Origin: Cryomorphaceae bacterium
GTDB lineage: Bacteria > Bacteroidota > Bacteroidia > Flavobacteriales_D > SKUL01
Assembly (NCBI GenBank): GCA_007695365.1
Contig: REDV01000060.1
Coordinates: forward strand, 1-55,962
DNA length: 55,962 nucleotides
Direction of reading: 5' to 3'
The notes beneath the pieces are model-generated. The model saw only the letters and a program-made list of their open reading frames with translations, made no database searches and was not told the DNA's origin. Of the stretch, positions 1 through 55,962 are shown one piece after another; the stretch's first letter is position 1, and every line of letters begins with the position of its first letter. Both the position numbers and the translations under genes were made by a program.

Positions 1-75
1 AGGGCTCAAACGCAGTTAGGTTCCTGAGGGGAGCGAAGGGCTGCAAGTGCGTTTGAGCCTTAGATGTTGTGGGTA
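1..75 (-). other. attC-like recombination site, partial (site C)
   Basis: Seen: a perfect 12-bp inverted repeat (3-14 with 48-59) around a loop of about 33 nt. Read on the minus strand it is preceded by ACCCACAAC (67-75), only 4 bp after the nuclease stop codon. That box is the exact complement of the first bases of the same cassette (1794-1803), as expected for the R'' box of a cassette's own attC. The distal R' box would lie outside the window, so the site is truncated. Inference: 3' recombination site of the nuclease cassette. Confidence 0.6.
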
Positions 76-79
76 GTTC

Positions 80-1777
80 TTATTCCCAAATCTCCTGTTT
101 AATTGTCGAAAGCTTTTCATTTTTAAGGTGCTCAGTGGCCCTGAAAACATCTCTTTGTTCAATTTCCTCTTGCGTCTGCCTTTTAATGGATTTCAAAAGC
201 TTCTTTCCAATGCTGAGTTTAACCCTATCTGTATTAAAACTATCTAAGCAGTTTGTACTAATTCGTCCATTGTTAACTCTAGGTCCACCCCTGTATTGTT
301 CGGTCAATGCAAGCTGTGTCATGTGATTAATGTAGGTCTCCATAGACTTCACTCTATTTTCTTCAATTGCAGCCTGAAGTATCTGATTATATCTTTCATC
401 AGTTAATTCGGGGAAGATGGATTGTAAATGGTCCTTGTTCAAAAAGTTTGATTCAATATCAGTTCCTGCAGTGAAAAATATATCCAACCCAGCATCACTT
501 GCCTTTTGAGCTATATCACGCTTTTCATCTTCACTTAAATAATCTGAATCCCTATGTATTATAATTCGAGCATTGGGAGCATGCTTTTTGATAAAAGCGG
601 CCAAAACAACAGCAGTATCCAATTTTGAACAACCATCATAAGCCCAAACATCAGTTTCATCAAGGTTAAATTCATTTGCCATGAGAATAGCTTTTAATGG
701 TTTAGTGATTGAGTCCTCCGTCAATACAATACACTTAATATTGCCATTATTCAAGAAGTCACCCTTATCTAATGCACCAATTTCCAATAGGACTTTGACA
801 AAATTGTAATCTTCTTCGCTCAATTTTCCATCAACTATCCAATGAACCTCAGCTACCTCTTGAAAAGAATCAAGCAGGTGTCTTGAGTGGGTACTTAAAA
901 TGATTTGAAACCCTAATTCTGTTGTTAGTTCATGAAGTTTTCCGGCTATGATTTTCTGATTTTGTGGATGTAAATGACTGTCGGGTTCATCAAGAATCAA
1001 AAATTTGGGTCTGTACAAATGCAAGTATGAAAGAATCTGAATTGTCTGAAGTACGCCAGTGCCGTAAGTGTCAATTGGCAGATTCAAATCTCCTTTGATA
1101 ATATAAACATCAATGTTGTCGTCCCTTCTTGGGTTAAATGAAATTTCTATAGATATATCTGGGAAAATATCATTGAGATCTTCATGAAATGCGCTCCACT
1201 TCTCCGCATTTTGTGACAAAATCAATAGGATATTTCTAAAAACACTGTTTGCGTTTCCCTTAGCAGCAGTTTTTCTAACTATACCTTCGCTTTTAAACTG
1301 CTCAAAAGCTGCAATTCCTGCTAACCCTGGAACATAAATTGAAAATGGACTTTCAATGTTTCGGATTTGTTGTCCTAGCGCTTGTCCATCAATTGCTACA
1401 AGAAGATTTTTATTGCGGCCTTTTCTGAGTGTGAATTCTGCGGTTTCATTTGAATCAGATTCTGTAAACTTAACGAGAATAGCTTCTTCAACTTTCTGAC
1501 TTAGAGACCCGCCATTCCCCAGCGTGTAAATATCGTTGGTAGGTGTGTACAATATTTGTTCCGGAGTCAATGATGTTGAGAGCCTATCATTTTTCCAATT
1601 TGTTCTTCGAAATTCAGCAAGTGATGTAGTTTGAGCAATTGAAATCGAAAACTGAATAGCTTGTAAAATTGAACTTTTTCCAGCATTATTACCCCCAACC
1701 AAAACATTTATATTGTCAAGTCTAAGCTCGAGTTCTTCGATATTCTTAAACCTTGATATTTCAATCTTATCTATCAT
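80..1777 (-). CDS. OLD-family ATP-dependent nuclease (ABC-type ATPase with TOPRIM domain)
   Basis: Predicted DNA-targeting ATPase/nuclease of 565 aa. The N-terminal ABC/SMC-like ATPase has a P-loop GGNNAGKSS at about residues 28-36, Walker B LILDEPDSHLHP at about 260-271 and an H-loop STHSRH near 295. A TOPRIM domain follows, with its acidic Glu in LTEDS (about 354), HRDSD (about 408-412) and DIESN (about 440). This order and length match the OLD family, including GajA of the Gabija anti-phage system. I chose the ATG at 1777; an in-frame TTG at 1792 would add five residues before the conserved start. The gene is AT-rich and alone in its cassette, following a helicase cassette. Known for the family: nucleotide-regulated nicking or cleavage of DNA. 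A defence role here is inferred. Confidence 0.8.
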   Translation of the reverse strand: MIDKIEISRFKNIEELELRLDNINVLVGGNNAGKSSILQAIQFSISIAQTTSLAEFRRTNWKNDRLSTSLTPEQILYTPTNDIYTLGNGGSLSQKVEEAILVKFTESDSNETAEFTLRKGRNKNLLVAIDGQALGQQIRNIESPFSIYVPGLAGIAAFEQFKSEGIVRKTAAKGNANSVFRNILLILSQNAEKWSAFHEDLNDIFPDISIEISFNPRRDDNIDVYIIKGDLNLPIDTYGTGVLQTIQILSYLHLYRPKFLILDEPDSHLHPQNQKIIAGKLHELTTELGFQIILSTHSRHLLDSFQEVAEVHWIVDGKLSEEDYNFVKVLLEIGALDKGDFLNNGNIKCIVLTEDSITKPLKAILMANEFNLDETDVWAYDGCSKLDTAVVLAAFIKKHAPNARIIIHRDSDYLSEDEKRDIAQKASDAGLDIFFTAGTDIESNFLNKDHLQSIFPELTDERYNQILQAAIEENRVKSMETYINHMTQLALTEQYRGGPRVNNGRISTNCLDSFNTDRVKLSIGKKLLKSIKRQTQEEIEQRDVFRATEHLKNEKLSTIKQEIWE

Positions 1778-1793
1778 TTGTGTCTTTTTCAAT

Positions 1794-1929
1794 TACCCAC
1801 AACGGCTCTGTATAAAAAACGTAGGGCTTTCGGAGCACTTTCCTGTCAGCCGAGCAGGAAGTTCATTAAGAGCACTAAACTCTTTGCAACCCTTGTCCGC
1901 CCTATGTTTTCTATACTTTGTTAGCGGCA
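1794..1929 (-). other. attC-like recombination site between helicase and nuclease cassettes (site B)
   Basis: Seen: a long imperfect palindrome. Read on the minus strand it opens with TGCCGCTAAC (1929-1920), runs through arms containing ACATAGGGC and GCCCTACGT that pair across a structured loop of about 70 nt, and closes with GTTGTGGGTA (1803-1794). The arms pair with a few unpaired bases, like the extrahelical bases of attC sites. The opening box complements the start of the helicase cassette (4650-4641), and the closing box matches the start of the nuclease cassette. Each half therefore belongs to the cassette it should. Confidence 0.65.
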
Positions 1930-4649
1930 TACCCTTTTTTGTTTTTTCAATTTACCCATTCTTGATAGTCACAACCGTACAAGAAATTTGAGCAACCATA
2001 AAAAGCCCATTGTTTTCCGTTCTTAGTCCCGCTTCTTTTAACAAGGTCTGCGGTTACACATCGTGGACATTTCTTTATCAATGAATTGTCACTTTCTAAT
2101 TCCAATTCTGAGATGAACTTTGATTTGTATGAACTGTCTGCAACGAAAAAAACGTTTTCTTTAGCTCTGGTCATTGCAACATAAAACAGTCGTCTTTCTT
2201 CTCCATTTTCAAATTGGTCAGCTTCACTTAGCAGTAGGTTTAATACATTGTCATCTGACATTTCAGAAGGGAATCCATGCTTCCCTGAATTGCAATTTAT
2301 GATAATAACTATATCTGCTTCAAGTCCCTTCGCTTTATGAACCGACAGGAATTGAGCCTGTATGGTTCTCGTTTCTCCTTCTTCTGTTTTTACGTTGTAT
2401 GAAAGTGTTCCACTTTCCTTGTTAATCCGAAAAACGTGATGTTCATTTTTTACTCTGTCAATATCAAAATTATACCTACCCAAAATAAATATTTCCTTGC
2501 TTTCAATATTATCGGTCGTTTCTAATAGTTTATCAAAAATTTGTTTTAGAGCAAAAGTATCGTCTTGATTGTCAGTGACAGAATAATGAATTTCATAGTA
2601 AGTTTTGCCCAAATTGGATTTACCCTTTAGTTCCTTTCTTGCTTGGTTAGGGTTCTTTTGAATGAACTCACTGGAAAGATTTACTAACGGATTGTGAAAA
2701 CGATAAGTAGTTTCAATTTTGGATTTAACTGTGTACCCAAAGTAATTCTCAAACTCTTTGAATAGGGCAATATCACTACCACTAAATCGGTAGATTGATT
2801 GCCAATCATCACCAACACAGAATAATTTGCAGGCTGGATTATTATTTTTTATTGCTTTGACGAGTTGATACCTGCCAATGGAAATATCTTGAAACTCATC
2901 AATTATCACATAACCAAAGGTTCTGTTGTAACTTCCAATAGTAAGATAGCTTGATGCCTTATTAATCATATCGCTAAAATCAATTTCATTTCTTTCGGCT
3001 AATCGATTTTCATAGCGTTCAAAAATCGGCTCAATGATTTTAATGAATAAATCATTTCTCCTCTTTTGAAAATTGTCTTGGGTTTGTCCGTTTTTATTAA
3101 TTACGTCCTTGATTGTATAGCTGTTGGATTTCATTAATGTTATAAAGGTTTGAAACAAAGCAATAAAGCTGCTAACTTCTTCTTGTGCTGCTTCATTTAT
3201 TATTTCCCATATTTCTCTTGGTGATTTAGGTTTTAAGGTTATGCCCGCTTCAATTAAATTTTTAGTTAGATTTTCAAATAGACTGTCTTCCGACATTTCA
3301 TAGCTGAAAGTTTCAATCAATGAAGTACCATATCTTTCGTGCATTTTTCTTGCCCATTCTATTTTGTCCCAATATTTATCTTTCGCTTCTTCTTGAGTTT
3401 CTCCGTCTTTTGCGAACCAATGAGGGACATCACCGTTCCTTGAAACGCCAAAATGTTCTATATATACCTTTCTTCCGTTTTGAATTATGGTAAAATCGGG
3501 CTTGTATTGTCTGTATGCTCGTGTAGCCGTATCGTGTTCGTATGGATATTCATATTCGTAGTTGATACTATTAAATAAAAGGAAGTTTGCAATCCGGCAT
3601 TCTTCAATACTTTTTACGACTTCCATCTTGTAAGTTGTTCTGCCTCTTACTGGAATTTCTTTGACTTTATATGTTCTAAAATTCTGGTCTTTGAGGTATT
3701 GAACGTAATCACCTTGATTTTCAAATTCAAACTGCGACTTAGTTGGCTTTAAAAAATCAGTAAAGTATTGCGTTACTTGTTGCAAGTAACTTTCGTTTTG
3801 AATTAATTCTTTGAAATACTTGGTAAGTAGTGGCCTGAACTGGCTTTCATCAAAAATACTCGGCTGTTTTCCTTCAACTTCAGCAATGACGTCTTTGCCG
3901 AATTTATGAAATGTTTTTGCTTCAACTCCATCAATATCTATTCTGTCTGCAAGAGTAGAAGCTGATTTATTGGTAAAAGAGATAAGCAAAATTTCTTCCG
4001 GGGCAATTTTGTAACGGTCAATTACATAATTCACTTTTCCAACTATGGTTGTTGTTTTCCCGGAACCTGCACCCGCTATTACAATATTGTTGTCCTCATC
4101 CGTTACTATTGCCGTTCTTTGTTGTGTGTCAAGTTTCCTCCCTTCAATATTGTCAAAAAATCGATCGTAATTCTTTAATTCATCTTTTACAAATTGTTTA
4201 TTGAAGTCGTTGCGAAAGGTTTTGGCATTTTTGAAATAATTCTGAAAAGTCTTTATCGTCTGAACTTCTGTATCCGACAATCCAATTTTTTCGTAGGGTT
4301 TGTCTTTGATTTCATTAAAAAGGGTGGCCTGCTTGTTTGTCCAAACAGTTAAAGGATAGTTAGCAAAATAGCCGTTTTGAAAGTCAAGATGTTTTGAAAA
4401 CAGGTCAACTGATGATTTTATACTGTCGAGTTTTGAAGTGAAAAAATCAAAGAGGCGTTGTCTTGCAGCCTCTCTTTCTCTGGCTAATTTTTCTTCAAGT
4501 TCTTTTTTCTTTCGCTTTTTCTCCTTGTCCCACCGATAGAGTAAAAGTCCTCCGACAAAAAGTACTACTATTATTATAAATCCTGTGATAATTTTCATTT
4601 GTCATTCTTGATTTCAAGATAGCAGTAAGTTTCTTTGGGTTGCCGCTAA
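1803..4649 (-). mobile_element. Integron-like gene cassette carrying the UvrD/HelD-type helicase
   Basis: One minus-strand gene is bounded by perfect complementary 10-bp boxes, TGCCGCTAAC at 4641-4650 and GTTAGCGGCA at 1920-1929. Taking the G/TT crossover rule of integrons, the mobile unit would run from 4649 down to 1803 and include site B as its own attC. There is a leader of about 50 bp before the gene, and the stop codon is 17 bp from the attC box. No integrase, attI or transposase is visible, so this may be an array without a linked integrase. Confidence 0.55.
1947..4598 (-). CDS. Membrane-anchored helicase IV-like (HelD/UvrD superfamily 1) helicase with nuclease-like insert and zinc finger
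   Basis: Predicted superfamily 1 DNA helicase, 883 aa. Order: a transmembrane segment at residues 5-21 followed by a charged coiled coil (about 24-50); motif I GAGSGKTTT near 175; motif II IDEFQD (566-571); motif III VGDDWQSIYRFSG (595-607), the signature of E. coli helicase IV; motif V near 750; motif VI YVAMTRA near 806. Between motifs Ia and II lies an insert with KPDFTI (366-371) and YIEHFG (379-384), resembling a degenerate PD-(D/E)XK fold. The C-terminus has four cysteines (844, 847, 869, 876) like a topoisomerase zinc finger. It starts at ATG 4598 and is alone in its cassette, upstream of the OLD nuclease. Helicase identity is firm; a defence function is inferred from the neighbour. 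Confidence 0.85.
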   Translation of the reverse strand: MKIITGFIIIVVLFVGGLLLYRWDKEKKRKKKELEEKLAREREAARQRLFDFFTSKLDSIKSSVDLFSKHLDFQNGYFANYPLTVWTNKQATLFNEIKDKPYEKIGLSDTEVQTIKTFQNYFKNAKTFRNDFNKQFVKDELKNYDRFFDNIEGRKLDTQQRTAIVTDEDNNIVIAGAGSGKTTTIVGKVNYVIDRYKIAPEEILLISFTNKSASTLADRIDIDGVEAKTFHKFGKDVIAEVEGKQPSIFDESQFRPLLTKYFKELIQNESYLQQVTQYFTDFLKPTKSQFEFENQGDYVQYLKDQNFRTYKVKEIPVRGRTTYKMEVVKSIEECRIANFLLFNSINYEYEYPYEHDTATRAYRQYKPDFTIIQNGRKVYIEHFGVSRNGDVPHWFAKDGETQEEAKDKYWDKIEWARKMHERYGTSLIETFSYEMSEDSLFENLTKNLIEAGITLKPKSPREIWEIINEAAQEEVSSFIALFQTFITLMKSNSYTIKDVINKNGQTQDNFQKRRNDLFIKIIEPIFERYENRLAERNEIDFSDMINKASSYLTIGSYNRTFGYVIIDEFQDISIGRYQLVKAIKNNNPACKLFCVGDDWQSIYRFSGSDIALFKEFENYFGYTVKSKIETTYRFHNPLVNLSSEFIQKNPNQARKELKGKSNLGKTYYEIHYSVTDNQDDTFALKQIFDKLLETTDNIESKEIFILGRYNFDIDRVKNEHHVFRINKESGTLSYNVKTEEGETRTIQAQFLSVHKAKGLEADIVIIINCNSGKHGFPSEMSDDNVLNLLLSEADQFENGEERRLFYVAMTRAKENVFFVADSSYKSKFISELELESDNSLIKKCPRCVTADLVKRSGTKNGKQWAFYGCSNFLYGCDYQEWVN

Positions 4650-4737
4650 CGTACATATATCCGCAACTTTCCCCCCAAACTTGCGGATATTTCCCATATG
4701 TGCGAAGGAAGGCATGGCTTATATACGTCGTTGGCTC
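4641..4737 (-). other. attC-like site at the leading end of the cassette array (site A)
   Basis: Seen: an imperfect palindrome. Read on the minus strand it starts GAGCCAACG (4737-4729), contains an inner hairpin of ten-base arms (ATATCCGCAA with TTGCGGATAT) and outer arms ACGTATATA with TATATGTACGT, and ends CGTTAGCGGCA. The last box is the start of the helicase cassette. No upstream copy of the complementary box GTTGGCTC occurs before 4990, so this is not the end of a complete preceding cassette. It may be the fixed primary insertion site or a remnant. A promoter abuts it. Confidence 0.55.
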
Positions 4738-4767
4738 AAAGTTATACCTATTTTTTATACTACCAAA
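4737..4767 (-). promoter_or_regulatory. Consensus Bacteroidota promoter reading into the cassette array
   Basis: On the minus strand, TTTG (4767-4764), exactly 19 bases, then TAACTTTG (4744-4737) is a complete match to the Bacteroidota housekeeping promoter (-33 TTTG, -7 TAnnTTTG). Transcription would begin about 7 nt later, inside site A, and run into the helicase cassette. Its position at the leading edge of the array is like that of a cassette promoter (Pc). Confidence 0.6.
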
Positions 4768-4989
4768 TCATCCAGGGGCGAAACAAGCTTCTCGTAGCCT
4801 TTCCGGGTAACATGGCTGTGCAGATCCCGGTAGTACCCATCACGCCCCACACCCACCCATCTCAAATAAGCCCGTTGTTACGGCAAAATACCTCTTTAAC
4901 CTGTGTCCACCCAGAGAGATGCAGGTCTGCGAACCCGTCATCCTCCTCCACAAAAGTTTCGTGATACAGCTCTGAGGAAAGTTTGCTCC
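4738..4989. other. Intergenic stretch between the cassette array and the vitamin operon
   Basis: No convincing gene lies here. Apart from the promoter at its left end it contains a short minus-strand frame (about 4869-4983, ending at a TGA) whose composition looks protein-like but which has no good start and no recognisable domain. It could be a decayed coding remnant. A small hairpin (4973-4978 with 4987-4992) overlaps the stop codon of the upstream gene without a following T-run. Confidence 0.4.
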
Positions 4990-6138
4990 TCAATCCCCCC
5001 TCACCAACCCCACCAGCGCCATCATGGCACTTTGGTTTCTTTCTTTCCGGGTGCCGGATATTTCTACCACAGGGCGGTCTTTGAGCAGGGCGCGGTATTG
5101 CTCAAAAAGCTCGTCGCGGCGGTGCGGGTCCTCGCGCAGGGGGTCTTCCTCGTAGGGAATATCAGGACGGCACAGCAGGTACAACACGGGCGTAAACTGC
5201 TCGTGCATGGCGCGCAATGCGGGTGGCTCGGGCCCCAGCTTGTCGCGGTGCCAAAGCAACACCACCTCCGGACCGGTATCGCTGATGGCAAACAAGGCGG
5301 CGCGTTGGGAGCTTTGCCGGATGGCCTCAAGCTGCATACGCGCAATGTTCACCAGGTCATCAGAGGTATAGGGCTGCTCCAGCTGCTCCAGGTAAGCGCG
5401 GGCCTGTTCTTCGGCCCAGGGCTGAAACGTAGCCTTCGACAAATCTTTGGCAAGGGTGGTTTTGCCCGAACATTCCGGACCGGTAATCACCACCACGGGC
5501 TTCGGGTCGCCGTGGTTCTCCGGTTCCTCCGGCTCCGGCAGCGGCTCCTGCGCGCGGTACTCCTTTCGCCACTGTACAAATCCGTAGGCGGCCATACCGG
5601 TATAAAGCAGCATCAGCAGGGCAAAGTAATCCAGTCCGCGGGTGTAGTACAACCACACCGAAAGCGCGTCAATGGCTATCCAGTAAATCCAGTTGCTGAG
5701 CACCTTGCGCGCCACCATAAAGGTTGCCGCAATGCTGAAAGTGGTGGTCATGGCGTCGGCAAAGGGCAGCTCGGCGTCGGTCAGCTCGCTCAACAAACTG
5801 AACAAGCCAATACCGGCAATGCCCGAAACCACGATGAGCAACACGTGCCTGTCGGTTCGCCACTCCACAATGCGAAAGTTACCGTCGTCGCCCCGGGCTT
5901 TGCTCCACTGCCACCAGCCGTACACCGCCATCACCACATAAAACAGGTACAAGGCAGACTCCGCGTAGAGTTTCACGGTAAAAAACAGCACCACGCTGAT
6001 GGCCGAAGCCAGTCCGCCAAACAGCCAGCACCAGATGCTGCGCCGGGCGGCCAGAAAAACGTAGAGCAGCGAAAACACCACGGCTGCCTGCTCCATTTGA
6101 GGCGCCCATTCTTCCATCAGCTCCAGCAGCGGCCGCAT
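4990..6138 (-). CDS. PnuC/PnuT-family vitamin transporter fused to a NadR-like kinase domain
   Basis: Fusion protein, 382 aa. Residues about 15-190 form a multi-pass PnuC-family membrane domain, with the aromatic motif YGWWQW near 73-78. After an acidic linker (about 198-212), residues 214-382 form a P-loop kinase like the ribosylnicotinamide kinase of NadR, with GPECSGKT at 220-227, DTGPEVVLLW (Walker B region) and a lid with DPHRRDELFEQY. Known: PnuC facilitates diffusion of nicotinamide riboside, and the kinase traps it as the phosphate. The start codon overlaps the stop of a thiamine-binding-type gene (TGATG), which raises the alternative that the substrate is thiamine (PnuT). It is the last gene of the ribF operon. 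Fold assignment is firm; substrate is uncertain. Confidence 0.8.
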   Translation of the reverse strand: MRPLLELMEEWAPQMEQAAVVFSLLYVFLAARRSIWCWLFGGLASAISVVLFFTVKLYAESALYLFYVVMAVYGWWQWSKARGDDGNFRIVEWRTDRHVLLIVVSGIAGIGLFSLLSELTDAELPFADAMTTTFSIAATFMVARKVLSNWIYWIAIDALSVWLYYTRGLDYFALLMLLYTGMAAYGFVQWRKEYRAQEPLPEPEEPENHGDPKPVVVITGPECSGKTTLAKDLSKATFQPWAEEQARAYLEQLEQPYTSDDLVNIARMQLEAIRQSSQRAALFAISDTGPEVVLLWHRDKLGPEPPALRAMHEQFTPVLYLLCRPDIPYEEDPLREDPHRRDELFEQYRALLKDRPVVEISGTRKERNQSAMMALVGLVRGD

Positions 6139-6389
6139 CAGTTCAACAGGTCGCCTTTCAGAAATTTCACCGCAAACACATACTTACCGTCCTGCAGAAA
6201 AGTGCTTTTCATTTCCTGCTGAATGGCGTTGAGCAGGGCGTCATAGTCGCCGGATACCTGCGTGCTGGTGGCGTTCACCTTTACGGTAAAACCGGGGTGT
6301 GCCCTGAGTCGCGCAATAAAATCGTCAATGGCAGGTATGTAGTTTTGGTTGAGGGGGTACAAACTGATTTCGGCGGTGGCTTTGAGCAT
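6138..6389 (-). CDS. Thiamine-binding (YkoF/MTH1187-like) small protein
   Basis: Small 83-aa cytoplasmic protein with the ferredoxin-like fold of the thiamine-binding protein family (DUF77/Thiamine_BP). It begins with a beta strand in ATAEISLYPL, followed by an aspartate-rich helix, a central strand FTVKVNATSTQVSG and the closing helix and strand. Family members bind thiamine or its hydroxymethylpyrimidine part. It overlaps the start of the PnuC-kinase fusion by one base, implying translational coupling and a shared substrate. It follows the LRR gene by 12 bp. The fold assignment rests on motif resemblance over a short protein. Confidence 0.65.
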   Translation of the reverse strand: MLKATAEISLYPLNQNYIPAIDDFIARLRAHPGFTVKVNATSTQVSGDYDALLNAIQQEMKSTFLQDGKYVFAVKFLKGDLLN

Positions 6390-6401
6390 GTTGATGGGTT
6401 T

Positions 6402-6992
6402 TTAACGGCAATCGCAGGGAGCCGAAAAATGAAAATTTACATTGGGCAGCGCCTCTTTGAGCCAGCTCTGCTCGTCGCGATCTACCTCTACCATGCGCAA
6501 ATCCACTTCGCGCAGGGAGCTCATTTTTTCAATCGCCACAGGAAAGCGGCTCACCCGGGTACTCCACAAATCAAGCACTTCGAGTTTTTGCATGTTCACC
6601 ATTTCGTCGGGCAGCCGCGAAATGGGGTTTTTCCCCAGCTTGAGAATCCGCAATTGGGGCAGGCCAATAACCTCCTCCGGAAAACGCTCCAGCTTGTTTT
6701 GGGTGAGGTCTAATTTTTCAAGATGCACCAGCGCCGAAATTTCCGCCGGAATTTGGGTGATTTTGCCTTTTTTCAGGGTAAGGCTCCGGAGGTTGGTAAG
6801 GGTGAACACCTCCGGGGGAATTTCACCCTTTTTCACATTGAGGCGCAGGTAGTACACCGCGTCGGGGTCGCGAAGGGCTTCCTGCAAACTCCTGAATTCA
6901 TAGTCGTAATCCTGCTGCAGGTCTTCAATAAACTGCGCCCGTGAGCCGGTAGCCATCAGCAGTAAAAACGCTATGGTCAGGAAGTTTTTCAT
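6402..6992 (-). CDS. Secreted leucine-rich repeat protein
   Basis: 196 aa with an N-terminal signal peptide ending near residue 19 (SRAQ). Residues about 45-165 carry leucine-rich repeats of the bacterial type, seen as repeated LxxLxLxxNxIxxLP units (for example LEKLDLTQNKLERFP and LRILKLGKNPISRLP). A short cysteine-containing tail (CDC) ends the protein, and there is no sorting domain. LRR proteins mediate protein-protein contacts; no specific partner can be named. Its ATG overlaps the ribF stop codon (ATGA), so it is co-translated with a flavin enzyme, an odd pairing. Confidence 0.75.
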   Translation of the reverse strand: MKNFLTIAFLLLMATGSRAQFIEDLQQDYDYEFRSLQEALRDPDAVYYLRLNVKKGEIPPEVFTLTNLRSLTLKKGKITQIPAEISALVHLEKLDLTQNKLERFPEEVIGLPQLRILKLGKNPISRLPDEMVNMQKLEVLDLWSTRVSRFPVAIEKMSSLREVDLRMVEVDRDEQSWLKEALPNVNFHFSAPCDCR

Positions 6993-7927
6993 CTTCGCTG
7001 AAGGGTTTCGCGCACCCGTTCTCTGTCGGCAATAAGTTGTTCTTTGAGCTGCTCCATGCTGTTGAAACGCGTTTCGTTGCGCAATCTTGCTACAAAGCCA
7101 ATGCCCAATTGCTGTCCGTAAAGGTCGCCTTTAAAATCGAGCAAATGCACCTCAAGGGTAGTGGTTTTGTCGGAACCGGCGATGGTGGGGCGCATGCCGA
7201 TGTTGAGCATTCCGGCATGGTGCGTTCCATTCACGGTCACTTCTACTGCGTACACGCCATGCGCAGGAATCATCTTCCAGGGATTGTCGAGCTCCAGGTT
7301 GGCCGTGGGGAAGCCTATCTGCCTGCCCAGTTGCTGCCCGGTTACCACCGATGCAGTTAGGCGATAGTGATAGCCCAGGTAACGAGCGGCGCGTTCCACG
7401 TCACCTTCGTTCAGCGCGTGGCGGATTTTGGTAGAGCTCACGTTTACCCGGTCAATGTCCTGCGCGGGAATTTCTTCAATATCAAAGTCGTACAACGGGG
7501 CGAGCTCCTGAAGGTTTTCGAGGCTCCCTTCGCGGTTGCGGCCAAAGTGGTGGTCGTAGCCGATCACCATGTGCTTCATCCCTATTTGGCTCACCAGCAA
7601 ATCGCGCACGTAGTGCACCACCGATGTGCGCGAAAATTCGGGGGTAAAAGGGTGGATGATGAAGTGATCAATACCGGCCTCTGCGAGTAAATCGGTTTTC
7701 TCCTCAAGGGTGGTGAGCAGGCGGATATTGGTGTCGGGGCCGTGCAGCACAATGCGCGGGTGCGGATGAAAGGTAAGCACCACCGATTGGCCCTTGTGCT
7801 TTGCCGCAATTTCGGTGAGCCGGTTCAGAATGGTTTTGTGTCCGAGGTGCACACCGTCGAAAGTACCCGGCGTTACCACCGCGTGGGCCAGTGGAGCGAA
7901 GGAATCAATGCTCTGGTAAACTTTCAA
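6989..7927 (-). CDS. ribF: Bifunctional riboflavin kinase / FAD synthetase
   Basis: Makes FMN from riboflavin and FAD from FMN in the cytoplasm. 312 aa, the usual length. The N-terminal nucleotidyltransferase domain has GTFDGVHLGH at about 22-31 and GYDHHFGRNREG near 120; the C-terminal riboflavin kinase domain has GRQIGFPTANL near 200. The start is a TTG at 7927: the frame is closed by a TAA a few codons upstream, no ATG exists there, and the resulting N-terminus (MKVYQSI) is typical of the family. First gene of a four-gene operon (ribF, LRR, thiamine-binding, PnuC-kinase) with overlapping ends, divergent from atpD. Confidence 0.95.
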   Translation of the reverse strand: MKVYQSIDSFAPLAHAVVTPGTFDGVHLGHKTILNRLTEIAAKHKGQSVVLTFHPHPRIVLHGPDTNIRLLTTLEEKTDLLAEAGIDHFIIHPFTPEFSRTSVVHYVRDLLVSQIGMKHMVIGYDHHFGRNREGSLENLQELAPLYDFDIEEIPAQDIDRVNVSSTKIRHALNEGDVERAARYLGYHYRLTASVVTGQQLGRQIGFPTANLELDNPWKMIPAHGVYAVEVTVNGTHHAGMLNIGMRPTIAGSDKTTTLEVHLLDFKGDLYGQQLGIGFVARLRNETRFNSMEQLKEQLIADRERVRETLQRR

Positions 7928-7995
7928 TGCAGGCTCTGATTAAGTACTATTTAGGGTGTTTTGAAAAGACTTTGAACTGTGCGTGGTTCGTGCCT

Positions 7996-8003
7996 CAAAG
8001 TTA
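7996..8003 (-). promoter_or_regulatory. Candidate -7 box for the ribF operon
   Basis: On the minus strand TAACTTTG (8003-7996) matches TAnnTTTG, giving a leader of roughly 60 nt before the TTG start. No good -33 TTTG lies 19-21 nt upstream, so support is partial. Confidence 0.35.
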
Positions 8004-8028
8004 GAAAAACAAAATCACCCTGATTGAG

Positions 8029-9602
<1,574 letters not shown>

Positions 9603-9610
9603 TACTGCGT

Positions 9611-9847
9611 ATGCATCTTGAAATCATAAAGCCGGAAAGCAAGGTTTTTGAAGGAGAAGCTTCTTCTGTGGTGCTTCCCGGCATCGACGGTAGCCTCGGT
9701 ATCCTGAACAACCACGCACCGCTTATCACCACCCTGCGCGCCGGAACCATCGAGGTGAAAACTGCCGAAGGAAAGCAGCACAGTTTTGAAGTGAAAGGTG
9801 GCACGATTGAGATGCTCAACAATAAATTGACTGTACTGGCTGAATAA
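9611..9847 (+). CDS. atpC: F1Fo ATP synthase subunit epsilon (short form)
   Basis: Central-stalk epsilon subunit, 78 aa. It contains only the N-terminal beta-sandwich domain (MHLEIIKPE, LPGIDGSLGILNNHAPLIT region, closing near VLAE). The regulatory C-terminal helical hairpin of longer epsilons is absent, as in many Bacteroidota, so inhibition by epsilon extension is not expected. It lies 8 bp after atpD and is followed 25 bp later by an intrinsic terminator, making a two-gene atpDC operon. Confidence 0.93.
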   Translation: MHLEIIKPESKVFEGEASSVVLPGIDGSLGILNNHAPLITTLRAGTIEVKTAEGKQHSFEVKGGTIEMLNNKLTVLAE

Positions 9848-9872
9848 GCTGCACTTTCAATCTCACACATTG

Positions 9873-9905
9873 AAGGCCATCCGTAATCGGGTGGCCTTTT
9901 TATTT
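9873..9905 (+). terminator. Intrinsic terminator of atpDC
   Basis: Stem AAGGCCA (9873-9879) with TGGCCTT (9892-9898), followed by a T-rich run, directly downstream of atpC. Confidence 0.75.
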
Positions 9906-9907
9906 GC

Positions 9908-10028
9908 TTGTTAAGCGCAGCGCCTTGTTAAGCGCAGCGTCCATGTTAAGCGTAGCGTCCATGTTGAGCGTAGCGTCCTGTGTTGAGCGTAGCGTCCTGT
10001 GTTGAGCGTAGCGTCCCGCTACGCTCAA
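9908..10028. repeat. Imperfect 17-19 bp tandem repeat ending in a perfect hairpin
   Basis: Six head-to-tail copies of a unit like TGTTGAGCGTAGCGTCCTG (starts 9908, 9925, 9944, 9962, 9981, 10000), progressively diverging from GTTAAGCGCAGCG at the left to GTTGAGCGTAGCG at the right. The last copy is followed by its own inverted copy: TTGAGCGTAGCG (10002-10013), TCC, CGCTACGCTCAA (10017-10028), a 12-bp perfect stem with a 3-nt loop. It fills the gap between two convergent transcription units, each with its own terminator. Unit lengths of 17-19 rule out a conserved reading frame. Confidence 0.8.
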
Positions 10029-10043
10029 TACAAAATGACGCAC

Positions 10044-10077
10044 AAAAAAAACCGCTGACTTCTGCCAACGGTTTTTC
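10044..10077 (-). terminator. Intrinsic terminator of the sprA-tonB operon
   Basis: Read on the minus strand, AAAAACCG and CGGTTTTT pair around an inner partly wobble-paired stem (TTGGC with GTCAG) and are followed by a run of Ts, 23 bp after the tonB stop. Confidence 0.7.
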
Positions 10078-10099
10078 AGGTTGTTTAGCAACCAAATGT

Positions 10100-10768
10100 T
10101 TATTTCAGTGAGAATCGTATAGGCAGGTTGTAGCGCACTTTTACAGGTTTTCCGCGCTGCTTACCCGGCGTCCATTTGGGCATGTTTTTCACCACCCGAA
10201 CAGCTTCTTCGTCACAGCCTCCACCAATACCACGGAGCACCTGCACCTCGGTAATGTTACCTTGAGAATCTACTACGAAGGTTACGTACACGATACCGGA
10301 AATACCGGCTTCCTTGGCGATTTGCGGGTATTTAATGTTCTTACCGAGGTATTCGAAGAGCTTGGCTTCACCTCCTGGAAAGGAAGGCATTTCCTCCACA
10401 ATGGTGAAGATTTCTTCTTCCGCCACTTCCTCTTCGTACTCTTCGATGAACTCAATTTCGGTATCCTGGTCGATCTCCATGTCTTCCAGCTCGAGTTCTT
10501 CCTCAATCTCTTCGTCGTCATCTACAATTTCGATGACGGTGGTAGGAGCAGGTGGCGGTGGCGGAGGTGGTGGCTTCTGGATACTTTGTGGAATGATTTC
10601 TTCTTCAATCATATCCAGCTCCAGATCTCCAAGGCCTGTATCTACCTTATCAAAGATTTTCCATTCGAAAGCCACCAGAACGAGGGCCAGTGAGAAAAGC
10701 AGCCCCATCCACATCAACGCGGGGCGGCGTTTTTCCAAATCTACTTCCGGGTTTTTCTTCAATTCCAT
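10100..10768 (-). CDS. Energy transducer TonB with acidic linker
   Basis: Inner-membrane protein that passes proton-motive energy to outer-membrane receptors. 222 aa: a cytoplasmic start, a single transmembrane helix (about 17-36), eight prolines in a row (66-73), then a periplasmic linker (about 80-126) made almost entirely of Glu and Asp, and the TonB C-terminal domain (127-222, with SFPGGEAKLFEYL, GISGIVYVTFVVD and KWTPGKQRGKPVKVRYNLPI). The acidic linker replaces the usual Pro/Lys or Pro/Glu alternation. It lies 24 bp after the VanZ gene and ends the long operon before a terminator. Several TonB paralogues are likely in the genome, so no numbered symbol is given. Confidence 0.9.
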   Translation of the reverse strand: MELKKNPEVDLEKRRPALMWMGLLFSLALVLVAFEWKIFDKVDTGLGDLELDMIEEEIIPQSIQKPPPPPPPPAPTTVIEIVDDDEEIEEELELEDMEIDQDTEIEFIEEYEEEVAEEEIFTIVEEMPSFPGGEAKLFEYLGKNIKYPQIAKEAGISGIVYVTFVVDSQGNITEVQVLRGIGGGCDEEAVRVVKNMPKWTPGKQRGKPVKVRYNLPIRFSLK

Positions 10769-10792
10769 GCTTTCGCAGTATTTGGGGCTAAA

Positions 10793-11194
10793 TTAGAAAG
10801 TTTTTCCGGATTCCACACGCCGATAATAAAGATGATGGTACCGGTGATATATCCATGTTCCCACAAGGGCTCCGAGGGTATTGGCAACAAAATCGTACAC
10901 ATCGGCATAGCGGTCTTCGAGAAACCAGTGCTGATAGCCTTCGGTGAGTGCTCCGTACAGCACAACCAGGCCAACCCACCACCACTGAAAAGGCCAGTAT
11001 TCATCCCGGCCCGAAGACCTCCGCAAACCATGCAGAACCAAGATGCTGAGCACGGCAAACATTACAAAGTGAACCCACTTATCGAGGCTCACGGCGTGCA
11101 TCCAGCCGGCAGAGGGAATATCCTTGCCCGGGATGGAGCAAAGCACAAAGATGATTGCAGCCCATAAAGCTGCCGGCCACCAGCGCTTCAGCAT
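10793..11194 (-). CDS. VanZ-like membrane protein
   Basis: 133 aa with about four transmembrane segments and the VanZ-family features: an early SIPGKD, DKWVHFVMFAVLSIL and the acidic helix ALTEGYQHWFLEDRYADVYDFVANTLGA. VanZ homologues are polytopic proteins of largely unknown function; the founding member raises teicoplanin resistance, but most copies in core genomes are not resistance genes. It is squeezed between gcvH (6 bp) and tonB (24 bp) in the same operon. Confidence 0.85.
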   Translation of the reverse strand: MLKRWWPAALWAAIIFVLCSIPGKDIPSAGWMHAVSLDKWVHFVMFAVLSILVLHGLRRSSGRDEYWPFQWWWVGLVVLYGALTEGYQHWFLEDRYADVYDFVANTLGALVGTWIYHRYHHLYYRRVESGKTF

Positions 11195-11200
11195 TATACG

Positions 11201-11578
11201 TTATCCCACCAACTCGCGGTAAGCCGCAGCGTCCAGTAGGTCGTTGAGTTCATCGGGATTCCCAACAGAAACCTTTACCATCCAGCCATCGCCATAGGGG
11301 TCCTGGTTCACCACTTCGGGTGAGCTTTCCAGCTGGCTGTTTACTTCAAGCACCTCACCTGAGATAGGCATAAAGAGGTCGGATACTGTTTTTACAGCCT
11401 CAACCGATCCGAAGACCTCTTCGCGGTCGAGGGTTTCGCCTTCGGTTTCAATTTCTACAAACACAATATCGCCCAATTCGCCCTGGGCAAAATCGGTAAT
11501 GCCTACATAGGCCTCGTTGCCTTCGATGCGAATCCACTCGTGGTCTTTGGTGTACTTTAAATTGTCTGGTATGTTCAT
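11201..11578 (-). CDS. gcvH: Glycine cleavage system H protein
   Basis: Lipoyl carrier that shuttles the methylamine group between the P, T and L proteins of the glycine cleavage system. With the ATG at 11578 the protein is 125 aa, the family's usual length; an in-frame TTG eight codons upstream is less likely. The lipoylated lysine is K63 in the sequence [33 protein letters not shown] and the [10 protein letters not shown] segment are diagnostic. It sits 39 bp after sprA and 6 bp before vanZ; the other gcv genes are not in the window. Confidence 0.95.
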
Positions 11579-11617
11579 GATGGGTATTTTGACTTTGGGC
11601 AAATATAGCGGGAAAAT

Positions 11618-14600
11618 CTATTGCGAAAGTGTGAACCGGAGGCTCAGACCTGCATTGATGTTACTGGTGGGGAATGTGATGGTGGTTCGGGGCTGGTTCA
11701 CCATTTGGTCGTAAAACGCTCGCACCGTTAATGCTCTACTAATCAGGTAATCGGCTGCTACTTTAATGGAGATTACTTTTTGACCGGAGGTCACGAGGTT
11801 GGTCATCTCAACCATTCTGCGGGTAATCATCAGGTTGTCGCGGATGGACAAATCTACGCGGAGGGTGAGGTCGCTCTTGGGTTTCTTGCCCCCCACTTCA
11901 AAGGGTAATTGCACTTGCTGAAAGGTATAACCAATGCCCGCTACGTACTCTTCGCCGCGTATTTCGGTAACCTGGTAGTTGGCTGTACTGAGTGCGAGAT
12001 TTCGGTCTTTGCGCCATTCAAGCTTGGCGTTGAGTGAGTTGTTAAGCGTGATATCGAATCCGACCAACGGTGCGAACTGCTCTGTGATGGTAATAATGTT
12101 GATTTGTGTTTCGTGAATAAAGCTCTGCTCTTCGCTGCGGTCGCGGATGGGCGCCCCTTCGGCGGTGAGTTCAAATGCGGGGTTAGAGGTGTAACCACCG
12201 ACGGTAAGGTTGGAGCGGTATCCGTGGTTGAGCGTTACGGTGCGGAAAATTTTCTTGAGGGCCTTGATTTTGGACAATCCGTCGTAGTTAAAGTTCCAGT
12301 TGGGGTTCATCAAAGCGTCCAGAACAGAGTAATTGAGCGGATTAAGTGGCACCTCTTCAACCGATTGGCCCGTATATGCAGCGAGGAAGGCCGGAATAAC
12401 CACATCCTGCTGGGTGGGCCCGTATCCGTCGGGGAATTCTGCTCTGTCGAAAACGGGGTTGCTGAAATCACTTTGAGCCGCCAGTCGGTTAGCCACATCC
12501 CATCGGTTAAACACAAACTGGTCGAACACGTCGTTCTGGAAGTTTTCGCCATCGCGAATAAACGCTGTTCGGATGGGCAAATACGTCATGCTGAAGTTTC
12601 CCATCTTCTGGTAGGAGTCGCCCAGGTAATCCTGTAAGTCCTGGTTAAATCGGTATTTTTCCGTTGTGTTCTCAGAAATCATCCTGCTGGCCGTCACCTC
12701 GATACGCATGTTGGGTAGCGGCTCCAGGTTTACGCGCATGTTAAAGTCTTCGTTGTAATTGCGTGTTGTGGGTTCCTGCACAAAGGGATTGTCAACCAGC
12801 CAGCCCCTGCGCCCGGCATTTTGTATGAAGTTTTCATCCTGTAAACCAAAAATAAAGGCAGCCCCCGGTGCTTGGAATTGGTTATCCATACCCATCATGG
12901 TGGTTGAGCGCCCATAGCCCGGTACATAGGTACCTTCATTCACGGCGTACCGCACGTTCACATTCTTCACCGTCATGATAAGCTTGGCCCCGTAATCCCA
13001 TGGCCTTAACCGATTGGGATCCTTGTTTTTATCCTTGTCCTTATCATCCTCTTTTGGTTGGGGGGCACCCGGCCGTTGGGGCCCACCACGGCCACCTCCG
13101 GCCTGGCTTTGTGCCCTGAACTTCTGGTTCACTTTTTTGAAGTAGCCCACCTTGTTGTACAGCGAAAGGAAATTAAACTGGTGGTTGATAGAGACGTTCA
13201 TGCTGTTCTGGATGTTGTTACCCAGGGTATCCTGGGCCAGCGGTGCCCGTTGCCAGTTGTAGGTACCGGTATAGCGCACATCAGATGTCATCCAGTCAGT
13301 GAGGGGAAGCTTATCGAGCGGAAGTTTGTACGATAGATTGAACGCGTGGTTGTAATCCATGGTTTCACCAAAGTTCCGCACACTGCTCCATACGCTGTCT
13401 CGCCACAGTTGATACTCATCCTCGAACGACCTGTTTACCCTGCCCGGCGTTTCACCCACAATAGCCTGGTTGGTGGCCATAAAAGACACCCTTAGTTTGT
13501 TGGTGATGTCGTATGAGAGCTCGTAGTTTCTGAGCCAGTTAAAGGTTTTGGTGTACAGCTCGGGTTGAGGAAAGTTCGTGATCTGGGTGTTGTTGCGCAG
13601 CAGCATTTCGTTGTAGGAGCGATCTACATCTGTTCGGAAAGCCAGTTGTTTGGGACCGAGATTGATGTTGAAATCTTTGATCAGGGCCAAAAAGGGCGAA
13701 GACCTGAAAAACTTACTCTTGGCAAATGGCTTCCAGTTGGTTGGCTGATTCATATACGTATAAGCAAGCGAAGCCCGGTGGTTTCTCGTGGTGTTGTGCT
13801 GCACCTGTGCCGAGCGCATGTAAATCTCGCTGTAGCTGTAGGTTGCGGTCAGGTTTTCGATATCCCAGGGTTGTGGGTCTTTTTGGTTGTCGGGATTGCG
13901 CTCTTTCCGCACGTTGGTAAAGTTGATGCTTCGCCGTTGTTGATAATCCTGCACCCGCCTTCGCCGTTCCCTGGCCACGTCGCGGTCAAGGGTGGCCGCT
14001 ACCTCGGTTTGCTCAATATCGGGTGCAAGGGGGTCGAAACGCGGATCAGACACCTGCTCGGAATAACCGAGGTACATGGGGATTTTCACGTTGGCACCAT
14101 CGGGCAGGAGCTTACCCAATTCGAGGTTGGTTGAAATATCAAACCCGCGAGTGGTTTCCTGCTGCCTTTCCTGAACACGGCTTTCGAGGCCGCCAAAACC
14201 CGGGGTGCTGTAGTTACCGGATATGGCCACGTTACCGAGGTCGGCAAGCTTGGCACTTATCTGGCCTTGCAAGGCCCAACCCCCGGAGTTATCAAAGTCT
14301 GTCATGCGCAACTCATTCACCCATATTTCCGCACATTTGGGCAAGCCATCGTCGGTTTTCCAGGGGTTGGCGCGTGGGCCGTCTCGCTTGGGGTTTCGCA
14401 CCCCAATCATAATCATACGCACGTTGCTCAACACGGGATTTCCCACCACCGTCATCCTTCGGTCCCCATCGTTGCCGTAAAATGGAATGTTGTTGGCCGG
14501 GTGAATGCCGGTAACTACTTCATTGTCTCGCTGAAGCTTGAGCTGGAGCAGGAGGTCAAGCTCAATATCCATTTCATTTTCCTCGGGCCAAACTTCCCTC

Positions 14601-17600
14601 GGGTTTGCTATCTGATCATTCAGAGAATTGAAATCTGTGGGTAATACGGGAACCTCGTACTCGTAGAAGTTCTGGTCAAAATCGGAACCCAGACGAATAA
14701 ACACGGAGAGATCTCCAAACTCAATGGGGTCGTCCAAATCGAGCGACTCTCCGTGAATAAACATTTTGAGTCGCTTGTAAAGGCGCATGTCCACCTGGGT
14801 GGTTCGGAATGCCGCACGGGCATCTCCATCTTCCAGTCCACACACAATCAGTGCCAGAGATTGCTCATTGAGGTTGCGCAGGTTGGCAGACCCGAGGTCA
14901 ATCTGCTGTTCAATACCGGGGGGCAGCACATAGTTCACCGGCCTTCTGTCACCGTTTTCCTCAATGTTCACCGCGCCCACGTCAAATACTGTTTCGGGGT
15001 TTTCATTTACCGGCCCCTCCACCCCTTCGGAGAGGCTCATCATGTAGCGTCGCCACTCACCGCGAATCAGCTCCAGGCGCGCAAAACGCAGCACGGTGGG
15101 GTTTTCCCACTCGCGCATTACCAGGCGCATAAAACGGATGGAGCGGAAGTCTTGTATGTTCACCCTTCGGTTAAAACCCTGCACCGGCACCTTGAACTGA
15201 TACCAGGTCACTTCACGGTCATCGGAACCTCTGGTAACCAACTTATCGGTAATAAAATTGGAGCCGATCTGCATCAGGGGGTGATCGGGTGGTTGAAATT
15301 CGATGGCGTATTCAAAATAAGCTTCTGATGCATCGAGGGTCAAATCCTGGTTTACGTCTTCGGTAGAGGGCAAGGTAGTGGCCAGCGTAGGATAGGGTTC
15401 CGGAGCGTCCTGGGTTGACACCGAGTTCCCTTCCAATCCGTTGAATCGCTTGTAGCGCTCAAGGATATCCGGCGGGTTGATCACTTCGTTCTCGTAGGTG
15501 TTGTTGCGAAAGTAGAGGTAGTCGTCGTTGGCGGGGTCATTGAAAGCGCGTTGAAAAGCAGCGGGAGTTAAAAAGCCTTGAAGCTGGTTGAGATAGTTGC
15601 TGAAGTGACTGCGTTCATCGGGGAGCCCATCGCGCTGGTTGGGCAGTCCGTCGAGACCAACGTCCTGGGTTGCGTTTGAGTTGGTGGTATTGTCAAAGGC
15701 GTTTACAATACTCTGGGAAAGCGGCACACGGCCCCAGTTGGTGTAGGTGGTCACCAATCCGCCCCCGTCGTCGGATCCATCCACGGGCAACCCGTTTTCA
15801 AAGCTCATCAGTCCATCTCGAAGAATGTCCTCAGAAATGTTACCGAGGTGGATATAGAGCTTACCACCCGGGGTGGTTCCCAGAAATTCCTCCGCGTCTT
15901 CGTTAAACGGATCCATCACCCAGAACTGCACAAATTCGATGTTGGCCTGCTCAAAGTCGGTAGTGGTGAGGCTCCGCATAATACCACCCCACCGGCTGGC
16001 CGGGTCAATCAAAGAACCATCGGGGTTAATACCCGCCGAATACGCCGAACCTCCGGGCACGTCGAAGTTGTACTGACCACGTTCACTGGGGTAAAAGGCC
16101 ATGTCGAGCGTAGGAATATTGGTGGGCATACCCGCGGGGAGCTGCCTGTTGGGAAACACCTCCCGCTCAAGCACCTGGCGCTGGTAGTGCCGCAATGGGA
16201 AAATATTGTCAGGAGTTTGGGGGTCGTTTCGGTAAAAGAGCGGGTCCACAATGTGCCAACCTATGTGAGCGCGGTTGTAACCAGCCACCAAACTATCTAC
16301 AAACATAGCTTCGGGGTAGTCGGGGCTGAATTGCGGCGGACTCGCGATAGACCACGCGATAAAGTTCCGTAGGTCAATACGGCTCTGGCTGCCTTCAAAG
16401 TCATCAATGTAGGCGTTACCCTCGCTACCCACAGCGCGTGAGTGACCCGGAATCAGGTGGGCAAATTCTCCCGACATGTTGATGCTGGAGACTTCCTTGG
16501 TATTGACCAGCGGAATGGCATCAATCATTTTGGTGAGCACATTGGATTCCGTGCTGTAATTACCATCCAGACCCCAAATGGTGTTTCGCACGGGCTCATC
16601 GCCAATGTTTACCTTTTGAGTGAGCGGCCGTTCGTAGAGGTGCATCAGGGTACCTCCAAGGTGAAACTTGTCGTTGAACCGGTATTCAAACCTTTGCCCG
16701 AGGAGGGTTTTGGTTTGGATACTAAAGAGCGTATTGCTCTCAAGCTGAATTTTAATGGGCGTTTTAGACTCTAGAAGCCCGGAGTTGAGGATGCGTACAC
16801 GCCCCATGTTGTAATCCACGGTATAATCCACGTTTTCCTGCAGCATCACACCACCGGCGGTTACGGTCACCGAACCTTGCGGAATGTTCAGCGCGTTGAG
16901 CGAAATTTCATCGGATGATGCACTTTGGTAGGTACCCTGTATGGTAAAACGGTTTACCCCGGGCATAAGCTGAGCGGCTATTTTTGACGAGTCGTAAAGT
17001 GCCTGAAAAACAACCTGTTGCCTGACGGCCTCCGGCACACCCCTTTCTTCCATGGCTTGATCGAGCGTGGTACCGAATGGCTCAATGGTGGTGAAATAGA
17101 CTCTACCATTTGCCGAGTTGATGGTTCCCCCCTGTGTGGCGGCAAAATCAACAAAGTCGAATCGCCCGTCGGGGATGGCGGCGCCGTTTACGTCAATTCG
17201 GTCGAGGCCCAAAAGTTGCACCAGCGGCAAATCCTCTACCCCAGCCTGCGGTATCATGGGGATGTTGATACCCTCGGTGGGGTCATCGTACCAGATGTTG
17301 AGGATAAAGTCCTGCGGGTTGATCTGATAGGCTCCGATGGAGTACACGTTTTTCATCATCAGGTCCCACAGCGGAATGAACACGTTTGTGAGTGATGACT
17401 TGAGCAGTTTTGCAAAGAGGGCGTTGGCACCGGTGACCCCGTCGGTTGAGAGGTCTCCTACCTGGTAACGCTGGCCATCGAGAAAGTACTCGTAAGAAAC
17501 AGCAAGGCGCTCATCATTGTTAAGCGCCTGGTTCAAAGAGATAAATCCGAGTTTTGAGTTGTAGGTGAATTCGTTCTCGGTAAGACGTCGGGCATTGGCG

Positions 17601-18922
17601 ATCCGTTCAAAGTGAACCGCCTCCTGAAGGCCCAGCCCTGCCAGCGCGGAAGCCGCTGTGTTGAAGTTTCGAACCTGTGGCACGTCCAAAAGCGTATAAA
17701 TACTGTTTCGGTTGTTGCTGGCAATGTTTCCGGGTTGTACTACGAGATTGTCCTGCCCGTAATCACTCAAACCGTCTCCCGATTCCCCGAGGTCGGCCAG
17801 GGCGATGATGTTACGGTTGTCTTCTACGTCGGCCCGGTAGTTTACCACCCACACTTCAATCCGCGTAATTTGCACATCCGAGTTTACGACGGGGAGGCTT
17901 CGCATGGCCCGGTCATAGCGATTGCGGAAAAATCGGCTCAGGAAGAAGTGGCGGTTGGCCTCGTAGTTATCGGCCGAAAGCACAAACTCCTGGATTTGGG
18001 CACCTCCCTCCACGTTAATTTCCTGACGCTGACCGCGCTGTTGTGAGAACAAGGTGGTGGTATATAGTTTTCCAAACTGAAGCTCGGCCTTTACCCCGAA
18101 GAGCGACTGACTACCACTGATCAGTGATCCGCCAAGGGGCATGCTCACGTTACCTGCCTCAATGCGCTTGATGATTTCGTCGTCGTAACCTGTGTACTCC
18201 AGGCGCATCTCGTTTTCAAAGTCGAAGGTTGCCTGCGTGTTGTAGTTGGTGGAGAGCTTCATTTTGTCTCCAATATTTCCAATGATGTTCATCTGGATAC
18301 GCTGGTCGAAGTCGAAGGTGGTAATGCTTCGCTGGCGCTCGGGAATCTGTGGGTTTTCGTTCTTGTTGATGTTTATACCAAAGATGAGCTCTGCCGTACC
18401 CTGTGGGCGGATGTCGATGGTATTTCCTCCGAAAATGCGGTCAAAGGCTTCCGACTCAATTTTGAGCTGGGGAGCAAATCCGCCGCCTGTGCCATCTTCT
18501 GCGGCCTGCGCCATGGATTGTACTGCTTCTTTTTCGCGCCAGTATTCCTCCAGCGACCTCTGCATGTCGTAGTTCATGTACTCCTCAAACGACATCACCG
18601 TGGGGTTGCGGTAGTCTATTTGATCACCGATGCGCTGGTAGATAAAATAGTTGCCCGTTTCGGGGTCGTATTCTACCACACTTTCAATGTTTGAGGGGTC
18701 TTGCAGGTTGATTCCGCCTTGCTGTTCAAAAGGGTTGATATTGTCGCCAAAGGGGAATGGCAGATCCACATCAGGCGAATCCGGCTGAAGCACGTATATG
18801 CCACCAGGTATCCATGTCTCCGGGAAAGCGTGGTACGAAGCAACAGCTTCCGTACCGGACGCCAATCCGATCAACAAAATACCCAGTATGAACAGTAGAA
18901 TATTCCTACACCGTAAACTCAA
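11618..18922 (-). CDS. sprA: Type IX secretion translocon / gliding motility protein SprA
   Basis: Giant outer-membrane beta-barrel that forms the protein-conducting pore of the type IX secretion system. 2434 aa, close to flavobacterial SprA (about 2400). It has an N-terminal signal peptide (hydrophobic core about 8-24) and extensive alternating beta-strand sequence. A low-complexity Gly/Pro/Lys/Asp stretch near residues 1935-1965 probably forms a flexible loop. No ATG exists near the start: the frame opens after a TGA and the first candidate is TTG at 18922, preceded about 10 nt upstream by AAGGA, so TTG is chosen. It lies 19 bp after ruvA in the conserved maeB-ruvA-sprA-gcvH order. The type IX-sorted proteins elsewhere in the window are its expected clients. 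Confidence 0.96.
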   Translation of the reverse strand: MSLRCRNILLFILGILLIGLASGTEAVASYHAFPETWIPGGIYVLQPDSPDVDLPFPFGDNINPFEQQGGINLQDPSNIESVVEYDPETGNYFIYQRIGDQIDYRNPTVMSFEEYMNYDMQRSLEEYWREKEAVQSMAQAAEDGTGGGFAPQLKIESEAFDRIFGGNTIDIRPQGTAELIFGININKNENPQIPERQRSITTFDFDQRIQMNIIGNIGDKMKLSTNYNTQATFDFENEMRLEYTGYDDEIIKRIEAGNVSMPLGGSLISGSQSLFGVKAELQFGKLYTTTLFSQQRGQRQEINVEGGAQIQEFVLSADNYEANRHFFLSRFFRNRYDRAMRSLPVVNSDVQITRIEVWVVNYRADVEDNRNIIALADLGESGDGLSDYGQDNLVVQPGNIASNNRNSIYTLLDVPQVRNFNTAASALAGLGLQEAVHFERIANARRLTENEFTYNSKLGFISLNQALNNDERLAVSYEYFLDGQRYQVGDLSTDGVTGANALFAKLLKSSLTNVFIPLWDLMMKNVYSIGAYQINPQDFILNIWYDDPTEGINIPMIPQAGVEDLPLVQLLGLDRIDVNGAAIPDGRFDFVDFAATQGGTINSANGRVYFTTIEPFGTTLDQAMEERGVPEAVRQQVVFQALYDSSKIAAQLMPGVNRFTIQGTYQSASSDEISLNALNIPQGSVTVTAGGVMLQENVDYTVDYNMGRVRILNSGLLESKTPIKIQLESNTLFSIQTKTLLGQRFEYRFNDKFHLGGTLMHLYERPLTQKVNIGDEPVRNTIWGLDGNYSTESNVLTKMIDAIPLVNTKEVSSINMSGEFAHLIPGHSRAVGSEGNAYIDDFEGSQSRIDLRNFIAWSIASPPQFSPDYPEAMFVDSLVAGYNRAHIGWHIVDPLFYRNDPQTPDNIFPLRHYQRQVLEREVFPNRQLPAGMPTNIPTLDMAFYPSERGQYNFDVPGGSAYSAGINPDGSLIDPASRWGGIMRSLTTTDFEQANIEFVQFWVMDPFNEDAEEFLGTTPGGKLYIHLGNISEDILRDGLMSFENGLPVDGSDDGGGLVTTYTNWGRVPLSQSIVNAFDNTTNSNATQDVGLDGLPNQRDGLPDERSHFSNYLNQLQGFLTPAAFQRAFNDPANDDYLYFRNNTYENEVINPPDILERYKRFNGLEGNSVSTQDAPEPYPTLATTLPSTEDVNQDLTLDASEAYFEYAIEFQPPDHPLMQIGSNFITDKLVTRGSDDREVTWYQFKVPVQGFNRRVNIQDFRSIRFMRLVMREWENPTVLRFARLELIRGEWRRYMMSLSEGVEGPVNENPETVFDVGAVNIEENGDRRPVNYVLPPGIEQQIDLGSANLRNLNEQSLALIVCGLEDGDARAAFRTTQVDMRLYKRLKMFIHGESLDLDDPIEFGDLSVFIRLGSDFDQNFYEYEVPVLPTDFNSLNDQIANPREVWPEENEMDIELDLLLQLKLQRDNEVVTGIHPANNIPFYGNDGDRRMTVVGNPVLSNVRMIMIGVRNPKRDGPRANPWKTDDGLPKCAEIWVNELRMTDFDNSGGWALQGQISAKLADLGNVAISGNYSTPGFGGLESRVQERQQETTRGFDISTNLELGKLLPDGANVKIPMYLGYSEQVSDPRFDPLAPDIEQTEVAATLDRDVARERRRRVQDYQQRRSINFTNVRKERNPDNQKDPQPWDIENLTATYSYSEIYMRSAQVQHNTTRNHRASLAYTYMNQPTNWKPFAKSKFFRSSPFLALIKDFNINLGPKQLAFRTDVDRSYNEMLLRNNTQITNFPQPELYTKTFNWLRNYELSYDITNKLRVSFMATNQAIVGETPGRVNRSFEDEYQLWRDSVWSSVRNFGETMDYNHAFNLSYKLPLDKLPLTDWMTSDVRYTGTYNWQRAPLAQDTLGNNIQNSMNVSINHQFNFLSLYNKVGYFKKVNQKFRAQSQAGGGRGGPQRPGAPQPKEDDKDKDKNKDPNRLRPWDYGAKLIMTVKNVNVRYAVNEGTYVPGYGRSTTMMGMDNQFQAPGAAFIFGLQDENFIQNAGRRGWLVDNPFVQEPTTRNYNEDFNMRVNLEPLPNMRIEVTASRMISENTTEKYRFNQDLQDYLGDSYQKMGNFSMTYLPIRTAFIRDGENFQNDVFDQFVFNRWDVANRLAAQSDFSNPVFDRAEFPDGYGPTQQDVVIPAFLAAYTGQSVEEVPLNPLNYSVLDALMNPNWNFNYDGLSKIKALKKIFRTVTLNHGYRSNLTVGGYTSNPAFELTAEGAPIRDRSEEQSFIHETQINIITITEQFAPLVGFDITLNNSLNAKLEWRKDRNLALSTANYQVTEIRGEEYVAGIGYTFQQVQLPFEVGGKKPKSDLTLRVDLSIRDNLMITRRMVEMTNLVTSGQKVISIKVAADYLISRALTVRAFYDQMVNQPRTTITFPTSNINAGLSLRFTLSQ

Positions 18923-18941
18923 CTGTCTAGTTTCCTTATCG

Positions 18942-19544
18942 CTACATCATCTTCAGCGCAAGCTTAATCAAGTCTTCAACCGGCAAATCACTCCCCCTAT
19001 CTGCCAGTGCTTTCTCAATTGCCTGCTCTGCCTTGAGCCGCTCAAAGCCCAACGAGCATAGGGCTATTAACGCCTCTCCTCGCGCTGTATTGTGCGAACT
19101 TGTTAAATTATCCAAACTAACTGCCTGTGTTGCCTTTTTGTCCTGTAAATCAGCTACAATACGCTGTGCAAGTTTAGGCCCGATTCCCTTCACGCCACGA
19201 AACCTTTTTACATCGCCCGAAATGACTGCGCTGTGCAGCTCATCGGGTGCCATTGAAGAAAGGATGGTGCGGGCGATATTGGAGCTTACCCCGGAAATGT
19301 TGATCAACGACCTGAACAGGTCTCTTTCCTGCCCCGTGGTAAAGCCAAACAGCTGGTGCTGGCTTGCTCCGGAGCGCACATCTACCGAAACCGAGTAGTG
19401 AATGAGTAGCTTGCAGGCCTCTTCATTCCTAATGCGTTCGTAGGTGAAAAGAGAAATCAGCACTTCATAGCCCACACCGCCACACTCAATGATGACGTAT
19501 GAGGGCTGCTTTTCAACCAGTTTACCTTGCAGATGTGCTATCAT
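18942..19544 (-). CDS. ruvA: Holliday junction branch migration protein RuvA
   Basis: Binds four-way DNA junctions and loads the RuvB motor for recombinational repair. 200 aa, normal length. It has the N-terminal OB domain (MIAHLQGKL, VIIECGGVGYEVLIS), the helix-hairpin-helix domain (FRGVKGIGPKLAQRIV near 112-127) and the C-terminal three-helix domain that contacts RuvB. It lies 3 bp after maeB and 19 bp before sprA, so all three are co-transcribed. The partner ruvB is separate, at 29857-30882. Confidence 0.97.
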   Translation of the reverse strand: MIAHLQGKLVEKQPSYVIIECGGVGYEVLISLFTYERIRNEEACKLLIHYSVSVDVRSGASQHQLFGFTTGQERDLFRSLINISGVSSNIARTILSSMAPDELHSAVISGDVKRFRGVKGIGPKLAQRIVADLQDKKATQAVSLDNLTSSHNTARGEALIALCSLGFERLKAEQAIEKALADRGSDLPVEDLIKLALKMM

Positions 19545-19547
19545 AAC

Positions 19548-21815
19548 TTACTTGGTTTGGGCATCTACCACAGCAATTCGCACCATGTTCACGATTTCGC
19601 GAACCGAGCTGTTGAGCTGCAATACGTGAAAGGACTTTTGCATTCCCATAAGCACAGGCCCGATGGCCTCCACCTGACCGATTTCCTGAACCAGTTTATA
19701 GGCAATATTACCGGATGCCAGGTCGGGGAAGATCAGTGTATTCACTTTTCGGTCGTTCAGAATGGAGAAGGGAAACATCTCCGAAAGCATGGCTTTGTTC
19801 AGGGCGAAGTTGGCCTGCATTTCGCCGTCAACCACCATTTCGGGGTGTCTTTCGTGCAGTGCCTTCACTGCGTTTTTCATCTTCATGGCTTTTTCGCCGC
19901 GCGAAGATCCGAAGTTGGAGTATGAAAGCATCCCAATCACGGGTTTTATTTTGAGTCGGCGAACGGTGCGGTCGGTAAGGCGGGCTATTTCCACCACGGT
20001 CTCCATATCGGGGTTCATGTTTACCGTGGTATCGGCAAAGAAAAGCGGCCCTTTGTTTTTGGTGATCATGATGTACATCCCTGCCACCACATTCGTGTCG
20101 TCTTCTTTTCCGATGATCTGCAGCGCCGGCCTGATCACATCGGCGTAATGACGGGAAGCGCCCGAAATAAGTGCGTCGGCAAAGCCTGTTTTCACCAGCA
20201 TGGCTCCAAAGTAGTTTCGCTGTTGCATCAATTGGTTGGCCTCGTACAACGTTAGCCCTTTACGCTGGCGCATGGCGTAGTACTGTTCGCCAAACTGCAG
20301 CCTGCGTTCGTACTCTTCGGTACTCTGGGGGTCAATGATCTCCACCCCGTCCAGTTCAAGCTGGTTGTCGCGAATAATTTTCAGGATGCGCTCGCGCTTT
20401 CCGAGCAGCACCGGGTGCGCAAAGCCTTCGTCGCGGGCAATCTGGGCGGCTTTCAGCACTTTGTAGTTGTCGCCTTCGGCAAACACCACGCGCTGCGGGT
20501 TCATTTTGGCTTTTTCGGTGATTCCCTTGATGAGTTTGTCATCCAATCCGAGCCTGAGGTTGAGTTCGCGCTCGTAGGCCTCCCAGTCATTGATGGGGTT
20601 TTGCGCCACACCCGACTCCATGGCGGCACGGGCCACAGCGGAGGCCACGTAGGTAATAAGCCGGGGGTCGAGGGGCTTGGGGATGATCATATTGCGTCCA
20701 AAAGCCAGATTGCGCTGACCGTAGGCTTCGTTCACCTCTTCGGGAACGGTTTCTTTTGCAAGGGAAGCAATGGCACGAACGGCTGCAAGCTTCATTTCCT
20801 CGTTGATAGACCTGGCCCGAACATCAAGCGCTCCGCGAAAAATGTAGGGAAAGCCCAGCACATTGTTTACCTGGTTGGGATGATCACTTCGGCCCGTAGC
20901 CATAATGATATCCTTTCGGGCAGCGGTGGCTTCGCGGTACGAAATCTCCGGTTCGGGATTGGCAAGTGCAAAAACGATGGGGTTCTCAGCCATGGTTTTC
21001 ACCATATTGCCATTCATGATATTGCCGCGAGAGAGCCCGAGAAACACATCGGCGCCGGGGAGGCATTCCTCAAGTCTGCGAAAGGCTGTTTGGCGTGCAA
21101 AGGGTTGTTTGGCCGGATCGAGATCCTCTCTGTCGGTGTGAATCACGCCCTTGCTGTCGAGCATCAGAAGATTCTCGGGGTTCACGCCGAGGGCAATGTA
21201 CAACTTGGCGCAGCTAATGGCCGAAGCGCCCGCTCCGTTGATGACGATGCGCACCTTGCCGATTTCCTTGCCGGCAATCTCCAGTGCATTGATAAGCGCC
21301 GCACCGCTGATGATGGCCGTGCCGTGCTGATCGTCGTGCATCACCGGAATGTCCAGTTCTTCCTTCAGGCGACGTTCAATTTCAAAGGCTTCGGGCGCTT
21401 TGATGTCTTCGAGGTTGATGCCCCCGAATGTGGGTGCTATGGCTTTCACCACCGACACAAAGTGCTCCGGATCGGTTGCATCCACCTCAATATCAAAAAC
21501 ATCAATATCAGCAAAAATCTTAAACAGGAGACCCTTTCCTTCCATCACCGGTTTGGACGCAAGTGGCCCTTGATCGCCAAGCCCGAGCACGGCCGTTCCG
21601 TTGGATATAACAGCCACAAGGTTACCTTTTGCCGTATACCTGTACGCATCGTCGGGGTTGGCAGCAATGGCTTTCACCGGCTCGGCCACTCCAGGAGAGT
21701 AGGCAAGCGACAAATCGCGCTGGCTGCTGTAGGGTTTGGTAGGAACGACCTGGATTTTTCCGGGTCGGTCCTGTTCGTGATAGTCTAATGCATCCTGTGT
21801 TCTGATTTTCACCAT
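19548..21815 (-). CDS. maeB: NADP-dependent malic enzyme with phosphotransacetylase-like domain
   Basis: Oxidative decarboxylation of malate to pyruvate, supplying NADPH. 755 aa. Residues 1-430 form the malic enzyme, with [22 protein letters not shown] and the Rossmann motif [13 protein letters not shown]. Residues about 430-755 are a phosphate acetyltransferase-like domain that usually acts in acetyl-CoA regulation rather than catalysis. Length matches the MaeB class. It starts at ATG 21815 and leads the run maeB-ruvA-sprA-gcvH-vanZ-tonB. No consensus promoter was found in the gap upstream. Confidence 0.96.
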
Positions 21816-21891
21816 GCCTCTGGATTAAGGCTGCGAATTTAGGAAATCTGAGCGTTGCGTGCTGCGCAAATCGGCAATGCGGTGAGGGCAT

Positions 21892-21922
21892 AAAAAAAGC
21901 CGGACTTTTGTAAGTCCGGCTT
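21892..21922 (-). terminator. Strong intrinsic terminator after the secreted protein gene
   Basis: Perfect 11-bp stem AAGCCGGACTT (21897-21907) with AAGTCCGGCTT (21912-21922), 4-nt loop. On the minus strand it is followed by seven Ts, 20 bp past the stop of the gene ending at 21942. Confidence 0.85.
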
Positions 21923-21941
21923 CTCTCAATCAATCTTTTAC

Positions 21942-22619
21942 CTACTGTTTCATTACCACGTTGGATGACACCTGCTCTCCGTTGTTGTTGAACAGACGCG
22001 CCACATACGTGCCTGCGGGCAATCGGCCGATATCCAACATTTGCGATTGAAGCACCGAAAGCTGAAGCACATGCTGCCCACTCAGGTTGAAGAAGGCTAC
22101 TTCGGCAATGTCGTCGTGATCTCCTTTTTCCACAAACAGGAAATCGGTGGTAGGGTTGGGGTAGAGTTTTACCACATCCCGCAGGCGCTCGGCCACTGAG
22201 GTGGTTTCGTTGAAGTAGAAGATACCGGTGTCCGTATTGTCGGGATTACCTATTTCGGTTACCGAAACCTCAATAATGGCACCGCCGGGATTGTTAAACG
22301 GATAGACGTGGACATCCAATGTACCGGATTCGCCTGCATTCAGCGTAAACTGTGCGCTGCTAACGGGCCAGGAGTGACAGAGGTTTTTGTCGCAAACTGC
22401 ACTTTCCCATCCATCGGTGATGGACACAACGTTTCTTTCCCACTCGCACTCCACGGCTGCGTCGGCATTGTTAATCACAAAACTGTATCCCACAGATTCG
22501 AAAATGGCCTCATTCACTGTTGTAAAAACCGGTGTCGGGTCAACAACAAGTTGCGCAGATAAGGTAGAGGTGGTAAAAAGAGTAGCTGAAAGCAAAAAAA
22601 CAGGTAGATATTTCTTCAT
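21942..22619 (-). CDS. Secreted protein with type IX (type A) sorting domain
   Basis: 225 aa from ATG 22619; a longer frame to 22670 lacks a signal peptide at its start and is rejected. A signal peptide (about 1-21, ending LSAQ) is followed by a beta-rich domain with four cysteines, including a CDKNLC pair and WERNV, of a type often seen in secreted Bacteroidota proteins of unknown function. A C-terminal sorting domain follows from about 150 (VKLYPNPTTDFLFVEKG, LPAGTYVARL). It is expected to be exported through SprA and attached to the surface. It stands alone, with its own promoter and terminator, divergent from the Omp28 gene. Confidence 0.8.
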   Translation of the reverse strand: MKKYLPVFLLSATLFTTSTLSAQLVVDPTPVFTTVNEAIFESVGYSFVINNADAAVECEWERNVVSITDGWESAVCDKNLCHSWPVSSAQFTLNAGESGTLDVHVYPFNNPGGAIIEVSVTEIGNPDNTDTGIFYFNETTSVAERLRDVVKLYPNPTTDFLFVEKGDHDDIAEVAFFNLSGQHVLQLSVLQSQMLDIGRLPAGTYVARLFNNNGEQVSSNVVMKQ

Positions 22620-22671
22620 GGATCTCGTTTTAGAGTGAGGTAAACAAATGTTATCGCCTACAAAGGTCAAC

Positions 22672-22705
22672 CAAAGGTAACAAAAACCAGCTGATGTAGT
22701 TCAAA
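22672..22705 (-). promoter_or_regulatory. Promoter of the type IX-sorted secreted protein
   Basis: On the minus strand TTTG (22705-22702), 22 bases, TACCTTTG (22679-22672). The -7 box is a full match and the spacing is slightly long. It gives a leader of about 45 nt before ATG 22619. Confidence 0.5.
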
Positions 22706-22943
22706 CTTTCGTTTGCGCACACAAACATAGGATATCAACCCAGGGTGAAGCCATGGAAGCAAGGCTACACTGCAACCCCTTGCAGCCGCTACTAATTGTT
22801 TTTTAGATGCTCACAACTTTGATTTACGGCGCGGCGACGGGGGTTAAACGCTCCTTTTACAGGTGGCACTACCGCTTTTCAACAAGCGAAAACAGGGCTC
22901 ATAGGACTTCAATATAAAGCGCTATTATGTGCACACAAAACGT

Positions 22944-22951
22944 TACTTTTG
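22944..22951 (+). promoter_or_regulatory. Candidate -7 box for the Omp28 secreted protein gene
   Basis: TACTTTTG matches TAnnTTTG, 97 nt before ATG 23049. There is no clear -33 TTTG at 19-21 nt, so this is tentative. Confidence 0.35.
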
Positions 22952-23048
22952 TGACTTCCGCTCGGACAAAATTTTGACCTTCGAAGTTGGAAACAACTTT
23001 TTGACAAACCGTATCCGAAACAACCTTTAACCATTAAATCAATATCAC

Positions 23049-24830
23049 ATGAAAAAAGTTTACTCATTTCTTGCTGTTGCTGCGATTTTCGCGCTGAGCA
23101 CAACAGCCATTGCTCAGACCCAGCGAATGGTTCTGATTGAAAAAGGCTCGAATGCCTCCTGCGGTCCGTGTGCTGCCCAAAACCCCGGATTTCACTCCAT
23201 GCTCAGCACTGTAGATGACAAGCATGTTGCCATCAGCTACCAGTGGTACTTTCCAGGGTTTGACCCCATGAACCAGCACAACCCAACTGAGGCAAACGCG
23301 CGCTTCTCAACCTATTATGGTAATAATGGGGTGCCTACCGCGATGATAGACGGTGTTGTGCCCACCAATGCATACCCTGGTTTCAACGGGGGCTATGCGG
23401 GTTCGCCGGCAGGTTTCTCCGCTTCTATGATCAACGATCGTTACGCCGTGCCCTCTCCTTTCCAGATTGACATCGATTACTCTATCACTCCTTCGGCCAT
23501 TACTGCTGAGGTGACTGTAACCGCCACTCAATCCGTTAGCGGCAACAACCTTAAGCTGCGAATCGCTGCCATTGAGCGGGTGATTCAATTTGCTTCTGCC
23601 CCCGGAACCAACGGCGAAACTACTTTCTACAATGTTATGAAGAAATTCATGCCCAACACCAACGGACTGAACCTTCAAAACTCATGGGTAGCCGGCGACA
23701 GCCAGACATTTACCCAAAGCTGGACGCACCAGAACATCTACGATTTTGGACAATTGTCGGTAGTTGCTTTCGTTCAAAATGATGCCAATAAGGAAGTGAT
23801 GCAAGCCGCACGGGCTGATGATGCCGTACTCGAATCATCCATGAGCCACGCGGCCATTGTTTACAATCTGAATGCTCCTGCAGATGTATGTGTGGGAAGC
23901 AACACCATCTCCCCACAGGTAACGCTCCGCAACACCGGTAACCAAAACCTTACCTCTGCCGACATTGTGGCCTCAGTGGGTGGAGCACAAGCCACCTACA
24001 ACTGGACAGGGAACCTCGCCCTCATGAGTGAGGCTACCATTACTCTGGATCCGATTACCTTCGATGCCGTGGACGGCACAAACACCCTGGAGGTGGAGGT
24101 TCAAAACCCAAACAACAACTCCAATGAGGAAGGAACATCAAGCGTTTCTACCGATTTAACTGCCGCTCCGGATGCAGGTATAGGCGTATTGGTGACCATA
24201 GTTACAGACAATTATGGCGACGAAACCTACTGGCGTATTCTGAACGAAGACGGTGCGAAAGTAGCTGAAGGCGGTAATCCCAATGTAGAAAATAACTTTG
24301 GTACCGGAAATTTCCCCCCTCCGGCCGGAACGGGTACCTATGCCAACAACCAGACCTACAACCATGAGGTTGAGCTGGACGCAAACGGATGTTACACCTT
24401 TGAAATTTTCGATTACTTTGGTGATGGTATGTGCTGCCAATACGGCCAGGGCTCTTACACGGTGCGAAACCTTACCACCAATGCCATCCTGATGCAAGGT
24501 GGCGACTTTGGGGGAATGGAAAGCGGCAAGTTTGCCCGCACAGGATCAAGCTCCGTTTCTGAGTACGATCTGAACAAAAACCTGCTCGTGTATCCCAACC
24601 CTGTAGTGAACGACCTCCGAGTTGAACTCAACATGGTTGAGCATGCCCGCGTGATGATTGACGTGTACGACCTCACCGGAAAAATCGTATACTCTCAAGA
24701 CTTTGGGATGCAGCCTGCCGGTGAGTTTGTAACCACCATGCAGTTTGGCAACCTCAGCAGCGGAATGTACTTGTTGAACCTACGGGCCAATGATACCAGC
24801 ATTACCCGCAAACTCACTGTGAACAGATAA
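23049..24830 (+). CDS. Omp28-like secreted protein with thioredoxin-like CGPC motif and type IX sorting domain
   Basis: 593 aa. Signal peptide 1-22 (AIAQ). Residues about 25-270 form an Omp28-type domain opening with a thioredoxin-like active site CGPC (C38, C41), suggesting surface redox or disulfide activity. A CARDB/Ig-like domain (about 280-370) follows, then a domain at about 378-490 with the DYFGDGMC motif shared with the next gene. A type A sorting domain (about 515-593; VYPNPVVNDLRVEL, LSSGMYLLNL) ends it. It starts at ATG 23049. Export by SprA is expected. A strong terminator follows. Enzymatic activity is inferred only from the CXXC motif. Confidence 0.82.
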   Translation: MKKVYSFLAVAAIFALSTTAIAQTQRMVLIEKGSNASCGPCAAQNPGFHSMLSTVDDKHVAISYQWYFPGFDPMNQHNPTEANARFSTYYGNNGVPTAMIDGVVPTNAYPGFNGGYAGSPAGFSASMINDRYAVPSPFQIDIDYSITPSAITAEVTVTATQSVSGNNLKLRIAAIERVIQFASAPGTNGETTFYNVMKKFMPNTNGLNLQNSWVAGDSQTFTQSWTHQNIYDFGQLSVVAFVQNDANKEVMQAARADDAVLESSMSHAAIVYNLNAPADVCVGSNTISPQVTLRNTGNQNLTSADIVASVGGAQATYNWTGNLALMSEATITLDPITFDAVDGTNTLEVEVQNPNNNSNEEGTSSVSTDLTAAPDAGIGVLVTIVTDNYGDETYWRILNEDGAKVAEGGNPNVENNFGTGNFPPPAGTGTYANNQTYNHEVELDANGCYTFEIFDYFGDGMCCQYGQGSYTVRNLTTNAILMQGGDFGGMESGKFARTGSSSVSEYDLNKNLLVYPNPVVNDLRVELNMVEHARVMIDVYDLTGKIVYSQDFGMQPAGEFVTTMQFGNLSSGMYLLNLRANDTSITRKLTVNR

Positions 24831-24848
24831 TTCAATCAAACCTAATGG

Positions 24849-24888
24849 AATCAGTAGTCCGGTTCGCCGGACTGCTGATTCTTTTTTT
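24849..24888 (+). terminator. Strong intrinsic terminator with TTCG loop
   Basis: 14-bp stem (24849-24862 with 24867-24880, one mismatch) closed by a TTCG tetraloop and followed by seven Ts. It ends only about 18 nt before the TTG start of the next gene, so that gene depends on read-through or an internal promoter. Confidence 0.88.
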
Positions 24889-24906
24889 AAGACCCTCTCA
24901 AATACG

Positions 24907-25608
24907 TTGAAAGCACTTCTGTTTTTCGGACTTCTACTACCGCTCTTTGTCAAAGGGCAGGAATTGGTGTTGCGCGGAGATACGGCAGAGGCCTCAAACC
25001 TCACCCTCACCATCCATACCGACTGCTGGCCCGAAGAAAACACCTGGAAAATTACGGATGAGTGGAACGACGAAATTTATTCAGGAGGGCCCTACCCGGG
25101 GGTTATACTGGATGAAATCATTGTTGCGATGTGGCTCGAAACCGGCACCTATACATTTACTTTCTACGATGCCGCCGGCGACGGTCTGTTTGGAACGCAA
25201 TGGGGAAATCTTTGCGCGGCCAACGGCAGCATTCTCCTGCAGGACGCAGGCGGAAACGTGCAGCTTGATTACGACGGAAGCTTCAACTTCGACTCCCTCA
25301 CTGTTACTTTCACCTTTGACGAGTCAGTGGGAATTCACGAAATCGACCCCAGCCCCGTTGTAAAACTGTACCCTAATCCTGCCTCAGATATCGTGTTCAT
25401 AGAAATGGAATGGAACCGTCGCGAACCGCTGGTGCACCTGGAAGTGTTTGGCACGGATGGCAGGCTATGGCTGCGAAAAGATATCGCCTCAATCGACGGA
25501 CATTCGGTTTTGAGTACCCTTGATATCGGCCACCTACCCTCAGGCTTGTACCTGGTTACCACCCGCAATCAGTCGTTTTCGAACACCCAAAAACTCATCC
25601 GACATTGA
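24907..25608 (+). CDS. Secreted protein with type IX sorting domain, paralogous to part of the upstream gene
   Basis: 233 aa. The start is TTG 24907: no ATG is near, and the resulting N-terminus (MKALLFFGLLLPLFVKGQ) is a good signal peptide. Residues about 25-145 are a beta-sandwich domain with the motif TYTFTFYDAAGDG. It corresponds to the TFEIFDYFGDG domain of the upstream protein and is a common accessory module of secreted Bacteroidota proteins. The C-terminus from about 150 is a type A sorting domain (VKLYPNPASDIVFIEM, LPSGLYLVTTRN). Its function beyond surface display is unknown. It follows a terminator and precedes the TlpA-like gene. Confidence 0.72.
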   Translation: MKALLFFGLLLPLFVKGQELVLRGDTAEASNLTLTIHTDCWPEENTWKITDEWNDEIYSGGPYPGVILDEIIVAMWLETGTYTFTFYDAAGDGLFGTQWGNLCAANGSILLQDAGGNVQLDYDGSFNFDSLTVTFTFDESVGIHEIDPSPVVKLYPNPASDIVFIEMEWNRREPLVHLEVFGTDGRLWLRKDIASIDGHSVLSTLDIGHLPSGLYLVTTRNQSFSNTQKLIRH

Positions 25609-25681
25609 GAAGAACTCTACGATGGTCTGCTATTTGCGTAATCAGCAGCCTAACATCACATTCAATCTAAAACTCATCACC

Positions 25682-26185
25682 ATGAAAAATTTTGCATTGA
25701 TTCTGGGCCTTGTACTGGCCGCTTCTTTCTCTCACGCTCAATCAGGGCAGTTTCAGGTTCCCAACGTTAAGGTGAAAGACCTGAAAGGAAACTGGATCAA
25801 CACATCGCACTTTGACAACGACGGCAAGCCCATGATCATCAACTTTTGGGCTACGTGGTGCATGCCCTGCAAGCGGGAGCTGAACAACATTGCTGAAGTA
25901 TATCCCGATTGGGTGGATGAAACGGGTGTAAAACTGATTGCCATCTCCATTGATGATGCAAGGAGCGAATCGCGCGTGATACCCTACGTAAATGGTGCCG
26001 ACTGGGATTACGAAGTGTACATTGACTCCAATGCTGACTTTAAGCGCGCCATGAACGTGAACAACGTTCCCCACACATTTTTGGTAGATGCCTCGGGCAA
26101 TGTAGTGTGGCAACACAACAACTACGCTCCCGGCGATGAGGACAAGCTCTACAAAGAAATCAAAGCCCTGGTGGGTATGCGTTAA
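25682..26185 (+). CDS. TlpA/ResA-like periplasmic thioredoxin
   Basis: 167 aa from ATG 25682; an upstream in-frame extension lacks a signal peptide. Signal peptide 1-20 (SHAQ), then a thioredoxin fold with the redox motif WCMPC (C60, C63) in FWATWCMPCKREL and a cis-proline region NVPHTFLVD. It has the AlkyI hydroperoxide/TlpA architecture used for reducing periplasmic disulfides, for example in cytochrome maturation. Here it sits among two Omp28 proteins with CXXC motifs and a DUF6029 barrel, suggesting these are its redox partners. That link is inference. Confidence 0.88.
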   Translation: MKNFALILGLVLAASFSHAQSGQFQVPNVKVKDLKGNWINTSHFDNDGKPMIINFWATWCMPCKRELNNIAEVYPDWVDETGVKLIAISIDDARSESRVIPYVNGADWDYEVYIDSNADFKRAMNVNNVPHTFLVDASGNVVWQHNNYAPGDEDKLYKEIKALVGMR

Positions 26186-26223
26186 AGCCCATCTTTTGAA
26201 CCAACCTGTTTAACACATAATCC

Positions 26224-27948
26224 ATGAAAAAACTCCTGTTGGCAACAGGATTACTGGTGTTTTTTATTCTGCCCGAATTACAGGCTCAGGACAGCAAAAA
26301 ACCCGATCTCGGCTCCATTCACGGCAATATACAGCTCGATGGACAGTATTACCGCGAGGACAGTTTGATCAATGCCATTCCCCCGCCCGAGCAGGTAGGG
26401 CTGATGGGTTTTGCCAACCTTATCTACACACGAGGCAACCTCACTGCAGGGGTGCGCTTTGAAACCTACACCCCGGCCCTGCTGGGCTACCCTGCCAGCC
26501 CCGACCTTCCGTGGACAGGCAGCGGCATAGGCTACCGTTTTGCGCAATACAGTACTGATATGTTTGACGTTACCATCGGAAACTTCTACGAGCAATTCGG
26601 AACCGGAATGATCTTGCGCGCTTTTGAAGAAAGAGGACTAGGAGTGGACAACGCCATAGATGGTTTCCGGCTGAAAGTTACTCCCCATCGTGCTGTAACC
26701 ATAACAGGCCTCTACGGTAAGCAGCGCAGGCACTTCGACAACGGTTTTACAAAGGGAGCAGGAATTGTGCGTGGTATCAACACCGATGTAAACCTCACCT
26801 CGCTTTTTGATTCTGCAGGTGTGGCGAAAACACGCATTTTTGTTGGAGGTAGCTTTGTTAGCAAGTACCAGGAAGACCGAAACCCGCTGTTTAACTACCC
26901 CGAAAACGTAGGGGCATGGGCCGCACGGGCCAGCATATTGCGCGGAGGTTTTGCCCTTAGAGCCGAATACGTTTACAAAGACAATGACCCAAGCCGTCAA
27001 AATTCTTTGATTGTGCCAGACAGCGAAATTGCACCGGGACTGGGGCTCTACAAACCCGGACAGGGAATTGACATCAATATGAGCTATTCAACCAGAGGTT
27101 TTGGTGCATCGCTCACGGCCAAATCGCTCGACAATATGTCGTTTCAAAGCGACCGAAACGCAGGCCCCTTTGACCTCAACATCAATTATATTCCGGCCAC
27201 CACCGTACAGCACACATACAACCTGCCAGCCACCCTCTACCCTTACGCTACACAACCCAACGGAGAAGTTGCGTTTATGGGTGAGATCTTCTATACCATG
27301 AAGCGTGGCTCTAAACTGGGCGGAAAGTACGGAACCAAGATTGAGGTGAACTACGCGGTGGCAATGTCGCCCGACACCACCTTGCTCAATGATATGGACG
27401 GGCGCCGCTTTGGCTACGAAACCCGTCTTTTTGCCATAGGCGACAATATGTACTTTCAGGATTTTAACATCTCCGTTTCAAGAAAACTGAGCCGCAAAGT
27501 AAAAGCCAAGTACATGTACATCAACCTGGTGTACAACAACGACATCATACAGGGGGCATTTGATTACCGCGGCGAAAAAGTGAGTGGCACGGTGTATTCC
27601 GACATTCACCTGGTGGATATGGACTTCCGGATCAAGAGCAACAACCTCCGAGTTGAACTTCAGCACCTCCGAACCAATCAGCACCTCGGCAGTTGGGCAA
27701 CCGTACTGGCTGAGTACACCATCTCACCCAGTTGGTTCTTTACCGTGATGAACCAATGGAACTACGGAAACAAGAATTCAGATGAGCGCTTTCACTTTCC
27801 TTTTGTGGCCGCAGGATATATCACCGGGGGAAGCCGTATTATGGTAAGCTACGGAAGGCAGCGCGCGGGTGTGTTTTGTGTAGGAGGCATCTGCAGAACG
27901 GTACCGGCGTCAAATGGATTGACGGTACAATTCACCAGCACTTTTTAA
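26224..27948 (+). CDS. DUF6029-family outer-membrane beta-barrel protein
   Basis: 574 aa with a signal peptide (about 1-21, LQAQ) and then a long series of amphipathic beta strands with periodic aromatic residues (YYREDSLINAIPPPEQVG, YTRGNLTAGVRFETY, FEERGLGVDNAIDGF), ending in an aromatic residue (QFTSTF) as outer-membrane barrels do. It matches the Bacteroidota DUF6029 family, whose function is not established. It is 38 bp after the TlpA gene and 10 bp before an Omp28 lipoprotein, so these three are one operon. Confidence 0.8.
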   Translation: MKKLLLATGLLVFFILPELQAQDSKKPDLGSIHGNIQLDGQYYREDSLINAIPPPEQVGLMGFANLIYTRGNLTAGVRFETYTPALLGYPASPDLPWTGSGIGYRFAQYSTDMFDVTIGNFYEQFGTGMILRAFEERGLGVDNAIDGFRLKVTPHRAVTITGLYGKQRRHFDNGFTKGAGIVRGINTDVNLTSLFDSAGVAKTRIFVGGSFVSKYQEDRNPLFNYPENVGAWAARASILRGGFALRAEYVYKDNDPSRQNSLIVPDSEIAPGLGLYKPGQGIDINMSYSTRGFGASLTAKSLDNMSFQSDRNAGPFDLNINYIPATTVQHTYNLPATLYPYATQPNGEVAFMGEIFYTMKRGSKLGGKYGTKIEVNYAVAMSPDTTLLNDMDGRRFGYETRLFAIGDNMYFQDFNISVSRKLSRKVKAKYMYINLVYNNDIIQGAFDYRGEKVSGTVYSDIHLVDMDFRIKSNNLRVELQHLRTNQHLGSWATVLAEYTISPSWFFTVMNQWNYGNKNSDERFHFPFVAAGYITGGSRIMVSYGRQRAGVFCVGGICRTVPASNGLTVQFTSTF

Positions 27949-27958
27949 CTTTGCAGTG

Positions 27959-28801
27959 ATGAAGCACATTGTTTGTATAGCAGCTCTGGCCCTTGCAGCG
28001 TTTGCCTGCGATAAAGTGGAGGACCCGTTCACGGGCAATGATGGCTCAGGAGGTGGAGGAGGCGAGTCGGGCGTGCGTGTGGTACTGCTCGAAAAACTCA
28101 CCGGTTTCCGCTGCACCAATTGCCCACAGGCCAACTCTGTTGCCAATAATCTCAAAAATGTGTTCGGTGAACAATTGGTAGTGGTGGGCGTGCACGCGTC
28201 TCTTCAGTTTGCTTTTCCCACGGGGGCTACTCCAAACGACCCTTACTACACTGACTTCCGTACCGTTGCAGGTGAAGCCTACTACAATTTCTGGGGACAG
28301 CCCTCACTTCCCGTGGGACTTGTAAGCCGCAGTTTTTTCGATGGGCAGCAAACCATTCCTTCGGAGGCATGGGCCGAGCAAATCAGCAACCTGCTGGCAG
28401 CTCCGTTGAAAGCCGATGTTTTTATTGAGAATCTCAACTATGACCAGGGGAGCCGCAGCCTGAGTTTTGATGTATCCATGAACGTAATCGAAGAAATGGA
28501 AGCCGGCGAGTATTTTATGACTGCCTACCTTGTGGAAGACAGCATCTACGACTGGCAAACAAACAACAATGTTAATGTAGAAAATTACCTGCACCGCAAC
28601 GTGCTTCGCGACAATATCAACGGCACCTGGGGTGCATTGGCCTTCTCCAGCGGAAACACGGGCCAGCAAAATACACTGAGTTATCAATACACGCTGGACC
28701 CTGCATGGAAGGAGCAACACTGCGAACTGGTGGTCTATTTATACCACGCCGAAACGCGCGAAATTATACAAGCGGCTCATTCATGGGTGATGAACCCTTA
28801 A
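27959..28801 (+). CDS. Omp28-related lipoprotein with CXXC motif
   Basis: 280 aa from ATG 27959 (a GTG immediately upstream is also in frame). A lipoprotein signal peptide ends in AFAC with C17 as the lipidated residue. A glycine-serine linker (about 28-36) leads to an Omp28 domain with a thioredoxin-like motif CTNC (C52, C55) in EKLTGFRCTNCPQA, the same topology as the CGPC motif of the protein at 23049. It is probably anchored in the outer membrane. It is the last gene of the TlpA-DUF6029-Omp28 group. Confidence 0.82.
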   Translation: MKHIVCIAALALAAFACDKVEDPFTGNDGSGGGGGESGVRVVLLEKLTGFRCTNCPQANSVANNLKNVFGEQLVVVGVHASLQFAFPTGATPNDPYYTDFRTVAGEAYYNFWGQPSLPVGLVSRSFFDGQQTIPSEAWAEQISNLLAAPLKADVFIENLNYDQGSRSLSFDVSMNVIEEMEAGEYFMTAYLVEDSIYDWQTNNNVNVENYLHRNVLRDNINGTWGALAFSSGNTGQQNTLSYQYTLDPAWKEQHCELVVYLYHAETREIIQAAHSWVMNP

Positions 28802-28859
28802 GTGATCTGCTTGTTGCATTATATAACGCTGCCCTCAACGGGCGTATAACTTATCAATT

Positions 28860-29483
28860 ATGACACGTACTTACACCGCGATCACCACATTGTTAAGCTT
28901 CACCCTAACTATGGTTTTTACGGCCAGCAGTGCGCAAAAGTCAGATGACTCATGGCGTATTGGTCTCTCTGCCGGAATGAATACCAGCGCCCTGTTGGGT
29001 GACCCGGATGGTAATTTTCAGAAGATTGGTGTTACCGCCGGAGTGATTGCCTACAAACCCATGAGTGAAAAAAGCTCGTTCGAAACGGGTCTGTATTTCT
29101 TCCAAAAAGGGGTGCGCATTCAACCCAATCTGGATCTCAACATTTTCAGCGACTACAGACTTTCGCTTAACTATCTTGATGTACCCCTTCTCTACGTGTA
29201 CCGTATTTCGAGGCTTGAAGTGGAGCTGGGCCCGTCGCTGGGCATTCTGATCTCGCAAAACGAAGAAGACCTGGAGGCCCAAACCTCGGGGTCACCCGGA
29301 TTCAATCTGCTGGAAGTAGCCGCAAACGCTGGAGTTCGTTGGAGGGCTGCCGACAATTTTCGGCTTGGTTTGCGCTATCACCTCGCCCTTTTGCCATCGC
29401 AATCCCTCACTGCAGGAGGTATCTCCACATTGCGCGGCCGGCACAACCACGCCATTGTGCTTTACGGCACCTTTTTATTCTAG
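28860..29483 (+). CDS. Outer-membrane beta-barrel protein (PorT/porin-like family)
   Basis: 207 aa with a signal peptide (about 1-25, SSAQ) followed by an eight-stranded-type barrel (WRIGLSAGMNTSALLGD, SFETGLYFFQKGVR, LNYLDVPLLYVYRI, VELGPSLGILI) and a C-terminal aromatic (GTFLF). This is the OMP_b-brl_2 pattern common in Bacteroidota; the LDVPLLY signature is characteristic. No specific role can be given, and it is too generic to call PorT itself. It lies 58 bp after the Omp28 lipoprotein gene and may be co-transcribed. Confidence 0.78.
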   Translation: MTRTYTAITTLLSFTLTMVFTASSAQKSDDSWRIGLSAGMNTSALLGDPDGNFQKIGVTAGVIAYKPMSEKSSFETGLYFFQKGVRIQPNLDLNIFSDYRLSLNYLDVPLLYVYRISRLEVELGPSLGILISQNEEDLEAQTSGSPGFNLLEVAANAGVRWRAADNFRLGLRYHLALLPSQSLTAGGISTLRGRHNHAIVLYGTFLF

Positions 29484-29632
29484 GCAATTTTTGCGCTTCT
29501 GTCTCGTTGGATGCATATGTCCTGCTCAACGACACTTCTGTTAAATTGGTCTAAAAGCAGGGATCCCAACCACGGATTTCACGTAGAATTCCTAACTTCA
29601 ACGTCCAAAATTAACTGCAAAACCCTACCATC

Positions 29633-29833
29633 ATGCTGGAATTGAGTAAGAAGATTCTATCGAAGGTGAGTTTCGACCGAAAGTTGTTTCGCAAAGAACT
29701 CCGCAAAGCTGTAACCTGGGTGAACAAGGATGAATTAATTCTCCTTAGGGCGTGGTGCCTGGCAACATTTGGCCACATCTACGCCGAGATTATCCTGGAG
29801 GTGTTCGACCACCAGGTTGGGGCCGCTGTATGA
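29633..29833 (+). CDS. Small conserved Bacteroidota protein, unknown function
   Basis: 66 aa, start ATG 29633. It is basic at the start (SKKILSKVSFDRKLFRKELRKA), with a tryptophan-containing middle and a hydrophobic second half (LILLRAWCLATFGHIY). I recognise the pattern as a short conserved hypothetical of Bacteroidota but know of no function. The gene stands alone between an outer-membrane protein gene and convergent ruvB. Confidence 0.6.
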   Translation: MLELSKKILSKVSFDRKLFRKELRKAVTWVNKDELILLRAWCLATFGHIYAEIILEVFDHQVGAAV

Positions 29834-29856
29834 CGCGCCCTGTAATGACAACCTAA

Positions 29857-30882
29857 CTAAAAAAGCCTGCCCTGATCAGCAGGTAAATCCTGATTAAAAT
29901 GTGCAAACGCCGCCGGAGTAGCTTGTCTGCCACGCGGCGTTCTGCTTAAATAGCCCTCCTGTATTAAGAACGGCTCGTACACTTCCTCGATGGTGCCCGG
30001 ATCTTCGCCCACCGCGGTGGCAATGGTGGTTAAACCCACCGGTCCGCCGCCAAATTTTTCAATAATGGCCCTTAGAATGCGGTTGTCCATGTCGTCCAAT
30101 CCGCGTTGGTCCACATTCAGCGCATTGAGAGCATGGCGCGCGATGTTGGTTTCAATGGTACCATCGCCTTTAATCTGGGCAAAATCGCGCACCCTCCGCA
30201 ACAATGCATTGGCGATACGGGGTGTACCACGGCTGCGCGATGCTACCTCAAACGCAGCTTCGTCGGTAATGGGTATATCCAGCAACTCCGATGAGCGGTG
30301 CACAATATGGGTCAGGGTCTCCGTATCGTAGTACTCAAGCCTGGCATTGATTCCAAAACGCGCTCTGAGCGGAGCTGTTAGTAAACCCGAACGCGTGGTG
30401 GCGCCTATCAAGGTAAAGGGGTTCAGTGCAATCTGCACCGTGCGCGCATTGGGCCCGGAGTCAATCATGATGTCAATCTTGTAATCCTCCATGGCAGAGT
30501 AGAGGTACTCTTCAATCACCGGACTCAAACGATGTATCTCATCAATGAACAACACGTCGTTGGGCTCAAGATTGGTAAGCAGCCCAGCCAAATCACCGGG
30601 CTTGTCGAGTACCGGCCCGGAAGTAATGCGTATGCCTACTCCCATTTCGTTGGCGATGATGTTGGCGAGAGTTGTTTTGCCAAGACCGGGCGGGCCGTGT
30701 AGCAACACGTGGTCCAGTGATTCCCCCCGCTTGAGCGCCGCTGCCACAAAAACTTTCAGGTTTTCGGTGGTGCTGCGCTGACCGGCAAAATCGTCGAAAA
30801 CCTTGGGCCTGAGTACGCGGTCAACTTCCCGATCGGTAGCTTTCGACTCTTCCCTGAAATCAAAGTGCTCTTCCTCGCCCAT
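29857..30882 (-). CDS. ruvB: Holliday junction branch migration ATPase RuvB
   Basis: Hexameric AAA+ motor that drives branch migration with RuvA. It has the Walker [11 protein letters not shown], Walker [14 protein letters not shown], sensor 1 [17 protein letters not shown], the arginine-finger region and a C-terminal winged helix ([34 protein letters not shown]). I chose ATG 30882 (341 aa, the usual length); an ATG at 30900 would add six residues, and longer frames are unlikely. It is convergent with the small gene at 29633 and divergent from the lipoprotein gene at 30970. Confidence 0.96.
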
Positions 30883-30969
30883 GGAAGCAAATTTAGCCAT
30901 TCGCCATGCAGGGGGCATTACAGATGTCAAAAAAAACGCACCTTTATACGCACAAACACCCTAACATTC

Positions 30970-31386
30970 ATGAAACACCTCTTGCTCGCCGTCACTGCTA
31001 TGTTACTTATTGCATCCACTTGTAAGCGCAGCAAGGAAGAGTGTCCGCCAGACATGATATGCACCATGATATTCAAAAGCATACATGTACAACTTCAATA
31101 CGAATCAGGCAGCCCGGTGATTCTCACCCGAGCCACCCTTAGCGCCCCGCACCTTTCTACGCCGCTCAACCCCATGGAAGACCCTCTTGGTGAAGGCCAT
31201 TACCTGTTGGTGAATGACGGGCATATGAACATGCTCTCGCACCGGCAAGGCAAAGAATTTTTGTTTGAAGGCTGGGTGGACGACGAGCGAGTGGTAAGCC
31301 AAACCTATGTACTTCGTCATGATTGCTGCCACGTGGAACTTGTTGAAGGCCCCACTGAGCTGGTTCTTCCGGACCCTTCGCAATAA
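30970..31386 (+). CDS. Small lipoprotein, unknown function
   Basis: 138 aa from ATG 30970. A lipoprotein signal peptide with lipobox IASTC makes C18 the likely lipidated residue. The mature part has further cysteine pairs (CPPDMIC, HDCCHVE) and a beta-rich character. No family is recognised. Its last 70 bp overlap the 3' end of a glycosyltransferase gene on the other strand, so the two transcripts are antisense at their ends. Confidence 0.7.
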   Translation: MKHLLLAVTAMLLIASTCKRSKEECPPDMICTMIFKSIHVQLQYESGSPVILTRATLSAPHLSTPLNPMEDPLGEGHYLLVNDGHMNMLSHRQGKEFLFEGWVDDERVVSQTYVLRHDCCHVELVEGPTELVLPDPSQ

Positions 31387-32735
31387 ACCCGCAGCACAAC
31401 GTAGCCTTTGTCAAAATCCCAGGTATCAAGAGGAATCCAATCTGAGTGCAGGGATTCCATGTCGTAGGGCGTGCGAACCACAAAAAAGGTAGTGCTGTTT
31501 TCAGGCGTCGTTGTGGCTGGCAGCCGGCCGTGTTTGTGGAGGTAATAGCTGATGTACAAATCCAATTCTGCAACCACAGGCAGCTCCTCTTTCGGGTCGA
31601 GTTCGGCAATGGTTGCGGCCATGCGTTTCCACGGCTCTTTTTCGGGCTCCTGAAAATGCGGATTGAACCAAAGAAGGTTGGCTCCAACCGACAATATCCA
31701 AACAGCCCAGATTGTCAGCCTCCATGGTTTCGTCGCCTTGTTCACACCAGCCCAACCGATGGCTACCAGAAGGATAAGTGCCGGAAGGTAAATCACCGTG
31801 TAGCGCTCGTGCAGCATTGGCACGAGCACAAATGACGCAATGAACGGAATATAGAAGCCCATCAGGGCCAAACCCGCCAGCCACCATTGAAAGGGAATTA
31901 ACTGCCTGGCCCACACAAAAGCCATCGCCATTCCGGCCAGCCAAAAAGCAAACTCTGCCGGGTTCTTGCCCGAATACCGGTACATGTATTCTGCGAAATG
32001 CCAGGGTGCAGGTTTCTCTATCCAGATATCGGATGGTACCCCGGAAAACATCACGGGCATCCAGGGAGCAAACAACAATGCTACCGCACACATGTACCAC
32101 ATGACCCGAAAAGCTCCCTGCCTGACACTCTTCACAAACACAGCAATCAAAACGGCTGTAAAACCAATTGCCACCGAAAGAAAAACCCCGAAATAATGGG
32201 TGTAGCAAAGCAACGTCAGGTATAGAACTACCGCCACACCATGTTTCCAGCTTGCCCCCATAAGCACGCGATAACCATGTGCCAGTGCACCGAGAGCCAA
32301 CACATACATCATGCTGTAAAAGCGTACCTCGGTGGCGTAGTAGATGTGAAAAAAATGCAGTGATGTAAGCGCAAGCGCTGCCAGCGCCACCAGGCGCGAA
32401 TCCGTAATCAGTTTTGCGTAACGCCAGGTAGCGAACAACCCCAACACACTCCACAACAAAGCCAAACTTCGTCCGGCAAGATCAGTGTCGCCAAACAGCC
32501 GCAGCCAGCCGTGCAACATTAAATCAAAGAGGGGAGGGTGTGTGTCGCGGGCGGCGTTCGCCACAACCTCTGAAAAGGAACGCCAACTCGCCGAGTGTTC
32601 CATAGACCAAATCTCGTCGAGCCAAAGTCCTCCTTTCGTGATATTTAACAATCGCAAGGCAATTCCTGCCAGCAGCAAAATCCCGACACCCGCCAGGTAA
32701 AGCCCATTGCGCTCTGCAGGATGCTCAGCTTTCAT
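31317..32735 (-). CDS. Polytopic glycosyltransferase of the GT39/ArnT (PMT-like) type
   Basis: 472 aa with about ten transmembrane helices. The first periplasmic loop carries WLDEIWSMEHSA, with the DE pair typical of GT-C enzymes, followed by DTHPPLFDLMLHGWLRLFG, another hallmark. Such enzymes transfer a sugar from a polyprenyl-phosphate donor to lipid or protein outside the cytoplasmic membrane. It follows a GT2 gene with an 11-bp overlap, which likely makes the donor. The last 20 residues are Ser/Thr/Gly-rich and are encoded opposite the lipoprotein gene. Confidence 0.85.
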   Translation of the reverse strand: MKAEHPAERNGLYLAGVGILLLAGIALRLLNITKGGLWLDEIWSMEHSASWRSFSEVVANAARDTHPPLFDLMLHGWLRLFGDTDLAGRSLALLWSVLGLFATWRYAKLITDSRLVALAALALTSLHFFHIYYATEVRFYSMMYVLALGALAHGYRVLMGASWKHGVAVVLYLTLLCYTHYFGVFLSVAIGFTAVLIAVFVKSVRQGAFRVMWYMCAVALLFAPWMPVMFSGVPSDIWIEKPAPWHFAEYMYRYSGKNPAEFAFWLAGMAMAFVWARQLIPFQWWLAGLALMGFYIPFIASFVLVPMLHERYTVIYLPALILLVAIGWAGVNKATKPWRLTIWAVWILSVGANLLWFNPHFQEPEKEPWKRMAATIAELDPKEELPVVAELDLYISYYLHKHGRLPATTTPENSTTFFVVRTPYDMESLHSDWIPLDTWDFDKGYVVLRVYCEGSGRTSSVGPSTSSTWQQS

Positions 32736-33501
32736 ACGTTTTGTTTCGGGCAGCCCTCAAACATGGGCGATAATTAAAGTAGATGCGCAATAGTTCAAAT
32801 GGCACTTTGAGAAGGTATGTGAAAGTTATGCGCGAGTCACCTTTTTCAATCCAGGTTTCGAGTGGAACCTCGCGCATATTTCCAAGTGCATACGCGTAGC
32901 CCCTGGCACAAACGATTCTCGCAAAAACCTCAATGTCAAAGAGCCATCTGCTTAAAAACGATTTACTGAAGACTACTTCCACCAGCGAGGCGCGCAAAAG
33001 CTTGGCCCCGCACTGTGTATCGTAAACCGGAAGCCCAAGGATCATGCTGGCAAGTGTAGAGAAAACGCGGCCGAAGTAATGACGGGTGAGATTGCGATGA
33101 ACCTGGTTTCCCAAAAGTTTGATTCGCGCTCCAAAAACAAATGCACAATCCGGATTTTGAATTATCACTGTTTGCAGGCGGCTCAATTCGTTGAGGGGAG
33201 TGGATAAATCCGCATCGAAATAAGCGATGCCATCAAACTCCTTCCAACTCAAACAAAACAATGCTCCCTGCCGAACAGCCTCTGCTTTTCCACTGTTTGT
33301 TTCCAGATTAAGGGTGCGGATGCGATCGGGAAAATCCCGGCTAAGGTTTTCTGTAACTTCCGCCGTTTGGTCGGTGCTTCCGTCGTTCACCAACAGCAGA
33401 TGAATACCTGGCTTGGCCTGGGCCACGAAACGTTTGATTTCCTGAACCGGTAGCCGGCTGGCCTCATTGTAACATGGTATAACTACGCAGATTTTCTGCA
33501 T
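32725..33501 (-). CDS. GT2 family glycosyltransferase (dolichyl-phosphate glucosyltransferase-like)
   Basis: 258 aa from ATG 33501; a longer frame to 33621 adds 40 residues before the GT-A fold and is rejected. It has the GT2 features VVIPCYNEASRLP at the start, LLVNDGSTDQTAEV, YFDADLSTPLNEL (the DxD metal site) and LPVYDTQCGAKLLRA. The VYDTQCGAK segment is typical of the Alg5-like group making polyprenyl-phosphate sugars. It overlaps the methyltransferase upstream (19 bp) and the GT39 downstream (11 bp), so it is inferred to supply the lipid-linked donor for GT39. Confidence 0.88.
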   Translation of the reverse strand: MQKICVVIPCYNEASRLPVQEIKRFVAQAKPGIHLLLVNDGSTDQTAEVTENLSRDFPDRIRTLNLETNSGKAEAVRQGALFCLSWKEFDGIAYFDADLSTPLNELSRLQTVIIQNPDCAFVFGARIKLLGNQVHRNLTRHYFGRVFSTLASMILGLPVYDTQCGAKLLRASLVEVVFSKSFLSRWLFDIEVFARIVCARGYAYALGNMREVPLETWIEKGDSRITFTYLLKVPFELLRIYFNYRPCLRAARNKTYES

Positions 33502-34373
33502 ACGGCGTAGGTTGAAAGTCCGGGCAATCGCAAGCCCAGCTTGTTCAGCACAAAGAGGATCTTGAAATCCGCGTACAATACCGATATCATCAAAGCCGAG
33601 AGCAAACGGCTCCCCTTCCAAACGCCAATCCCCATGTTGGTGTTGGGAGCTGGCCGGGTAATGAGCTCTTTTATCTTCACCAACAAACGCGGTATCAGCA
33701 AGCTCAGAAAAAAGTAACCCCTCCTTTCCGTTGCGAAACCCGCAGATGCCAGATTACCTTTCAGCACGCGTGAGGTGTAGCGGCGGTAATGCTTCAAAAA
33801 CACATCGCGCACGGTATGCAGGGAGGCATACGCCGGCACGGTGATGATAAACCTCGTTTCATCGGTAATTGAGGGAAAATTCCGCAGCCATTGCATGAAA
33901 GCCACATCATCTTCAATATGTTCAATCACATCAAGCAGCAGCACTACATCCACCTTAGGGATGGTGCTGTAATCAATATCTTTGAGCGACTTATATGCCC
34001 TGATGGGTTTGTCTTTCAATTGCTCATGGATTTCGCTCAACATATCATCGGTAAAGGCTATATCTACCGCTGAATAGGAGTTTTGAGGTGATGCGAGCGC
34101 CAAAGACTGCACAACAAAAGTATCCCCACAGCCAAGATCCAGAACGTGCAACCGCTCGTTTGGACGGGTTTTCAGCACATCTTTCATGATGCTCTGAATA
34201 ACTTTCAAGCGGGCCCTTTCCCAGGGGTGGCGCTCATTTTCGTTGTAATGCAGATTTCTTGCTTCGATGAGGTCCATCGCGGCTTTTTTGACTTTGTGTG
34301 CTAAAAGTAGTGGTTTCGCCAATATGTTGGTCAAACCTTTCAGGAACCATTGGCCGCCGAAAACGCGCACCAT
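33483..34373 (-). CDS. Class I SAM-dependent methyltransferase
   Basis: 296 aa with the SAM-binding motif I VLDLGCGDTFVVQ, the acidic end of strand beta2 (SAVDI) and motif VVLLLDVIEHIEDD. The C-terminal third is hydrophobic and basic, as in methyltransferases acting near membranes on lipid-linked glycans or quinones. ATG 34373 is the longest good start; ATG 34277 (removing 32 residues) would give the more typical N-terminus MDLIEARNL. First gene of the methyltransferase-GT2-GT39 operon, divergent from the Crp-family gene. Its substrate is unknown. Confidence 0.82.
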   Translation of the reverse strand: MVRVFGGQWFLKGLTNILAKPLLLAHKVKKAAMDLIEARNLHYNENERHPWERARLKVIQSIMKDVLKTRPNERLHVLDLGCGDTFVVQSLALASPQNSYSAVDIAFTDDMLSEIHEQLKDKPIRAYKSLKDIDYSTIPKVDVVLLLDVIEHIEDDVAFMQWLRNFPSITDETRFIITVPAYASLHTVRDVFLKHYRRYTSRVLKGNLASAGFATERRGYFFLSLLIPRLLVKIKELITRPAPNTNMGIGVWKGSRLLSALMISVLYADFKILFVLNKLGLRLPGLSTYAVCRKSA

Positions 34374-34392
34374 TTACCCCTTACGAATTGCG

Positions 34393-34400
34393 TATTTTTG
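34393..34400 (+). promoter_or_regulatory. Candidate -7 box for the Crp/Fnr gene, with downstream palindrome
   Basis: TATTTTTG matches TAnnTTTG, giving a leader of about 45 nt. Within that leader TCCGG (34411-34415) and CCGGA (34421-34425) form a perfect inverted repeat with a 5-nt spacer, a possible operator or small hairpin. No consensus -33 box was found. Confidence 0.4.
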
Positions 34401-34453
34401 GAGGCCGTTTTCCGGAATAGCCGGATAGAAATGTTTCAAATACCTTAGACCGC

Positions 34454-35098
34454 ATGTCCGAAAATATTTATAACGTTGTAAACGAGAGCTATGGATTTAT
34501 TTTTGATCCTGAGCTTGTGCGTGAGATTGCTGAATCAGGCCAGCTGCTGGACGTGGAGTCCGGAGAATTGATTATGGATATCGGGCAATCCATCTCCCAC
34601 ATGCCTTTGCTTATAAAAGGCAGTATGAAGGTGATGCGTGAGGATCAGGAAGGTAAAGAACTGTTGCTCTACTTTCTTGAACGCGGCGATACCTGCACCA
34701 TGTCATTATCCTGCTGCCTTGGCAACAAAAAGAGTGAAATTCGGGCCATTGCAGAAGAACCTACCCGGCTGGTAATGATTCCAGTAGACAAAATGGACGA
34801 GTGGTTGCAGCGCTTTAAGAGCTGGCGCAATTTCATTTTCGACTCCTACCAGATCAGACTTAACGAATTGATGGAAACGCTGGACAGCCTTGCGTTTATG
34901 CGCATGGACGAGCGCCTTGAGAAATACCTCCACGATCGCGTAAAACTGATGGGCGACACCACGGTGACCCATACACACCAGCAAATTGCCAACGACCTCA
35001 ACACCTCACGCGTAGTGGTGTCGCGCCTGTTGAAACAACTGGAACGTCAGGGTAAAATCAAGCTGGGCCGCAATAAGATTGAAGTGCTGAACTTCTAA
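34454..35098 (+). CDS. Crp/Fnr family transcriptional regulator
   Basis: 214 aa. The N-terminal cyclic-nucleotide-binding-type beta roll covers about 20-125 (GELIMDIGQSISHMPLLIKGSMKVM, LLLYFLERGDTCTMSLSCC), followed by a dimerisation helix and a C-terminal winged helix-turn-helix (about 170-208; THQQIANDLNTSRVVVSRLL). The beta roll has a paired cysteine CC but not the four-cysteine iron-sulfur pattern of Fnr, so oxygen sensing is not evident. The ligand is unknown. It stands alone between the divergent methyltransferase operon and convergent accC (9 bp away). Confidence 0.9.
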   Translation: MSENIYNVVNESYGFIFDPELVREIAESGQLLDVESGELIMDIGQSISHMPLLIKGSMKVMREDQEGKELLLYFLERGDTCTMSLSCCLGNKKSEIRAIAEEPTRLVMIPVDKMDEWLQRFKSWRNFIFDSYQIRLNELMETLDSLAFMRMDERLEKYLHDRVKLMGDTTVTHTHQQIANDLNTSRVVVSRLLKQLERQGKIKLGRNKIEVLNF

Positions 35099-35107
35099 AC
35101 CCCGGTT

Positions 35108-36454
35108 TTACTGGTAGTCTTTAATGTTGAAGGACTCCATAAACTTGGTGGTGTAATTGCCCGCCCGGAATTCCTCGTTCTTAAAGAGTGCCTGATGGAA
35201 AGGCACCGTGGTTTTGATACCCTCAATGATGTACTCATCGAGCGCGCGCTGCATTTTGAGGATTGCTTCCTCGCGTGTTTGCGCCACGGTAATGAGTTTG
35301 GAAATCATTGAATCGTAGTTAGGCGGAATGGTATAACCTGCGTACACGTGGGTGTCCAGTCTTATTCCGTGTCCTCCCGGCTCGTGGTAGTCGGTAATTT
35401 TACCGGGTGAAGGTCGGAAATCGTTGAAGGGATCTTCAGCGTTGATGCGGCATTGGATGGCGTGCATGGTTGGCTCGTAGTTTTTGCCTGAAATGGGAAT
35501 ACCCGCCGCAATTTTAATCTGCTCTTTGATCAGGTCATAGGTGATTACCTCTTCGGTAATGGTGTGCTCTACCTGGATTCGAGTGTTCATTTCCATGAAG
35601 TAGAAGTTTCGGTTCTTGTCAACCAAAAACTCTACGGTTCCCACACCTTCGTAATCTACCGCTGCAGCAGCTTTAATGGCCGCCTCTCCCATGGCTTTGC
35701 GCAAGGCTTTGGTCATAAACGGCGAGGGAGTTTCTTCCACCAGCTTTTGGTGACGGCGCTGAATGGAGCAATCCCGCTCGCTCATGTGGCAAAAGGTACC
35801 AAACTGATCACCTGCAATTTGTATTTCAATGTGGCGGGGTTCCTCCACAAACTTCTCCATGTACATTCCCGAATTGCCAAAAGCTGCCTGTGCTTCGCGC
35901 ATGGCTTTTTCGAGTGATTCTTCCAGTTCTTTTTCCTCCCAGATCACCTTCATGCCTTTTCCGCCCCCTCCGGCAGTGGCTTTGATCATTACGGGGTAGC
36001 CAATTTCCTTAGCCATTTTTTTGGCTTCTTTAAGGTCTTCAATCAACCCATCGGAGCCGGGTACGGTGGGCACCCCGGCCTTCTTCATGGTCATTTTGGC
36101 CGAGGCCTTGTCGCCCATGGATTCAATCTGCTCGGGTAGGGCACCGATAAACTTGATGTTGTTTTCCTGACAAACCCTGGAAAATTTGGCATTTTCAGAC
36201 AAGAAGCCGTATCCGGGGTGTATGGCATCTGAGTTGGTGATCTCAGCAGCGGCAATAATGCTCGGAATCTTGAGGTAGGATTCAGAGCTGGGTGCCGGGC
36301 CAATGCATACTGCTTCGTCGGCAAAACGCACGTGGAGACTATCGGCATCGGCTTTTGAGTAAACGGCTACCGTTTTGATTCCCATTTCCTTGCATGTACG
36401 AATGACGCGCAGGGCTATTTCGCCGCGATTGGCTATGAGGATTTTCTTAAACAT
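35108..36454 (-). CDS. accC: Acetyl-CoA carboxylase biotin carboxylase subunit
   Basis: ATP-dependent carboxylation of biotin on the carrier protein, the first half of malonyl-CoA synthesis. 448 aa, normal length. It has the N-terminal [20 protein letters not shown], the glycine-rich ATP-grasp loop [12 protein letters not shown], the catalytic [16 protein letters not shown] and [16 protein letters not shown]. Last gene of DUF177-rpmF-fabH-accB-accC, 28 bp after accB. Its coupling with accB and fabH supports the fatty-acid role over an acyl-CoA catabolic carboxylase. Confidence 0.95.
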
Positions 36455-36482
36455 GGACGAATGCTTTTTAAGCGGTTAGCAA

Positions 36483-36992
36483 TCAGGAAGGGTCAACCAA
36501 AAACAATGGCTGATCGTACTCTACCGGTGATGAATCATCCACCAGCACCTTTACAATCTTTCCGCTCACCTCCGATTCTATTTCGTTGAAGAGCTTCATG
36601 GCCTCGATGATGCAAATCACCTTACCTTCTTTTACAGAATCACCCACATTTACAAATGCATCCTTATCGGGCGATGGGGAGCGGTAAAAGGTTCCGATCA
36701 TCGGCGACTTGATGGTTACGTATTTGGAATCTTCCGCGGGCGCCTTGGGTGCTTCCGCGGCAGGTGCCGGAGTGGGCGCCGGGGCCGCGGCTGCAGCAGG
36801 TTGCGGAGCCTGCATCATTTGCTGCGGCATGGGGTGCATGTACTGTGGCATGGCTTCCTGGGCACCGCCACGGGTTCTCTTTTCCTTGTCGGATTTGATA
36901 ATGATCTTGAAGTCCTTCTGTTCTATCTGAACTTCGCTCACACCCGATTTCGACACAAACTTAATCAGGTCCTGGATTTCTTCTAACTTCAT
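36483..36992 (-). CDS. accB: Acetyl-CoA carboxylase biotin carboxyl carrier protein
   Basis: Carries biotin between the carboxylase and carboxyltransferase centres. 169 aa: an N-terminal helical region (about 1-45), a Met/Gln/Pro/Ala-rich flexible linker (about 46-88) and the biotinyl domain, with the biotinylated lysine K133 in [23 protein letters not shown] is also diagnostic. It starts at ATG 36992, 30 bp after fabH and 28 bp before accC. Confidence 0.96.
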
Positions 36993-37022
36993 TTTCGCTG
37001 TGTTATATCGTTCTTAATTGGG

Positions 37023-38024
37023 TTATTGAGGTGTGTCGTAAGCCCATTTTACGAGCACGGCACCCCATGTAAAACCTCCGCCAAAGGCTGAGAGGATAAT
37101 ATTATCTCCGCGTTTGAGTTGCGGTTCCCATTCCCATAAACAAAGCGGAATGGTACCTGCTGTTGTGTTTCCGTAGCGTTGAATGTTAATCATCACCTTG
37201 GACGTATCGAGCCCCATACGCTGGGCAGTGGCGTCAATAATGCGCAGATTGGCCTGGTGCGGAACCAGCCATGCCACATCATCACTGGTGAGGTTGTTGC
37301 GCTCCATGATTTCCACCGACACATCGGCCATGCGGGTTACTGCAAACTTGAACACGTGTTTGCCTTCCTGATAAACGTAATGTTCTTTGGCATCAATGGT
37401 TTCATGCGAAGCCGGCTTCACCGAACCGCCAGCTTTTTGGTGCAGATGCACAAACCCCGAGCCATCGCTGTACAACCTGGAATCAATGATACCATGACTG
37501 GTTTCGTCGGGTTCCAGCAGCACTGCTCCGGCACCATCGCCAAAAATGATACAGGTTGCACGATCGGTGTAGTCAATGATTGACGACATTTTATCTGCTC
37601 CCACCACCACAACTTTCTTGTACTTGCCCGATTCAATAAACTTTGAGCCTGTTTCGAGGGCGTACAAAAAGCCGGAGCAGGCCGCCATGATGTCGAAACT
37701 CCAACTGTTTACTGCTCCTACCTTATCGGCGATGAGATTGGCTGTTGCAGGAAACTGGTGGTCGGGGGTAACCGTTGCACAGATCAGAACATCAATCTCT
37801 GCGGGGTCGATATTTTTCTTTTCGCACAGCCTCCTGACGGCCTCGGCACCCATGTCGGAAGTTCCTTTTCCCGGCTCTTTCAGAATTCTACGCTCTATGA
37901 TTCCGGTTCGCGATTGTATCCACTCATCGTTGGTATCCACCATTTTTTCGAGCTCCTCATTGTTGAGGACATACTCGGGAACGTATCCCTGAACGGCGGT
38001 AATGGCGGCAGTCAATTTCGACAT
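37023..38024 (-). CDS. fabH: 3-oxoacyl-[ACP] synthase III
   Basis: Condenses acetyl-CoA with malonyl-ACP to start fatty-acid synthesis. 333 aa from ATG 38024; an ATG two codons upstream is equally possible. The catalytic triad is visible: Cys in [14 protein letters not shown] (about 116), His in VPHQANLRI (about 256) and Asn in [10 protein letters not shown] (about 286). The start [17 protein letters not shown] and the RTGI segment are typical. A hairpin (38044-38066) lies just 20 bp before the start codon, separating it from rpmF. Confidence 0.96.
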
Positions 38025-38039
38025 AGGCATGGGGCAATA

Positions 38040-38066
38040 AGAAAGCCGCGCTCTTTGAACGCGGCT
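38040..38066 (-). terminator. Hairpin between rpmF and fabH (weak terminator or attenuator)
   Basis: Read on the minus strand, AGCCGCG (38066-38060) pairs with CGCGGCT (38050-38044) across a 9-nt loop and is followed by TTCTTATT. The T-run is imperfect and the fabH ATG is 20 nt away, so it could attenuate transcription or affect fabH translation. Confidence 0.5.
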
Positions 38067-38184
38067 GCTAAGATATGTGATACGATTTAATTTCGGCTAT
38101 ATCTTCCGAATAAGACCCCTGCCAACTCTGCTAAAGAATGTAAAAACAAGGATTTTGCAGGGACACTAAGCTTGCAAAAGCAGC

Positions 38185-38370
38185 CTAGGCATTGGTGTCA
38201 ATCACCACCTGACCTTTGTAGTACATTTTGCCTTCGTACCAATAAGCACGATGAAACTGGTGAGGTTCGCCGGTTACTTTGCAAAGTGCCACAACAGGAG
38301 CGGTTGCTTTGTCGTGTGTTCGTCTTTTGTCCCGTCGGGTAGTGGATTGTCTTCGTTTGGGATGTGCCAT
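38185..38370 (-). CDS. rpmF: 50S ribosomal protein L32
   Basis: 61-aa basic ribosomal protein of the large subunit. It starts [19 protein letters not shown]. Instead of the two CxxC zinc-ribbon pairs it has [22 protein letters not shown], the form found in Flavobacteriia, so the missing cysteines reflect lineage rather than decay. It is 16 bp downstream of the DUF177 gene, the classical yceD-rpmF pairing placed before fatty-acid genes. Confidence 0.95.
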
Positions 38371-38386
38371 GACCGTATCTCTTTTT

Positions 38387-38899
38387 TTAGTTCAATGAAT
38401 TCAAATCTGTCAGTTTGCTCCACCTAGGGTCTACATCATCATTCTTTGCATTGAGTTCGTCCAGAAGCCTCAAAGCCTCCTCGTTGCATTGGCCATCTTC
38501 GTGCACATTTCTGCGCGGAATGGCCAGCACAATCAACTCGTAAATGAAGGGAGCCATGTCTATTTCATACGCGTTGTGCGGAATAAACACCAGGTCATCT
38601 GAAGTTTCATCACCGGGATTGCCGTATTTCACAATCAGCTTTTTATCCCAGCTTACTGAAAAATCCAACGGGTCACCACATCGGTCACATACACCGCGGA
38701 TAACACCCGTACCGGAAAAGTCAAACTCCATCAAGGTGCTCTTCTTTTCCAGTTTCAGCGAAACTTCAAAGTTACCCTGCTCTACCAGGCTACCTTCAAT
38801 TGATGCAAAGAACGTGTCGTTTACCTCAAATTCGTAGTGGTGCAAACCCTCTTTCAGTCCTTCAAACTGAATGATATAAGTGCGTTTCCAATTCACCAC
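38387..38899 (-). CDS. DUF177/YceD family protein
   Basis: About 170 aa. The YceD family lies upstream of rpmF across bacteria and has been linked to 23S rRNA or ribosome assembly. CDRCGDPL (a zinc-binding-like CxxC near the middle) and the acidic [30 protein letters not shown] segment are diagnostic. No ATG is available: I chose GTG 38899 ([18 protein letters not shown]). The upstream TTG at 38932 overlaps a -7 box and would precede the transcript. Start confidence is moderate; family assignment is good. Confidence 0.85.
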
Positions 38900-38929
38900 G
38901 ATTTCAATTAACGGCTCGCAAAAGGAGCG

Positions 38930-38959
38930 CAAATGTACGAAAAAGACCTATAGCCGAAA
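38930..38959 (-). promoter_or_regulatory. Promoter of the DUF177-rpmF-fabH-accBC operon
   Basis: On the minus strand TACATTTG (38937-38930) is a full TAnnTTTG match. A T-rich -33 region (TTTT) lies 19 nt upstream. Transcription would begin near 38922, about 23 nt before the chosen GTG start. Confidence 0.5.
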
Positions 38960-38962
38960 AAA

Positions 38963-40024
38963 TTACCTTGCCTTTTTTTCATTGGTGGATCGGGCCTCGA
39001 GCGGGTTGGCCGTCATTTCGCGGTATTCCCGTCGCCAGTTGTAAATATCGCAGGCGGCATAAACCGCTGCACGAAAGCTGTTTGAACTTGCCTCATTCTT
39101 TCCGGCGATATCCATGGCAGGGCCGTGATCGGGTGATGTACGCACGATTGGAAGCCCGGCCGTAAAGTTCACCCCGCTCTCAAAAGCCAATGCCTTGAAA
39201 GGCGCCAGCCCCTGGTCGTGGTACATGGCAAGCACGGCATCGAAATGCTTGTGCTGCCCCGTTCCGAAGAATCCGTCGGAGCCGTATGGACCATAGGCGT
39301 AGTTGCCCTGAGACTGAAATGCAGCAATGGCGGGTTCAATAATGCGCTGCTCTTCGTCGCCAAGCAACCCGTCATCACCTGCGTGCGGATTGAGCCCCAG
39401 CACGGCAATGCGCGGTTTCACAATGCCAAAATCGCGTATCATGGATTGTTGGAGCAGGTCGAGTTTTTGAAGAATCAGGTCTTTACTCAGTTTACCTGCC
39501 ACATCTTTCAGCGGCAAATGACCCGTTGCCACAGCCACGCGCAGACCCTCGCCAATCATCAGCATCAAGACTTTGTCTGTGTTGCTGTAGTGCGCCAGGT
39601 ATTCGGTTTGCCCCGGAAACGGAAATTCCTTTGACTGCACATTTTTCTTGTTGATGGGCGCCGTCACGAGCACGTCGCACTTATTGGAGGCCAGATCTTC
39701 GGTAGCCGCCACCAGCGATTTCAATGCCAGTGAGCCCGATGTTTCATTGGCCTCGCCAAAACTCACCCGGATTTCATCATCCGTGATATTGACAATGTTC
39801 ACTTTTCGGTTCACTGCCTCATCCGCACTTTGCACCTCGTTGAGCACAACATCTCCCATACCTAGCGCCTTGCGATGAAAGTTCATGACCCGTGTGGAGC
39901 CATAGATAATGGGCGTGCAAAAGGCCAGCATACGCTGGTCTGCAAAGGTTTTTAAGATGACTTCAGGGCCCACTCCGTTGCAGTCGCCCATGCTGATTCC
40001 TACCTTTATTCGTTTGGCTGCCAT
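38963..40024 (-). CDS. pdxA: 4-hydroxythreonine-4-phosphate dehydrogenase
   Basis: NAD-dependent step of the DXP-dependent pyridoxal phosphate pathway. 353 aa. It has VGISMGDCNGVGPEVILK at the start, VTAPINKKN, FPGQTEYLAHYS (substrate-binding), LNPHAGDDGLLGDEE (metal-binding His/Asp), AMYHDQGLAPFK and the closing RTSPDHGPAMDIAGKNEA. It starts at ATG 40024 and overlaps the aminopeptidase gene upstream by 19 bp, so the two are co-transcribed. It ends just before the promoter of the DUF177 operon. Confidence 0.96.
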   Translation of the reverse strand: MAAKRIKVGISMGDCNGVGPEVILKTFADQRMLAFCTPIIYGSTRVMNFHRKALGMGDVVLNEVQSADEAVNRKVNIVNITDDEIRVSFGEANETSGSLALKSLVAATEDLASNKCDVLVTAPINKKNVQSKEFPFPGQTEYLAHYSNTDKVLMLMIGEGLRVAVATGHLPLKDVAGKLSKDLILQKLDLLQQSMIRDFGIVKPRIAVLGLNPHAGDDGLLGDEEQRIIEPAIAAFQSQGNYAYGPYGSDGFFGTGQHKHFDAVLAMYHDQGLAPFKALAFESGVNFTAGLPIVRTSPDHGPAMDIAGKNEASSNSFRAAVYAACDIYNWRREYREMTANPLEARSTNEKKAR

Positions 40025-41430
40025 TGCTTGTAGTGCTTCAAAAAATGATACAATAATCGGACGCCCGATCCTGTGGCCCCTTTTGGACGGTAGTGACTGG
40101 CGCTATCGAGAAAAGCCGGTCCGGCAATATCCAGATGCACCCAGGGGTATGCGGTAAAATGCTCCAGAAATTTTCCGGCGGTTTGCGCTCCGGCATTGGC
40201 CCCACCAAGGTTTTTGAGGTCTGCGATATCTGAGTCGAGCTCCTTTCGGTATTCCTTCCAAAGCGGCAATTCAACGAGGCGCTCGTACACGGCTTCACCC
40301 GATTGAGAGAGTGCCTTGATGTGGGCTCCGGTATTTCCCATTACGGCTATTCCGTAGGTGCCGATGGCCCGCATGGCAGCACCGGTAAGGGTTGCGAGAT
40401 CAATCACCAACTCAGGGTCGTATTTTTGGGCAAAAGCCAAGGCATCGCCCAGTATCAAACGGCCCTCGGCGTCGGTATTCATCACCTCCACGGTGGTTTT
40501 ATTGAACATGGTAATCACATCGCCGGGCGCAACGGCATTCCCTCCAGGGCGGTTGTCGGTTGCGGGAATCAGTCCGATGATGTGCACAGGTAAGTTATTG
40601 GCTGCGGCTGCCATGACGGCTCCGGCTACAGCTGCAGCTCCGGCCATATCGCTCTTCATCACATCCATGGAGTTGGCGGTTGGCTTGAGGCTCAAACCTC
40701 CGGTGTCGTACACAATACCCTTACCCACCAGCACGATGGGCTTGACGTTGAGGGCGTCCTGGGGTTTCCATGTAAGGATTCCAAAGGCCGGAGGATCCAG
40801 GCTTCCCTTGTTTACTCCCAGCAAGCCCCCCATAGCGAGGCTCTCTATCTGTTTCTTTTCAAGCACCTCCATGCTCACACCCAAAGGACATACCTGCTCG
40901 CGGATTTGCTCCATAAACAAAGATGCCGATTGGTGAGAATGCGGTCTGTTCACCAAATCGCGGGTAACGTGTACCGCGCGAACCAGCTCCTCCATTTCAC
41001 GGTAACCATCGTGCAATTCCTCAGGAATCATCAATCTGATTTCCTGAAGCTTATTGGCTTTTTTGTCTGTTTTCGAAAAAAGCTCGAGGTATTGGTAGGA
41101 GGCGAGCATCAGCCCTTCAAGCATGGCGAAAAATTGCTCCGCGCTGCCCGCTTCCATTCGGACATCTGCAGCACTTATTTTTTTCTCTTCCAAACACTTG
41201 AACAATTGCACACCCCTCTCACGCGAGCTTTCCTGGTTGCCGGCCAGTTGCACCATTACAACACAGTAGTCATCGCGTTGCAGTTCGATGATGGTGTGCT
41301 CCGCATGCAGCGCGTTGCTCAGGCGCAACGACTCCCTTTCGGAAAGCGTTAAGAACGCCGGAAAGCTCTCACCTTCAAAAGGCACAATCAGAGTATCGGC
41401 GGATGTTTGATGGGTTAGAACAGACTTCAT
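40006..41430 (-). CDS. Leucyl aminopeptidase (M17 family)
   Basis: Dinuclear-metal cytosolic exopeptidase that removes N-terminal residues from peptides. 474 aa from ATG 41430; longer starts (41448, or TTG 41505) overlap the -7 box. The N-terminal macro-like domain precedes a catalytic domain with VGKGIVYDTGGLSLKP (metal-binding Lys/Asp), MKSDMAGAAAV and the family signature NTDAEGRLIL near residue 317. VNRPHSHQSA is also typical. It is the first gene of a two-gene operon with pdxA. Confidence 0.93.
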   Translation of the reverse strand: MKSVLTHQTSADTLIVPFEGESFPAFLTLSERESLRLSNALHAEHTIIELQRDDYCVVMVQLAGNQESSRERGVQLFKCLEEKKISAADVRMEAGSAEQFFAMLEGLMLASYQYLELFSKTDKKANKLQEIRLMIPEELHDGYREMEELVRAVHVTRDLVNRPHSHQSASLFMEQIREQVCPLGVSMEVLEKKQIESLAMGGLLGVNKGSLDPPAFGILTWKPQDALNVKPIVLVGKGIVYDTGGLSLKPTANSMDVMKSDMAGAAAVAGAVMAAAANNLPVHIIGLIPATDNRPGGNAVAPGDVITMFNKTTVEVMNTDAEGRLILGDALAFAQKYDPELVIDLATLTGAAMRAIGTYGIAVMGNTGAHIKALSQSGEAVYERLVELPLWKEYRKELDSDIADLKNLGGANAGAQTAGKFLEHFTAYPWVHLDIAGPAFLDSASHYRPKGATGSGVRLLYHFLKHYKQWQPNE

Positions 41431-41454
41431 AGCGGACTGCAATAGCATAGCCGG

Positions 41455-41462
41455 CAAAGTTA
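41455..41462 (-). promoter_or_regulatory. Candidate -7 box of the aminopeptidase-pdxA operon
   Basis: On the minus strand TAACTTTG (41462-41455) matches TAnnTTTG and predicts a start about 18 nt before ATG 41430. No consensus -33 box was found at 19 nt. Confidence 0.4.
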
Positions 41463-41611
41463 ATCTTTTCGCGGAAAGCCCGTGCTGAGGCCATGTGCAA
41501 TGCAATAAGCCAAAAGGCGTTAATAGGGCGGGTAACTATGGCCTAAACCAAAGTCATTCAATACGTGTTTAAAATTTTCTACGTACTTTTATTCTCCAAT
41601 TTACCGACTGC

Positions 41612-44287
41612 ATGCGCTTAGTTATCCTTTTGCTGCTCAACCTCCTTCTCGTCCAATCGGCTTTGGCTACCCACAACCGCGCGGGTGAGATTACCTACAT
41701 GCACCTTTCGGGCAACACGTACGAAATAAAAATTACCACCTATACGAAGCTGAGTGCACCTGCAGACAGGCCTTATCTCTTCATTAAATATGGAGACGGG
41801 AGTCCTATTGACAGCATATTTCGGCAGCCGCCCATTGACGACATTGCCAATGATATTCGCACCAATGTGTACATCAAGAACCACACCTACCCCGGCCCCG
41901 GGGTTTACACCCTTTGTGTAGAAGACCCCAACCGCATTCAGGACATTGTTAATCTCGGGGGAACGGGGTCTGTGAACATTGTTTTTGCGTTGGAAACTAC
42001 GCTGCATATCAACCCCTTGATGGGGGTAAACTCCTCTGCGCAGCTCACCGAACCACCTTTAGACGACGCCTGTGTGGGCCAGGTTTTTCAACATAACCCG
42101 GGCGCATGGGATCCGGATGGTGATTCCCTTCACTTTCAATTGGCGCCTCCTTTGGGGCCGGAAGGTGTGCCGCTGGATCAGGGGCCGCAAGCAGTTTATG
42201 TGAGCCCGTCGGACATTGTTCCCGGACTCGACAACAACATCAGCATTGACCCGGTAACGGGCACCCTCACCTGGGACTCTCCTCAGCAAATCGGTATTTA
42301 CAACATCGCCATTCTGATTACCGAGTACCGCCCCAATCCCATCACGGGCGAACCCCAGGTGGTGGGCACGGTGCTGCGCGATATGCAGATCTTTGTGTTG
42401 GTGTGCTCCAACAACCCGCCCCAAATACAACCAGTTCCAAACTTTTGTGTGGAAGCTGGATCCAATATCAACTTCCAGGTGGTTGCCAGCGACCCCAACG
42501 GCGACCAGATAACCCTTACCGCCAGCGGACTTCCGTTTGAGGTTTCCTCCAGTCCTGCCTCCTACAACCAGATTTTCCCGTCGAACAACGCCACCTTTAA
42601 CTGGAACACCAACTGCAGTCATGTGCGTTTAGCCCCCTATCAAGTGGTGTTTAAAGCCCTGGACAACAACCCGAATATACCGCTTGCTTCCTTTGAAACG
42701 TCCACCATCACCATTGTGGCCCCTGCTCCACAAAACCCCACGGCAGAGCCTGCCCTCGGCGAGATTTTACTCAATTGGGATGTGAGTCCTTGCAACAATG
42801 CCATCGGCTACAAAATATACAGGCGGGCCGGTACCTTCGGGTTTGAACCTGGACCTTGCGAAACAGGTGTTCCGGCTTACACCGGTTACTCACTGCTCAC
42901 CACCCTGAGCGGACTCAATAACAACTCATACCTGGACAACAACGACATCAGTTTTGGCGTGAACTACTGCTACATGGTGATCGCTTACTTTGCCGACGGT
43001 GCAGAAAGCTACGCCTCAGTGGAGTTCTGCGCAGAAATTGCCGCTGAAATCCCGCTGATAACCCACAATAGTGTAGGAGCTACCAGCACCACCGCAGGTA
43101 TTGACACCGTGCGATGGCAACGTCCCTTTGACCTCGACACCAATCTGTTTGCAGGCCCCTATCAGTACAGGGTTTACCGCGGCGTCGGGTTCAGCAATGC
43201 CAACGATTTGATCCACACCGGCCCCGAAAGTGAGAGCCTATTAACTCTACCCGGAGAACACATTGTACAGAACCTCAATACAGAGGATCAAGCCTATACC
43301 TACCGCGTAGAATTGATGAATGATGGTGAATCGCTGGTTTTTTCAAGCGTGGCGTCTTCCATCTTCCTGAGCACCGAGCCCAGCGATGAACAACTCACAC
43401 TGAGCTGGCAGTTCAATCATCCATGGGTGAATTTCAATTACCGGGTGGAAATGTGGAACGATGCGCTGGATGAATGGCTGCTGATTGAAGAAACGGACGA
43501 AACATCTTTTGTGCACACAGGCCTTGTAAACGGCGATGAATACTGCTACCGGATTGTTGCCGAAGGCTCGTATTTTAACGAAGCCTTCCCTGATACGGTG
43601 ATTAATCTCAGCCAGGAAGTATGCGACGTACCCTTTGACAACGTACCTCCATGCCCACCTGAACTGACCGTGAGTTGTGGCGAGTGCAACAGCGAGACAG
43701 GTGAGCTCTCCCCCAACATCCTGGAATGGACCAATACCAACGACTGCGAGGACACAGATGATACCGAAGTGTACTACATCTATTTTACTCCTGTTGAAGG
43801 CGAAGAATTCATGCTCATTGATTCTGTTTTTGGCGCCGGCAACACGACCTATATCCATCAAAATAACAACTCAATAGCCGGTTGCTACCTGGTAACCGCG
43901 TTGGACTATGACTTTGTGAATGACCGCAGAAACGAGAGTGAGTTCAGCAATGAGATATGCTGCGATCAGGAATCCAAATACAAGTTGCCCAATGTGTTTA
44001 CGCCCAACAACGACGGTAAGAACGATTTCTTTCAGGCCTTTCAACCCTATTGCGGGGTAGAAAGCATAGACCTCGTGGTGTTTAACCGGTGGGGGCAGCC
44101 CGTGTTTCAATCAACCGACCCTGATTTCCAATGGGACGGATTCCACATGGACTCCGGTGTGATGGTTACAGATGGCGTGTATTTTTACACTTGTACTGTC
44201 AATACCTTGCGCAAAACTGGCATTGAAGCCATCTCGTTGAAAGGAAGTGTGACTGTGCTTGGAGGAAAAGACGTTAATTTCAACTGA
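41612..44287 (+). CDS. Large surface protein with fibronectin-like repeats and gliding-associated (type B) sorting domain
   Basis: 891 aa. Signal peptide 1-19 (ALAT), then a conserved module starting HNRAGEITYMHLSGN common in gliding-associated proteins. Ig/cadherin-like domains (about 260-360; DPNGDQITLTASGLPF) and fibronectin type III-like repeats (about 370-780) follow. The C-terminal CHU_C domain (about 795-891) has LPNVFTPNNDGKNDFFQ, VVFNRWGQPVFQS and SDGVYFY-like TDGVYFYTC. It is exported by SprA as a type B substrate and is probably an adhesin. ribE follows after 2 bp with a GTG start. Confidence 0.85.
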   Translation: MRLVILLLLNLLLVQSALATHNRAGEITYMHLSGNTYEIKITTYTKLSAPADRPYLFIKYGDGSPIDSIFRQPPIDDIANDIRTNVYIKNHTYPGPGVYTLCVEDPNRIQDIVNLGGTGSVNIVFALETTLHINPLMGVNSSAQLTEPPLDDACVGQVFQHNPGAWDPDGDSLHFQLAPPLGPEGVPLDQGPQAVYVSPSDIVPGLDNNISIDPVTGTLTWDSPQQIGIYNIAILITEYRPNPITGEPQVVGTVLRDMQIFVLVCSNNPPQIQPVPNFCVEAGSNINFQVVASDPNGDQITLTASGLPFEVSSSPASYNQIFPSNNATFNWNTNCSHVRLAPYQVVFKALDNNPNIPLASFETSTITIVAPAPQNPTAEPALGEILLNWDVSPCNNAIGYKIYRRAGTFGFEPGPCETGVPAYTGYSLLTTLSGLNNNSYLDNNDISFGVNYCYMVIAYFADGAESYASVEFCAEIAAEIPLITHNSVGATSTTAGIDTVRWQRPFDLDTNLFAGPYQYRVYRGVGFSNANDLIHTGPESESLLTLPGEHIVQNLNTEDQAYTYRVELMNDGESLVFSSVASSIFLSTEPSDEQLTLSWQFNHPWVNFNYRVEMWNDALDEWLLIEETDETSFVHTGLVNGDEYCYRIVAEGSYFNEAFPDTVINLSQEVCDVPFDNVPPCPPELTVSCGECNSETGELSPNILEWTNTNDCEDTDDTEVYYIYFTPVEGEEFMLIDSVFGAGNTTYIHQNNNSIAGCYLVTALDYDFVNDRRNESEFSNEICCDQESKYKLPNVFTPNNDGKNDFFQAFQPYCGVESIDLVVFNRWGQPVFQSTDPDFQWDGFHMDSGVMVTDGVYFYTCTVNTLRKTGIEAISLKGSVTVLGGKDVNFN

Positions 44288-44289
44288 TC

Positions 44290-44883
44290 GTGTTTACAGG
44301 AATTGTAGAATGTATGGGCGAAGTGCAAGACGTTCGCCCGGAGAACACCAATGTTCACTTTAGGATTTCGGCTGCTTTTGCCCGGGAACTCCGCGTAGAT
44401 CAAAGCGTAGCACACAATGGTGTATGCCTCACGGTAACCGGCTTAGACGGAGATACGTACTGGGTGACGGCTGTGCAAGAGACCCTGAACAGGAGCAACC
44501 TCGGGGCTCTTCAGAAAGGCTCACCGGTAAACCTGGAGCGCTGCATGAAAGCCACCGACCGTTTTGAAGGCCATATCGTGCAGGGGCACGTAGATACTGC
44601 AGGCATCTGCACAGGTGCGGAAGACCTCAACGGGAGCTGGAAGTTTAGCTTTATGTACGAACCTACAGACGAGAGCCACATGACCGTGCCCAAAGGCTCT
44701 ATCACTGTAAATGGCACCAGCCTGACAGTGGTTGATTCACATGAAAACACTTTTTCGGTGGTGGTGATTCCCTACACCTATGAGCACACGCTGTTCGGCA
44801 GCATGCAAGTGGGCGACCCCGTGAACCTGGAGTTTGACATTATCGGGAAGTACCTGGCAAGACTCAATGCCAAACGGACTTAA
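44290..44883 (+). CDS. ribE: Riboflavin synthase (alpha chain)
   Basis: Dismutates two 6,7-dimethyl-8-ribityllumazine molecules to riboflavin. 197 aa with the duplicated lumazine-binding barrel: MFTGIVECMGEV at the first start, SVAHNGVCLTV, the second GHIVQGHVDTAG and ITVNGTSLTVVD. The start is GTG 44290, fixed by the family N-terminus MFTGIVE. It lies 2 bp after the surface-protein gene, an unrelated gene with which it must share a transcript unless a promoter lies inside that gene. Its last 4 bp overlap convergent metF. Confidence 0.95.
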   Translation: MFTGIVECMGEVQDVRPENTNVHFRISAAFARELRVDQSVAHNGVCLTVTGLDGDTYWVTAVQETLNRSNLGALQKGSPVNLERCMKATDRFEGHIVQGHVDTAGICTGAEDLNGSWKFSFMYEPTDESHMTVPKGSITVNGTSLTVVDSHENTFSVVVIPYTYEHTLFGSMQVGDPVNLEFDIIGKYLARLNAKRT

Positions 44884-45830
44884 AACACCTCGCGCGCTAT
44901 GCGCTGCACGGTATCCGATTTTCCCATTGTGTAGTAGTGAATCACCGGAGCTTTGCGTTCCATCAGCTCTTTTGACTGGCGTATGGCCCAGGATATTCCT
45001 GCTTCTTTCACCTCTTCATCGCTTTTGCAACGCACCAGTTCGTCAGCTAGTTCGTCCGGGAAATCAATGTGAAAGGTTTTGGGCAGGAATTGAATGTGTT
45101 TGAGCGTAGTGATAGGCTTGATGCCCGGAATAATGGGCACCGTGATGCCCGCCGCCCGGCACTTATCCACGAAGGCAAAAAACTTGTCATTGTCGAAAAA
45201 CATCTGGGTAACGATGTACTCGGCGCCCCCGTCAATCTTGGCCTTGAGGTGGCCGAGATCGGTTTTCATGTTGAGGGCCTCAAAATGCTTTTCGGGGTAG
45301 CCCGCGGTGCCGATGCAAAATGCGGTGCCATTGGCTGCCGACTCCTGGTGCAGGTATTTCCCTTCGTTCAGTTCGGATATCTGACAAATAAGATCAATGG
45401 CGTAGGCGTTTCCTTCGGGCTCGGGCACAAAGGAAGATTCGCTTTTGATGGGGTCGCCGCGCAGGGCAAGCACGTTGTCGATTCCCAGAAAGCTCAGATC
45501 AATCAAAGCGCTTTCGGTTTCCTCGCGCGAGAAACCGCCACAAATGAGGTGTGGTACGGTGTCAATCTTGTACTTGTTCATCAGGGCTGCACAAATACCC
45601 ACCGTGCCCGGTCTTCGTCGTAAGGAAACCCGTTTGAGCAGACCGTTGGGCATTTTCTTGTACATGTGCTCCTCACGGTGATAGGTAACATTGATGAACT
45701 TCGGTTCGAACTCCATCAGCGGGTCAATCCCTTCGTAAAGGGATTCAATGCCACGACCCTTCAGGGGTGGGAGGATTTCAAAAGAAAACAAAGTACCCTT
45801 GGCTTCCTGAAGGTGTTGGGTGATTTTCAT
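44880..45830 (-). CDS. metF: Methylenetetrahydrofolate reductase
   Basis: FAD enzyme reducing 5,10-methylene- to 5-methyl-tetrahydrofolate for methionine synthesis. 316 aa from ATG 45830. It has FSFEILPPLKGRG (the catalytic-Glu region), FINVTYHREEH, HLICGGFSREET, the FAD-binding DNVLALRGDP and QMFFDNDKFFAF. A frame extending to 45860 adds ten residues not typical of the family. It is convergent with ribE (stop codons share TTAA). Confidence 0.95.
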   Translation of the reverse strand: MKITQHLQEAKGTLFSFEILPPLKGRGIESLYEGIDPLMEFEPKFINVTYHREEHMYKKMPNGLLKRVSLRRRPGTVGICAALMNKYKIDTVPHLICGGFSREETESALIDLSFLGIDNVLALRGDPIKSESSFVPEPEGNAYAIDLICQISELNEGKYLHQESAANGTAFCIGTAGYPEKHFEALNMKTDLGHLKAKIDGGAEYIVTQMFFDNDKFFAFVDKCRAAGITVPIIPGIKPITTLKHIQFLPKTFHIDFPDELADELVRCKSDEEVKEAGISWAIRQSKELMERKAPVIHYYTMGKSDTVQRIAREVF

Positions 45831-45856
45831 GTTTGTGGCAGTGACTATTGAGGGCG

Positions 45857-45892
45857 ACAAAAATACGAAAGCGCGGCCTGAGCCACGCTTTC
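45857..45892 (-). terminator. Intrinsic terminator after the 970-aa surface protein gene; T-run overlaps a possible metF -7 box
   Basis: Read on the minus strand, GAAAGCG (45892-45886) pairs with CGCTTTC (45873-45867) around an inner GGC/GCC stem, then CGTATTTTTG. TATTTTTG (45865-45858) also matches TAnnTTTG and lies about 28 nt before the metF start. Confidence 0.65.
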
Positions 45893-45917
45893 CAATGGGT
45901 TATGAATGCCGTTATTG

Positions 45918-48830
45918 TTATCGGGCGATGGTCACCGAACCTTTCTCCACAATGTCCAATCGCGAAAGGATGAGTTCATAAAAGTAAACCCCGTCAGATA
46001 CTTCCACTCCGGTTTTGTAGTGGCGGCCATCCCAGAATGGGCTGCCATAGCTGTTGCTCTCGTACACCACATTTCCCCAGCGGTTGTATATAACCAACCT
46101 GCTTCCGGGGAAATTCTCAATTCCCGAAATTTCAAATGTGTTGTTGTACGGGTCGTTGTTTGGGGTAAAGATGTTTGGAATCAATATCTCGCAGTCAATC
46201 ACATTGATAACAGTAGTTGCTGTTACAGAGGGGCAGGGATCCAATCCCGGAATCACAACCTGGATTTCGTAGTTCTCTACGGGTACCATATCAACAAAGT
46301 CGTCACCATTGATCTGAATGGATGATTCTGTTTCATCTTGGTAGAACCCTTCCATATCGAGCCACACAAAGGGCGACCCGAAATCGCCGGATACCTCAAG
46401 TTGCAGCGGGCGCGATTCGCCCACGCAAATTTCAGGGAAAGGGCCAAACTCCGCGTCGGGTGGTGTGCGCATGATGAGCAGGGCTGAAGCCGGATCATCC
46501 GGGCAGCGGCTGTCGGTAAGTTCAATGGTATAAGCACCGCCTTCTTCGGCAGAGGCAGTGGTAACCGGGCTGGTTTCATTGCCAAAAGTAATGCCTTCAT
46601 CACCCGTCCAGATCAGCGTGGCCGTTGGGTCTTCGGGGCTGGAGCTCCCGCTGATCTGCACCAGGAACTGCCCGGTACAAATCGGATCATAATCACCGGC
46701 ATCCACAGAGATTACGGTGAGGTTGGTGGTAATGACGCTATCGCAACCTGCTGAGGTAGTCAGCACAACCTGGTATATACCGGGTTCGTTCACCTCATTT
46801 CCGTCGGGGAGGGTGTAGTTTCCGTCTCCGCAAAGGGCGGCATCTAACTCAAGCGACCAAACAGGGTTAACAGAGAGGTTTATGGTCACTACACTATCGC
46901 AACCGGTTACCACCGAGGGTATGGTTACCTCATAGGTTCCACCCTCGTTGACCGATGTGCCATCAGGCAGACTATAATTCTGCCCCTCACAAATATCAGG
47001 ACTGATTTCAGCGAACAAGGTTGGGTTCACTGTTATTTCGAGCGTAGCCGAAGCCTCGCACGGGTCGGCGCCCACAACGTATGTGTAGGTTCCCGGGGTA
47101 CCCGTGGCAGGGTCAAACACAGCGCCCACCGGATTCATTCCGGGGTCGAACCACTGTCCGAACGGGCTGGGAGTACCCCCAAGCTCGTCAGTCATGTTCA
47201 CAGGAGCGTCAGATTCACACAAGGAAATTTCTGTATCCTCTCCCGGAACGGGCAAATCCAGCTCCTCAATTTCTATGGTCAGAACAGTTTGGCAGCCTAT
47301 ACTATCAATGAGTGTAATGTTGTAAACCCCGGGGCAAAGATCTGTGAAAGTGCCGCTATCCTGGGGGCCATCACCAATGTCGAATGTAAAAGGAGCGCTT
47401 CCGGAAAGCATACCCACCGTGATTTGCGCATCGCAGTTGCCCGGGCAGCTTTCGGGTTGTACCGTAATGTCAGTGTCGAACTGAATGCCGATGTTGATTT
47501 CGTCAAACTCCTCAATTTCGAAGCCGGAACATGTAGTATAGATCACCTCGGCGTTGTAGGAGGCACCCGTTGGAGGAACACAAACATCGAGGGTAAGCCC
47601 TGAGCCCAGGTAGTTGTTTTCTTCGTCGTACCAGTTTACTTCAAAATTGGGTTCACCGCTGGGTGTAAATCGCCACGCTTCTTCGGAAGCCGACCACGGA
47701 CCAGTTTGACGTCCGGGTGCTACGTAACCCTGCGTGCCATCAGCGTTCTGTATTCCTATTACCGCATTACCGCTGTTCCATGTTGCACAGGTAGGTTTGT
47801 CCTGCACATACACTTCAATGATGTTGGTGGTTTCGTACAATACCACCTGCGTGGTAGATTGCAACTGATTGCAGGAAAAATGACATACATTGTCGAAATT
47901 CAGCACAAAAACACGACAAGGAAATTCACCCAGGATGGCGTATTTCGCATCGCCACAAACACTCGGGTCGATATCATGGTACACACCAAACACGCTGTTG
48001 AGCGGCAATTGAGGGCTCGGACAGTTTTGGGTGAAGGCCCACGGACAAAACCCTCCGGCATAAGCTGCGTTGAAAGACAGCAAGCCATTGGACCCAACAG
48101 TAAGAGCTTGATAGTCTGTGCCAAAATAGCAGAAATTAAAAGGGATGGTCAGCAGCGGACTCCACACATCGTCTGTACCGATTGAGAAGCCGGTGCCTTC
48201 ATTGAATGGAAAGGGTGGATCGTACGGAATAGCCGACACTGTATATTCAGTGGGCTGACCCGTTTCGAGCACACTGGCTGTAAGGGTTGTGCAATTGTCT
48301 TCGCAATCCACGTCGAAGTCCGGACCCAGATCAATATTTGGGCAACCGGCAGCATTGCTACCACCGCCGCCCGCTGCACCCAACCCGGCGCACGATACGC
48401 AACTGATGGATGCCAACCAACCGGGTGCTGTACCCGAGCCGTCGGAGGTAAATCTAAAGGTGAGGCAACCGCTGCTTGATGTAACGAGCCCGGGGCTTTG
48501 GCTTCCGGTATAACTACCAATCAGGTTTGCCTGGGTATCGGCACCATCGAACACATCCAGAAAGTCCCAGTTGGCTTCAAGCTGAAATGCATCGAAAAAA
48601 GCCTGCATGCACTGGTCGTCCTGAGCAGCACAAAAGGTAATTACGTATTGCTCGTTGTTGTTGTAACTGCCTTCAGCTCCGCTATCGGTAAACTGAGCGC
48701 TACAGGTATTGATAGTGGACATGTGGGTAGATGCATCCAGCACCACCTGTTGCGCACTTACACCCATTCCTGCAACAACAAGCCCCGCAACCATTGCGGA
48801 AACAAGCATTTTGTTCATCATCTTCCTCAT
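45918..48830 (-). CDS. Large secreted protein with CUB-like and SprB-type repeats and gliding-associated (type B) sorting domain
   Basis: 970 aa. Signal peptide about 1-27 (VSAQ). A CUB-like domain (about 30-145) contains DFLDVFDGAD and CLTFRFTSDGS. A region (about 170-400) carries TVGSNGLLSFN, typical of large gliding-associated proteins. A SprB-type repeat (about 450-520) includes CDAQITVGMLSGSAPFTFDIG. Several Ig-like repeats with GCDSVVTI follow. The CHU_C domain (about 883-970) has IPNIFTPNNDPYNNTFE, VIYNRWGNVVYES and SDGVYFYEL. Probably a surface adhesin exported by SprA. It follows two small secreted-protein genes in one operon. Confidence 0.87.
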   Translation of the reverse strand: MRKMMNKMLVSAMVAGLVVAGMGVSAQQVVLDASTHMSTINTCSAQFTDSGAEGSYNNNEQYVITFCAAQDDQCMQAFFDAFQLEANWDFLDVFDGADTQANLIGSYTGSQSPGLVTSSSGCLTFRFTSDGSGTAPGWLASISCVSCAGLGAAGGGGSNAAGCPNIDLGPDFDVDCEDNCTTLTASVLETGQPTEYTVSAIPYDPPFPFNEGTGFSIGTDDVWSPLLTIPFNFCYFGTDYQALTVGSNGLLSFNAAYAGGFCPWAFTQNCPSPQLPLNSVFGVYHDIDPSVCGDAKYAILGEFPCRVFVLNFDNVCHFSCNQLQSTTQVVLYETTNIIEVYVQDKPTCATWNSGNAVIGIQNADGTQGYVAPGRQTGPWSASEEAWRFTPSGEPNFEVNWYDEENNYLGSGLTLDVCVPPTGASYNAEVIYTTCSGFEIEEFDEINIGIQFDTDITVQPESCPGNCDAQITVGMLSGSAPFTFDIGDGPQDSGTFTDLCPGVYNITLIDSIGCQTVLTIEIEELDLPVPGEDTEISLCESDAPVNMTDELGGTPSPFGQWFDPGMNPVGAVFDPATGTPGTYTYVVGADPCEASATLEITVNPTLFAEISPDICEGQNYSLPDGTSVNEGGTYEVTIPSVVTGCDSVVTINLSVNPVWSLELDAALCGDGNYTLPDGNEVNEPGIYQVVLTTSAGCDSVITTNLTVISVDAGDYDPICTGQFLVQISGSSSPEDPTATLIWTGDEGITFGNETSPVTTASAEEGGAYTIELTDSRCPDDPASALLIMRTPPDAEFGPFPEICVGESRPLQLEVSGDFGSPFVWLDMEGFYQDETESSIQINGDDFVDMVPVENYEIQVVIPGLDPCPSVTATTVINVIDCEILIPNIFTPNNDPYNNTFEISGIENFPGSRLVIYNRWGNVVYESNSYGSPFWDGRHYKTGVEVSDGVYFYELILSRLDIVEKGSVTIAR

Positions 48831-48833
48831 GGC

Positions 48834-49199
48834 TTAGGGTGTTACAGCTTTGATACGCTTGTCGATGATGGTTCCCTGCGGAGACAAAGTCCAGTACCAC
48901 GGGTACACGGGTTCATCGCCGGTGCGGTTCATAAAAGTGTGATCGCGAAAACGTCCATAGGTATCTTCAAGATGTTTGGCTGAAAACAATCGCACCACCA
49001 CACCTGAATCGAACTTCACAGTTCGGTCTTGATTAATAAGCCGGTAGGGGTCGAGATCTTTGTTCTGCAATGCTTCGTGATAAGCTTCGAGGTTACTCAC
49101 TCCTCCTGCCTGCTCAATCACATAACTGGCTTTTGTTTGTGCCGCGGCCCACTGGAACGCGCATACAAGCAAAAAGCTTAAAAGCAATTTTCTGGTCAT
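48834..49199 (-). CDS. Small secreted protein, unknown function
   Basis: 121 aa with a signal peptide (about 1-20, AAAQ). The mature part is charged (VIEQAGGVSNLEAYHEALQN, FRDHTFMNRTGDE) with no sorting domain and no recognised family. It starts at ATG 49199 and ends 3 bp before the start of the 970-aa adhesin-like gene, so the two are almost certainly co-transcribed and possibly act together at the surface. The region upstream contains a terminator that would partly isolate it from the preceding gene. Confidence 0.65.
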   Translation of the reverse strand: MTRKLLLSFLLVCAFQWAAAQTKASYVIEQAGGVSNLEAYHEALQNKDLDPYRLINQDRTVKFDSGVVVRLFSAKHLEDTYGRFRDHTFMNRTGDEPVYPWYWTLSPQGTIIDKRIKAVTP

Positions 49200-49214
49200 A
49201 GGCTGGTTCTTCGG

Positions 49215-49254
49215 TAAAAAATTAAAGGGTGTTGAAGCTACTGCCGCAACACCC
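49215..49254 (-). terminator. Intrinsic terminator between two small secreted-protein genes
   Basis: On the minus strand GGGTGTTG (49254-49247) pairs with CAACACCC (49234-49227), followed by TTTAATTTTTT. It lies 23 bp after the stop of the 138-aa gene and 16 bp before the next start, so it may attenuate the adhesin operon. Confidence 0.7.
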
Positions 49255-49277
49255 TGAAGTTCATTCTCAACTTGTAA

Positions 49278-49694
49278 TTAATACCCGTTGTTAAACAGGT
49301 GGCGAATTCGCTGTTCTGACATGATTTGTACCACCTGGTCGGTGTTGCCAACACGGTAGTAGTACACCTGATTATCAATGTCAAGGTTATACGCCATAGG
49401 GTTGAAAGCATTTGCGTTGAAATTGCCGGCGTTTACCTCCGGAATGTTTTGATTTTTGCGAAGGCTGTTAAGCTCGCTAATCTCGGGCATAGACGAAAGG
49501 TCGCCTGTCATGGTTTGCACCGTAGCAGCGCGGTTGGCATAGTAGTTCCAAAAGGCAATCTCATTTTCGCCCTGTGCCGCAATGGCGTCAATTTCATCCT
49601 GACTTAGAGCCTGTTGTAACTTCTCGTTGGCCTGTGACATGGAGAAGAAAGGGATCAGAAGAGCAACGGAAAGTGCTGTAAGTAGTTTTTTCAT
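49278..49694 (-). CDS. Small secreted protein, unknown function
   Basis: 138 aa from ATG 49694; the long upstream extension of this frame has no signal peptide and runs opposite lepA, so it is rejected. Signal peptide about 1-20 (SMSQ). The mature protein is rich in Asn and Gln (NIPEVNAGNFNANAFNPMAYN), with a closing QIMSEQRIRHLF segment. Its second half, with a VYYYRVGN motif, loosely resembles the style of the neighbouring 121-aa protein, but no family is recognised. First gene of the group ending in the 970-aa surface protein. Confidence 0.68.
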   Translation of the reverse strand: MKKLLTALSVALLIPFFSMSQANEKLQQALSQDEIDAIAAQGENEIAFWNYYANRAATVQTMTGDLSSMPEISELNSLRKNQNIPEVNAGNFNANAFNPMAYNLDIDNQVYYYRVGNTDQVVQIMSEQRIRHLFNNGY

Positions 49695-49777
49695 CGGTGT
49701 GATTTTTATACTGTTGTTTCTGGTTGTTTGACGCATGACCTGCCGGCAAGTTGCAAGCCAAAAATCAGGTCGGGCAA

Positions 49778-49808
49778 CAAAATTAACAAAATACCCCGAA
49801 GCCCCAAG
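49778..49808 (-). promoter_or_regulatory. Candidate promoter of the small secreted protein / adhesin group
   Basis: On the minus strand CTTG (49808-49805), 19 bases, TAATTTTG (49785-49778). The -7 box matches fully; the -33 box has one mismatch. The leader to ATG 49694 is about 75 nt. Confidence 0.42.
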
Positions 49809-49828
49809 CTTTTTCTGCTTCAGAACCA

Positions 49829-49859
49829 TTTCATGCAGCGGTAAAATAAGGTATCTTTG
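49829..49859 (+). promoter_or_regulatory. lepA promoter (Bacteroidota type)
   Basis: TTTC (49829-49832), 19 bases, TATCTTTG (49852-49859). Full -7 match and one-mismatch -33 at the standard spacing, about 24 nt of leader before ATG 49890. Confidence 0.6.
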
Positions 49860-49889
49860 CCGCGCTGAAATGACCCCAGCCCGCTTTTC

Positions 49890-51677
49890 ATGGAAAACAT
49901 CCGAAATTTCTGCATCATCGCCCACATTGATCACGGCAAAAGCACACTTGCCGATCGGCTGTTGCAAACCACCAATACCATCAGCTCGCGAGAACTGCAG
50001 GAGCAAACGCTCGACAATATGGACCTGGAGCGGGAGCGCGGTATCACCATCAAGAGCCACGCGATTCAAATGGACCACGTTTACGAAGGTAAACCTTACG
50101 TGCTCAACCTGATTGACACCCCGGGGCACGTAGATTTCTCCTATGAAGTATCGCGCTCTATCGCCGCATGCGAAGGCGCTCTCCTGATTGTGGATGCCAC
50201 CCAGGGTATACAGGCACAAACCATCAGCAACCTATACCTGGCACTGGAGCACGACCTTGAAATCATCCCCATCCTCAACAAGATGGACCTGGACAGCGCC
50301 ATGGCCGAGGAAGTTACCGACCAGATTGTAGAGCTCATCGGCTGTAGCCCTGAGGATGTCATTCCCGCAAGCGGAAAAACCGGCCTCGGTGTGGATGCCA
50401 TCCTCAAAGCCGTTATTGAACGCGTACCGGCGCCCAAAGGCGATCCCACCGCACCCCTGCAGGCCATGATTTTTGATTCGGTGTACAACTCCTTTCGCGG
50501 GGTCATAGCCTATTACCGCGTAATGAACGGAGTGATGCGCAAAGGCGCCCGCGTAAAATTCTTCAACACCGGCAAGGAGTACGACGCTGATGAAGTGGGT
50601 ATTCTCAAACTCGATCTTGTCCCCAAACAGGAAGTTCGGGCCGGAAACGTAGGCTACATTATTTCCGGCATCAAGAGCGCAGCCAATATCAAGGTGGGAG
50701 ATACCATTACCGAAACATCGCGACCCTGCGCCGAAGCCATCAGAGGTTTTGAAGACGTTAAACCGATGGTCTTTGCCGGGATTTATCCGGTAGATACCGA
50801 AGATTACGAAGACCTGCGCACATCGCTCGAGAAATTGCAGCTCAACGATGCCTCTCTCGTTTTTGAACCCGAGTCTTCGGCGGCTTTGGGCTTTGGCTTT
50901 CGCTGCGGATTTCTGGGCATGCTCCACATGGAAATTGTGCAGGAGCGCCTGGAGCGCGAATTCGATATGACGGTCATCACAACGGTGCCCAACGTGTCGT
51001 ACACCTGCTTTACCAAAAAAGGCGAGAAACTCACCATCAACAACCCTTCTGACCTACCCGACCCCTCGCGCATCGAGCGCGTGGAAGAGCCGTATATCAA
51101 AGCCCAGATCATCACCAAAAGCGACTTCATTGGTGCCATTATGACTCTGTGCATCGACAAAAGAGGTGAACTCAAAAACCAGGTGTACCTCAGCTCCAAC
51201 CGCGTAGAACTGTCGTTTGAAATGCCCCTGGGAGAAATTGTGTTTGACTTCTACGACAAGCTCAAAACCGTTTCAAAGGGTTACGCTTCTTTTGACTATT
51301 TTCCGATTGGCGACCGCGAATCGAACCTCATCAAGCTCGATATCATGCTCAACGGCGATCAGGTGGACGCATTATCGGCCCTCATTCACCGCGATAACGC
51401 TTTTAACCTGGGTAAAAAAATCTGTCTGAAAATGCGCGAACTCATTCCGCGTCAGCAATTTGAAATTGCCATTCAGGCGGCCATCGGTACCAAGGTCATT
51501 GCCCGCGAAACCGTGCGCGCCCTGCGCAAAGACGTAACCGCCAAATGTTACGGAGGTGACATCACCCGAAAACGCAAACTGCTCGAAAAACAGAAAAAGG
51601 GTAAAAAGCGCATGCGCCAGGTGGGTAATGTGGAAGTGCCGCAGGAAGCATTCCTTACCGTGCTAAAGCTCGATTAA
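49890..51677 (+). CDS. lepA: Elongation factor 4 (back-translocating GTPase LepA)
   Basis: Ribosome-associated translational GTPase, 595 aa. G1 is [14 protein letters not shown] (residues 10-23), with G2/G3 in [12 protein letters not shown] and [15 protein letters not shown]4 NKMDLD and G5 [10 protein letters not shown]. The LepA-specific C-terminal domain has [22 protein letters not shown] and [19 protein letters not shown]. It starts at ATG 49890 and stands alone, with its own promoter. The sigma-factor gene follows after 65 bp. Confidence 0.97.
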
Positions 51678-51742
51678 ACTTTTTTTCCTACCTCTGTAAC
51701 TTTCTGCAGGCTCGCGCGTCTTACCTTCGCTGATAGGCCAAC

Positions 51743-52228
51743 ATGCTTGTATCCGACTACAATCAATGCGTTGATATCCATGCCGATGCCCTGTACAGGT
51801 TCATCGCGCATGCCATGCGTAACCGCGACCTCGCACAGGATGTGGTGCAGGAAGCGTTTACGCGACTTTGGGAAAAACGCAGCGAAGTAGAGGCCTCCAA
51901 GGCAAAATCCTACCTGTTTACCACCGGATACCGATGCATGATAGACCTCATCCGCAAAGAAAAAAAGCAAGCCGATGTGGACATGGAGAGCCATGCTGCA
52001 CCTTCTATACAAAATGATCACGGCGATTTGAACGACCTCCTGCACGAAGCCCTTCAGCGATTACCCGAAATGCAGCGCTCGGTGGTATTGCTTCGCGATT
52101 ATGAGGGATACAGCTACGAGGAAATCGGTGATATCTGTTCACTCAGCGAAAGTCAGGTGAAAGTGTACATTTTCCGGGCGCGGAAAACCTTGAAGGAATA
52201 CCTTGTAAACCCAGCCATTATCCTGTGA
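51743..52228 (+). CDS. ECF-type RNA polymerase sigma factor
   Basis: 161 aa. Region 2 (about 10-75) contains LYRFIAHAMRNRDLAQDVVQEAFTRLW; region 4 (about 105-155) contains LPEMQRSVVLLRDYEGYSYEEIGDI followed by the recognition helix SESQVKVYIFRARK. It redirects polymerase to a small regulon under control of the downstream anti-sigma factor. Its stop codon overlaps the anti-sigma GTG start (GTGA), so the two are translated together in fixed ratio. Signal and regulon cannot be told from the sequence. Confidence 0.92.
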   Translation: MLVSDYNQCVDIHADALYRFIAHAMRNRDLAQDVVQEAFTRLWEKRSEVEASKAKSYLFTTGYRCMIDLIRKEKKQADVDMESHAAPSIQNDHGDLNDLLHEALQRLPEMQRSVVLLRDYEGYSYEEIGDICSLSESQVKVYIFRARKTLKEYLVNPAIIL

Positions 52229-53286
52229 AACAGCTGAACGAACATACCGCCGAAGCCTGGATGCTCGACTACCTGGAGGGCCATTTGTCGGATGTGGATA
52301 CCCGCAAACTGTTGGATTTTGTGGCCCAACACCCCCATTGGAAAGAAGTGCTGGAAGAAATGCAGGGTGATGCACTCCCCATTTTGGAAGCCACAGAATC
52401 CTTGCCCACGAAGGCTCACCTGCACCGCGACGAGGAAGATGACCTCATCGCGCTGATGGAAGGAACACTCGGGCCAGCCGATGCTGCGCGCATGGAAATG
52501 CGCCTGGAGCAACACCCCGCACTTGACACCAGCTACCAACTCTACCTCCAAACCCGGCTTCGCCCCCAGGAAAGCCTGCGATTTGGCAACAAAAAAGCCT
52601 TGAAGCACACACCCGTGCGCCTTATATACGCCCTGCGGTTCTCCGCAGCAGCAGCCACCATCGCGGCGATTGTTGGTGCATGGCTGTGGTTCAATCCCAA
52701 TCACCCCGGCCAATACTCACCGCGAATAGCCACCGAAATGCCGGTTTGGGAAACGGAAACCGTGGAAACTCAAAGCACCTTTGCAGCGAATGACGAGCAA
52801 ACAGAGCGCGCAATCACTGTGGCAAAAAAAGCTCCCGTGAAACCCAAAGCTCAAAAGAAGGAAACCAATACCCTATTGGCCAGCACTCCCGGGCAAAACA
52901 CGTCCGAGTCACCTGAACCATTCAAAACCTCAGAACCGGAAACCGCCGCAGAACCGCCATCGCTCGCTTTGTGGCTGGAACCGCTCCATACCGTCAGCCT
53001 GGTTGTGGAGGAGGTAAAGCTACCCGCAATGCCGGCCAATGCGGATAAAACCGCAGCACCCAACCCGCAATGGATGAACATGCCTGAGCGCGGTTTTGTG
53101 GGTGATGCCGTGGCCGGTTTGGGAGAAAATGTTGCCGGTTGGGGCGAGAAGATGGCCGGCCGATTGAAATTCATTTCCCGCCAACAGCAGGTGATCAGCA
53201 TTGAGCATTCCGAAGAGGATGAGCTCATTACCTCCACCTTTAGACTCGGTCAACTGGAGCTTCAACGAAGTCGCACAAAAAAATGA
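52225..53286 (+). CDS. Putative transmembrane anti-sigma factor
   Basis: 353 aa starting at GTG 52225, overlapping the sigma gene. The cytoplasmic N-terminus (about 1-130) has two similar segments, WMLDYLEGHLSDVDTRKLLDF and DLIALMEGTLGPADAARMEMRL, like tandem anti-sigma binding helices, and lacks a zinc-binding HxxxCxxC motif. A single transmembrane helix covers about 133-156. A Lys/Pro/Thr/Glu-rich periplasmic stretch leads to a C-terminal amphipathic Gly-rich segment (FVGDAVAGLGENVAGWGEKM) and a closing beta region. Assignment rests mainly on operon position and topology. An outer-membrane protein follows. Confidence 0.75.
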   Translation: MKQLNEHTAEAWMLDYLEGHLSDVDTRKLLDFVAQHPHWKEVLEEMQGDALPILEATESLPTKAHLHRDEEDDLIALMEGTLGPADAARMEMRLEQHPALDTSYQLYLQTRLRPQESLRFGNKKALKHTPVRLIYALRFSAAAATIAAIVGAWLWFNPNHPGQYSPRIATEMPVWETETVETQSTFAANDEQTERAITVAKKAPVKPKAQKKETNTLLASTPGQNTSESPEPFKTSEPETAAEPPSLALWLEPLHTVSLVVEEVKLPAMPANADKTAAPNPQWMNMPERGFVGDAVAGLGENVAGWGEKMAGRLKFISRQQQVISIEHSEEDELITSTFRLGQLELQRSRTKK

Positions 53287-53348
53287 TGAGGAGCTGTAAC
53301 TATTCTGTGCAGCTACCCGTCTCACCAAAAACACAAAACCAAAAAACC

Positions 53349-54254
53349 ATGAAAGCATACATTGTAACCTTAATGATTTTCGCCTCGCAACTGATGTTCG
53401 CGCAGGGTGAGGACAGCGCCGCCGCTCAGGAACCTGAAAAAATCGTTTCGGGCGACACCACCATTGTGCGCCTCGGGCGCCATCAGTTGAAAATAGTAGA
53501 GCGCGAGGGCAAGGACGAAATACTGCTTGAGAAAAAAATAGAGGATGAATGGGTGTCGCGTAAGAGCTGGAGTGAAAGCGAAAAGGAAGAAGATTGTTTC
53601 GAAAAAAAATTCGCCGAGTGGCACCGCAAAAACAAGCTTACCCATTGGACGGGGATTTACTTCGGTTCTAATGGCTACATCGGAAACAACCAGTCCATTG
53701 AGTTGCCCGAAGAAATTTCCACTCTGGAAGTAGACTACAGCCAATCGTTTATGTTTGCCTTTAACTTCCCGGAAGTTAAGCTGCGGCTGATTAAAGACTA
53801 TGTAGGTATTTATACCGGGCTTGGATACCAGTTTCACAGCTACAGAATGCGGCAAAATACGCACATTGGCTTTGGTAATGATATGTCCTTCGAAACCGAC
53901 ACCTTGCGCGCTCTTACCCGCAATACCATTCAGGCCGGCTACTTGAGGGCACCTGTGATGCTCGAGTTTAACACCAGTCTCGACCCGGCCAAAACCGTGC
54001 ACTTTGCTGTAGGTGTGGTGGGAGGGTTTTTGTTGCACTCTACCTACGTGCAGAACTACCACGAATCAGGGGTGGATTACAACCTGAGCACCCAGCGCAT
54101 ACCCAACCTCAACCCCTTTACTGCCGAAGTGATGGTGCGGGCGGGTTACGGACCTTTCGTGCTCTTTGCGAGCTACGGCCTTACACCGATGTTCAGACGC
54201 AGCGAAGGCCCCGAGCTATTCCCCATCAACGCGGGTCTGGGCTTTGCTTTCTAA
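53349..54254 (+). CDS. Outer-membrane beta-barrel protein of the sigma/anti-sigma operon
   Basis: 301 aa from ATG 53349, which gives a clear signal peptide (about 1-19, LMFAQ); a start at 53283 overlapping the anti-sigma stop lacks one. An acidic/Lys-rich region with short repeats (about 20-95) precedes a barrel with alternating strands (WTGIYFGSNGYIGNN, VGIYTGLGYQFHSYRM, VHFAVGVVGGFLLHSTYV) and a terminal aromatic (GLGFAF). It could be the target or sensor of the sigma/anti-sigma pair. A strong terminator follows. Confidence 0.78.
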   Translation: MKAYIVTLMIFASQLMFAQGEDSAAAQEPEKIVSGDTTIVRLGRHQLKIVEREGKDEILLEKKIEDEWVSRKSWSESEKEEDCFEKKFAEWHRKNKLTHWTGIYFGSNGYIGNNQSIELPEEISTLEVDYSQSFMFAFNFPEVKLRLIKDYVGIYTGLGYQFHSYRMRQNTHIGFGNDMSFETDTLRALTRNTIQAGYLRAPVMLEFNTSLDPAKTVHFAVGVVGGFLLHSTYVQNYHESGVDYNLSTQRIPNLNPFTAEVMVRAGYGPFVLFASYGLTPMFRRSEGPELFPINAGLGFAF

Positions 54255-54279
54255 ATATTCCTCATAATTACAGAACCTG

Positions 54280-54311
54280 CGGGCAGTAGCGAAAGCACTG
54301 CCCGTTTTTTT
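54280..54311 (+). terminator. Intrinsic terminator of the sigma/anti-sigma operon
   Basis: CGGGCAGT (54280-54287) pairs with ACTGCCCG (54297-54304), with an inner GC-GAAA-GC tetraloop stem, followed by seven Ts. Confidence 0.9.
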
Positions 54312-54377
54312 GTACCTCGGCGAATGAATACGCGGGCCTGTAGATTTGCTATTTTTACCCGCCCAAATCAAAAAGCA

Positions 54378-55919
54378 ATGACAGACCGGTTAAAAGAGCT
54401 CAACGACAAAATTGCAGAGGCCCATTTAGGTGGCGGACAGACACGTATAGACGCGCAACACGCAAAAGGTAAACTCACCGCACGCGAGCGGGTACAATTG
54501 CTGCTCGATAAAGGCTCTTTTGAAGAAATAGGAATGCTCGTTACCCACCGATCCAAAAACTTCGGGTTAGACAAACAGCAGTTTTACGGCGATGGTGTGG
54601 TAACCGGCTACGGAACCATTCACGGCCGTTTGGTTTACGTGTTTTCACAAGACTTTACAGTGCTTGGCGGCTCACTCGCTGAAGCACACGCCGAAAAAAT
54701 CTGCCGCATCATGGATCTGGCCATGAAAAACGGCGCTCCGGTTATCGGGCTGAACGACAGCGGAGGCGCACGTATCCAGGAAGGAGTTATTTCGCTGGGT
54801 GGTTATGCCGACATTTTTTATCGCAATACCCTGGCCTCGGGTGTAGTACCGCAGTTATCGGCCATTATGGGGCCTTGTGCAGGCGGTGCGGTGTACTCGC
54901 CTGCCCTTACCGACTTTATTTTCATGGTTGAGAAGACATCCTACATGTTCGTTACAGGGCCCAACGTGGTAAAAACCGTGACGCATGAGGAAGTGACCTC
55001 CGAGGAATTGGGTGGCGCATCTACGCATGCTTCTAAATCGGGGGTAACGCATTTTTCGTGTGTGAACGAAGCTGCGTGTTTGGAACACCTTCGAAAGGTA
55101 ATGACCTATATTCCGCAAAACTGCGAGGAACTGCCACCTTCGGTGGCTTACCAGCCCGGCAACGAAACCCGACCCAAGCTGGACGACCTCATTCCGGAAA
55201 ACGCCAACCAGCCCTATGACATGCGCGAGGTGATTGAAGAAGTTTGCGATGCGCAATCTTTTTTAGAAGTGCACAAAGACTACGCAGAGAATATTGTGGT
55301 GGGTTTTGCCCGCCTCGCCGGACGAAGCATCGGCGTAGTGGCCAACCAGCCGGCTTTTTTGGCGGGGGTGCTCGATATTAAAGCATCCAACAAAGCTGCC
55401 CGTTTTGTGCGCTTTTGCGATGCCTTCAACATTCCGCTGCTGGTGTTTGAGGATGTGCCAGGATTTTTACCCGGCACAGACCAGGAGTGGAACGGTATCA
55501 TCAGCAACGGCGCCAAATTGCTCTATGCCTTCTGCGAAGCTACCGTGCCCCGCGTTACCGTGATTACCCGCAAAGCCTATGGCGGTGCATACGACGTAAT
55601 GAACTCCAAGCATATCGGCGCCGATATGAACTTTGCGTGGCCCACCGCAGAGATTGCCGTAATGGGGGCCAAGGGTGCCGCGGAGATTATTTTCCGTCGC
55701 GAAATTCAGGAGGCTGCCGACCCGGAGGCCAAGCTCAAAGAAAAGGAGGCCTTGTACGCGGAGATGTTCGCCAATCCATACCGTGCCGCAAAACGCGGAT
55801 ACATTGACGAGGTGATTCCGGCTTCCAAAACGCGCGAAAAGCTCATCCGGGCTTTTGATATGCTGAAGAACAAGGCGGAAAAACTGCCCCGCAAAAAGCA
55901 CGGGAATATTCCGCTGTGA
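54378..55919 (+). CDS. Acyl-CoA carboxylase beta subunit (propionyl-CoA carboxylase type)
   Basis: Carboxyltransferase that moves CO2 from biotin to an acyl-CoA such as propionyl-CoA. 513 aa from ATG 54378; an upstream ATG at 54324 adds 18 residues and is less likely. N-half: [20 protein letters not shown], then [22 protein letters not shown] and [17 protein letters not shown] (biotin/CoA oxyanion loops). C-half: [18 protein letters not shown] and [14 protein letters not shown]. The alpha/biotin subunit is not in the window. It could equally be a methylcrotonyl- or acetyl-CoA enzyme, but the motif set fits propionyl-CoA carboxylase best. Confidence 0.88.
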
Positions 55920-55962
55920 GGTGATTGGTTAATAAGCCAATAGGCCGGTTAGACAATTAGAC

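Follow-up and report, generated by a model that had tools for sequence, protein, structure and literature searches.

Organization of the left contig end

The window analysed here is the whole contig C60 (55,962 nucleotides) of a 154-contig Bacteroidota genome bin. SprA, a Bacteroidota motility/secretion protein, is encoded in it. Read in gene orientation (minus strand), its left end presents a PnuC-like NMN transporter fusion, an integrase relic, a promoter-like motif, a hairpin site (site B), a helicase gene, a second site (site A), an OLD-type ATPase gene and a third site (site C), followed by the contig end. The transporter gene (4990–6138, minus strand) encodes one 382-aa protein, in which an NMN transporter (PnuC) is fused to an AAA_28 kinase-like domain.

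The helicase gene (1947–4598, minus strand) encodes an 883-aa UvrD/helicase-IV-like protein with a Zn-ribbon and an N-terminal hydrophobic segment. It matches Pfam UvrD-helicase at 1.6e-41, and its score of 360 bits against the NCBIfam model for DNA helicase IV lies below the cut-off. The second gene (80–1792, minus strand) encodes a 570-aa OLD-family AAA ATPase (Pfam AAA_15, 3.4e-22; AAA_21, 6.3e-21), the C-terminal part of which we read as TOPRIM-like. This protein gives PADLOC matches of the NsnB/Old/GajA type. Homologues of the helicase with 50–68% identity are found in five other genomes, where they have no flanking boxes and do not lie in cassettes, which gives no support for mobility of the helicase cassette. 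A search for the OLD ATPase in 295 genomes returned distant matches only.

Both genes are bounded by perfect 10-bp complementary pairs, as the first-pass annotation had described. GTTAGCGGCA (1920–1929) pairs with TGCCGCTAAC (4641–4650) around the helicase gene, and GTTGTGGGTA (66–75) pairs with TACCCACAAC (1794–1803) around the ATPase gene. Each of the two cassettes follows the rule that its start is the complement of its own R'' box: cassette 1 (1920–4650, minus strand) starts with GTTAGCGGCA and has TGCCGCTAAC as R'', and cassette 2 (66–1803, minus strand) starts with GTTGTGGGTA and has TACCCACAAC. The two stand in tandem and run in the same direction.

The junctions had also been noted as palindromic, and on folding all three form hairpins. 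Site A (1794–1929, minus strand), the attC of cassette 1, consists of the R'' box TGCCGCTAAC, an L stem GTATAGAAAAC.TAGGGC and the R' box GTTGTGGGTA. Its stem has 18 positions with one mismatch and an ungapped score of 35.5, to which a bulge adds 0. Site C (1–75, minus strand), the attC of cassette 2, breaks off with the contig immediately ahead of R' and forms a 12-bp perfect stem (z −4.5). At site B the minus-strand fold of the junction 4641–4740 beats 199 of 200 shuffles (z −2.5). The three sites differ from each other in sequence and length, which counts against an integron reading. An Rfam search of the junctions found no attC family and gave chance matches only.

A single 10-bp pair by itself would say little in a stretch of 56 kb. 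A chain consists of a GTTxxxxxxx start and a downstream reverse complement ending in AAC, with an AAC-hairpin-GTT site adjoining each end. Cassette 1, on the minus strand of the window, reaches a chain score of 51. In the controls, the highest scores are 40 for 1.55 Mb of reversed sequence of the same genome and 37 for the window after Markov shuffling (60 shuffles). At a strict 20-point stem threshold the chain of the window goes undetected, and the threshold was then loosened, with controls. The observed list of the control scan covered the plus strand only, and the minus-strand chain of the window is therefore not listed in it.

Integrase relic, promoter-like motif and first site

No integrase had been seen in the first reading of this region. 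A deleted integrase is nevertheless present at 4991–4755 (minus strand), directly upstream of the first site. The intact integrase of a same-genus genome, G001, served as reference for the relic and for site B. The 5' flank and first codons of the relic (4948–4991, minus strand) are 75% identical over 56 bp to the corresponding region of the G001 integrase. Its C-terminal end (4755–4826, minus strand), which closes with DLHSHVTRKGYEKLVSPLDDLVV and the stop, shares 61% of its amino acids with the G001 integrase over 23 codons (tblastn 1e-7). These final codons read DLHSHVTRKGYEKLVSPLDDLVV in the relic versus EIYTHITQKGFEKIVSPLDDLAV in G001, and the position of the catalytic tyrosine is not a tyrosine in the relic. 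At the DNA level, window positions 4834–4658 match the last codons and the 3' flank of the G001 gene with 79% identity over 177 bp (E 2e-40). Since both ends of the integrase gene are matched, at 4991–4948 and at 4834–4658, the gene has been deleted internally. We do not claim the G001 locus as an ortholog of the window locus, as the G001 integrase does not adjoin the NMN transporter gene.

The 3' match continues into site B (4641–4738, minus strand), and site B is thus the attI-like site of the deleted integrase. It is built of the R'' box GAGCCAAC, a hairpin and the R' box GTTAGCGGCA. This junction had been taken as one more ordinary attC; its palindromic nature stands, and its assignment changes to an attI-like first site homologous to the G001 integrase flank.

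A motif TTTG-N19-TAACTTTG lies at 4737–4767 (minus strand), in the old integrase end. It resembles a Bacteroidota promoter and, in a Pc-like position, would read into the array. It is the sole match in the window, where 0.28 matches are expected, and it is weak taken alone. G001 keeps both promoter boxes and the spacing, as TTTG-N19-TATCTTTG.

Related sites and an intact integrase on other contigs

Copies of site C are found elsewhere in the genome, at C128:10152 and C128:11943 (86–90% identical) and at C139:7440. The hairpin is kept among them and the R'' box varies (TACCCACAAC, GACCGCTAAC, CGTCCGCACAAC), as expected if every cassette supplies its own R''. In the C128 cassette whose R'' is CGTCCGCACAAC, the start GTTGTGGGACG matches this box apart from one missing base. 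The second C128 cassette starts with TTATCGGTC, a near match to its own R'' GACCGCTAAC. For the copy at C139:7440 there is no clear match between R'' and the cassette start, and the box rule is imperfect or failing for some C128 and C139 cassettes. In a scan of part of the contigs of this genome, no further strict two-site chain rose above the controls.

The 3' end of a group II intron (C128 11584–11659, minus strand; Rfam 62.3 bits) lies directly before the cassette start TTATCGGTC. This placement recalls the group IIC-attC introns that target integron sites.

The first-pass annotation had proposed to seek an integron-type tyrosine recombinase in the genome. Contig C28 encodes an intact 386-aa integrase of the same family. 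It lies 137 bp from the contig end, and it is followed near that end by GTTATAGCCAAT, which resembles the first-cassette starts of relatives. The other two tyrosine recombinases of the genome are its Xer proteins by size and placement.

A second dispersed repeat (C128, C139, C150, C41 and C126) was considered as an attC and rejected, as it folds differently; it may be a gene fragment. The repeat is about 100 bp long, reads as a protein fragment (HNPQLFIAYVAQRFGLLKDAEKMG) and often has CGTTA at its end. Its copies lie at 6894, 8025 and 8459 of L154 (C139), 10210 and 10607 of L176, 17 and 1577 of L175, 9855 and 13907 of L143 (C128), and 13138 of L177, several of them at contig ends. On C139 (L154), a type I restriction HsdR gene (6761–812, minus strand) and neighbouring minus-strand ORFs begin right after a copy of this repeat, at GTTATCGGTC.

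Arrays behind the integrase in related genomes

Of 120 genomes of the order, about 60 encode proteins of this integrase family (E about 1e-37 or better). A search for box-bounded genes in other Bacteroidota genomes had been proposed, and in relatives arrays under the same box rule directly follow integrases of this family. In eight relatives a palindrome ending in GTT lies 42–50 bp past the integrase stop; in others it is less clear or farther off. The 428 kb downstream of the relatives' integrases contain 35 rule-obeying chains, versus one in the reversed sequence and none in Markov shuffles.

The clearest numbers come from the complete genome G378, with at least 18 cassettes in 20 kb and attC sites of about 155 bp. 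The longest ORFs are co-directional with the integrase in 16 of the 18, and the 10-bp rule is exact in 12 cassettes. Long intervals that fail the rule probably conceal missed sites. Plasmids of Rufibacter tibetensis and Chryseobacterium sp. SNU WT5 have the same layout of integrase, site and array. On the latter plasmid (L265), two very similar attC-like sites (13230–13364 and 15611–15745) flank an IS110 insertion, and each of them holds a longer inner palindrome (GTTGGGAAAAATCG...).

Contigs tend to break off shortly beyond the 3' end of the integrase. This 3' end is at most 400 bp from the contig start in 11 of 38 minus-strand matches, and the 5' end is equally close in 0 of 29 plus-strand matches. 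The integrase gene was also considered as a cassette of its own, which was rejected for want of a convincing box pair.

Structure of the attC sites

For 17 aligned attC sites of G378, the R and L stems emerge from an unguided RNAalifold prediction, and 98.5% of cells are paired. Five of the eight L pairs are changed on both sides. The covariation score of the alignment is matched by none of 500 shuffles. When the partner strand is slid in the alignment, all double changes are lost. MAFFT aligns these divergent palindromic sites poorly.

Class 1 attC stems need one bulged (extrahelical) base. The gain in stem score from one bulge has a median of 13.5 in class 1 attC, versus 2.25 in G378 and 0.5 (median) in 49 family sites picked by the 10-bp rule and a stem filter. 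The gain is below 5 in about three quarters of the 49; site B and several others do gain, and bulge-free hairpins are therefore only a tendency of this class. The structure of the IntI complex solved by MacDonald 2006 reportedly shows the IntI-specific insertion touching the bulged bases.

The integrase family

The integrases keep the catalytic pattern and the SP(L/F)D tail, as in IntI. The IntI-specific insertion is missing in all of those aligned, with a 33-column gap against IntI1 and a shorter following segment. The C28 integrase scores 172 bits against TIGR02249, for which the curated integron-integrase cut-off is 265 bits. None of 60 relatives passes this cut-off. In the tree, four canonical IntI form a clade at 100/99 that does not contain the present integrases, and IntI and the present integrases together stand apart from Xer at 100/99. 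The sequences thus place them as tyrosine integrases related to IntI, outside the IntI clade.

Tyrosine recombinases about 35% identical to them, in Rhizobium and Chryseobacterium oryzae, adjoin IS91-family transposases with no cassette array seen; the integrase family therefore also has members outside integrons. The G001 integrase (L008, 579-aa open frame) and L012 3479–4639 have an N-terminal extension of at least about 110 aa with the motif ARWS...K.WHV. This extension gives no confident Pfam match and is seemingly repeated in G001.

According to a survey of tyrosine recombinases, the insertion is incompletely conserved in the integron-like subgroup, although integron function depends on it (PMC8138268). 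It is likewise called necessary in PMC9668308. On sequence grounds, the present system resembles an integron in layout but fails one defining feature, the IntI-specific insertion. The missing insertion could be linked to the missing bulge.

Discussion

Our analysis strongly favours the left contig end as the cassette array of a chromosomal integron, whose own integrase was deleted internally with both gene ends left by the first site; recombination itself we infer. The integron reading of the first-pass annotation is borne out by copies of the site with other R'' boxes, by a same-family integrase in the genome and by arrays behind the integrase in relatives. That the sites would form a Bacteroidota-specific class was also proposed there. 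This part holds for the integrase and for the mostly bulge-free hairpins; the boxes as a distinguishing mark fall away in the main, as R' still begins with GTTA or GTTG. We consider it likely, with somewhat less confidence than the local reading, that Bacteroidota have their own integron class, spread over many chromosomes and plasmids, in which insertion-less integrases would act on a palindromic attI and on mostly bulge-free attC.

In such a system, a cassette would extend from the GTT start to the hairpin that follows its R'' box. If it acts as in integrons, the integrase would cut between G and TT by the R' box on the folded site, and excised cassettes would circularize and be reinserted at the first site. 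The first cassettes may be driven by the promoter-like motif that lies in the integrase remnant, and the C28 integrase may still serve the sites in trans.

The same locus could be an ordinary CALIN, with standard attC cassettes placed by a canonical IntI and another role for the insertion-less recombinase. CALINs are common (PMC9024848). The GTTA/GTTG cores of R' and the AAC/GTT layout are common to known attC, and relatives of the recombinase adjoin IS91 transposases. However, the first site and the array directly follow the insertion-less recombinase in many genomes, and the homology of the window's first site is to the flank of this recombinase rather than to that of an IntI. The lack of a canonical IntI over the cut-off in the 60 relatives and the lack, in most sites, of the bulge needed by class 1 sites also argue against a CALIN, which we regard as improbable. 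The perfect inverted pair around each gene, together with the dispersed repeats on the same contigs, could suggest insertion sequences or MITEs, each gene then forming a small transposon between 10-bp terminal repeats of its own. But the pairs vary by gene, abut shared hairpins, follow a head-to-tail chain rule and come after an integrase, and neither cassette gene of the window is a transposase; this origin is very unlikely.

Modules of the pdif type, moved by XerC/XerD, also depend on tyrosine recombinase chemistry, and in them too short inverted sites flank single genes. Here the sites are foldable R/L hairpins with a variable middle, a uniform orientation and a cassette-specific R'', and the linked integrase is not XerC/D, from which it separates at 100/99 support, so that pdif modules deserve just as little credence as small transposons. 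Intergenic hairpins are common, and palindromes arisen by chance, or transcription terminators, could in principle give a similar picture where two genes have nothing to do with each other. The chance of this is close to nil, given a chain score above every control, homologous sites that recur with other R'' boxes, and a relic and first site that match an integrase flank.

In the open-access papers searched we found no description of the integron class favoured here; subscription papers and preprints were outside the search, so its novelty is provisional. In the 2022 survey of complete genomes with IntegronFinder 2.0, the sole complete Bacteroidetes integron is in Salinibacter ruber (PMC9024848), and Bacteroidota are not among the taxa for which specific attC models were made (PMC8352920). 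Integron surveys find integrases via the IntI-specific domain, and because of this reliance arrays of the present class would go uncounted, being missed or left as orphan attC clusters. If the arrays recombine, gene capture that standard tools do not count, plasmids included, takes place in a phylum of central importance to communities in gut, soil and water. The joint absence of insertion and bulge would, if true, mean a different mode of reading the folded site. The class offers a direct test of which integrase and attC parts are truly required for folded-DNA recombination.

The cargo of the window recalls Gabija, which consists of the OLD nuclease GajA and the helicase GajB. An OLD-type ATPase and a UvrD-type helicase are likewise paired here, and PADLOC models of GajA and GajB match. 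In contrast to Gabija, the window helicase is larger and helicase-IV-like, the two genes lie in separate cassettes, and the gene order is reversed. NsnB and RTasHel are the best PADLOC matches, ahead of the GajA and GajB models, and we do not claim the gene pair as Gabija.

As to integrons proper, the class 1 system (IntI1) has the same R' box, GTTR, and its cassette rule is mostly 7–12 bp in known cassettes; the 10-bp rule is thus not peculiar to the present class. The sedentary chromosomal integrons and CALINs (IntI, attI, attC; e.g., the Vibrio superintegron) share the GTT start, the complementary R'' end and an attC hairpin made up of R and L arms with unpaired spacers. They also share tandem, mostly co-directional cassettes and the SPLD-type integrase tail, and arrays that have no working integrase exist among them. 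The direction of reading differs, as the present cassettes run with the integrase, whereas class 1 Pc and PintI point opposite ways (PMC8876359). Compared with the sedentary chromosomal integrons, the integrases described here have no IntI-specific insertion and are not part of the IntI clade. The first site, too, is a palindrome and is located at the 3' end of the integrase, and the extrahelical base required by class 1 sites is absent from most attC.
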